A stretch of DNA of 33,395 nucleotides from a virus: the IMG/VR virus record IMGVR_UViG_3300048033_000170, positions 1 through 33,395 of that record, one strand, 5' to 3'. The notes under the pieces are model-generated. The model saw nothing but the letters and a program-made list of their open reading frames with translations. It did not search any database and was not told where the DNA came from. The translations under genes were made by a program, and so were the position numbers. Positions 1 through 33,395 of this stretch are shown one piece after another. Every line of letters begins with the position of its first letter. Position 1 is the stretch's first letter.

Positions 1-2
1 TA

Positions 3-395
3 CAAGAAGCGCAAAGATTAGCTGGTTTAGGATTTTCTGAAGAAGCAATTTGCCAGGCGTGTTTAGGTTGTAGTCCAGATACATTATTAAGAAGAAAGAA
101 AGAATTTCCAGAAATTGCGGAATATATAAGGCGTGGAAAAATGAAAAGCATTGAAGAAGTATCTAACGCTCTTTATAGGTCCGCTATTGGTTTACATGGT
201 AAAGAGCCATCAGTAAGCGCGCAGATCTTCTTCTTAAAGAATAAAGGCAAGCAAGCTGGCAATGATTGGGCGGACATTCAACAAGTAGAAACAAATATAA
301 ACCTTAAAGACGCACTCACGCACGCAAGCGCAAGAATAATAAACGGCGAAACAATAGAACATGAAACGCTAAACTTAAAAGATGCTAAAGACTAA
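3..395 (+). CDS. terS: Terminase small subunit, 5'-truncated second copy
   Basis: The reading frame is open from base 3 and enters the window already inside the gene. It corresponds to residues 23-152 of the complete copy at 32900-33358 and differs from it by one amino acid (Ile in place of Val in the RSA(I/V)GLHG stretch). The ATG at 141 is internal and not a start. TerS recognises the packaging site and loads the large subunit on concatemeric DNA. The fragment is best read as the wrap-around end of one circular genome, not as a second gene, although a real tandem duplication is not excluded. Confidence 0.9.
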   Translation, partial: QEAQRLAGLGFSEEAICQACLGCSPDTLLRRKKEFPEIAEYIRRGKMKSIEEVSNALYRSAIGLHGKEPSVSAQIFFLKNKGKQAGNDWADIQQVETNINLKDALTHASARIINGETIEHETLNLKDAKD

Positions 396-404
396 CGCCA
401 GCAA

Positions 405-422
405 GCACGCGAGCAAGCGTGC
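405..422. other. Perfect GC-rich hairpin after terS
   Basis: The arms GCACGC (405-410) and GCGTGC (417-422) form a perfect 6-bp stem with a 6-base loop, 10 bases after the terS stop. No T-tract follows, so it is not a standard intrinsic terminator. Confidence 0.5.
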
Positions 423-450
423 ATATATTAGCAATGCATTAAAAGTTTGT

Positions 451-506
451 GCGTTATTGCATGGATTCATGCACGCAAGCGTTCATGCATGGCGTAATAA
501 CAACGC
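451..506. other. Nested inverted repeats built on TGCATG/CATGCA
   Basis: TGCATG (458-463) and CATGCA (468-473) form a perfect inverted repeat with a 4-base spacer, and a third copy, CATGCATG, sits at 484-491. The outer words GCGTTATT (451-458) and AATAACAACGC (496-506) are also complementary apart from a 3-base insertion. It could be a terminase-binding site or other protein-binding element; the function is inferred only from position. Confidence 0.45.
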
Positions 507-513
507 ATACAGC

Positions 514-558
514 GATAGTAGGCACTTACTTACATAATGTTAGTTAGTACTCACTATC
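514..558. other. 45-bp imperfect dyad upstream of terL
   Basis: Two 20-base arms (514-533 and 539-558) flank ATAAT. They match at 15 of 20 positions when one is reverse-complemented, with the ends GATAGT/ACTATC perfect. Each arm also contains a short direct repeat (ACTTACTT; GTTAGTTAGT). This layout suits a dimeric binding site such as a packaging or cos/pac element. Confidence 0.45.
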
Positions 559-636
559 ATTTAGACCCCCTGTCTTGCGTGAGCGGCGGGGTACAGTACA
601 TGGAACTGTTGCGATAATTTTTTGTAGGTAATTTTA

Positions 637-2169
637 ATGAAATATAAACCAGAAGAAGAAAAACTATTAATGACTGAGCTTTGGTCACCAGTAATCAAAG
701 ACAATCCATTAAACTTCGTCAAATTCGCCTTCCCATGGGGAATGAAGGACACCCCCCTCGAAGACTTTAAAGGACCAAGGAAGTGGCAGGAAAAAATTTT
801 GAGAGAAATGACAATACACATTCAACGTAATGGTGTTAAAGATTTACCAGAGATGTTTAGAATGGCAGTTGCTTCAGGTCGTGGTATTGGTAAATCAGCT
901 TTGGTTGCTTGGATTATTCTTTGGATGTTATCAACAAGGTTAGGATCAACAATAATTGTTACTGCTAACACCGAACAACAGTTAAGAAGTAGAACATGGG
1001 CAGAGCTAGGTAAATGGCTCACGCTATCTATTAATTCTCATTGGTGGTCAAAGACCGCTACAACCATAAAACCAGCACCATGGTTTGATGAGGCTTTAGA
1101 GCGAGACTTAAAAATAGATACTGGTTATTATTATGCCCAAGCACAGTTATGGAGTGAGGAAAACCCAGATGCGTTTGCAGGTATCCATTCATCTTACGGC
1201 GTATGCTTGATTATGGATGAAGCATCAGGTATTCCTTCTCCTATTTATTCAGTCAGCGAGGGTTTCTTCTCCGAACCCACGCCTAACAGATTTTGGTTTA
1301 CTTTCTCCAACCCACGCAGGAATCAAGGACCTTTCTACGATTCCTTCCATAGCGCAAAACCATTCTGGAAGAACGAGCAGATCGACTCACGCACGGTTGA
1401 AGGCACGGACAAGGAACTCTTCAACAAGATGATTGAGCAGTACGGCGAAGATTCTACCGTTGCGCGCGTGGAGGTGATGGGCGAGTTCCCATCCGCGGAT
1501 GATGATACTGTTATACCAATGGAACTAATTAAAAGCGCAGTCGATAGAGATGTCTCCCTCGCCGCAAGCGAGCCTATCGTTTGGGGTGTTGATGTTGCTA
1601 GGTTTGGTGGAGATAGCTCAGCCCTATGCGTGCGTCAAGGAAACCATGTGATTGAAATACAATCATTTGCTTCTATGGATTTGATGCAGTTTTGTGGCGT
1701 GATAAAAAATCGTTATGACGACTGCACCGCAATCGAGCGACCACAAGAAATATTGGTTGATGTAATTGGTTTAGGCGCAGGCGTAGTCGATAGACTCGCC
1801 GAGCAGAACTTACCTGTGCGTGGCGTAAATGTTGCCGAAGCACCTGCTACGAAAAAAAATTATTTAAACTTGCGTGCGGAGTTGTGGTTTGCTATTAAAG
1901 ATTGGTTAGCACATAGAGATTGTAGATTACCAGATGATAGTGAGTTAGAGGCTGAATTAGCTTCCCCCTTATATAAATATACTTCTAGTGGTAAAATAAA
2001 AATAGAAAGTAAAGACGAGATGCGCAAAAGAGGTATTAAGTCTCCAGATAAAGCAGATGCGCTTGCATTAACAATGGCAAGTTCAGCTGCAAGTTTTAGT
2101 GGAAGTGGTAGTCAATTCGGCTATAATTTCAGACAACCTCTTAAATCAAGAATAATTAGAGTAGGATAA
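637..2169 (+). CDS. terL: Terminase large subunit
   Basis: This 510-residue protein is the packaging motor that pumps DNA into the prohead and cuts concatemers. The N-terminal ATPase shows a Walker A motif, GRGIGKS, near residues 81-87, and a Walker B region, LIMDEASG, with the Asp-Glu pair near 193-194. The C-terminal RNase H-like nuclease shows GVDVARFGGDSS near residue 317, ILVDVIGLGAG near 372 and KADALAL near 472, which supply the expected acidic residues. Length is normal for phage TerL. The start has only a weak AGGT-type ribosome binding site (near 627), but no better ATG exists. terS precedes it across the structured gap and the portal follows after one small gene. Confidence 0.97.
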   Translation: MKYKPEEEKLLMTELWSPVIKDNPLNFVKFAFPWGMKDTPLEDFKGPRKWQEKILREMTIHIQRNGVKDLPEMFRMAVASGRGIGKSALVAWIILWMLSTRLGSTIIVTANTEQQLRSRTWAELGKWLTLSINSHWWSKTATTIKPAPWFDEALERDLKIDTGYYYAQAQLWSEENPDAFAGIHSSYGVCLIMDEASGIPSPIYSVSEGFFSEPTPNRFWFTFSNPRRNQGPFYDSFHSAKPFWKNEQIDSRTVEGTDKELFNKMIEQYGEDSTVARVEVMGEFPSADDDTVIPMELIKSAVDRDVSLAASEPIVWGVDVARFGGDSSALCVRQGNHVIEIQSFASMDLMQFCGVIKNRYDDCTAIERPQEILVDVIGLGAGVVDRLAEQNLPVRGVNVAEAPATKKNYLNLRAELWFAIKDWLAHRDCRLPDDSELEAELASPLYKYTSSGKIKIESKDEMRKRGIKSPDKADALALTMASSAASFSGSGSQFGYNFRQPLKSRIIRVG

Positions 2170-2562
2170 ATGGATTATAAAATTGAAGATTTGATAAAAA
2201 TGATGAACATACAAAATATGGGAACATTATATCAAAACAAAGATTTGCCTTTTGTAGACAGAGTTATTAATCCACAAGATTATCCAACCCCAAGTATTTT
2301 AGATGAAGGTGGTAGGATGCAAACACACTTTATGTCTGCTACGCCAGATAGAGAAGGTAATTGGTTTGCTTATCCAAACATAATTTTTGAAGATGGTAAT
2401 TATAAAAAGTTAGACCTAAATGAAGATCAAGCTTTAGAATATGCAAAGAAATCTGGCAACATTATTTCTTTTGGTAAAAATAAAAACGCTGCAATAAATT
2501 TTTCAAAAAATTATAAACCAGAAGAGTTTAAAGAATATTACAAAGGACTTTTACAGGAATAA
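2170..2562 (+). CDS. Conserved small phage protein between terL and portal
   Basis: This 130-residue protein starts on the base after the terL stop, with AGG in the terL end as a close ribosome binding site. It contains a DEGGRMQTHFM stretch followed by WFAYPNIIFEDG and an ALEYAKKSGNIISFG segment. Proteins with this pattern recur near portal genes of marine phages in my memory, always without assigned function. It has no signal peptide or membrane segment. The lysine-rich C-terminus and its place in the packaging/head operon suggest a head-assembly or virion role, but that is inference. Confidence 0.85.
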   Translation: MDYKIEDLIKMMNIQNMGTLYQNKDLPFVDRVINPQDYPTPSILDEGGRMQTHFMSATPDREGNWFAYPNIIFEDGNYKKLDLNEDQALEYAKKSGNIISFGKNKNAAINFSKNYKPEEFKEYYKGLLQE

Positions 2563-2565
2563 AGT

Positions 2566-4722
2566 ATGGCAAAGAAATATAAAGAAGAAGAAATCATGGC
2601 CGCAGTACAAGAAGAAGGCGATATGAACGACCTAGTAGGCGTGATTAAATCCGAGATGGATGATGCCAAAGACTTCATACATCAAGTAGGCGCAGAAAGA
2701 GCTGAATCAACAGAATACTACCTTGGTACAGAGCCAGAAGGAACTAGCTCATTACAATCAGAGTTTGTATCTACAGATGTGCGAGAAAGTGTTTTGTTTA
2801 TGTTGCCATCCATCATGCGTACTTTTTTTGGTACTAAGAAGATTGTAGAGTTTGTACCCAAAGGACCAGAAGATATCCAATTAGCAGAACAACAAACAGA
2901 TTATATTAATTATTTAATCAGAGAAAAGAATCCTGGCTTCCAAGTTTTATATGATGTGTTCAAAGATGCATTAGTAAGAAAAACTGGTTTTATTAAGGTT
3001 TTTTGGGATGACAGCGTAACTGCATCCACGCACGAATACACGAATATAGATCCACAATCCTACCAAGCATTAATCCTTGATAAGAATGTAGAAGTCGTAG
3101 AAGAATCAGTCACCAACGAAACCATTATTACTTTTGACCCTGTAAGCCAAGAAGAGGTTACTCAAGAAATACCAGCAAGTTATGACCTAACCATTAGAAG
3201 ATTAAAACCAAAAGACCAAGTATGTATTGAGTCTGTACCACCAGAAGAAATATTAATTTCAAGACACGCACGCGATATAGAAACTGCTTCTTACGTTGCT
3301 CATAGAATGATTAAATCCGTGTCCGACCTAGTAGCTATGGGTTACGACCAAGAAGAAATAGAACAGTATGCAGGTTATGGCGGTAGCGCACTTGACCCAG
3401 AAAGCTACGAAGAACAAGAAGCAAGAAACCCATTTGATAACATGGTATACCCAGATAGAAACGATGCTGGCGGTAAAGATGTTTTATACGTTGAGCATTA
3501 CCTATACTATGATTTTGACGGTGATGGTATTGATGAGCGAATCAGAGTTTGCACAGCAGGTAATGGTTTAGAAGTTCTTAATGTAGAACCGTGGGATGAA
3601 CTACCAATATGTATGTTCTGTCCTGACCCAGAACCACACACAGCTATTGGCTCATGCCCTGCTGATTATCTAAAACCAATTCAATCTGCTAAATCACAAA
3701 TCATGCGTGATACCTTGGATTCACTAGGACATTCAATCTTCCCAAGAATGGGTGTTGTTGAAGGTCAAGTAAATATAGACGATGTACTTAATACAGATAT
3801 CGGTCAGCCGATTCGTATGCGTGCGCCAGGAATGGTACAACCATTTGCTGTACCTTTTGTTGGTAAAGAAGCTTTCCCAGTTCTAGGATATTTAGACGAA
3901 GCTAAAGAAAACAGAACTGGCGTATCTAAAGCAAGCGCAGGATTAAACGCAGAAGCTTTACAGTCTACAACCTCCGCAGCCGTAACTGCTACTATGAGTG
4001 GTGCGCAAGGCAGAATAGAACTTATATGCAGACATTTTGCTGAAGGTGGCTTAAAAGCTATGTTTAAAACAGTAAATAACTTGGTAATCAAGCACCAAAA
4101 TGCACAAGATGTCTTTAGATTAAACGGTAAATTTATACCTGTAGACCCAAGATATTGGGATTCAGACAAAGATATGGTAGTCAATGTGGCTATATCTAAA
4201 TCATCTGACCAAGAAAAATTTGGAGTTCTTACACAAGTCGCAGGAAAACAAGAACAAATATTACAATTATTAGGGCCACAGAATCCTCTAGTATCAATGC
4301 AACAATATGCTAACACCTTAACAAGAATGATCGAGCTGGCAGGATTCCAAGATGCACAATCCTTTGTGAATACAGAAGTTCCGCCCATGCCTCCACAACC
4401 GCAAGAGCCACCACAGCCAGACCCAGCTGCTTTATTAGCACAGGCTGAAGCTCAAAAGGCACAGGTACAAGCTCAGAAAGCTATCATTGATGCAGAGACA
4501 GATAGAATGAAAATTATCATGGATGATGATAGGCAAAGAGATATCGAAGAGGCACAACTTAGAATTAAAGCTTTAGAGCTGCAGGCTAAGTATGGTGCGC
4601 AAATAAACATTGCAGAAATTAATGCTATTATGGAGCGAGACAGAGAAAATATTAGACAAAATGCAAAAGATCAAGCTCAAGGATTATTTACAGGCAATGT
4701 ACCACCAACACAAAATATTTAA
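2566..4722 (+). CDS. Portal protein
   Basis: The 718-residue product matches the large portal of P22-like and related marine podophages: the dodecameric ring at one capsid vertex through which DNA is packaged and ejected. Recognisable features are the N-terminal helical start, the VRESVLFMLPSIMRTFFG segment, the long acidic beta region, and a GNGLEVLNVEPWDELP-type wing. After about residue 600 comes a Pro/Gln-rich linker, then an Ala/Gln/Lys/Glu-rich coiled coil resembling the barrel extension of long portals. The start is preceded by AGGAATAAAGT. It lies directly in the terL operon. A 194-residue antisense frame inside it is a shadow. Confidence 0.93.
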   Translation: MAKKYKEEEIMAAVQEEGDMNDLVGVIKSEMDDAKDFIHQVGAERAESTEYYLGTEPEGTSSLQSEFVSTDVRESVLFMLPSIMRTFFGTKKIVEFVPKGPEDIQLAEQQTDYINYLIREKNPGFQVLYDVFKDALVRKTGFIKVFWDDSVTASTHEYTNIDPQSYQALILDKNVEVVEESVTNETIITFDPVSQEEVTQEIPASYDLTIRRLKPKDQVCIESVPPEEILISRHARDIETASYVAHRMIKSVSDLVAMGYDQEEIEQYAGYGGSALDPESYEEQEARNPFDNMVYPDRNDAGGKDVLYVEHYLYYDFDGDGIDERIRVCTAGNGLEVLNVEPWDELPICMFCPDPEPHTAIGSCPADYLKPIQSAKSQIMRDTLDSLGHSIFPRMGVVEGQVNIDDVLNTDIGQPIRMRAPGMVQPFAVPFVGKEAFPVLGYLDEAKENRTGVSKASAGLNAEALQSTTSAAVTATMSGAQGRIELICRHFAEGGLKAMFKTVNNLVIKHQNAQDVFRLNGKFIPVDPRYWDSDKDMVVNVAISKSSDQEKFGVLTQVAGKQEQILQLLGPQNPLVSMQQYANTLTRMIELAGFQDAQSFVNTEVPPMPPQPQEPPQPDPAALLAQAEAQKAQVQAQKAIIDAETDRMKIIMDDDRQRDIEEAQLRIKALELQAKYGAQINIAEINAIMERDRENIRQNAKDQAQGLFTGNVPPTQNI

Positions 4723-4744
4723 TTTAGAAGTATTGGAAGGCGAT

Positions 4745-4876
4745 ATGGTTTACGTTGGTAAAGATATAAAAGCAAAAACTAAAGATGACGCATTGAGAAT
4801 TATGTCTCTTATGTCTGGTGGTGAAGTTAATTCAGATTCGGAAATTATATTTATTGAACAGAAGGAGTTACACTAA
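4745..4876 (+). CDS. Small hypothetical protein, first of the micro-gene cassette
   Basis: A 43-residue frame begins at an ATG placed four bases after GGAAGG (4735-4740). That spacing decides this start over an in-frame ATG at 4610 inside the portal gene. The protein reads MVYVGKDIKAKTKDDALR, then a Met/Ser-rich turn and an acidic C-terminus. Unlike its neighbours it is not strongly basic. The pattern (a 'modified by context' beta strand followed by a helix) gives no family. Its stop overlaps the next start by one base, so translation is probably coupled. Confidence 0.65.
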   Translation: MVYVGKDIKAKTKDDALRIMSLMSGGEVNSDSEIIFIEQKELH

Positions 4877-5004
4877 TGAAATACATAAGAAAGTTTTGGG
4901 TATGGTTAAAAGAAACGATACATAAATTTTTAAACTGGTTTGATAGTTTTATGACACCAGCACCAGTTGTTAAAAAAAGAGGTAGACCAAGGAAGAAGAA
5001 ATAA
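4876..5004 (+). CDS. 42-residue protein with amphipathic helix and AT-hook-like tail
   Basis: The start is preceded by AAGGAG at 4862-4867 and overlaps the previous stop by one base. The N-terminal two thirds is an aromatic amphipathic helix (MKYIRKFWVWLKETIHKFL) and the C-terminus is KKRGRPRKKK, containing the RGRP core of an AT-hook, which binds the minor groove of AT-rich DNA. A membrane-surface or DNA-binding role is possible. No family is recognised. It shares a one-base overlap with the next gene. Confidence 0.7.
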   Translation: MKYIRKFWVWLKETIHKFLNWFDSFMTPAPVVKKRGRPRKKK

Positions 5005-5261
5005 TGGCAACACCAAGAAAAGGCAAAGCAAAAGTAAAGATAACTAAATCTGGTAAAAAGGTTAGTTATGGTCAAGCAGGTAAAGCCAAAGGTGGTGGCC
5101 CTAGAGTTAAGCCAGGAACATCTAAAGGTGATTCATATTGCGCTAGAAGTCTTGGTATAAAGAAAAGATTATCTAAGAAAAAACAAAACGACCCAAACAC
5201 TCCAAACAACCTATCAAGAAAAAGATGGAAATGTGTTGGAGCTAAATCAAAAAGAAAATAA
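5004..5261 (+). CDS. Lys-rich conserved marine-phage protein
   Basis: This 85-residue, extremely basic protein has a GDSYCARSLGIKKRLSKKK segment and a C-terminal RKRWKCVGAKSKRK, with two conserved-looking cysteines. This Cys-Ala-Arg ... Arg-Lys-Trp-Lys-Cys pattern recurs in tiny basic proteins of many marine phages; I recall it under the name DUF6321, which is unverified. The charge suggests nucleic-acid binding, for example packaged inside the capsid with the DNA. Its start overlaps the previous stop by one base and GGAAGAAG provides the ribosome binding site. Confidence 0.8.
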   Translation: MATPRKGKAKVKITKSGKKVSYGQAGKAKGGGPRVKPGTSKGDSYCARSLGIKKRLSKKKQNDPNTPNNLSRKRWKCVGAKSKRK

Positions 5262-5266
5262 TAAAT

Positions 5267-5428
5267 ATGGCAAAAGATTCAATACCAAAAAATGTAGTAA
5301 ACCCAGCCCTATACGCAAGCGTGAAAGCTGCCGCTAAAAGAAAGTTTGATGTATACCCAAGCGCGTATGCTAATGCGTGGCTTGTAAGAGAGTATAAAAA
5401 GAAAGGCGGTAAGTATAGAAATGCCTAG
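5267..5428 (+). CDS. 53-residue basic protein with YPSAYANAW motif
   Basis: An ATG frame of 53 residues follows the previous stop by five bases. It contains VNPALYASVKAAAKRKF and then YPSAYANAWLVREYKKKGG, a pattern I recall in many marine phages and algal viruses, where it appears as a short helix-turn-helix-sized domain without known function. The residue pattern leaves little doubt that it is a gene despite its size. Its end overlaps the next start by eight bases. The ribosome binding site is weak, so expression probably depends on coupling. Confidence 0.8.
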   Translation: MAKDSIPKNVVNPALYASVKAAAKRKFDVYPSAYANAWLVREYKKKGGKYRNA

Positions 5429-5687
5429 AGATACTGATGGTTTAGCTAAATGGTTTGAAGAAAACTGGGTTGATATAGGTTCTAAAAAGAAAGATGGAAG
5501 CTATGAAAAATGCGGTAGAAAATCTGCCAAAGGATCTAAAAGAAAATATCCTAAATGCGTGCCAGCTTCAAAAGCTAAAAGAATGACTGTTTCACAAAAG
5601 AAAAGTGCAGTTAGAAGAAAACGAGCAAAGCCACAAGGCGTAGGTGGCAAACCCACCAATGTTAAAACCATAATTAAAAAGAAGTGA
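5421..5687 (+). CDS. Basic Cys-containing conserved protein
   Basis: The 88-residue product begins with an acidic helix around residues 8-19 (AKWFEENWVDIGSKKK), followed by SYEKCGRKSAKGSKRKYPKC. The pair of cysteines about 20 residues apart sits in a strongly basic context, and the C-terminus is a Lys/Arg-rich tail. I recall this EENWVDI...KCGR signature as DUF5872 in marine phages, but the name is not checked. A nucleic-acid-binding or internal head role fits the charge and the neighbours. The AAGGCGGT stretch at 5403-5410 could serve as its ribosome binding site. Confidence 0.8.
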   Translation: MPRDTDGLAKWFEENWVDIGSKKKDGSYEKCGRKSAKGSKRKYPKCVPASKAKRMTVSQKKSAVRRKRAKPQGVGGKPTNVKTIIKKK

Positions 5688-5779
5688 GATTATTAAAAGA
5701 TTTATTAGAAAAATATTTAGAATGGTCTTTACAAAAAAAGGCTGATAAAATGTTTTTAAAAGCAAAACAAGGAGAATAA
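5684..5779 (+). CDS. 31-residue helical peptide, GTG start
   Basis: The frame starts at GTG, overlapping the previous TGA by the four-base GTGA, and stops just before the next ribosome binding site. The product is one amphipathic helix (LLKDLLEKYLEWSLQKK) followed by a basic end. The evidence is positional: it exactly fills a 94-base space that would otherwise be empty, and the overlap mode matches its neighbours. No family is recognised. Confidence 0.5.
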   Translation: MRLLKDLLEKYLEWSLQKKADKMFLKAKQGE

Positions 5780-5781
5780 TT

Positions 5782-5859
5782 ATGCCAGGATATGGATATG
5801 GTAAACCAGCAATGAAACCTAAAAAGAAAAAAACAAAACCTAAGAAAAAAGGAAAGTAA
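5782..5859 (+). CDS. 25-residue Gly-Tyr/Lys peptide
   Basis: It has a perfect AAGGAG ribosome binding site (5769-5774) seven bases before the ATG. The peptide starts MPGYGYGKPAMK and ends in a run of Lys and Pro-Lys. Peptides beginning MPGYG with a poly-lysine end occur in many marine phages as far as I recall, so I consider it real. Such a composition could condense or coat DNA, or help solubilise a complex; nothing is known. Confidence 0.65.
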   Translation: MPGYGYGKPAMKPKKKKTKPKKKGK

Positions 5860-5860
5860 T

Positions 5861-5974
5861 ATGCCTTTTAGTAAATACTCACCAAAACAAAAGAAATTAG
5901 CTAAAGTAGCAAAACCAAGAAATAAAATTACTGCTGCTGACTTTAAAAAGCTACAAAAGAAAAAGAAAAAGTAA
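5861..5974 (+). CDS. 37-residue MPFxKYSPKQKKLA-type peptide
   Basis: The frame follows AAAGGAAAG. The peptide MPFSKYSPKQKKLAKVAKP followed by RNKITAADFKKL and a Lys run matches a pattern I recall from many marine cyanophages and other marine phages. It is basic with one likely helix at ITAADFKKLQ. The function is unknown; conservation across unrelated phages argues for a virion or DNA-binding role. It overlaps the next start by one base. Confidence 0.75.
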   Translation: MPFSKYSPKQKKLAKVAKPRNKITAADFKKLQKKKKK

Positions 5975-6114
5975 TGAAAATAAAAGCACCTAAAGGTTAT
6001 CATTTTATGAAAGATGGCAAGACCTATAAGCTTATGAAACATACTGGTAAGTTTGTAAAACATAAAGGTGCTTCACTTACAGCAGAACTTCCTGTAATTA
6101 AAAAACATAAATGA
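5974..6114 (+). CDS. 46-residue MKIKAPKGYHxMK-type protein
   Basis: The frame overlaps the previous stop by one base and the next start by four (ATGA). The sequence starts MKIKAPKGYHFMKDGKTYKL and continues MKHTGKFVKHKGASLTAEL; the two halves look like paired beta strands rich in Lys and His. I recall near-identical small proteins in many marine phage genomes, all uncharacterised. It closes the cassette of nine tiny genes that separates portal from nuclease and lysis genes. Confidence 0.75.
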   Translation: MKIKAPKGYHFMKDGKTYKLMKHTGKFVKHKGASLTAELPVIKKHK

Positions 6115-6476
6115 AACCACAATCTGCCAAAGCTAAAGGCAGAGCTTTACAACAATGGGTTGTAGATAAGCTCGTTGAATTACTTGGCTTTGACCCAGAA
6201 GATTTAGAATCAAGACCCATGGGTTCTAATGGTGAAGATATTATTATGGGTGTTCAATCAAGAAAACAATTCCCTTACTCAGTAGAGTGCAAAAACCAAG
6301 AATCAGTTAATGTATGGAAAGCATACGAACAATCGCAAGAAAACTGTAAAGCTTACGAACCTTTGGTTATAATAAAGAGAAATAGAACAAAGCCTCTCGC
6401 ATTAGTCGATGCTGAATACTTTATAAGGTTACATAATGATAGACAAGCTAATAAAACCAGTAACGAAGATTCTTGA
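6111..6476 (+). CDS. PD-(D/E)XK nuclease, possibly resolvase-like
   Basis: The 121-residue protein has the compact PD-(D/E)XK arrangement: an N-terminal helix with AKGRALQQWVVDKL, then SNGEDIIMG (catalytic Asp near residue 43), then YSVECKNQE (Glu-x-Lys near residue 59), then a basic helix. Length and layout resemble Hjc-like Holliday-junction or VRR-type nucleases, which trim branched DNA before packaging. Its start overlaps the previous stop (ATGA). Its last 41 bases overlap the holin start, an unusually long overlap in this genome. Confidence 0.8.
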   Translation: MKPQSAKAKGRALQQWVVDKLVELLGFDPEDLESRPMGSNGEDIIMGVQSRKQFPYSVECKNQESVNVWKAYEQSQENCKAYEPLVIIKRNRTKPLALVDAEYFIRLHNDRQANKTSNEDS

Positions 6477-6807
6477 TAAGTTCATACCAGACGCAGACAC
6501 AAAACAACAGATAGCGTATGAACTTGCAACCATGTCGAAAAAGCACATCCATGAGATTGCTAAAGCACAAATAGAGGTAAACAAAGAAGAAGCTAAAGGT
6601 AATTGGTTTCAGTCATCTTGGCGACCTGCAACAGCATGGATTTGTGTTTGTGGTTTTGCAGTAAACTTTTTAATTAGTCCACTCGCTGCTCCTTTTGGTA
6701 TTGATATACCACAAGCAGATACATCTACTATGTTGCCTGTTTTAATGGGTATGTTAGGATTGGGTGGTATGAGAAGTTATGAGAAAACTAAAGGATTAAC
6801 AAAATGA
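6436..6807 (+). CDS. Holin, 3TM gene-transfer-agent type
   Basis: This 123-residue membrane protein matches the 'holin of 3TMs' family (Pfam GTA holin). A soluble amphipathic N-terminus of about 55 residues is followed by the family's SWRPATAWICVCGFA segment, a hydrophobic stretch to about residue 85, and a second hydrophobic region LPVLMGMLGLGGMRS. It would form lesions in the inner membrane to release the endolysin encoded immediately after it (ATGA overlap). AAGG at 6426-6429 precedes the ATG, placing the start inside the nuclease gene. Confidence 0.85.
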   Translation: MIDKLIKPVTKILDKFIPDADTKQQIAYELATMSKKHIHEIAKAQIEVNKEEAKGNWFQSSWRPATAWICVCGFAVNFLISPLAAPFGIDIPQADTSTMLPVLMGMLGLGGMRSYEKTKGLTK

Positions 6808-7175
6808 GTTGGGAAAATTTCAGCATAGAAGAGTTTGCTTGTAAACATTGTGGTGAAAATAAGATTGAACACGAACTAATAGATAAGTTACAATTGCTAA
6901 GAAGCGATGTAGGCTTTCCATTTAAAATAACAAGTGGATACAGATGTGCAGATCATCCGATAGAAAAAGTCAAATCTGAACCAGGCACGCATGCATTAGG
7001 ATTGGCTGCTGATGTATTTCTAAGAGGCGAGCAAGCACTAGAAGTAATATCAAAAGCAACTGATTATGGATTTACAGGCATAGGAATTAACCAAAAAGGC
7101 AATGCAAGATTTATACACTTGGACATATCAAAAGACTCACAGGGCAGGCCACGCCCTCATGTGTGGAGCTACTAA
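6804..7175 (+). CDS. Endolysin, M15-family peptidase
   Basis: The 123-residue protein is a zinc D,D-/L,D-carboxypeptidase-like enzyme of the M15 family that cuts peptidoglycan cross-links at lysis. The motifs are SGYRC, then GTHALGLAADV giving the His-x6-Asp zinc ligands near residues 61-68, and FIHLDI with the final His near 104. A CKHCGE pair at residues 13-16 is common in this subfamily. It has no signal peptide, so export depends on the holin encoded just upstream. It belongs to a holin-endolysin-membrane protein lysis cassette. Confidence 0.92.
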   Translation: MSWENFSIEEFACKHCGENKIEHELIDKLQLLRSDVGFPFKITSGYRCADHPIEKVKSEPGTHALGLAADVFLRGEQALEVISKATDYGFTGIGINQKGNARFIHLDISKDSQGRPRPHVWSY

Positions 7176-7415
7176 ATGGAAATAAGCTCTATTTTATTAT
7201 GGAATATTATAATGACCTTGGTGTTTGGTCCTATCATCTATAGTATTCGTTCTAGCGCGACAGAAATCAAAAGAGTTGATATACTACTCAATAAGACCAG
7301 AGAAGAAGTTGCTATGCGATTTGTTACCAAAGAAGAATTGATAATGAATATGGATAGGGTTATAGAGCGCATAGATAAGCTAGACGCAAAAATAGATAAA
7401 TTAATAACACAATAA
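7176..7415 (+). CDS. N-anchored coiled-coil protein, possible inner-membrane spanin
   Basis: The 79-residue frame starts on the base after the endolysin stop. Residues 5-23 form one hydrophobic segment (ILLWNIIMTLVFGPIIYSI). A charged, coiled-coil-like stretch rich in heptad Ile/Leu follows, ending RIDKLDAKIDKLITQ. This topology and its place after the endolysin fit an Rz-type i-spanin, which bridges the inner membrane and periplasm. No o-spanin (small lipoprotein) was recognised nearby or embedded. The assignment rests on layout, not family recognition. Confidence 0.6.
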   Translation: MEISSILLWNIIMTLVFGPIIYSIRSSATEIKRVDILLNKTREEVAMRFVTKEELIMNMDRVIERIDKLDAKIDKLITQ

Positions 7416-7416
7416 T

Positions 7417-8781
7417 ATGGCAATAAAATTAGAAGATATAGAAATTTTTTCAAACTCACTTGGAAACAACTTTGGTGGTGGCGGTTTTTTTGGTGGCGCT
7501 AGTTCTGGCGGCGGTACTAATCTGACAGGAATTCCTAATGCTGATTATTTACAAAATTTAGCTAACTTACTTCAACAACAACAACAAGGACCACAATTAG
7601 GTCCAGATGATTTTGGTAGTTATACAATACCAGTTTCAGATCCTACATATCGTTCTGGTTTTGACTATGCGCGTTCTATAGCAGGCGGCATACCAATGTC
7701 TCAAGTCATTGCACCAGGCGTAAGTTATTCTCCAGAACAACCAATGGGTTATACACAAGCACAATTAAATACACCTGTCGGTACAACTCCAGTTGAGCCA
7801 CCGCCAACACAAGAGCCAGACGATCCTAGCTTTTTAGGTACAGGTATTGGTGGTGTAAGAATACCAGTAGACAGAGACATGAAGATGCCTCCGCTTAGAG
7901 ATATATTTGGTGGAAAACCAGATATGAGACCTGAGATAAGACCTTTAGAAAACTTAATGAACATAGGCAAACTATTTGGTGGTGGTATAGACCAAGATGC
8001 TATAGACAGAATAGTACAAGAACGAATTGCAGAAAGGATGCCTACCATAGAACAACCAGACTTTTCACAATTTGTACGAAGAGAAGATATACCTACACTA
8101 ATACCAGAAGTTCCTACAGGTAGGGATTTCTCTATAGATAGAGAAATTTTAGAAAGACCTATGATATCTGGTTTAGAAAACAGAGATTTTATGGATGCTG
8201 ATTCTTTAATTACAGGAGTTCCAACTGGTAGAGATTTTTCTATAGATAGAGAAGAGTTAATAAAAGATATAAGAGAAGGCATTGAGGTACCTAAATATGA
8301 AATGCCAGATTTATCACAGTTTGCTAGATTGGAAGATATACCTACAGTACCCACACTTGATAGAGAAGCTTTAATTAGAGACATTACAGGTAGAATTGAT
8401 ATACCAAAACCACCATCAATAGATAGGCAATTATTGATAGAAGATATTAGAAGTGGTATCGAATTACCGACCTACCAAGCACCAGACTTGAGTGGTTTTG
8501 CTAGATTAGAAGATATACCTTCGTTTGACCCTAACATATTAAAACAAGATATATTAATGTCTTTACCACAAACACAAGTACCAGATGTATCGCAATTTGT
8601 AACACAAGAAGATATACAAAAAGCTATATCTGGTATTGATATGCCAACTTTTCAACAGCCTAATTTATCAGCTTATGACACAAGAATTGCAGAGTTAGAA
8701 CAACAACTTGCTGGTTTACAAACACCAACTGGTGGTAGATTTTCCGTAGACCAACAACTACCTATGGGATTATTTGTATAA
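7417..8781 (+). CDS. Repetitive Asp/Pro-rich protein, likely structural
   Basis: This 454-residue protein has a Gly-rich N-terminus (residues 14-33), a Gln-rich segment, a Pro-rich linker, and from about residue 215 a set of degenerate repeats. Each repeat combines an 'aspartate-phe/leu-ser-x-phe ... EDIPT' element (DFSQFVRREDIPT, DLSQFARLEDIPT, DLSGFARLEDIPS, DVSQFVTQEDIQ) with a 'sIDRe-LI-DI--GI' helix. No family is known to me. The repeats suggest an extended solenoid or segmented coiled coil. The gene sits between lysis and scaffold genes, so an accessory virion protein is the best guess. Confidence 0.8.
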   Translation: MAIKLEDIEIFSNSLGNNFGGGGFFGGASSGGGTNLTGIPNADYLQNLANLLQQQQQGPQLGPDDFGSYTIPVSDPTYRSGFDYARSIAGGIPMSQVIAPGVSYSPEQPMGYTQAQLNTPVGTTPVEPPPTQEPDDPSFLGTGIGGVRIPVDRDMKMPPLRDIFGGKPDMRPEIRPLENLMNIGKLFGGGIDQDAIDRIVQERIAERMPTIEQPDFSQFVRREDIPTLIPEVPTGRDFSIDREILERPMISGLENRDFMDADSLITGVPTGRDFSIDREELIKDIREGIEVPKYEMPDLSQFARLEDIPTVPTLDREALIRDITGRIDIPKPPSIDRQLLIEDIRSGIELPTYQAPDLSGFARLEDIPSFDPNILKQDILMSLPQTQVPDVSQFVTQEDIQKAISGIDMPTFQQPNLSAYDTRIAELEQQLAGLQTPTGGRFSVDQQLPMGLFV

Positions 8782-9047
8782 TGTCAGTATCACACGAAGA
8801 AGTAGTTAAAGCTGCACAAGCAGAACAAATATTAACCTCAGAAGTTTTTAAAGAAGCGGTAGAAAATCTTAAAAACGAATATATTACTCATTGGTTAAAC
8901 TCAAGAGAGATAGATGATGTTAATGCTAGAGAAGATATCCACAGATCATTATTACTATTACCAGAGGTTGAAAGACATCTGCGTATCATTGCTGAGAAAG
9001 GCAAACTTACAAAAGCTAATATAAACAAAATTAGAAATATTGGTTAA
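8781..9047 (+). CDS. Small helical hypothetical protein before scaffold
   Basis: The 88-residue product starts on the last base of the previous stop (TAATG). It is predicted to be nearly all helix, acidic in the middle and basic at the C-terminus (KGKLTKANINKIRNIG). Its size and place before scaffold and capsid genes fit a head-assembly cofactor, but no family is recognised. It ends the transcription block before the putative promoter at 9075. Confidence 0.75.
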   Translation: MSVSHEEVVKAAQAEQILTSEVFKEAVENLKNEYITHWLNSREIDDVNAREDIHRSLLLLPEVERHLRIIAEKGKLTKANINKIRNIG

Positions 9048-9074
9048 ACCTTCCCTTTTTACACATTATTAAGC

Positions 9075-9080
9075 TAAAAT
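9075..9080 (+). promoter_or_regulatory. Candidate -10 element upstream of scaffold/capsid genes
   Basis: GCTAAAAT at 9073-9080 resembles the sequences just upstream of 11138 and 32900. No good -35 is visible. A perfect AAGGAG ribosome binding site (9094-9099) follows before the ATG at 9109. The 61-base gap is wide for this genome, which supports a control site here. Confidence 0.35.
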
Positions 9081-9108
9081 ACTCTTAAATACATAAGGAG
9101 TATTTATT

Positions 9109-10119
9109 ATGGCAATAACGGATAAACCGACTGCTTTACAAACTGATAAGGAAGTTACTACTTCGATGTTTGAAAGTTTCTTAACCCCTGAAGAGGATAA
9201 GGTTGAAGATGCAGTCACAGAAACAGAAGAAGTAACACAAGAAGAAGTTATCGAAGATGATTCTGAGTTTGTTGATGAAGAAATTGATCAAGAAATTGCA
9301 GATGAATTAGAAGATGACTATGAAGAAGAACTGGATGAAGAACAAACAGATATTGAAGAGGAAGCTCCGCAACTTCAAACATTTACTGTAAAGGTAGATG
9401 GCCAAGAGGTAGAAGTCACGCAAGAGGAACTCGTCAATGGATATTCTCGTCAGCAAGATTATACGCGTAAAACACAAGAACTCTCTCAACAGCGTAAGAC
9501 TATTGAGCAGCAGCAAGCAGAGTTAGCGCAAAGAGATGCGATTTATTCGCAGTTGTTACCGAAGATGGAAGCCCAATTAAAGGGCGAACTGGCTAACGAA
9601 CCAGACTGGAACACTTTGTACGAAGATGATCCTGTTGGGTATGTTCGCGAAAAACAGCTTTGGGATGAAAAGAAAGAAAAGCTTAGTGCTGTAAGTGCTG
9701 AACAACAAAGACTTCAACAAGAAGCCTTGGTTAAACAGCAAACACAAATTCAACAATTTGTTGAATACGGCAATCAAAAGCTTCTTGAAATAATCCCTGA
9801 ATGGCAAAACCAAGAGGTTGCGTCAAAGGAAAAAGCTGCTATTAGTGAATATGCTGTAAATACTTTAGGTTATACACCTGAAGAAATACAACAGGTTTAT
9901 GATTATCGTGCTTTGCTTGGTTTAAGAAATGCTTGGTTAAACTCTAAAACAGTTGAAGCCACAAAGAAAAAACCAACACAAAAAGCACCAGCAAGAGTGG
10001 CTAGACCTGGAACTACTAACCGACCTAAATCGGCAGCACCTGTGAAGAAAGCAAAACAAAGGTTAGCTAAGTCTGGAAAAGTGCAAGACGCAGCTAAAGT
10101 TTTTGAACAATTAATTTAA
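9109..10119 (+). CDS. Capsid scaffolding protein
   Basis: The 336-residue protein lies immediately before the major capsid gene. It has a very acidic first 80 residues, a short TFTVKVDGQEVEVTQEELV beta-hairpin domain, a long Gln/Glu-rich coiled coil (residues about 110-230), and a basic Ala/Lys-rich C-terminus. This is typical of podophage scaffolds, whose basic C-terminal helix docks on the capsid protein and which leave the prohead before or during packaging. It has the best ribosome binding site in the late region. Confidence 0.88.
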   Translation: MAITDKPTALQTDKEVTTSMFESFLTPEEDKVEDAVTETEEVTQEEVIEDDSEFVDEEIDQEIADELEDDYEEELDEEQTDIEEEAPQLQTFTVKVDGQEVEVTQEELVNGYSRQQDYTRKTQELSQQRKTIEQQQAELAQRDAIYSQLLPKMEAQLKGELANEPDWNTLYEDDPVGYVREKQLWDEKKEKLSAVSAEQQRLQQEALVKQQTQIQQFVEYGNQKLLEIIPEWQNQEVASKEKAAISEYAVNTLGYTPEEIQQVYDYRALLGLRNAWLNSKTVEATKKKPTQKAPARVARPGTTNRPKSAAPVKKAKQRLAKSGKVQDAAKVFEQLI

Positions 10120-10139
10120 TTTTATAAAGGAATATAAAA

Positions 10140-11075
10140 ATGGCAAAGGTAACTAACGCATTTGACACATATTCGGCAACAGCTGACAGAGAAGATTTAA
10201 GTAATATTATTTACAACATCTCTCCAATGCAAACTCCGTTTATGTCATCAATCGGAAAAAGAAATATTAAAAACGTAGTGTTTGATTGGCAGACAGAAGT
10301 CTTACCTACTCCAAGTGCTTCTGGACAGCTAGAGGGTTTTGAACTATCAAGATCTACTGCTACAGCGACAACTAGAGTAAGTAACGTTGCAATGATCTCA
10401 AAAAGAGACGCAACTGTAACTGGTTCTCAAGACGCTTCAGACCCAGCTGGCAAAAGATCAGAAATGGCTCATCAATTAGCTATTATGGCTAAAGCATTGA
10501 AAAGAGACATGGAAGAAGCTTTATGTCAAAACGGTGCTAAAACAACTGGTGACGCTACAACAGCTAGGGTAACTGGTGGTTTTGAATCATGGCTAACATC
10601 TAACGTATCCAGAGGTTCTGGTGGTTCAGGTGCTGGTGGCGGTGCTGCTCCAGTTGATGGAACAGACAGAGACTTAACAGAAGCTTTATTAAAAGGCGTT
10701 CTACAAACTATGTTTGGTAACGGAGCTGAGCCTTCAATGGCTATATGTGGTCCACATAACAAACAAGTTATCTCTGGTTTCACAGGTAGAACTCAAGCTA
10801 GACAGTTTGTTGATGCAAACACAGTTGAAGCTTCAGTATCTGTATACTCATCTGACTTTGGTGAACTAAAAATCGTTCCATCAAACAGATCAAGAGAAGC
10901 ATCATTACTATTAGTAGATCCAGAGTTTGCTAAAGTATCTTTCTTAAGAGACTTTAAAACTGTTGATATTGCTACAATAGGCGATGCTGAAACAAAAATG
11001 ATTGTATGTGAGTATGGTTTAGAAGTATCTAACGAAGCTGCACACGGAATCGTTGCTGACTTAAACGAATCATAA
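10140..11075 (+). CDS. Major capsid protein
   Basis: The 311-residue protein has the start typical of the SU10/DUF5309-like HK97-fold capsid family: NAFDTYSATADREDLSNIIY, then SPMQTPFMSSIGKRN and VFDWQTEVLPTP. A Gly/Ser-rich loop around residues 160-175 (SGGSGAGGGAA) probably is a surface or E-loop-like insertion. It forms the icosahedral shell on the scaffold encoded just upstream. AAAGGAATAT precedes the start. A strong terminator follows, which suits a highly expressed gene. Confidence 0.95.
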   Translation: MAKVTNAFDTYSATADREDLSNIIYNISPMQTPFMSSIGKRNIKNVVFDWQTEVLPTPSASGQLEGFELSRSTATATTRVSNVAMISKRDATVTGSQDASDPAGKRSEMAHQLAIMAKALKRDMEEALCQNGAKTTGDATTARVTGGFESWLTSNVSRGSGGSGAGGGAAPVDGTDRDLTEALLKGVLQTMFGNGAEPSMAICGPHNKQVISGFTGRTQARQFVDANTVEASVSVYSSDFGELKIVPSNRSREASLLLVDPEFAKVSFLRDFKTVDIATIGDAETKMIVCEYGLEVSNEAAHGIVADLNES

Positions 11076-11092
11076 GTTTAGTCAATTAGCTT

Positions 11093-11121
11093 AAAGGGAT
11101 GTTTCGGCATCCCTTTTTTTT
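11093..11121 (+). terminator. Intrinsic terminator after capsid gene
   Basis: AAAGGGATG (11093-11101) and CATCCCTTT (11108-11116) form a perfect 9-bp stem with a six-base loop TTTCGG. T-residues run from 11114 to 11121. It lies 18 bases after the capsid stop and is the clearest terminator in the window. Confidence 0.93.
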
Positions 11122-11125
11122 GTGC

Positions 11126-11131
11126 TAAAAT
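11126..11131 (+). promoter_or_regulatory. Candidate -10 element abutting the terminator
   Basis: GCTAAAATCTAC directly follows the T-tract. TAAAAT at 11126-11131 would start transcription about seven bases downstream, at or next to the ATG at 11138. No ribosome binding site separates them, so a leaderless message is possible. No -35 match is visible. Confidence 0.4.
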
Positions 11132-11137
11132 CTACAC

Positions 11138-11428
11138 ATGGCAAAGACAACATTAATAGATCATAGGAAAGGTTATAAGTCTGTATTCGCAACAGAAGAT
11201 GAGAAAGTTGTTTATCATACACAACAGAACATACAGCCAACTTTAGACTATGTAAAAAATCTATCTGAATATACACCTGGTAAAGATTTACGCCATGTAG
11301 CAGAAATACCAATGGTGGTATATCAAAGAGCAGTCCGAGAAGGATGGGCGCAAGATTCTGCGCAATGGAAGAAATGGCTAAACCATTCAGATAACAAACC
11401 ATTTAGAACATGGAAAGGTAAAGTATGA
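11138..11428 (+). CDS. Conserved small protein between capsid and adaptor
   Basis: The 96-residue protein reads as a basic, Trp-containing globular protein (EGWAQDSAQWKKWLNHSDNKP and FRTWKGK near the end). Similar short genes sit next to the capsid gene in other marine podophages in my memory, with no function given. There is no Shine-Dalgarno sequence before the ATG, only the putative promoter. It overlaps the adaptor gene by four bases (ATGA). A role in head completion or a DNA-associated role is conceivable. Confidence 0.8.
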   Translation: MAKTTLIDHRKGYKSVFATEDEKVVYHTQQNIQPTLDYVKNLSEYTPGKDLRHVAEIPMVVYQRAVREGWAQDSAQWKKWLNHSDNKPFRTWKGKV

Positions 11429-12075
11429 CATACGATGAATTAAAAACTAATATTGCAAATTTCTTAAACAGATCTGACCTAACAGACCAGTTAGACTTTT
11501 TTATAGATGCAACAGAATCAGAATTTAACAGAAGATTAAGAAACAAAGACATGGTAAAGCGTGCAACTGCTACAGCAGATGGACAGTACATGAGTTTGCC
11601 AACTGATTGGTTAGAAGCTATTAATGTAGAAATAACATCAAATGACTTTAGACCATTATTTCAACAGTCTTTAGAATCACTAGATGTATATAGAAAAGCC
11701 AATAACAATGTTACTGGCCAACCAATTTATTATGCGATTGTAGATAATTCATTAGAGTTAGCACCTACCCCTGATGCAAGTTATACGCTACAATTAACAT
11801 ACTATGGCACTATAGATGCTTTAAGCAGTTCTAATACAACGAACTTTATATCCACAGGATATCCAGATGCTTATTTATATGGTGCTTTAAAACACGCTTC
11901 TATCTATCTAATGGAAGATGAAAGAGTGCCGTTATTTACAGCACAATTTGAAAAAGCATTAGAAGAGATGAGAATGGAACAAGAGAAGGCAGAATTTGGC
12001 AAAGGATCTCTAATGCAAAGAAGAAGAACTTATGGCAAGTCTGGTAAAAACATTTATTATTGGAATAATAATTAG
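11425..12075 (+). CDS. Head-tail adaptor protein
   Basis: This 216-residue protein matches the phage adaptor/connector fold: an N-terminal MTYDELKTNIANFLNR helix, FIDATESEFNRRLR, a beta-rich middle (YMSLPTDWLEAINVEI and LELAPTPDASYTL), then a helix with YLYGALKHASIYLMEDERV. A basic C-terminal tail follows. The adaptor ring stacks under the portal and receives the tail. It overlaps the preceding gene by four bases and precedes the tail genes by nine. Confidence 0.85.
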   Translation: MTYDELKTNIANFLNRSDLTDQLDFFIDATESEFNRRLRNKDMVKRATATADGQYMSLPTDWLEAINVEITSNDFRPLFQQSLESLDVYRKANNNVTGQPIYYAIVDNSLELAPTPDASYTLQLTYYGTIDALSSSNTTNFISTGYPDAYLYGALKHASIYLMEDERVPLFTAQFEKALEEMRMEQEKAEFGKGSLMQRRRTYGKSGKNIYYWNNN

Positions 12076-12083
12076 GAGACAAT

Positions 12084-12476
12084 ATGGCTGGATTTAGTGA
12101 TTACTTAGAAGATAAAGTATTAGACCATGTATTTGGTGGCAATGCTTATACAGCACCAGGAACATTATATGTTGCTTTATATACTGTAGCACCTACAGAT
12201 ACAGGTGGTGGTACTGAAGTATCAGGCGGAGCTTACGCAAGACAATCAGCTGCATTTACAGTATCTGGTACAGACCCCACCACAGCAACCAATACAGCTG
12301 CGGTTGAATATCCAACAGCTACAGCAGACTATGGAACTGTGGTTGCAGTAGGTATATTTGATGCTTCATCAAGCGGTAATCTAATGGCTTATGCAAACTT
12401 GACAGCTTCTAAAACTGTAAGTTCAGGCGATGTATTTAGATTTGACGCTGGCGATTTAGATATAACATTAGCTTAA
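12084..12476 (+). CDS. Small structural protein (tail or decoration)
   Basis: The 130-residue product begins with a helix, MAGFSDYLEDKVLDHVFGG, then APGTLYVALYT and an all-beta Thr/Ser/Ala-rich body. I recall this family annotated in phages as a tail-fibre-like or gp80-like structural protein: the N-terminal helix and LYVALYT strand are its hallmarks. AGGAG six bases upstream of the ATG gives strong expression. Position after the adaptor fits a tail or head-surface component. The exact site in the virion is unknown. Confidence 0.75.
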   Translation: MAGFSDYLEDKVLDHVFGGNAYTAPGTLYVALYTVAPTDTGGGTEVSGGAYARQSAAFTVSGTDPTTATNTAAVEYPTATADYGTVVAVGIFDASSSGNLMAYANLTASKTVSSGDVFRFDAGDLDITLA

Positions 12477-12480
12477 TACC

Positions 12481-13146
12481 ATGGCCTCAGTAGGCTATGG
12501 CTTATACACATACGGAAAGTCCAATTACGGAACTCCTGTATATCATTTTGGCGCATCCACAATAGCACAAACATCATCTGCAACAGCGGATGGTAGGTTT
12601 GTTATTACTGGTGCATCAACCATATCAGCAGTTTCTTCTGCAACAGCAACAGGTAGACAAATAGATCGCGGACAAGCGGTTATTAGTGCAGTATCTAGCG
12701 TTACAGCATCTGGTACTCAAATTGATAGAGGTGTTGCAACCATAGCAGGAACATCTGGATTTACAGCTGTTGGTATACAAATAGACCTAGGATCTGCAAC
12801 TATATCTGCAAGTTCTGGTATGACAGCCACAGGTCATCAAATAGACCGTGGTGTGGTTATAGGTCCAGCAATATCAGGTATGACAGCTACAGGTAGATTT
12901 ACTGTAGTTGGTGAAGGAACATTTGCAGAAACTAGCGGATTTGATGCACTAGGTGGCATTGTATTAACAGGTGCATCTGTAATTGCACAAACAAGTGGAT
13001 TTAATGCAGTTGGTGGTCTAAAATGGGAAGATATAATTGTTCCTGGTGAGACTTGGACCGATCAAATAGTAGCAGATGAAACATGGACCGACCAAGCAAA
13101 CCCAGATACATCATGGACAACATTAGGCGAACAAGACGCAGCTTAA
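12481..13146 (+). CDS. Tandem-repeat beta-solenoid-like structural protein
   Basis: Most of the 221 residues consist of about eight degenerate repeats of roughly 21 residues, each of the form 'G-A-S-T-I-A-x-T-S-S-x-T-A-T-G-R-x-I-D-R-G'. The C-terminus has three shorter repeats: ETWTDQ, ETWTDQ and TSWTT. Such short hydrophobic/Ser/Thr repeats would form a beta-solenoid or fibrous rod. It lies between a tail/decoration gene and the tail fibre and so is probably a tail-associated fibre. No ribosome binding site stands out. Confidence 0.75.
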   Translation: MASVGYGLYTYGKSNYGTPVYHFGASTIAQTSSATADGRFVITGASTISAVSSATATGRQIDRGQAVISAVSSVTASGTQIDRGVATIAGTSGFTAVGIQIDLGSATISASSGMTATGHQIDRGVVIGPAISGMTATGRFTVVGEGTFAETSGFDALGGIVLTGASVIAQTSGFNAVGGLKWEDIIVPGETWTDQIVADETWTDQANPDTSWTTLGEQDAA

Positions 13147-13159
13147 AGGATAAAATTTT

Positions 13160-14980
13160 ATGGCAGATACATTTACAACGAATTTAAACTTAACTAAACC
13201 AGAAGTAGGAGCATCTACAGATACCTGGGGTACAAAGATAAACAATGATCTTGATACAGTAGACGGTTTATTTAGTTCTACTGGTACTTCAGTAGCTATG
13301 AACTTAGACGGAGCAGTTATAGATAGCTCTGTCATTGGTGGTACTACAGCAGCAGCTGGATCATTCACAACTTTATCAGCAAGTACATCTATAACAGGTA
13401 CACTAGCAACAGCAGCACAACCTAATATTACAAGTGTTGGAACTCTTACAGCTCTTACAGGTGGTACTGGAGATTTAAACTGGGATAGTGGAACTTTATT
13501 TGTAGACTCTTCAGCTAATGCTGTTGGAATTGGAACGACCAGTCCTACACAAGCACTACATGTAGCTGGTAGTGGATCAATGATATTAAATGAGTCTACT
13601 AGTTGGTCATATTTAAGACTTAAATCACCTAATGCTAATGGTGGATATATTCAATTTGCAGATGCAGATGATGATGATGTAGGACAAATATTCTATTATC
13701 ATGGTTCAGGTGGAGACTATATGTCCTTTACCACTAACGCATCAGAAGCCATGCGTATTGATTCTTCAGGACGAGTTGGAATTGGAACTAGTAGTCCAAC
13801 AGAAAAACTAACAGTCAATGGTGCAATATTAGCAAGTGGTGCTTTAGCAGATGATAGAACATCTACTGCTGCTATAGACTTTAGTAGCAATGTAACAAGA
13901 TTTATTTCTTATGGTGCAAGTGGTGTTGGTGGACAATTTGCTTTTAGAACAGCAGGTGGTGGTGCTAGTTCAGCAGAGAAAGTCCGTATTGATTTTGATG
14001 GCAATGTTGGAATTGGAGAAACATCACCTTTAGGTAAACTTCATGTTAAATCAGGAGATAGTGGTGCTGGTGTTAATGTAAATGCTGATGAATTAGTTGT
14101 TGAAAGTTCAGGAACAGCAGGTATTACTATACTTTCAGGAACAAGTGGAGATGGTAATATTTTCTTTGATGATAGTGGTGGTTTTGCTAGAGGAAAATTA
14201 TCTTATTCTCACAATGGAGATTATTTAAGTTTATCAAGTTCAGGTGCTTCTATATTTTATAATAGTGGTTCAGAAAGAATGCGTATTGCTTCTAATGGGC
14301 GTACTTCAATCGGCACAACAACAACAAACGCTGGTTTGACTGTTGCTAATGCAGATATTAGATGTACTGCTGCTGCTGTTGCTAATGATGCAAACAGTAT
14401 TTCTATGTCGCAAGAATCAAGTGGTGGTTATATAACTGCTAGAGGACCAAACACAGCTACTAGAGGAACTATTAATTTAAGTGTTAATGTTAGTAATGGT
14501 GGTGGTGGTATAGTTGGATTAAAAGTTGAAAATACAGGAAATGTAACTATAGCAGGTGCTTTATCAAAAGGTTCAGGTTCATTTAAAATTGACCATCCAT
14601 TAGAATCTAAAAAAGATACTCACAATTTAGTACATTCATTTGTTGAAGCACCTCAAGCAGATAATATTTATAGAGGTGTTGTAACACTTGTTGATGGAAG
14701 TGCAACTATTAATTTAGATACAGAAGCAGGTATGACTGAAGGAACATTTATATTACTTAACACAAATACATCATGTTTCACTTCAAACGAATCAGATTGG
14801 GATGCTGTTAAGGGTAGCGTATCAGGAAATATTTTAACTATATCTTGTCAAAATACATCATCAACAGCAACTGTATCTTGGTTAGTAATTGGAGAAAGAC
14901 ATGACCAACACATGAAAGATACTGATTGGACTGATGAAAATGGTAAGGTAATAGTTGAGCCTTTAAAAGAGATAGAGTAA
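13160..14980 (+). CDS. Tail fibre protein
   Basis: The 606-residue protein starts [20 protein letters not shown], the virion-attachment N-terminus common in marine T7-like phages. The shaft contains repeated 'GIG-TSPT--LHV' modules ([39 protein letters not shown]) seen in fibres with a C-terminal chaperone. The end has a beta domain with [17 protein letters not shown]. The usual C-terminal coiled coil is absent from this frame but is encoded in the -1 frame at 14980-15051. The fibre binds the host receptor. AAAGGATAA precedes the start. Confidence 0.9.
14962..14968 (+). promoter_or_regulatory. Candidate -1 ribosomal slippery site at end of tail fibre
   Basis: TTTAAAA lies in the X-XXY-YYZ register (T|TTA|AAA) four codons before the fibre stop. 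A -1 slip would read on through AGA GAT AGA GTA into the ATG at 14980, joining fibre and coiled coil. No clear downstream pseudoknot was found. Confidence 0.4.
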
Positions 14981-15051
14981 TGAAAGCTATACAAGAACAA
15001 CAAACACAGATTGATGATCTTAAATCAAGAATAGAAACACTAGAGGGATAA
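14980..15051 (+). CDS. 23-residue coiled-coil peptide, split end of the tail fibre
   Basis: The frame begins on the last base of the fibre stop (TAATG) and encodes [20 protein letters not shown] followed by LEG. This is the canonical C-terminal coiled coil of S74-type fibre chaperone domains, normally fused to the fibre. Here it is in the -1 frame: it could be made by reinitiation, by frameshifting at 14962, or be the result of a one-base indel. As a separate peptide it would be unusually short. Confidence 0.6.
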   Translation: MKAIQEQQTQIDDLKSRIETLEG

Positions 15052-15055
15052 TATT

Positions 15056-15220
15056 ATGAACTTTATATTAGATGTAATAACAACCATAACTTACATAGTA
15101 ACAGCAGCATCAATTATAGCTGCTTGTACCCCTAACAAAATTGATGATGGCTGGATTAATAAACTTTTTGGCTACATCGATTTACTAGCACTTAATTTTA
15201 AAATAAATAAAGGAGAATAA
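15056..15220 (+). CDS. 54-residue single-membrane-span protein
   Basis: The protein starts MNFILDVITTITYIVTAASI and continues IAACTPNK, giving one hydrophobic segment at about residues 3-25. A soluble part with DDGWINKLFGYIDLLALNF follows. I recall this layout in many marine phages, next to tail-fibre genes, where it is sometimes called a putative holin. A true 3TM holin is present at 6436, so a different membrane role is possible. The upstream ribosome binding site is weak (GAGGGATAATATT). Confidence 0.7.
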   Translation: MNFILDVITTITYIVTAASIIAACTPNKIDDGWINKLFGYIDLLALNFKINKGE

Positions 15221-15222
15221 TT

Positions 15223-15564
15223 ATGGCAAATACATATACATGGGATTGTAAAACAGTTGACACATATCCAAATCACGACAGTCATTCAGACGTTGTTTAC
15301 AACGTACATTGGCGATTAAACGCAGTAAGCGATCAACAAGACGCTGAAGGTAATAACTATTCAGCTTCTGTTTATGGTACTTACGCCGTTAATGCAGATG
15401 ATATATCTAACTTTATACCTTTTGCAGATCTTACCAATGACACAGTTACTGGTTGGGTTACAGCAGGCATGGGTGACGATGAAGTAGCTAGTCTAAAGTC
15501 TAGCTTAGATGATCAAATCGCATTACTGATTACACCAACATCTGTTACTAAAACTATAGGTTAA
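15223..15564 (+). CDS. Conserved small beta-rich protein
   Basis: The 113-residue protein begins MANTYTWDCKTVDTYP and contains VVYNVHWRLNAV, then SASVYGTYAV and VTGWVTAGMGDD. This pattern of tandem beta strands with a C-terminal helix is familiar from marine phage tail regions but unassigned; a tail-fibre accessory or attachment protein is likely. A perfect AAGGAG (15210-15215) precedes the ATG, so it is well translated. Confidence 0.8.
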   Translation: MANTYTWDCKTVDTYPNHDSHSDVVYNVHWRLNAVSDQQDAEGNNYSASVYGTYAVNADDISNFIPFADLTNDTVTGWVTAGMGDDEVASLKSSLDDQIALLITPTSVTKTIG

Positions 15565-15566
15565 AC

Positions 15567-17075
15567 ATGGCACTATTGCCTGTAACTCCGCCAGCTGGCA
15601 TAGTCAAAAACGGTACTGACTATGCTAACAAAGGTCGTTGGGTTGACGGCAATCTTGTGCGCTTTGAAAACGGCTATCTTAAGCCGATTGGCGGTTGGTC
15701 TAAACTAAAAACCACAGCACTTGATGGTGAGCCTATAGGTATGTATGCCTATAAGGACAATCTAGGTGCATCTGTTTTAGCTGTTGGTACAAGACAAAAG
15801 GTTTATGTTTTATACGACAACACATGGACTGATATAACACCATCTGGCTTTGTAAACGATGCCTCTAATGACCCTCTTGGTTATGGTGCATACCACTATA
15901 ACGTAGAAGATTATGGCGATGCTAGAAGTCAATCTGGACTACCTCTTGATACAGGTCATTTCTCCTTTGATAACTGGGGTGAGGATTTAGTCTTTTGTTT
16001 TTCTGGTGATGGCAAGATATACAAGTGGAGGCCAGTTTCAGGAGGAACAGCTGATACCATTGGTACAGTCGTAACTAACGCTCCTACAGGCTGTCAGGCT
16101 GTTCTAGTAACTAATGAAAGGCACTTAGTTGCTATTGGTTCAGGTGGTGACCCTAGAAGGGTAGCTTGGAGTGATAGAGAAGATAGAAACACTTGGACAT
16201 CTAAAGCTACTAATACAGCAGGTGATGTTCAAATACCAACAGGTGGTCGTGCATTACTAGCAGTCAAATACCAAAACGATGTTATGGTTTTTAGTGATAC
16301 TGGTATAGATAGAATGAGCTATGTAGGCTCACCTTTTGTTTATGGTATCACCGCAGCAGGTGCAAACTGTAAAGCAGTTAGTAGAAGATCAGTCGTACAA
16401 ACAGGAAACTTTCTTGCGTGGATGGGTGAAAACTCATTCTTTGTTTATGATGGTGTTGTTAGAGAAATACCATGCGATGTGCATGATTATGTATACGACC
16501 AACTAAATGTACCAGGAAGGAAAGCATGTTGGGGTGGACATAACTCTAACTTTAACGAAATATGGTGGGGTTTCCCAAGCGGTGATGGTATATATCTACC
16601 AAACAAATATGTAATATGGAATTACTTAGAAAACACTTGGTCTATAGGCTCAATGGATAGAGGCTGTTGGATTGACCAAGGTGCGTTTGATTTTCCTATT
16701 GCTGGTGATTCAAATGGTTTTATATACGAACACGAATCAACCACATTATCTAATTCGCCAAACTTAAATAGTGATGTGCCTTTTTGCACAAGTGGTCCAA
16801 TAGAACTAGGTAATGGCGATAACTATGTGCAATGTAATCAGATTATTCCAGATGAAGAAGCAAACACATTACCAGGTGTAACAATAAGTTTTAAAGGTAA
16901 GTTTACCCCATTAGGTAGCGAGACAGACTTTGGTAGTTTTACCTTTGAAAGCGATGGATATACCGATGCTAGGTTTACAGCAAGACAAGTACAGATGACT
17001 GTAACAGGTAGCACAACACAAGACTTTCAAGTTGGTAATATAAGACTGAACTTAAAACAAAGAGGTAGAAGATAA
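15567..17075 (+). CDS. Beta-propeller-like head/tail stabilisation protein
   Basis: This 502-residue, all-beta, Gly/Asp-rich protein has regular blade-like units such as RWVDGNLVRFENGYLKPIGG, LVAIGSGGDPRRVAWSDRED, WMGENSFFVYDGVVREIPC and NEIWWGFPSGDG. It resembles the phage stabilisation proteins (P22 gp10-like) that plug the portal-adaptor junction in short-tailed phages. Its place after the fibre and before the gp13-like and ejection genes is consistent. The family name is by resemblance only. Its stop overlaps the next start (ATAATGG). Confidence 0.75.
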   Translation: MALLPVTPPAGIVKNGTDYANKGRWVDGNLVRFENGYLKPIGGWSKLKTTALDGEPIGMYAYKDNLGASVLAVGTRQKVYVLYDNTWTDITPSGFVNDASNDPLGYGAYHYNVEDYGDARSQSGLPLDTGHFSFDNWGEDLVFCFSGDGKIYKWRPVSGGTADTIGTVVTNAPTGCQAVLVTNERHLVAIGSGGDPRRVAWSDREDRNTWTSKATNTAGDVQIPTGGRALLAVKYQNDVMVFSDTGIDRMSYVGSPFVYGITAAGANCKAVSRRSVVQTGNFLAWMGENSFFVYDGVVREIPCDVHDYVYDQLNVPGRKACWGGHNSNFNEIWWGFPSGDGIYLPNKYVIWNYLENTWSIGSMDRGCWIDQGAFDFPIAGDSNGFIYEHESTTLSNSPNLNSDVPFCTSGPIELGNGDNYVQCNQIIPDEEANTLPGVTISFKGKFTPLGSETDFGSFTFESDGYTDARFTARQVQMTVTGSTTQDFQVGNIRLNLKQRGRR

Positions 17076-17440
17076 TGGATCTATCCTCACAAAGACAATA
17101 TATACAGCGTGCAATTAATGTTAAATATGCTTTTGCAGCTACAACACAACAAACCATCTATACTGCACCAACTGGTGATGATTTTACTTTTGCTATTATA
17201 AAAGGTTTTTTAGCTTGCGATCATGGTAATCAGCAAACCAATTTAGATGTATCTATAACTGATACAGGCTCTAATGAGTTTTTTATTTATAAACAACATA
17301 ATATAGCAGCACACGCTACTGAAGAGTTGCAAACCAATGCAGGAATCGTATTACAACAAGGCGAAATATTAAAAGCACAAGTAAACCATGCAAACATACA
17401 TTTAGTTTTAAGCATTATAGAATATGGTAAAGGCGACTAA
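17075..17440 (+). CDS. Small beta-rich tail protein
   Basis: The 121-residue protein has an N-terminal helix, an IYTAPTGDDFTFAIIKGFLA strand pair, and a beta-sandwich-like remainder rich in Asn/Gln/His. It has no cysteine-based fold beyond one Cys. It starts on the last base of the previous stop and overlaps the next gene by 17 bases. It probably is a tail or adhesin-like component; no family is recognised. Confidence 0.75.
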   Translation: MDLSSQRQYIQRAINVKYAFAATTQQTIYTAPTGDDFTFAIIKGFLACDHGNQQTNLDVSITDTGSNEFFIYKQHNIAAHATEELQTNAGIVLQQGEILKAQVNHANIHLVLSIIEYGKGD

Positions 17441-17834
17441 TACAGTAGTTGAATTACACCCAGAGGTTGTACAAGAACCTTGGGAAGTTGAATGGGAAAG
17501 GTGTAAGCCATGGCTTGAAAAAGCTATGAAATACCAAGATACCTATACAATCGATGATATAGAAGATAAAATAAGAAATGGTATAGCTCTTTTATGGCCA
17601 GGTAAAAAATCAGCTATGGTTACAGAGATAATACCTTTTCCGCAAATGCTATCAATGAATATATTGGTGTTTGCAGGAAACTTTAAAGAATTTGAAGAAA
17701 TGTTTAAACATATAGAAACATTTGCAAGAGAATCTGGCGTCAAACGATTATATGGTGGCGGCAGAAAAGGTTGGATTAGAAAAGCAAAACACTTAGGCAT
17801 AAAACAAGAAGTGTTATTAAGCAAGGATTTATAG
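17424..17834 (+). CDS. T7 gp13-like protein with acetyltransferase-like fold
   Basis: The 136-residue protein has LLWPGKKSAMVTEIIPFPQM in the middle, followed by LVFAGNFKEFEEMFKHIETF and KRLYGGGRKGWIRKAKHLG. This order (Trp-Pro-Gly-Lys-Lys-Ser-Ala strand, then a helix ending in a Gly-Arg-Lys-Gly-Trp) is the pattern of T7 gp13 and its marine relatives, which have a GNAT-like fold and help assemble the internal core. Three large ejection-type genes follow, as expected. Confidence 0.75.
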   Translation: MVKATNTVVELHPEVVQEPWEVEWERCKPWLEKAMKYQDTYTIDDIEDKIRNGIALLWPGKKSAMVTEIIPFPQMLSMNILVFAGNFKEFEEMFKHIETFARESGVKRLYGGGRKGWIRKAKHLGIKQEVLLSKDL

Positions 17835-17842
17835 GAGATAAT

Positions 17843-19144
17843 ATGCCACAAGCATTACCAGTCATAACAGGAATAGGACAAACAGCAGCTGCTGTAGGCG
17901 CAGTTAAAAGTTTAACTGGTGGCGGAGGTTCAGCTGCTGGACAAACAACAACCACACAACAAGTAGACCCACAAACACAAGCAATGCAACAAGACTTATA
18001 TCGTAGGTCGCAACAAATTGCTCAACAACCTTTTATACCTTACACAGGACCAATGGTTGCTGGTTTCTCACCAGATCAATTAAGACAGTTTCAAGCTACT
18101 AGAGGTATGTTTGAATCTGGTATGGGTTATGACCCAACCAAAGCCTTACAAGGCATGGCACAAGATCAGTTTAGACCTACCATACAACCTGTTACTGGTT
18201 TTGAAGCACCAACCATAGAAGCAACACAAGCTCCAGGCGCAGCTCAAATAGGTCCAGTATCTGCTCCACAGTTCAGGGGTTTACTAAGCCAGGACATAGG
18301 AGCCTATCAATCTCCGTATCAACAACAAGTCATAGATTTAGCAATGGGCGACATACAGCGACAAGCTGACATAGCGCGTGGCGGTGCGCAGGATAGAGCA
18401 ATCAGAGCAGGTGCTTTCGGTGGCTCAAGATCTGCAATAATAGAATCTGAATCACAAAGACCTTACGCAGAGCAAATGGCTAGAACTTCTGCTGATTTGA
18501 GACAAAGAGGTTATGAGCAGGCGCAAGCGGCAGCGCAGTCTGACTTAGCAAGACAACAACAGTTAGGTATGTTTGGTTCAGAGCAACAGCAACAGCGTGC
18601 ATTACAACAAGCACAACTTGGTCAACAAGCAGGTATCTTTGGCGCAGAACTAGGACAGCAAAGACGTATGCAACAGGCACAGCTACAACAACAAAGACAA
18701 CTAGGTGGCTTAGACATTGCTGGCAGAGCTGCATTAACACAGCCACAATTAGAGATGCAGGCAAGACAACAAAGAGCAGGCTTGCTAGGTGGTTTACAGA
18801 CAAATCAATTGCAAAGTCTTGGTTTGCTAGGTGGTATAGGACAACAACAACAAGCACTACAGCAACAAGCTATCGGAGCGCAAAGAGGCGAGTTCCAAAG
18901 AGCATTAGACTACCCAAGACAACAACTTGGTTTATTAGCAACTGGTGTAAGTGGTATGCAGCCAACACAAACAACAACAACTGGATATAGCCCTAGTGGA
19001 TTAGAAAAGTTTTATGCCGCACAAGATCTTTACCAAACAACAAAACCAATATTTAGTAATTGGTTCTCACCAGCACAAATACCAGCACAAACAGCAGATT
19101 TAACAATGGGTAAACTTGCTGGAATGGGAGGCTTGTTAGGTTAA
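17843..19144 (+). CDS. Internal virion/ejection protein A, Gln-rich
   Basis: The 433-residue protein has a hydrophobic N-terminus (ALPVITGIGQTAAAVGAVKSL), a conserved-looking PFIPYTGPMVAGFSPDQL segment near residue 60, and from about residue 165 a long Gln/Ala/Arg-rich helical stretch with runs of Gln. Composition and place resemble T7 gp14/P22 gp7-type ejection proteins that leave the virion with the DNA and line the channel across the envelope. AGGAG precedes the start. A 125-residue antisense frame at 18480-18857 is a shadow. Confidence 0.75.
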   Translation: MPQALPVITGIGQTAAAVGAVKSLTGGGGSAAGQTTTTQQVDPQTQAMQQDLYRRSQQIAQQPFIPYTGPMVAGFSPDQLRQFQATRGMFESGMGYDPTKALQGMAQDQFRPTIQPVTGFEAPTIEATQAPGAAQIGPVSAPQFRGLLSQDIGAYQSPYQQQVIDLAMGDIQRQADIARGGAQDRAIRAGAFGGSRSAIIESESQRPYAEQMARTSADLRQRGYEQAQAAAQSDLARQQQLGMFGSEQQQQRALQQAQLGQQAGIFGAELGQQRRMQQAQLQQQRQLGGLDIAGRAALTQPQLEMQARQQRAGLLGGLQTNQLQSLGLLGGIGQQQQALQQQAIGAQRGEFQRALDYPRQQLGLLATGVSGMQPTQTTTTGYSPSGLEKFYAAQDLYQTTKPIFSNWFSPAQIPAQTADLTMGKLAGMGGLLG

Positions 19145-19145
19145 T

Positions 19146-20510
19146 ATGGCAATAGGAGATTTTTTCAAAGGTATAGGTCAAGGTTATCAAAGAGGACTAA
19201 CAAAAATGGGTGGTTATGATCCTATGCAACAAGTATCACCAGAGGAAGCTGAAAGACGTAGACAAGAAGGTATGCAGGCTTTACAAAGAAGTTTAGGTAG
19301 AGCAACCGCTATATTATCTGGTGATCCTAAAAGAATAGCTTTAGCTGAAGAACAAACACAAAGGGCAGAACAAAATAAATTATTACAACAACTTGGACAA
19401 GACCCAAGATATGCTGAACAAATTAAATTATTAAGAGCTGGTTTAGATCCTAGACTTGCTGCTGGTACTACTAAAACTGGTTCAGTAGAAAGGTTTAGTA
19501 TATTTAGTAACAAGGCTGGTAGGGTAATTGGTACTGTTTTAAAAACAGATGCAGAAGGCATTGCTGCTGTTCAGGCAGATCCTGATAAACAAATAGTTCC
19601 ATTATCAGCTCCATCAGGAGAAAAAGCTGGCTCAATAGAAATATTACAAATGGTTGATGCTAATGATAATTTTATTAGAAATATTACAGAAAGAGATTTT
19701 GTAAAAGAGCAACAAGCTGGAACATTACCAAAAGATGCGAAGCTTACTAGATTGCCTACAGACACCAAAACAGCACAAACAAAAACACTTACAAAAAGTT
19801 CTGATATTTTTATAAGTCCAGAAATTAAACCTTATGAAAAACAATATGATGCAACCATACAGCTTGTAAACGCAATCCAGTCAACAGCAGATAAAATGTA
19901 CGAAGAGCCAACAGCAGCTCTTGCAGCTGGTGGGTTGTTTCAGTTTGTTGATGCTTTAGAACAAAATGTAAGTGCTGTAATTGGAGAATATGCAAAACAA
20001 AATCCAGATGTTAATGCTGATTATAACCAACAACAACAATCTGGAACTTTTATAGCACACGATACCAAAAGAGACTTTGCAGAAAGAATTAAAGAAATAT
20101 CTGGTGGAAATGCTGTGTTAGAATCAAAAATTAGAGATTTGGCATATTTGTTTGCTGCATCCAGAGGTCAAGAGGGAAGAGGATTGTCTGATAAAGATTA
20201 TGAAAATGCGTTAAATATTGTTAGTGGGGGAGTTGGTGCAAAAGGAAGAATACAAGTATTAGAAGAGGTTGCTAATAGAATTTCAGGAGATGTAACACTA
20301 GCATTGGAAAATCAAAAAGCTAGATTAAATTACAGATCAAACTTGATGCCTGAAAGACAAGAAGATTTTAATAAATATGTAACAGAGATAGAAAGCATAT
20401 TTGCAACTCCAATACCTACTTTTGTAAATCCATATATGCAACAACAAATACCAGCAACACAAACGACAGGTGGGCCAAAAATAATAAAAAGAACACTACC
20501 AACACCATAG
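19146..20510 (+). CDS. Internal virion/ejection protein B
   Basis: The 454-residue protein begins MAIGDFFKGIGQGYQRGL and then a charged helical region. The middle is less repetitive (VSAVIGEYAKQNPDV, DTKRDFAERIKEI, RDLAYLFAASRGQEGRGLSD) and the C-terminus is Gln/Thr-rich. This short amphipathic N-terminus followed by mixed helical domains matches ejection proteins next to gp13/gp14-like genes. No enzymatic motif is visible. It starts one base after the preceding stop. Confidence 0.72.
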   Translation: MAIGDFFKGIGQGYQRGLTKMGGYDPMQQVSPEEAERRRQEGMQALQRSLGRATAILSGDPKRIALAEEQTQRAEQNKLLQQLGQDPRYAEQIKLLRAGLDPRLAAGTTKTGSVERFSIFSNKAGRVIGTVLKTDAEGIAAVQADPDKQIVPLSAPSGEKAGSIEILQMVDANDNFIRNITERDFVKEQQAGTLPKDAKLTRLPTDTKTAQTKTLTKSSDIFISPEIKPYEKQYDATIQLVNAIQSTADKMYEEPTAALAAGGLFQFVDALEQNVSAVIGEYAKQNPDVNADYNQQQQSGTFIAHDTKRDFAERIKEISGGNAVLESKIRDLAYLFAASRGQEGRGLSDKDYENALNIVSGGVGAKGRIQVLEEVANRISGDVTLALENQKARLNYRSNLMPERQEDFNKYVTEIESIFATPIPTFVNPYMQQQIPATQTTGGPKIIKRTLPTP

Positions 20511-20519
20511 GAAAATTTA

Positions 20520-22745
20520 ATGGCAGAAGCAGCAATATATGAATATGATATGCCAGATGGCAGTATTCTTAGATTAGAGGGTCAAGTTGGTCAAGAGGCA
20601 TTAGCTGATGCAGAGGCACAAAAATATAAAGAAGAAAATTTTCCAACACCTTTAACTAGAAAAGAACGAGCAGTTGATATTGGAAGATCAATAGCAACTG
20701 GTGCTTATAAGGGTATAGCTGGTACAGCAGGTTTGCCTGGTATGCTTGAAAGAGGTATAGAATCTGTTGTTACACCAACACCAAAACCAGAAGATATTGG
20801 CAAAAAACAACCTATTACAAAATATTTTGAAGCACTAAGAAATCTTAGGAGCATGGCCTCACCATTACCGTCTTTAACAACACAGCCAATAGCAGAAAAA
20901 TTATTTGGTGGTTATATGCCAACTTATGAACAAATAACAGGTGTTGTTGAACAAATACCAGGTGCAAAAGCAGTAACAGAATACGAGCCAAAAACTCCAG
21001 CAGGAGAGTATGCAGAAACATTATCTGAGTTTATAACACCAGGAGCTGCTATAGCTAGAACAGGAAAGGGTCTTGCACAAGCCGCCGCAATAGGTACAAC
21101 ATCTGGAACAACACAATTTGGCTTAGAACAAGCAGGCGCACCGCTTGCTGCTCAAATACCACTAACACTAGCAACTGGTGGTATAACTGGATATTTAACA
21201 AGTCCTAGTAGGGCCGCACAAATAGCAAACCAAGCGTTAAAAGGAGTTGATGATGCTGAGCTTAGTGCTGCAATATTATTAGAAGAACAAATTAAAAATA
21301 AGTTTGGTAATTCTGTAAAAATAACAGCTCCAGAATTAATAGATAACAAAGTAATACAAAGACTAGCTGCTGACATTTATGGAACTGAAAAAGGCGGTCA
21401 AATTATGTTTAATTATTTAAAAGATAGGCCAAAAGAATTAAAAAATATTGCTAATAGATTGATGGATGAATTAGCAGAAAAACCAGAATATTTAGATGAT
21501 GCTTTACAAAATATTGGTACCACTTCAAAGAAAGCATTAAAAACAGCAAAAGACGAAAGAACAATAACCTCACAAAAGGCTGGTTATACTGTTTCAAATA
21601 AAGAGTTTGTTAATGAAAGTCAAGTAACAAAGCTTTTAGATAATATTGATGAAAGAATAGCACAAGGCGGTGATAGCGGTCCTGTTTATAATGAGCTTAT
21701 AAAATTAAAAAGAAGATTAACAAAAGCTCCTGATACAAAGGTTGATGAAGATATATTGATTGTTGATGAGTTTGGTATGCCTGCAACAGAGGTTGTTAAA
21801 AAAAGAAAAAGAATACCGCAAACAAATGTTAATAATTTAGATTTGGTATTAAGAGAGTTTAGAAAAAAAGTAGACGATTTTTATTTAGAGTCAGCCCTTA
21901 AAGAAAGAACAAGTATAGATTCTGGTACTTTACAGGTTTTATCTAACGAAGCTAAAAATGGTGTTGTAGATATGCTTGATGATATCCTTAAAACCAATAC
22001 AAATTATAAAGCTGCAAAAAATACCTATGCAAAATTAAGTGAAGAGCTTGTTGTTCCTGTAAAAAATAATTTAAAAGGATTATTAAAAGGCGATGTTGAT
22101 ATAAATAAAGTAAAAGGTTTTATATTCAATCCAGACAAAAGAAGTGCTGCTGAAATTAAAAAAACTTATGAAATATTAAATAAAACAGATCCTGATGCTT
22201 TTCCAACACTAGCAAGAATTTATATAGAAAGTCAGGCAAATAAAGCTTTTGTTTTAAAAGAGGCTGGTGAAAGTGCAAAAACAGGTTTTAATTTATACAA
22301 AAGATTGATAGGAGATGATGCGTCTAAAGCAAATTTTAATTCTGTTTTAAGAGGTGTAGCAGAAGCAAGAGGTATAAACTCAAATGAATTAATTTTAGGA
22401 TGGAATAATTTTAATGAAGTTTTAAAAAGAACTGGAAGAATTGTAAATATAGATAGTCCAGGAACACCAATTGATCCAACATTTTTACCAAGAGACCTTG
22501 CACAAATAGGTTCTTTTATGTGGCGTGTTAAGTTCGCTGGTAAATTAGATGAAAAGTTACAACAAAGAGCAATTAAACAATTAGCAAATGTTTTTACAAA
22601 AGATAATTCTGTAGAAGAATTAGTAAGACTTGGTAAAACAGGTGTTGATACTAATGAGGCAGTAAGAAGAACTGCTTATTTAGTTTCTATAAGTGAGCCT
22701 GGAAAACAATTCCAAGAAGAAAATAATATAACCCCACCACAATAA
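20520..22745 (+). CDS. Large internal virion/ejection protein C
   Basis: The 741-residue protein begins with a small beta domain (YDMPDGSILRLEGQVGQEAL). A hydrophobic Ala/Gly-rich region at about residues 160-240 follows (QAAAIGTTSGTTQFGLEQAG and QIPLTLATGGITGYLTSPS), then a long charged helical region with many Asn/Lys. The glycine-rich hydrophobic block could insert into membranes. Placement after two other ejection-like genes and AGGAAAATTTA before the ATG are consistent with a virion protein. There is no lytic transglycosylase motif, unlike T7 gp16. Confidence 0.7.
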   Translation: MAEAAIYEYDMPDGSILRLEGQVGQEALADAEAQKYKEENFPTPLTRKERAVDIGRSIATGAYKGIAGTAGLPGMLERGIESVVTPTPKPEDIGKKQPITKYFEALRNLRSMASPLPSLTTQPIAEKLFGGYMPTYEQITGVVEQIPGAKAVTEYEPKTPAGEYAETLSEFITPGAAIARTGKGLAQAAAIGTTSGTTQFGLEQAGAPLAAQIPLTLATGGITGYLTSPSRAAQIANQALKGVDDAELSAAILLEEQIKNKFGNSVKITAPELIDNKVIQRLAADIYGTEKGGQIMFNYLKDRPKELKNIANRLMDELAEKPEYLDDALQNIGTTSKKALKTAKDERTITSQKAGYTVSNKEFVNESQVTKLLDNIDERIAQGGDSGPVYNELIKLKRRLTKAPDTKVDEDILIVDEFGMPATEVVKKRKRIPQTNVNNLDLVLREFRKKVDDFYLESALKERTSIDSGTLQVLSNEAKNGVVDMLDDILKTNTNYKAAKNTYAKLSEELVVPVKNNLKGLLKGDVDINKVKGFIFNPDKRSAAEIKKTYEILNKTDPDAFPTLARIYIESQANKAFVLKEAGESAKTGFNLYKRLIGDDASKANFNSVLRGVAEARGINSNELILGWNNFNEVLKRTGRIVNIDSPGTPIDPTFLPRDLAQIGSFMWRVKFAGKLDEKLQQRAIKQLANVFTKDNSVEELVRLGKTGVDTNEAVRRTAYLVSISEPGKQFQEENNITPPQ

Positions 22746-22749
22746 CCTC

Positions 22750-23163
22750 ATGTCACGCCAATCAGAAAGAGTTGGCCGATCTGGAGAATACTTAGTAGCC
22801 TCGCTACTTTCTTTACACGCAGATACTGTAATGATAGTTCCGCACAGCGCGGAGGCAGACATTATCTTTGATGTTGACCATACGCTATACAAGTGCCAGG
22901 TTAAAACACAATCTAAAATACAAACACATAGAGTGTCATGGCAGTTTGATTTTAGGCGTGGTGCTTTTGCTAAAAGTAGGCAATACGATAAAGATGCAAT
23001 AGATGTTTATGCTTTGGTTGCTTTAGGTCCACAGAAAGTTGTCTTTACTTTTGCAGACGGAAAAAAACAGATAACCATTAAAGACAAAGAGATGCAAGCG
23101 ATGGACTCGCTTAAAAATGTAGAAAACCTATTTAAAGAGCTTCGATGTCAACAGACACTTTAG
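22750..23163 (+). CDS. PD-(D/E)XK endonuclease-like protein
   Basis: The 137-residue product shows a GRSGEYLVASLL helix, then SAEADIIFDV (Asp near residue 36), then YKCQVKTQSK with Gln-x-Lys near residue 53. This matches the group-I-intron-endonuclease-like PD-(D/E)XK family rather than resolvases. The remainder is basic with a Trp. It is the last gene of the late operon. Its 3' end overlaps by 32 bases the convergent gene on the other strand. It may act in DNA trimming, competition or host DNA breakdown. Confidence 0.75.
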   Translation: MSRQSERVGRSGEYLVASLLSLHADTVMIVPHSAEADIIFDVDHTLYKCQVKTQSKIQTHRVSWQFDFRRGAFAKSRQYDKDAIDVYALVALGPQKVVFTFADGKKQITIKDKEMQAMDSLKNVENLFKELRCQQTL

Positions 23164-23347
23164 GTTCTTCGTAATGCTTTACAGAGTTCATACCTAAAGA
23201 TATTAGATACTCAACCACTCTATGTGGTTCTTTCTGTTCGCTCTCACAAAAATCCTTAAACTTTTTAGCAAGATGTTTATTTACATATATAGGCTTTCTT
23301 CCGTTCCTTTCGTTTAAGATACGATCATCAAACTCATATAAATTCAT
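23132..23347 (-). CDS. Ribbon-helix-helix-like small DNA-binding protein
   Basis: The 71-residue protein contains KPIYVNKHLAKKFKDFCESE followed by QKEPHRVVEYLISLGM. A beta strand, a helix, a turn and a second helix of this size are the layout of ribbon-helix-helix repressors. A perfect AAGGAGG precedes the start on this strand. It is the second gene of a two-gene leftward operon that faces the early promoter, so it is a candidate regulator of the switch. The fold call is by pattern only. Confidence 0.65.
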   Translation of the reverse strand: MNLYEFDDRILNERNGRKPIYVNKHLAKKFKDFCESEQKEPHRVVEYLISLGMNSVKHYEEPKVSVDIEAL

Positions 23348-23368
23348 AGCTACCTCCTTGGTAAGTCC

Positions 23369-23662
23369 TTACAACTCCTCGTAATATTTAACTAACTCGT
23401 TTAAATACCATTGACATTTTTTTAAGTCCTGTATGTTCTCTTCTTTATCCTTATGTCTATATAAATATTTCCAGATATTAGATTCTAAATAAGCAGCATA
23501 TCCTTTTGAACCAACTCTATCTCTTATTAGGTCTATACATTCCACTATTCCTTGGTAATGCTCTGGCCTGTTTACCATATCTGGTTTTATATCAGCAACT
23601 TTATTTTTGCTATCTTTACCAGCTTGATCCCATTCTTCTTTTCTTATATCGTCTATCGACAT
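23369..23662 (-). CDS. DUF3310 protein
   Basis: The 97-residue protein has the DUF3310 pattern: NRPEHYQGIVECIDLIRDRV, then YAAYLESNIWKYLYRHKDKE and NIQDLKKCQWYLNELVKYY. Related proteins include T7 gp1.7, a nucleotide kinase, and phage early proteins without assigned function. A perfect AAGGAG spaced seven bases from the ATG supports the start. It is transcribed leftward from the divergent region at 23663-23749, together with the ribbon-helix-helix-like gene. Confidence 0.85.
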   Translation of the reverse strand: MSIDDIRKEEWDQAGKDSKNKVADIKPDMVNRPEHYQGIVECIDLIRDRVGSKGYAAYLESNIWKYLYRHKDKEENIQDLKKCQWYLNELVKYYEEL

Positions 23663-23690
23663 ATTTTCACTCCTTTTTTGTAATTAACTG

Positions 23691-23719
23691 TTGTATTCAA
23701 GTACATTTACATATATATT
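23691..23719 (+). promoter_or_regulatory. Rightward early promoter
   Basis: TTGTAT (23691-23696), 17 bases, then TATATT (23714-23719). Transcription would start near 23726, ahead of AAAGGGAG and the ATG at 23750. It lies in the only divergent gap between the early operons and overlaps the leftward promoter. Confidence 0.6.
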
Positions 23720-23725
23720 ATAACA
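23717..23725 (-). promoter_or_regulatory. Leftward promoter with extended -10
   Basis: Read on the minus strand, 23725-23717 is TGTTATAAT, a perfect extended -10 (TGnTATAAT). A good -35 is not visible, which is common when the extended -10 is strong. It would drive the DUF3310 and ribbon-helix-helix genes. It overlaps the rightward -10, so the two promoters should compete. Confidence 0.6.
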
Positions 23726-23749
23726 AATCAAAACAAAAAGGGAGATTAA

Positions 23750-23950
23750 ATGGAAAAAGATAAAATCTTTTTAGATACTAAGCAACTCGCTCAAAGATGG
23801 AGAAGATCTCCAAGAACCATAGAGGGCTGGCGCGCAAAGAAAACAGGGCCAGACTATTTAAACCTAAATGGTAAAATTGTATATGATATTGACGAAATCA
23901 TAAAAGCAGAAGCAGAAGCAAGGGTATCACATGAAACACGCCAAACTTAG
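23750..23950 (+). CDS. Small helix-turn-helix protein (excisionase/MerR-like)
   Basis: The 66-residue protein has LDTKQLAQRWRRSPRTIEGW, then RAKKTGPDYLNLNGKIVYD and a C-terminal helix. This is the typical HTH_17 layout found in excisionases and phage regulators. It is the first gene of the rightward early operon with AAAGGGAG as ribosome binding site, so it is a likely early regulator. No integrase is present, so an excisionase role is unlikely. It overlaps the next gene by 20 bases. Confidence 0.8.
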   Translation: MEKDKIFLDTKQLAQRWRRSPRTIEGWRAKKTGPDYLNLNGKIVYDIDEIIKAEAEARVSHETRQT

Positions 23951-24668
23951 CCCATCAGCTGCTGAAAAATGGACTAATTGTCCAGGTATGCCTACGCTTG
24001 CAGCAAAGGTTGATTATCAAGTTGGATTACCTGCCGCTGTTGGTACTTTAATTCACAACATGACAGAACAACTATTAAAAGGATTTTTAGTTGATGTCAC
24101 ACTTGAAGATTATTGGCTTGGCAAAAAAGAATATGTAGAAGATTTTGAAATAACAGTCGACCAAGACATGATTGATTGCGCAAAGATTTATGTGGAATAT
24201 GTGCAAGAGAGAGCAAAAAGATTAAACGGCAAACTATTGGTAGAACAAAAAGTTAGATGCCAAGAAATATCAGAAGATTTATATGGTTATGCAGACGCAT
24301 TAATAATCACTCCACATAAAATGTGCGTTATAGATTTGAAGACAGGTAAATATCCTGTGAGTCCTGAACACAACAAACAAGCCATGATATATGCAGTAGG
24401 TGCATTATCTCGTTATGGCAATGAAGATACTGAAGTAGAGATTACAATTGTCCAGCCACGCGCAACATGGGGTGGCGGACCTATCAAGACATGGAACACC
24501 ACCGCAGAATTTCTGGTGGATTGGGCCTACGATTTCTTAAAGCCGTGCGTGGATGCATGCTTGGAGGAAAACCCTGTATATGTTTATGGGGATCATTGTC
24601 GCTTTTGTAACGCAAGAAGCATCTGCGATTTATATAAACAATATAATAAAGGAGAAACTAATGAGTGA
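23931..24668 (+). CDS. DUF2800 Cas4-like PD-(D/E)XK exonuclease
   Basis: The 245-residue protein has the RecB/Cas4-type nuclease layout: SPSAAEKWTNCPG with Cys17, GTLIHNM with the first His, GYADAL (Asp), VIDLKTGK (Asp-x-Lys) and NKQAMIYA (Gln). A C-terminal CRFCNARSIC gives Cys223, Cys226 and Cys232, which with Cys17 would hold a [4Fe-4S] cluster. It should resect DNA ends to give single strands for the neighbouring annealing ATPase. It overlaps the HTH gene upstream and the next gene downstream. Confidence 0.85.
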   Translation: MKHAKLSPSAAEKWTNCPGMPTLAAKVDYQVGLPAAVGTLIHNMTEQLLKGFLVDVTLEDYWLGKKEYVEDFEITVDQDMIDCAKIYVEYVQERAKRLNGKLLVEQKVRCQEISEDLYGYADALIITPHKMCVIDLKTGKYPVSPEHNKQAMIYAVGALSRYGNEDTEVEITIVQPRATWGGGPIKTWNTTAEFLVDWAYDFLKPCVDACLEENPVYVYGDHCRFCNARSICDLYKQYNKGETNE

Positions 24669-24924
24669 AAATAGTGAAACCAAAAACGCTGAAGAACCAA
24701 CAATTAAGTTTGCGGATGATGGCAAGGAACATAAGGTCAATGAAATGCCAGACAATGCAAAAGAGTTGATGGCTCGTTGGCAAGAAAAGAAACAAATCAG
24801 AGATGATTTTATTATAAAAGCTAATAATGATATCGATGATTTAAATACCTTACTTGGTTCTTACGAGGCTCGTATGAAAAACATATTAGAGCCAACAGAA
24901 GAAAAAAAGATTGAGGTGCAATAA
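24661..24924 (+). CDS. Small acidic protein between nuclease and ATPase
   Basis: An in-frame ATG at 24553 would extend the protein into the nuclease gene, but the ATG at 24661 follows AAAGGAG and is taken as the start. The 87-residue product has an acidic N-terminus and a long charged helix (ELMARWQEKKQIRDDFIIKA) ending in a Lys/Glu-rich tail, which looks like a coiled coil. No family is recognised. Its place within the recombination operon suggests a partner of the Cas4-like nuclease or the ATPase. Confidence 0.7.
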   Translation: MSENSETKNAEEPTIKFADDGKEHKVNEMPDNAKELMARWQEKKQIRDDFIIKANNDIDDLNTLLGSYEARMKNILEPTEEKKIEVQ

Positions 24925-25646
24925 TGTCATTAGCTGATATAAGAAAAAAATCCGTACAAAAACCACCAAGAATAATAGTTCATGGTGAGGCAGCTGTAGG
25001 TAAAACATACTTAGCATCGCAGACAAAAAATCCAATTATGTTGGATGTCGAGGATGGTCTAGGTAAGATACAAATGGATAACATACCGTGTAAATCTTAT
25101 GCGGATGTCATGGAAAATCTTGATGAGCTTGCCGTTGAAAAACATGAATACAAAACTGTTTGTATTGATTCTTTGGACTGGTTTGAGAGATTGTTGTGGG
25201 AAAAGGTTTGTGCAGATAACAACTGGGCTTCGATTGATCAGCCAAGTTACGGAAAAGGCTATGCCGAAACATTGAGGTACTGGGGTCAGTACATAGAAAA
25301 ACTTAACAAACTAAGAGATAAAGGAATGATGATATTTCAGATATGTCATAGTGAGGTAAGAAAAGTGGAAGATCCACGAATCGAAGCTTACGACAGATAC
25401 TCTCTTAAACTTCATAAGAAAGCTTCAGCATTATTGTTGGAACATTCTGATGCATGTTTTTTTGCAGCTAAGAAGTTAGGTACTATTAAGGTGCAGGGTA
25501 AAAGTGGTATGACTACTAAAACTGTATCTGGAGATAGAATTATTTATCCAAACAACGACCCAGCGTATCTTGCAAAAAACAGATACAACTTACCAGATGA
25601 GTTGCCAATGGACTGGAACGCAATCCGTGAGGAGATGTTGAAGTGA
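24924..25646 (+). CDS. Sak4-like RecA-fold ATPase (AAA_24), annealing protein
   Basis: The 240-residue protein has a Walker A, GEAAVGKT, at residues 21-28, and a Walker B, TVCIDSLDWF, with Asp82. MMIFQICHSEVRKVEDP follows near the middle. Short RecA-core proteins of this type in phages are Sak4-family single-strand annealing proteins, whose activity is boosted by the cognate SSB. A Cas4-like nuclease sits upstream and an SSB-like gene downstream, exactly the expected partners. The start is on the last base of the preceding stop. Confidence 0.85.
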   Translation: MSLADIRKKSVQKPPRIIVHGEAAVGKTYLASQTKNPIMLDVEDGLGKIQMDNIPCKSYADVMENLDELAVEKHEYKTVCIDSLDWFERLLWEKVCADNNWASIDQPSYGKGYAETLRYWGQYIEKLNKLRDKGMMIFQICHSEVRKVEDPRIEAYDRYSLKLHKKASALLLEHSDACFFAAKKLGTIKVQGKSGMTTKTVSGDRIIYPNNDPAYLAKNRYNLPDELPMDWNAIREEMLK

Positions 25647-25771
25647 TTGATACTAAAGAACTTAATGAACACTTTTGTGATGATGATGAACCACAATACG
25701 ATGAAGATGGACTTTGTCGTCATTGTGGGGAATCGCAAGAGGATTGTTCAGAATATAAATGTTGGATTTAA
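25643..25771 (+). CDS. 42-residue zinc-ribbon-like protein, GTG start
   Basis: A GTG start overlaps the previous stop (GTGA) with GGAG about eight bases upstream. The protein is strongly acidic and has CRHC at residues 25-28 plus Cys35 and Cys40, a small zinc-binding arrangement, with Cys12 additional. Proteins of this size are common in phage replication operons and unassigned. It is supported by exact packing between its neighbours and the cysteine pattern. Confidence 0.65.
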   Translation: MIDTKELNEHFCDDDEPQYDEDGLCRHCGESQEDCSEYKCWI

Positions 25772-25784
25772 CAAGGAGTAAAAA

Positions 25785-26291
25785 ATGGATTTAACAAAAT
25801 ATGATTTTGATAACACAGATTCTGGTTCAGAATCACAAGCAAAGATTGAACCTGGTGTTCATACTTTAAACTTTGATGGATATGAGGTTGTTACTGGTAG
25901 AAATAACTGGGAAGCAATTAAAGTATTCTTTACCGTTGGTAGTTCAACATTCAGAATTAATCATGCCTTTACAGTAGGGCATGATAATCCAGATGTTGTA
26001 AGGCGTGGCAAACATTCATTTAAAGCTATGGCAACTGCGATGGGTTTAGGCTCATTAACATCTATGGATAAGTTCATGGACAAGTCAGTCGTAGCTCCAG
26101 TAATAATGGATAATGATGACAAGTATATGGTCATTGATGAAAACTTTGGTAAGAACTGGCAACCTGCAACTGAATCTGCTGCAAAGCCAAAACCAAAAGT
26201 TGAAGATGACAATATTAAAACTGGTCCTAGTGAAGCAGATTTAGATGCAATGGGTACTACAATAGCGAGCGAGGATGAAGCACCATTTTAA
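25785..26291 (+). CDS. DUF669 protein, probable SSB
   Basis: The 168-residue protein has a beta-rich core (EPGVHTLNFDGYEVV, NNWEAIKVFFTVGSST, then RINHAFTVGHDNP) consistent with an OB-like fold, and a flexible acidic C-terminal stretch ending SEDEAPF. This end is like the SSB tail (E. coli ends DDDIPF), which recruits partner proteins. DUF669 is known beside AAA_24 recombinases, so it is probably the Sak4 cognate SSB. AAGGAG precedes the start. Its C-terminal codons overlap the next gene. Confidence 0.8.
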   Translation: MDLTKYDFDNTDSGSESQAKIEPGVHTLNFDGYEVVTGRNNWEAIKVFFTVGSSTFRINHAFTVGHDNPDVVRRGKHSFKAMATAMGLGSLTSMDKFMDKSVVAPVIMDNDDKYMVIDENFGKNWQPATESAAKPKPKVEDDNIKTGPSEADLDAMGTTIASEDEAPF

Positions 26292-26673
26292 TTTTGATGG
26301 TAAAAACAGGCCCACTCTTTGCGGATATTGTAAAAATCCGAGTGGGCCACTACTTTACAAAGACGGAGACTATTGGTTAGGTGCGTGCAGTATGGATCAT
26401 TTAAAAAAGATTAAAGAAGGTAAAAGGTTACCAAACAAAGCACAACTCAATGACGAAGGTGTTGAATACTCCATAGCACAAACCAAAGATATATATTTAG
26501 AACTATCCAGAGAAGAAGATAATCAAGCATTACATAAATGGGATAGGGATAAAAGAAAAAGGGTGTTTACTTCTATAGTAAGAGAATATTTAAACTGGGC
26601 TAACGCTGTAGCTCAACAAGACGATGAAAGGGCAAAACATGGATCTGACGAAATACTTTCCAGAAGGAAATAA
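26275..26673 (+). CDS. Zinc-ribbon hypothetical protein overlapping the SSB tail
   Basis: The 132-residue protein has Cys16-x2-Cys19 and Cys38-x3-His42, a zinc-ribbon arrangement near its start, then a basic helical C-terminal half (HKWDRDKRKRVFTSIVREYL). The ATG lies inside the last codons of the SSB-like gene with GAGG directly adjacent, so initiation probably uses ribosomes from that gene. It precedes the Toprim-helicase, whose start lies inside its end. A single-stranded DNA or primase accessory role is possible. Confidence 0.75.
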   Translation: MKHHFNFDGKNRPTLCGYCKNPSGPLLYKDGDYWLGACSMDHLKKIKEGKRLPNKAQLNDEGVEYSIAQTKDIYLELSREEDNQALHKWDRDKRKRVFTSIVREYLNWANAVAQQDDERAKHGSDEILSRRK

Positions 26674-28459
26674 TTTAGAACAAAATAAACCAAAAGACAC
26701 AAGCGATTTAATAAACGAAATGCAATCACAAGGGTTGCAAATAAATCATTTACAAATTACAGGCGACATAGTAAGAGTGCCAGTCAATGAATTAGCTGGT
26801 ATAAAAGCTGACTCTGGCGGTCAGAAGTCTGGTTATTATGTAGTCAATGAACTCAACGGTAATTACTTCGCAACCTTTGGTAATTGGAAAACAGGCTTCG
26901 AGGGTAAATGGTCAAGCGTGAATCATCAAGCTATGACTGTTCAAGAAAGAGACAATCTACAATGTCAACTGCAAGAGGCTAAGCAAAGGGCTGATGAAAC
27001 TAAAAAACAAAGGCATAACGAAGTGGCCAAAAAAGTTGAACGCTGGTTCGACTCTTATCCGAATGTTGTTGAACATGACTATCTCACAAATAAAAAGGTT
27101 AAAAATTATGGTTTAAAGCAATACCAGGATATGTTGGTTTGCGGTGTGTATTCTACAACAGGAAACATTCGTTCTCTACAGTTTATTAGTAAAAATGGTG
27201 ATAAAAGATTTGCTTCTGATTCAGAAATAAAAGGAAACATATTTCTTATTGGTGCAGACATAAAAGACATTCCCAAATTAGATAAAATTATATTAGCAGA
27301 GGGTTATTCAACTTCTGCAACTATTTATGAAGCAACCCAGATTCCTGTAGCTTGCGTATTTTCTGCCAATTTCGTCATGGCAGTAGCCCTTCAGATACGC
27401 AAGCTTTCAGGTGCTAGAATTGTTGTTGCGCTTGATAATGATGAAAGCGGAGTTGGAGAGAAGAAGGCGCAAGAGTGCGTGCAGGCGGTGATTAATTCAT
27501 GCGTGCGTTTGCCGAGTGAACACGGAGACTTTAACGATTTATATTTACGACATGGTTTAGAAAAAGTAAAAGCTGAACTTGTAGAACATAAGTTAGGCAT
27601 ACAAAAATATGCAATTCGTAATCTTATAGGTAAACCAGAACCACAAAAGTTTTTAGTTGAAGGTCTTATTCCTATTGGTAAACCAGGTATTCTTGCCGCA
27701 GTGGGTGGTGTGGGTAAGTCGCTAAGTGTCATACAACTTGCACTTTCTATTTGTTGTGGTGGTAGATGGTGGGGAAAAGATATTGTAGAGCGTGGTAATA
27801 GTGTCATATTCTGCGCGGAAGATGATCTAATGGAAATACATAGGCGACTTGACTTGCTCGACCCTAAGGGCAAGCGATTTAACTCCTCTTATGAAGTCTA
27901 TGTATTTCCTGTCCCAGAACAAAAAGAACCAATGATACTGTTAAGAGAAGAGGGTATCACCCCTATAGCACAAGAGTTAGTAGAAGAATTAAAAGCTATA
28001 CCAGATTTAAAGTTAGTATGTTTCGACCCATTACAAGCATTTACCACAGGCAATGTATCAAGCAGTAATGAGGCTGGCCAACTCTGGGGAAGTTATTGCG
28101 CTAACATATCAGCTCGTCTTGGTTGTGCAACGCTTACGATTCATCATCTTAATAAAGGTGCTTTAGCTAATGATAGTGATGATGCTATGAGTCATAGAGC
28201 AGAAATTCGTGGCGCAAGCAGTATCACAGATTCGGTTAGGTGGGCGATTGCTATGTGGCTTGCGAGCGTGGAGGATTGTGAAAGGATATGCGAGGAACAG
28301 CGAGTAACATACGAGCGTATGAGCGTGGTAAAAGCCGCTTTAGTCAAATCTAATTCTGGCAATGTTGACTATACTACCAAGACATTATTTAGAAAGGACG
28401 GAGTGTTAGAGCCATTAGAAGAATTACAAAATCCTATGAATTTATATGACCAATTTTAA
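26639..28459 (+). CDS. Toprim domain-RepA-like helicase (primase-helicase-like)
   Basis: The start at 26639 is preceded by AAAGGG and preferred over an in-frame ATG at 26624. The 606-residue protein has an N-terminal region with a Glu/Lys/Gln-rich helix, then a Toprim domain (LAEGYSTSAT near residue 219; ALDNDESGVG near 264). A RepA-like AAA_25 ATPase follows: GGVGKS near 356, LVCFDPLQAF near 459 and TIHHLNKG near 500. It would unwind and probably prime at the origin. A zinc finger like that of T7 gp4 is not seen. Confidence 0.85.
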   Translation: MDLTKYFPEGNNLEQNKPKDTSDLINEMQSQGLQINHLQITGDIVRVPVNELAGIKADSGGQKSGYYVVNELNGNYFATFGNWKTGFEGKWSSVNHQAMTVQERDNLQCQLQEAKQRADETKKQRHNEVAKKVERWFDSYPNVVEHDYLTNKKVKNYGLKQYQDMLVCGVYSTTGNIRSLQFISKNGDKRFASDSEIKGNIFLIGADIKDIPKLDKIILAEGYSTSATIYEATQIPVACVFSANFVMAVALQIRKLSGARIVVALDNDESGVGEKKAQECVQAVINSCVRLPSEHGDFNDLYLRHGLEKVKAELVEHKLGIQKYAIRNLIGKPEPQKFLVEGLIPIGKPGILAAVGGVGKSLSVIQLALSICCGGRWWGKDIVERGNSVIFCAEDDLMEIHRRLDLLDPKGKRFNSSYEVYVFPVPEQKEPMILLREEGITPIAQELVEELKAIPDLKLVCFDPLQAFTTGNVSSSNEAGQLWGSYCANISARLGCATLTIHHLNKGALANDSDDAMSHRAEIRGASSITDSVRWAIAMWLASVEDCERICEEQRVTYERMSVVKAALVKSNSGNVDYTTKTLFRKDGVLEPLEELQNPMNLYDQF

Positions 28460-28471
28460 AAGGAGAAAACT

Positions 28472-28630
28472 ATGAACTGTTGGCATTGTGGAACAAAAGT
28501 AATATGGGGTGGCGACCATGATATTGGAGATGAGAACGAAGAATTTGATATCGTCACGAACTTATCATGCCCAAAGTGTGAGGCATATATTGAGGTCTAT
28601 TTACCAAAAATTAAAGAAAATGACGACTGA
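28472..28630 (+). CDS. 52-residue zinc-ribbon protein
   Basis: AAAAGGAG lies six bases before the ATG. The protein starts MNCWHCGTKVIWGG and contains Cys3-x2-Cys6 and later CPKC at residues 33-36, a four-cysteine zinc ribbon, with an acidic centre. Such proteins often accompany phage replication or transcription genes. Its 3' end overlaps the next ORF by 11 bases. The function is unknown. Confidence 0.8.
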   Translation: MNCWHCGTKVIWGGDHDIGDENEEFDIVTNLSCPKCEAYIEVYLPKIKENDD

Positions 28631-28832
28631 TTTGAATAAAATCGTTGGGAACTTTAGGGACATACTAGGGAATCTAAGGGACATACTAGGGAACGAGAGG
28701 GTCAACACTAGGGAAGGAGATGCCCATATATCCATACATATACATATGTATAAGAGAGCAATCCCCTTTAGGGGGATTGACTCTCTGGAAAGCAAGCACG
28801 CAGGAAGGACAAAAGGAAGGCACGCATTATGA
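28620..28832 (+). CDS. Small protein encoded through the iteron array
   Basis: The 70-residue frame begins in the end of the zinc-ribbon gene and ends ATGA-overlapped with the next gene. Residues 11-28 are a tandem peptide (GNFRDILGNLRDILGNER), the translation of the 21-base DNA repeats at 28647-28714; the rest is basic and His-rich. A longer frame from 28509 exists, but it would lie within the zinc-ribbon gene. I think DNA function, not the peptide, shaped the repeats. It may be translated mainly to pass ribosomes on. Confidence 0.45.
   Translation: MTTDLNKIVGNFRDILGNLRDILGNERVNTREGDAHISIHIHMYKRAIPFRGIDSLESKHAGRTKGRHAL
28647..28714. repeat. Iteron-like array: phased GGGA repeats, candidate origin
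   Basis: GGGA (or GGGT) begins at 28647, 28657, 28668, 28678, 28689, 28699 and 28711. The spacings of 10, 11, 10, 11, 10 and 12 keep the motifs on one face of the helix. Two longer units of 21 bases (28651-28671 and 28672-28692) agree at 18 positions, and a third at 28693-28714 is degenerate. It lies just after the Toprim-helicase and before a winged-helix gene, which fits a replication-initiator binding site. Confidence 0.65.
28739..28752. other. Perfect AT-rich 14-bp palindrome
   Basis: TATACATATGTATA is a perfect palindrome in an AT-rich block (about 28725-28753) that separates the GGGA array from the hairpin. It may be a DNA-unwinding element or a binding site. Confidence 0.5.
28753..28786. 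other. Strong hairpin of the candidate origin
   Basis: Arms 28753-28766 and 28772-28786 pair over 14 bp with one bulged A at 28780 and a five-base loop. The top is the CCCC/GGGG pair. No T-tract follows on either strand, so this is unlikely to be an intrinsic terminator. A primase or primosome loading hairpin in the origin fits the context. Confidence 0.6.
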
Positions 28833-29269
28833 GAAGATTCGGACAAATAGACAAAAACTATTGGTGGATTACAGCGCATGCGAGCGAGCGTGGAGAGAGA
28901 ACTGCATTAGTTCCAATCACGCTTGCGCGCAAGGAAGGAGATTTCTCGCGTGTGCGTCAATTAATCTGGCATTGGTATCGTAGCGAAGTTGCAGGGAATG
29001 AGGAGTTATCAATGACAGCTCGATTTGTTGGTTGGGCATTGTGCGAGCGTTGGCGGTATGAAACTTGGTCATCGCATGATGCGATTAGTTATTATGCAAA
29101 GATGACAGCTGTAAATAGGAAAAGCGTGGGTAAAGCCATTGCAGAACTTAGCGAGGCAGGATTGATATGGATTGTTTTAGAAGGAGAGCCGAAGCGGTTA
29201 AAGAAATCTCAGAGCGGTGGGAAGAAACATTTTATTCTGGTTGGTTTAGCTGACTTGGTGCGTGAGTGA
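28829..29269 (+). CDS. Winged-helix protein, candidate origin-binding initiator
   Basis: The 146-residue protein starts ATGA-overlapped with the gene before it, with AAGGAAGG as ribosome binding site. Residues about 68-116 form a winged-helix-like block: MTARFVGWALCERW, then SSHDAISYYAKMTA and NRKSVGKAIAELSEAGLI. This resembles replication-initiator N-terminal domains (phage O-like or DnaD-like) and single-domain transcription regulators. It is adjacent to the iteron array, so it is the best candidate to bind it. The coding region is unusually rich in GCGAGCG and GCGTG words. Confidence 0.65.
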   Translation: MRRFGQIDKNYWWITAHASERGERTALVPITLARKEGDFSRVRQLIWHWYRSEVAGNEELSMTARFVGWALCERWRYETWSSHDAISYYAKMTAVNRKSVGKAIAELSEAGLIWIVLEGEPKRLKKSQSGGKKHFILVGLADLVRE

Positions 29270-29425
29270 GCGTGAGGAGAGCTAGACATACCTGGAGAGG
29301 AGTGAAAGGGGGATCATGGTCTATAGATACGCCTAGGCTCTGTAGATTCATTATAAGGGTAAAGTGGTCAGTTACCTAGAGTTTTATAAAAGAATTGACC
29401 AGCGTGCGTGTGGAGGCGTGAGAGA
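29270..29425. other. Intergenic region upstream of the methyltransferase
   Basis: A 156-base gap without a credible gene. It contains an inverted repeat TGGTCA (29365-29370)/TGACCA (29396-29401), a GATC site at 29312-29315 and GCGTG-rich flanks. An operator or promoter for the methyltransferase gene is possible, but no -35/-10 pair is convincing. Confidence 0.4.
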
Positions 29426-29860
29426 ATGAAGAATAGAAATTTAATACACAGCGACAATTGGGAGACACCAAAAGAACTATACGATGAGTTAGATGCGGAG
29501 TTTAATTTTGACTTTGATCCTTGTCCTATTTGTTATGGTGAGATAACTCCAGATAAAGATGGGTTACTTATTGATTGGGGTGAGCGTAATTTTGTTAATC
29601 CGCCTTACAGTAGAAAGTTAAAAGATGCCTTTGTCGTGCGTGCGGTTGAGATGGCCAAGCGTGGTAAGTTATGCGTTTGTCTTTTGCCTGTTAGTACAAG
29701 TACAGTTTTATTTCACGATGTGATACAGCCTAATGCAAAAGAAATTCGTTTCTTGCGTGGTAGGGTTAAATTTATTGGTGTTAATACCTTTGGCGAGCGT
29801 GTTACCAATAAACCTGGTATGCACGATTCAATGATAGTGGTTTTTGATGGTAGAGGGTGA
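29426..29860 (+). CDS. dam: Phage DNA N6-adenine methyltransferase (Dam-type)
   Basis: The 144-residue protein matches the short phage Dam family (PF05869-type): HSDNWETPKELYDELDAEF, then FDFDPCP, and NFVNPPYSR with the catalytic NPPY motif near residue 55, followed by a CLLPVSTSTVLFHD strand and a KFIGVNTFGERV region. It methylates adenine in DNA, probably protecting the phage or marking DNA near the origin. The start at 29426 follows GGAGG nine bases upstream; a GTG at 29408 is an alternative. It is the last rightward early gene. Confidence 0.93.
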   Translation: MKNRNLIHSDNWETPKELYDELDAEFNFDFDPCPICYGEITPDKDGLLIDWGERNFVNPPYSRKLKDAFVVRAVEMAKRGKLCVCLLPVSTSTVLFHDVIQPNAKEIRFLRGRVKFIGVNTFGERVTNKPGMHDSMIVVFDGRG

Positions 29861-29921
29861 CTAGCGAGAGACTTATAGGGGGTTTGTCATCTACGGAGAG
29901 TTAATGACACTCTCGCTAGTC
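29859..29921. other. Inverted repeat between convergent operons
   Basis: GACTAGCGAGAG (29859-29870) and CTCTCGCTAGTC (29910-29921) form a perfect 12-bp inverted repeat. TGTCAT (29885-29890) and ATGACA (29904-29909) nest inside as a 6-bp inner stem, contiguous on the right arm. The left arm begins at the methyltransferase stop and the right arm ends five bases from the end of the leftward operon. A bidirectional transcript end or RNase III-type site is plausible; no T-tract is present. Confidence 0.6.
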
Positions 29922-29926
29922 GTAAC

Positions 29927-30031
29927 TTATTGCTTTCTGTCGATTATTACTATTGCTAATGAGGTTAGTAGTAGCATGAGTGCGAATACTCCAGATAGCG
30001 ATAATAGTATTTTAATAATCAGTTCAAGCAT
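29927..30031 (-). CDS. 34-residue single-span membrane peptide
   Basis: The frame starts on the last base of the preceding gene's stop (TAATG) and encodes MLELIIKILLSLSGVFALML followed by LLTSLAIVIIDRKQ, one long hydrophobic segment with a basic end. It is the last gene of the leftward small-gene operon. Membrane micro-proteins of this kind are common in phage host-takeover clusters. It is supported by the coupling and composition only. Confidence 0.55.
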   Translation of the reverse strand: MLELIIKILLSLSGVFALMLLLTSLAIVIIDRKQ

Positions 30032-30246
30032 TAAATATATTTGGTTATGGTTGTATAAACAATTTTATTCTCTTTTAACATTTTTTCAACTTGGTTGTTC
30101 ATGTCGTTTATGCTTGGGTTACCTAGCATTTCAAATTCAATTGTTACTTGGGTTATTTGTTTCTTGTCGCGCTTCTTAAAAATACTATCCCAGTTATTGC
30201 GTATCTTGTTTATATCTTCTATGCGCCTGCCCGATCCTTTACCCAT
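30031..30246 (-). CDS. Small basic hypothetical protein
   Basis: The 71-residue protein has a basic N-terminus (MGKGSGRRIEDINKIRNNW), then KKRDKKQITQVTIEFEML and a helical C-terminus. The beta strand in the middle with flanking helices is reminiscent of small nucleic-acid-binding or inhibitor proteins but no family is known. It starts where the previous leftward gene stops. Confidence 0.7.
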   Translation of the reverse strand: MGKGSGRRIEDINKIRNNWDSIFKKRDKKQITQVTIEFEMLGNPSINDMNNQVEKMLKENKIVYTTITKYI

Positions 30247-30458
30247 TAGACTAGATCTCCAATTGTTTGCTCGTAAAAAATACTTTCCGCTATGTGTTCA
30301 AGTATTGCATCTCGGTCATCGTCTGGGTGCAAGCCGTAAGTTATAACCATATCTGTTATTTGCTTTTCTAATAGGCCTTTTCTATCTTGCTCTAGTACAT
30401 AGCTTTGTATGTTTTCTAGTTCTTGCTCGTTATGTTGCTCGTTGTAGTGATTACTCAT
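30246..30458 (-). CDS. Small acidic hypothetical protein
   Basis: The 70-residue product is acidic and Gln/Glu/His-rich at the N-terminus (MSNHYNEQHNEQELENIQSY), followed by two helices and DMVITYGLHPDDDRDAILEH. It has no membrane segment or known motif. Four-base ATGA overlap with the gene before it suggests coupled translation. Confidence 0.7.
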   Translation of the reverse strand: MSNHYNEQHNEQELENIQSYVLEQDRKGLLEKQITDMVITYGLHPDDDRDAILEHIAESIFYEQTIGDLV

Positions 30459-30544
30459 ACTGGATTCCTAAATAAATGAAACAATGCTTTTAGCTGTTCT
30501 TTGTTTAAATGTCTAAGGTGTTTTGGAATAGTGTTTCTGTCCAT
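30455..30544 (-). CDS. 29-residue micro-protein
   Basis: The frame has GAGG six bases before its ATG on the minus strand and ends in an ATGA overlap with the next gene. The product starts MDRNTIPKHLRHLNKEQLKA and ends LFHLFRNPV, one amphipathic basic helix. It fills the space between two larger genes. No family is recognised. Confidence 0.55.
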   Translation of the reverse strand: MDRNTIPKHLRHLNKEQLKALFHLFRNPV

Positions 30545-30545
30545 T

Positions 30546-30737
30546 CTAAGCCTCTACCTTGCCATCTTTTGTTATATAGGCTATGTGCATATCATTTTCA
30601 TCACGAAGCAAATAACCGCCCTCTCCTGTCGCTTTAGAGTGTGTCTCGGATATGTAGGGTAATTCTCCGCCGAATCCTTGATCTCTATAGTGAGCTGAAT
30701 ATTTACCAAAAGCTGTGTTAAATGTTATTTTATTCAT
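30546..30737 (-). CDS. Small hypothetical protein with Gly-rich beta pattern
   Basis: The 63-residue protein reads as alternating short beta strands and turns: ITFNTAFGKYSAHYRDQGFG, then LPYISETHSKATGEGGYLL and MHIAYITKDGKVEA. It resembles small phage proteins with an MKITFNTAFGRYAAHY-type start, but I cannot assign a family. Eight bases after it begins upstream is the next gene's end. AGGAG is found upstream on this strand. Confidence 0.7.
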   Translation of the reverse strand: MNKITFNTAFGKYSAHYRDQGFGGELPYISETHSKATGEGGYLLRDENDMHIAYITKDGKVEA

Positions 30738-30744
30738 TGGTTAT

Positions 30745-30963
30745 TTACTCCTCTAATAATTGTTGTATTTCTTTTTTTGCCCTAGCTAATTCAATATCAT
30801 TTATATTAGAGGCTAAGTATTCCGCGTGATCTACAATGTCTTGTAGTTCTTTTTCTTTTCCGCCTGGTGCTGTTATAAATAGCATTGATGCAAATTTAAA
30901 CATACTTACATCATCACCTTTATTATTCCATTCAGACATTTTTAATTGTATTGTGTTATTCAT
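30745..30963 (-). CDS. Small helical hypothetical protein
   Basis: The 72-residue protein has an N-terminal beta-prone section, a conspicuous FKFASMLFITAPGGKEKELQ segment, and a long charged helix at the C-terminus ending KKEIQQLLEE. The start overlaps the preceding gene by four bases. GGGGA at 30965-30969 (minus strand) serves as ribosome binding site. The function is unknown. Confidence 0.7.
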   Translation of the reverse strand: MNNTIQLKMSEWNNKGDDVSMFKFASMLFITAPGGKEKELQDIVDHAEYLASNINDIELARAKKEIQQLLEE

Positions 30964-31205
30964 ATCCCCATTCTCCTCGCTCTCGCTAGTTTATTATTAT
31001 GTTCTTTAACCATAGTTATATCTGGTTGGATATCTTCTAAGATTATCTTTTTAACCTCGCTTATTGTTAAGCCGTTTAGATCTTTAGTTATTATCTGGAT
31101 ATCCCTTAATTTAGGAATCCATGTTTTATGATATTGTTTGTCCTGGCAATCTAAGTTGTAACACCAGTCAATAATATTGTCGTTTATGTTTATTGAAAAA
31201 ATCAT
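30960..31205 (-). CDS. Small hypothetical protein with mixed fold
   Basis: The 81-residue protein has an N-terminal IFSININDNIIDWCYNLDC with two Cys, then KTWIPKLRDIQIITKDLNGL and an acidic helix, ending in basic residues (NNKLARARRMGI). Its acidic/basic alternation could support a DNA-mimic or clamp role, but no family is known. It overlaps the membrane peptide gene before it by four bases. Confidence 0.7.
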   Translation of the reverse strand: MIFSININDNIIDWCYNLDCQDKQYHKTWIPKLRDIQIITKDLNGLTISEVKKIILEDIQPDITMVKEHNNKLARARRMGI

Positions 31206-31288
31206 TGGTCCCTATCCTTGGTTATCAAGGCAACTGCATATAAACAGACTGCCATGAAAACTAATATTGGTAATAGTTGTATGTCCAT
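31202..31288 (-). CDS. 28-residue single-span membrane peptide
   Basis: AAGGGGG lies four bases before the minus-strand ATG. The product is a short membrane span, MDIQLLPILVFMAVCLYAVA, followed by LITKDRDQ. It overlaps its neighbours by one base (TAATG) and four bases (ATGA), in keeping with the rest of the operon. Membrane peptides of this size are easily missed by gene callers. Confidence 0.6.
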   Translation of the reverse strand: MDIQLLPILVFMAVCLYAVALITKDRDQ

Positions 31289-31482
31289 TATTCCCCCTTA
31301 AATTCGTTAAATGTAATTCTTTGCTTTACTGCTGAAAAATTAAAATTACCTTGACCTGTTGTATTTGCAACATCTTCAAGTTTCTTTAGTTCGTCTACAA
31401 AATCCCATAACTCTTCAACAGTCAACTTATTAACCTTATATGCTAATTTTAATGCTTCTGTTTTATGTATTAATATTGTCAT
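31288..31482 (-). CDS. Small hypothetical protein
   Basis: The 64-residue protein has an N-terminal helix (TILIHKTEALKLAYKVNKLT), a second helix with VEELWDFVDELKKLEDV, and a C-terminal beta stretch (GNFNFSAVKQRITFNEFKGE). The two halves make a small alpha-beta protein without known family. The start overlaps the upstream stop by one base. GGGAGCAAG lies just before the ATG as a partial ribosome binding site. Confidence 0.7.
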   Translation of the reverse strand: MTILIHKTEALKLAYKVNKLTVEELWDFVDELKKLEDVANTTGQGNFNFSAVKQRITFNEFKGE

Positions 31483-31640
31483 TAGTCTTGCTCCCTTTTG
31501 GTTATTAGTTTATATAGTTCAAAATCTTCTTTGCTCAACATCTTTTCAATGCGTTCCCAATCTTTAGGACTTCCCACAACTGGCAATCCTGGATATTTTC
31601 TTTTAAGTTTCTTTAACGCGTTTTGATCTTGCTGTGTCAT
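31482..31640 (-). CDS. 52-residue basic hypothetical protein
   Basis: The frame overlaps the gene before it by ATGA and the gene after by one base. The product is a basic helix (MTQQDQNALKKLKRKYPGLP) followed by a Pro/Gly turn and a second helix, ending KLITKREQD. It may be a helical-hairpin binding protein; no family is known. GGCGGTGA serves as a weak ribosome binding site. Confidence 0.65.
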   Translation of the reverse strand: MTQQDQNALKKLKRKYPGLPVVGSPKDWERIEKMLSKEDFELYKLITKREQD

Positions 31641-31783
31641 TGTGTCACCGCCCTTATAAGTTTTAATTTATGCCCTTGTTGTTCTAGGCGTTTAAATTTG
31701 TCTTGCATGGTTGCAAGGCATGAACCCTTAAAGGCTATAAAACCTTTAAGAGTTCCATTATTAATTATTATCTGGTATTTCAT
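31637..31783 (-). CDS. 48-residue protein, tandem paralogue A (MKYQIII start)
   Basis: The product starts MKYQIIINNGTLKGFIAFKG, followed by a helix and KLKLIRAVTQ. It shares MKYQIII and its exact length of 48 residues with the gene immediately before it at 31780-31926, so the two look like a tandem duplication that diverged. The start follows GAGGTGG. Each pair overlaps by ATGA. Confidence 0.65.
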   Translation of the reverse strand: MKYQIIINNGTLKGFIAFKGSCLATMQDKFKRLEQQGHKLKLIRAVTQ

Positions 31784-31926
31784 TTGACCACCTCTATAGA
31801 TGTTATCTCATCATCATAAAAACAATGCCTCTTTTTAAGTTTTTGAATTTGATTGTGTAAATCCAGTAGGTTGTCGGCCAATATCTCATATATTGAGCCG
31901 TGTAATATTATTATTTGGTATTTCAT
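31780..31926 (-). CDS. 48-residue protein, tandem paralogue B (MKYQIII start)
   Basis: The product begins MKYQIIILHGSIYEILADNL, then LDLHNQIQKLKKRHCF, and ends DDEITSIEVVK. The beta-helix-beta outline matches paralogue A and suggests a ribbon-helix type fold of about 48 residues. It starts on the last base of the preceding acidic gene's stop, with GAGGTGGC a few bases upstream. The function is unknown. Confidence 0.65.
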   Translation of the reverse strand: MKYQIIILHGSIYEILADNLLDLHNQIQKLKKRHCFYDDEITSIEVVK

Positions 31927-32249
31927 TACGCCACCTCTAACTGGTTTATATAATCCCAGACGATTTCCTCGCCTATAATATATACATACATATTGACGAT
32001 AGCTTCTGGACTTGCAAAGTCTGTGAAAACTTCGCCAAAGTTCATTTGTTCATATTCTTTTATAAAGTCAATAATGTTAAAGACTTCATCATCTAGCCAT
32101 TGCTTAGCTTGGTAAGTTCCAATAATGTAATAATCAGAATTAAATGCATGATGGTGTAAATCATCAATGTTGTCATTTATCCAGTCTTGGTCTTGGTCTT
32201 TGATATAATCATCAAAGTGTTCTTGTATTTCTTGTTTTTTAAAATCCAT
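31926..32249 (-). CDS. Acidic protein, possible antirestriction/DNA mimic
   Basis: The 107-residue protein is very acidic and aromatic: EIQEHFDDYIKDQDQDWIND, then DYYIIGTYQAKQWLDDEVF and IVWDYINQLEVA. Charge-rich proteins of this kind include DNA mimics and antirestriction proteins, and I recall related small acidic proteins beginning with this MDFKKQ...EHFDDYI pattern in phages as uncharacterised. The assignment is a guess from composition. It is coupled to both neighbours by one-base overlaps. Confidence 0.7.
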   Translation of the reverse strand: MDFKKQEIQEHFDDYIKDQDQDWINDNIDDLHHHAFNSDYYIIGTYQAKQWLDDEVFNIIDFIKEYEQMNFGEVFTDFASPEAIVNMYVYIIGEEIVWDYINQLEVA

Positions 32250-32449
32250 TATTTCACCCCCATATCAATACAAAAATCTATTAGTTTGCCTTCTAGTTTA
32301 AGCATAGTATCTTCATCAATATCATAATCATTAAGAGCCTTGATGATGTAGCCGTGGCATACTTCTTTCGCATCGTCCATATCCCACCAGCCAAGAAACT
32401 CTTGTTCCATGTCTGATTTTATTTCTTGGTATATTAAATTTATATCCAT
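32249..32449 (-). CDS. Small acidic hypothetical protein
   Basis: The start at 32449 has GGAG nine bases upstream in the minus strand and is preferred over an in-frame start at 32506 that has no ribosome binding site. The 66-residue protein is acidic with MDINLIYQEIKSDMEQEFLG, then WWDMDDAKEVCHGYIIKALN and a helical end. It shares an acidic, aromatic composition with the next gene downstream. A hairpin at 32492-32526 lies in its leader. Confidence 0.65.
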   Translation of the reverse strand: MDINLIYQEIKSDMEQEFLGWWDMDDAKEVCHGYIIKALNDYDIDEDTMLKLEGKLIDFCIDMGVK

Positions 32450-32491
32450 AGTTTTTTTCTCCGTATCGCTTCGCATTATTGCTAGGCTTCT

Positions 32492-32526
32492 ACCACGAAA
32501 AGCCACAAAAGAGTGGCTTAAGTGGT
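32492..32526 (-). promoter_or_regulatory. Hairpin in the leftward leader, attenuator-like
   Basis: AAGCCAC (32500-32506) and GTGGCTT (32513-32519) form a perfect 7-bp stem, with outer ACCAC (32492-32496)/GTGGT (32522-32526) as a second stem separated by an internal loop. On the minus strand only four T residues follow the inner stem, so it is a weak terminator or attenuator between the first and second genes. Confidence 0.5.
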
Positions 32527-32537
32527 TGGGGGTTGTG

Positions 32538-32753
32538 TTAGTTCATGGTTGACCAATAACCGTTTAAATAGCATCTGGTATTAGAGGGAACAACAAAAAT
32601 ATCATCATGTCTAATATCTCCGTATTCGTCTTTTTCTCCCTCGCAATTCTCCATGACAAAATCCCATGCTTCATAAAAGCATTTAAAGGTTTTGTTTGGA
32701 AACATTCTGTTATATGCCCAATCTACGACTTTATATTCTTTTGATTTGCTCAC
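32538..32753 (-). CDS. First gene of the leftward operon, GTG start
   Basis: The 71-residue protein starts with GTG (MSKSKEYKVVDWAYNRMF), preceded by GGAG on the minus strand at 32760-32763. It continues with a beta strand, FKCFYEAWDFVMENCEGEKD, then DIFVVPSNTRCYLNGYW. The residue pattern suggests a compact alpha-beta protein. It is nearest to the leftward promoter and so the most strongly expressed early leftward gene. No family is recognised. Confidence 0.7.
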   Translation of the reverse strand: MSKSKEYKVVDWAYNRMFPNKTFKCFYEAWDFVMENCEGEKDEYGDIRHDDIFVVPSNTRCYLNGYWSTMN

Positions 32754-32770
32754 TTTTTTCTCCGTAAATG

Positions 32771-32788
32771 CTAGATAATTAAATCTAG
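32771..32788. promoter_or_regulatory. Inverted-repeat operator candidate
   Basis: CTAGAT (32771-32776) and ATCTAG (32783-32788) flank AATTAA, giving a perfect 6-bp arm inverted repeat in the leader of the leftward operon, just downstream of its expected transcription start. The half-site AAATCTAG recurs at 32890-32897, over the rightward terS promoter candidate, so one repressor could control both directions. Confidence 0.5.
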
Positions 32789-32796
32789 TAATTATT

Positions 32797-32824
32797 AATA
32801 TACTCTATCATACGCATATGTCAA
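32797..32824 (-). promoter_or_regulatory. Leftward promoter of the small-gene operon
   Basis: Read on the minus strand: TTGACA (32824-32819), a 16-base spacer, then TATATT (32802-32797). This is the best -35/-10 pair in the window. Transcription would start near 32790 and run into the GTG-started gene at 32753. The box sits in the divergent gap with terS. Confidence 0.75.
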
Positions 32825-32886
32825 CACTTAAACGCATAAAAATATAATTAATTTAATAAATAGTCCGCAAAATAGCATTTATAAAG

Positions 32887-32892
32887 TAAAAT
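32887..32892 (+). promoter_or_regulatory. Candidate terS -10 element, possible leaderless start
   Basis: TAAAATCTAG follows the same layout as the site before 11138. TAAAAT at 32887-32892 would start transcription within a base or so of the terS ATG at 32900. No ribosome binding site is seen between them and no -35 is evident. Confidence 0.4.
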
Positions 32893-32899
32893 CTAGCTT

Positions 32900-33358
32900 A
32901 TGAGTGAAATCAAAAAAAGAAAAAAACCAGGGCCAAAAAAGATAATGTTTACTGAAGAACAACTACAAGAAGCGCAAAGATTAGCTGGTTTAGGATTTTC
33001 TGAAGAAGCAATTTGCCAGGCGTGTTTGGGTTGTAGTCCAGATACATTATTAAGAAGAAAGAAAGAATTTCCAGAAATTGCGGAATATATAAGGCGTGGA
33101 AAAATGAAAAGCATTGAAGAAGTATCTAACGCTCTTTATAGATCAGCTGTTGGTTTACATGGTAAAGAGCCATCAGTAAGCGCTCAGATTTTCTTCTTAA
33201 AGAATAAAGGCAAACAAGCTGGTAATGATTGGGCGGACATTCAACAAGTAGAAACAAATATAAATCTAAAAGACGCACTCACGCACGCAAGCGCAAGAAT
33301 AATAAACGGCGAAACAATAGAACATGAAACGCTAAACTTAAAAGATGCTAAAGACTAA
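32900..33358 (+). CDS. terS: Terminase small subunit (complete copy)
   Basis: The 152-residue protein starts with a basic Lys/Pro-rich N-terminus (MSEIKKRKKPGPKK), followed by a helix-turn-helix-like region, TEEQLQEAQRLAGLGFSEEA then ICQACLGCSPDTLLRRKK. A helical central domain and a C-terminal oligomerisation-type stretch follow (DALTHASARIINGETIE). It recognises the packaging site and regulates TerL. No Shine-Dalgarno sequence precedes the ATG. The gene's end runs into the repeat, and the terL gene begins on the other side of the circle at base 637. Confidence 0.92.
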   Translation: MSEIKKRKKPGPKKIMFTEEQLQEAQRLAGLGFSEEAICQACLGCSPDTLLRRKKEFPEIAEYIRRGKMKSIEEVSNALYRSAVGLHGKEPSVSAQIFFLKNKGKQAGNDWADIQQVETNINLKDALTHASARIINGETIEHETLNLKDAKD

Positions 33359-33395
33359 CGCCAGCAAGCACGCGAGCAAGCGTGCATATATTAGC
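32964..33395. repeat. Right copy of imperfect terminal direct repeat
   Basis: These 432 bases correspond to 1-432 at 10 differences and include residue 23 onward of terS and the first 37 bases after its stop. The sequence therefore continues at base 433 of the window when closed into a circle. Confidence 0.95.

Follow-up and report, generated by a model that had tools for sequence, protein, structure and literature searches.

How does a phage that seems to bring no DNA polymerase with it begin to copy its genome, and at what place on that genome does the copying begin? For podoviruses without a DNA polymerase, the start of replication is an open question, stated as such for the abundant MPP-C cyanopodoviruses (PMC9860041). 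The window analysed here—the whole stretch of DNA, at its full length of 33,395 nucleotides—belongs to another marine phage without a recognised polymerase: among its scanned open reading frames (ORFs), all those of more than 400 amino acids (aa) included, we recognised none, which gives good support to what an earlier note on this DNA had said. The two ends of the window (1-432 and 32964-33395) carry a repeat of 432 nt that is 97.7% identical and not exact; the repeat suggests a complete genome, circularly permuted or terminally redundant, and its inexactness suggests that this complete genome was assembled from variants.

We have tried to focus on one short piece of the window, 28647-28786, and to ask what it is for. 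Our answer is that it very probably acts as an origin (a function that we infer) in an uncultured marine phage with no recognisable DNA polymerase. We also think it likely that this replication origin and the winged-helix gene behind it form an exchangeable module of origin plus initiator, working with a helicase-primase and with the polymerase of the host. In other words, the window may offer a complete candidate set of origin, initiator and helicase, and with it more than 100 natural variants. The facts that carry this reading are a conserved anatomy, paired changes in both hairpins (the AT dyad and the GC hairpin), a constant iteron period under changing sequence, the coupling of iteron class to the winged-helix protein and not to the helicase, and the homology of the helicase to RSF1010 RepA.

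What does the piece consist of? At its left end, GGG begins at 28647, 28657, 28668, 28678, 28689, 28699 and 28711, and the resulting spacings of 10, 11, 10, 11, 10 and 12 bases reproduce exactly the seven GGGA/GGGT motifs of the earlier note. In 300 dinucleotide shuffles of the whole window, no chain of GGG[AT] at a spacing of 10-12 had more than three members, and in 5,000 local shuffles the longest had at most four, as against seven in the window; the GGGA/GGGT array at 28647-28720 cannot be chance. Tandem Repeats Finder also ranks it as the top tandem array in the window (28656-28720, period 21, 3 copies, score 77), and its core has no second copy there, with up to 3 mismatches allowed. We describe it as an iteron array of about 3.5 copies on the + strand, made of units of 21 bp (28647-28667), 21 bp (28668-28688) and 22 bp (28689-28710) and a partial unit (28711-28720), with GGGA or GGGT at each half-unit. 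We do not claim a DnaA box, for which the consensus is TTATCCACA; ATATCCATA is two positions off, and the difference is larger in the ATATCCGTA clade.

Relatives were collected from IMG/VR and GTDB in searches that used the winged-helix protein, the helicase, and profiles of both; these yielded 117 distinct cassettes and 94 distinct winged-helix proteins (41-100% identical to that of the window). The order of parts is the same in all 117: repeat array, ATATCC, AT-rich inverted repeat, GC hairpin, and the ATG of the winged-helix gene. That array, AT palindrome and hairpin make up one unit, as proposed before, is well supported. Two features of an iteron origin are there, namely, tandem repeats in the range of about 17-22 bp and an AT-rich dyad beside the iterons (117/117). 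A separate pattern scan found the winged-helix gene downstream in 29/30 dyad-bearing matches, the remaining one lying at a contig end; when the scan was rechecked, 44/74 matches had neither the dyad nor the winged-helix gene, and these were taken as chance.

The strongest self-match period is 21 in 38 arrays and 22 in 59 (97/97 distinct arrays), with shuffled arrays scattered. At 10 and 11, the mean self-match signal across arrays is barely above that of shuffles, and the 10.5-bp sub-repeat therefore belongs mainly to the clade of the window. That is, the helical phasing on which the earlier note had built is present in the window but is largely its own clade's sub-repeat, the family-wide period being 21 or 22 bp; relatives hold this period constant while their sequences vary, and the spacing of 10-11 bases stays mostly within the clade. 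On this comparison, the conserved unit is the 21-22-bp iteron and not GGGA every 10.5 bp.

To the right of the array, on the + strand, lies CATATATCCAT (28725-28735), the ATATCC core of which (28728-28733) is found in 117/117 distinct cassettes; it is possibly the start of the unwinding region or a site for a host factor. Directly abutting ATATCC is an AT-rich inverted repeat, ATACATAT-AC-ATATGTAT (28734-28751), which is probably the DNA unwinding element, or dyad. The 14-bp AT palindrome placed earlier at 28739-28752 exists, but in a shifted register: what relatives conserve is 28734-28751, with its register kept. A Watson-Crick-perfect dyad 0-3 nt past ATATCC occurs in every relative (117/117), spelled with 27 arm sequences, and in 48/48 distinct real cores vs 1% of shuffled ones.

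Next comes a GC-rich hairpin (28753-28786, + strand), with stems of 8 bp and 6 bp and one unpaired A on the 3' side, which is the 14-bp hairpin with a single bulge that had been reported. Folded as DNA, it reaches -13.3 kcal/mol (z -6.8), and dyad and hairpin fold side by side as single-stranded DNA (z -6.6 for the pair, + strand). A GC hairpin is present in 117/117 cassettes, with 22 different inner stems and, in 95/117, a single unpaired 3' base. When arms are exchanged between relatives, pairing falls from 100% to 40% in the dyad and to 53% in the inner stem; the stems had been picked for perfect pairing, so that part of the 100% follows from how they were selected, and the useful control is the cross-relative value. 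Across the relatives compared, hairpin arms and repeat sequences diverge, and pairing, period and order are kept. We regard the hairpin as a candidate single-strand initiation (priming) site. It had been described as primosome-like, but nothing points to a PriA-type site; the nearest functional parallel is the ssi hairpin of RSF1010. An intrinsic terminator was tried as another identity for the hairpin and rejected (there is no T run on the + strand and only a weak match on the minus strand). A known RNA family was rejected as well, no Rfam match having risen above chance.

Might the array exist for the sake of a peptide? A 70-aa ORF (GNFRDILGNLRDILGN; 28620-28832, + strand) spans it and is not a conserved gene. 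No open + frame exists in 30/90 distinct arrays, a proportion close to that of shuffles, and the array comes after a methyltransferase gene in some relatives and after a zinc-ribbon gene or the stop codon of the helicase in others. Because the 22-bp period breaks the frame, 30/90 arrays lack an open one, and the upstream context varies, we read the ORF as a by-product of the 21-bp repeat staying in frame. A coding explanation for the repeats was rejected, as frames stay open no more often than by chance and what lies upstream is not constant from relative to relative. The idea that selection acts on the DNA and not on the small peptide is well supported, with the ORF not conserved and most arrays having a period of 22.

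The genes around the array had been named correctly: a Toprim-helicase and a zinc ribbon before it and a winged-helix gene after it. The first (26624-28459, + strand) encodes a Toprim primase (Toprim_3, E=1.1e-10) fused to a RepA-type helicase (AAA_25, E=1.8e-30), and we propose that its product is the replicative helicase-primase. The zinc ribbon gene occupies 28472-28630. The third (28829-29269, + strand) encodes a winged-helix protein of 146 aa (Pfam HTH_36), which we propose as the initiator that binds the iterons. Matches of its family to PHROGs fall in replication initiation families (14/33, 6/33 and 4/33) and in an unnamed family (1/33), so that replication initiation is the only stated function among them. 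Its AlphaFold model (mean pLDDT 70.7) is confident only in the core and low in the N-terminal third, and structure comparison against the PDB with Foldseek gave generic MarR-like and winged-helix folds, none with E <= 0.001.

Which of the two proteins, then, sets the specificity of the iterons? After accounting for the helicase, iteron similarity has a partial correlation of 0.63 with the winged-helix protein; the values for the helicase are -0.08 (N-terminus) and 0.29 (C-terminal part). Mapped onto the winged-helix tree, the seven iteron classes require 6 changes, the fewest possible; mapped onto the helicase tree, they require 9. Nature has also made some of the swaps that one might wish to make at the bench. 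In L157 and L209, helicases that are 99/98% identical stand beside unrelated iterons and winged-helix proteins of 65% identity; in L194 and L141, the helicases are essentially identical, the winged-helix proteins 57% identical, and the iterons different; and in L294 and L297, identical winged-helix proteins go with similar iterons and helicase C-terminal parts that are 72% identical. Because near-identical helicases occur beside unrelated iterons, our firm conclusion from these comparisons is that iteron specificity is not set by the helicase. The winged-helix gene is always downstream of the cassette, and iteron class tracks its tree, but the array adjoins this gene, and linkage or co-inheritance alone could yield such coupling. 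The natural swaps exclude the helicase as the source of specificity; for iteron binding by the winged-helix protein they are no proof. The larger claim of the earlier note, an origin with a phage-encoded initiator, is well supported by the anatomy and by the coupling of iterons and presumed initiator.

How might such an origin work? A phmmer search of the PDB with the helicase-primase gave a single sequence match, RSF1010 RepA (1g8y, E=1.6e-11). In RSF1010, RepC is the iteron-binding protein, RepA the helicase that unwinds, and RepB' the primase, which acts 3' of the exposed ssi stem-loops (PMC4234260); host proteins extend the primers (PMC4234260; PMC4434180). In the sequence of an IncQ1 plasmid, 22-bp iterons are followed by a GC stretch, then by AATCCATCCAT, by the AT dyad GATTATCTAAGAATAATC, and finally by the hairpin AGCGCCC-TTGTG-GGGCGCT. 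The phage cassette is like this oriV in having about 3.5 direct iterons (22-bp period in RSF1010) followed by an AT-rich dyad segment and a hairpin, and like the replicon in having a homologous hexameric helicase and encoding no polymerase. It is unlike in several respects. The primase of the phage, a Toprim domain, forms one protein with the helicase, whereas RSF1010 has the separate archaeo-eukaryotic RepB', for which there was no match among the scanned window ORFs; the phage initiator would be a single winged-helix protein of 146 aa that shows no homology to RepC (hhalign probability 0.1; Pfam HTH_36, not RepC); RSF1010 has two hairpins, ssiA on one strand and ssiB on the other, whereas the phage has one GC hairpin; and the cassette, which sits on a phage genome, has no GC stretch separating its iterons from its AT region. 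With no RepC or RepB' homologue found and only one hairpin, the best reading by analogy is that of an RSF1010-like iteron origin outside the RSF1010 family. As a separate matter, in the IncQ1 oriV (L336:3048-3105) the AATCCATCCAT before the AT dyad resembles ATATCCAT of the phage, a likeness that could be chance or a shared constraint.

The steps can then be imagined as follows. The winged-helix protein would line up along the helix, bound to one 21-22-bp iteron beside the next, and would destabilise the segment of ATATCC and AT dyad. The Toprim/RepA-type helicase-primase would, by homology, be loaded at that segment, unwind the DNA, and expose the bulged hairpin, where a primer would be laid; the Toprim domain would stand in for RepB', and the winged-helix protein for RepC. 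Since no phage polymerase is recognised, the primer would be extended by a host polymerase. Tentatively, and with more doubt than belief, we go one step further and suggest that priming may be encoded in shape: in a family of tailed dsDNA phages, a freely exchangeable winged-helix/iteron module would open the DNA, the Toprim-RepA fusion would then read a hairpin conserved in form (its single 3' bulge) and not in sequence, and RSF1010-like strand displacement with a host polymerase would follow. A switch in GC skew at 28.7 kb, which the origin had been expected to show, is not seen; after detrending, the cumulative skew is lowest at 24.1 kb and highest at 30.05 kb, where the gene orientation changes. 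Confounded by gene direction, the skew is uninformative here and lends the origin no support.

Since the cassette doubles as the 5' leader of the winged-helix gene, it may serve regulation beside or instead of initiation. The winged-helix protein would in that case be a regulator that binds its own operator, and dyad and hairpin would be parts of a leader RNA that controls translation. Indeed, the cassette always lies directly 5' of this gene and ends in a ribosome-binding site; dyad and hairpin would form in the mRNA too; the non-Watson-Crick pairs near the hairpin base (five G.T and zero A.C, of 324 pairs) fit folding of the + strand; and the Foldseek matches in the PDB are MarR-type regulators. 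We nevertheless find autoregulation unlikely. Promoter-like sites are not above chance (3 found vs 2.6 expected), no T-run follows the + strand hairpin, wobble pairs are rare, and the would-be operator core has no second copy in the window, whereas the period, the AT dyad, the ssi-like hairpin, the RepA-type helicase, and the PHROG replication-initiation matches favour an origin.

Even granting an origin, the repeats could be read by the helicase-primase itself, as in phage P4 alpha, with the winged-helix protein as an accessory. Cultured phages with related helicases, which carry hexamer arrays with no recognisable winged-helix gene adjoining, would fit this arrangement, but the near-identical helicases beside unrelated iterons (L157/L209 and L194/L141) do not, nor do iteron classes that fail to track the helicase tree, and we hold it to be very improbable. 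Centromere-like sites, too, can carry phased arrays to which small DNA-binding proteins bind, and one might imagine a site for partition or DNA packaging in place of an origin. No ParA-like gene was noticed among the scanned window ORFs, however, the terminase is 5 kb off round the circle, and dyad, hairpin and helicase-primase fit replication; to this possibility we give the least credence of all.

The origin that we favour also has something in common with better-known ones. In P4 alpha, all activities reside in one protein and the helicase is of a different class, whereas the winged helix of the window phage is a separate protein and its helicase is RepA-type. In lambda, P recruits host DnaB, the iterons lie inside the O gene, and there is no conserved hairpin; the window phage carries its own helicase-primase, and its array lies outside the winged-helix ORF. 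Shared with P4 alpha are a Toprim primase, a helicase, and (as proposed here) winged-helix binding at origin repeats (PMC4234260), and shared with lambda are iterons beside an AT-rich tract and an initiator encoded at the origin (PMC7466680). A further parallel is the RepA/origin pair of the PLE satellites of Vibrio cholerae, in which the DNA-binding domain of the initiator and the iterons covary and are swapped as a module, and which escape an origin-cutting nuclease (PMC8263062). PLE, unlike the window phage, is a satellite of ICP1, with three semi-palindromic iterons of about 30 bp, a RepA_N initiator, and no hairpin described (PMC8263062). In the phage family, the specificity of the presumed origin likewise turns over fast and is exchanged by module, with the period and the shape of the hairpin fixed. 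Because blastn and tblastn searches with the region and the winged-helix protein found zero matches in 50,697 named phage records, this protein could serve as a marker of the family. Two relatives sit in metagenome-assembled genomes, one of Candidatus Pelagibacter and one of Crocinitomicaceae, and no host is claimed because both could be binning errors.

Hexamer arrays also stand right after the helicase gene, with no recognisable winged-helix gene next to them, in four cultured phages with distantly related helicases: Alteromonas phage XX1924, Idiomarinaceae phage 1N2-2, Salicola phage CGphi29 and Rhizobium phage RHph_Y3_1 (L337:5882-6214, L338:5837-6107, L339:5822-6069 and L341:5426-5737). 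The hexamers (GGTTCA, GGTACA, GGGACA and GGGAAC, in both orientations) number 6-12 copies per ~250-330 bases vs 2-6 in the remaining 6-9 kb. A repeat array behind a Toprim/RepA-type helicase may be a general origin design.

A few smaller things were seen along the way. Between helicase and cassette lies a slot for variable cargo, which may be empty or hold a zinc-ribbon gene, an N4/N6 methyltransferase gene or a C5 cytosine methyltransferase gene (examples are window 28460-28640, L083:4640-5770 and L010:3557-4825), and the distance from helicase stop to winged-helix start runs from 165 to 1767 nt across relatives. The winged-helix frame of L049 (5001-5434) seems shifted N-terminally, through either a sequencing error or a broken gene. 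In the window, the winged-helix gene and its flanks (28786-29440) contain GAGAG, GAGCG and GCGTG at 10-21 times their frequency in the rest of the window, and the G skew at four-fold sites there is strongly positive (16 G, 2 C) in comparison with other genes.
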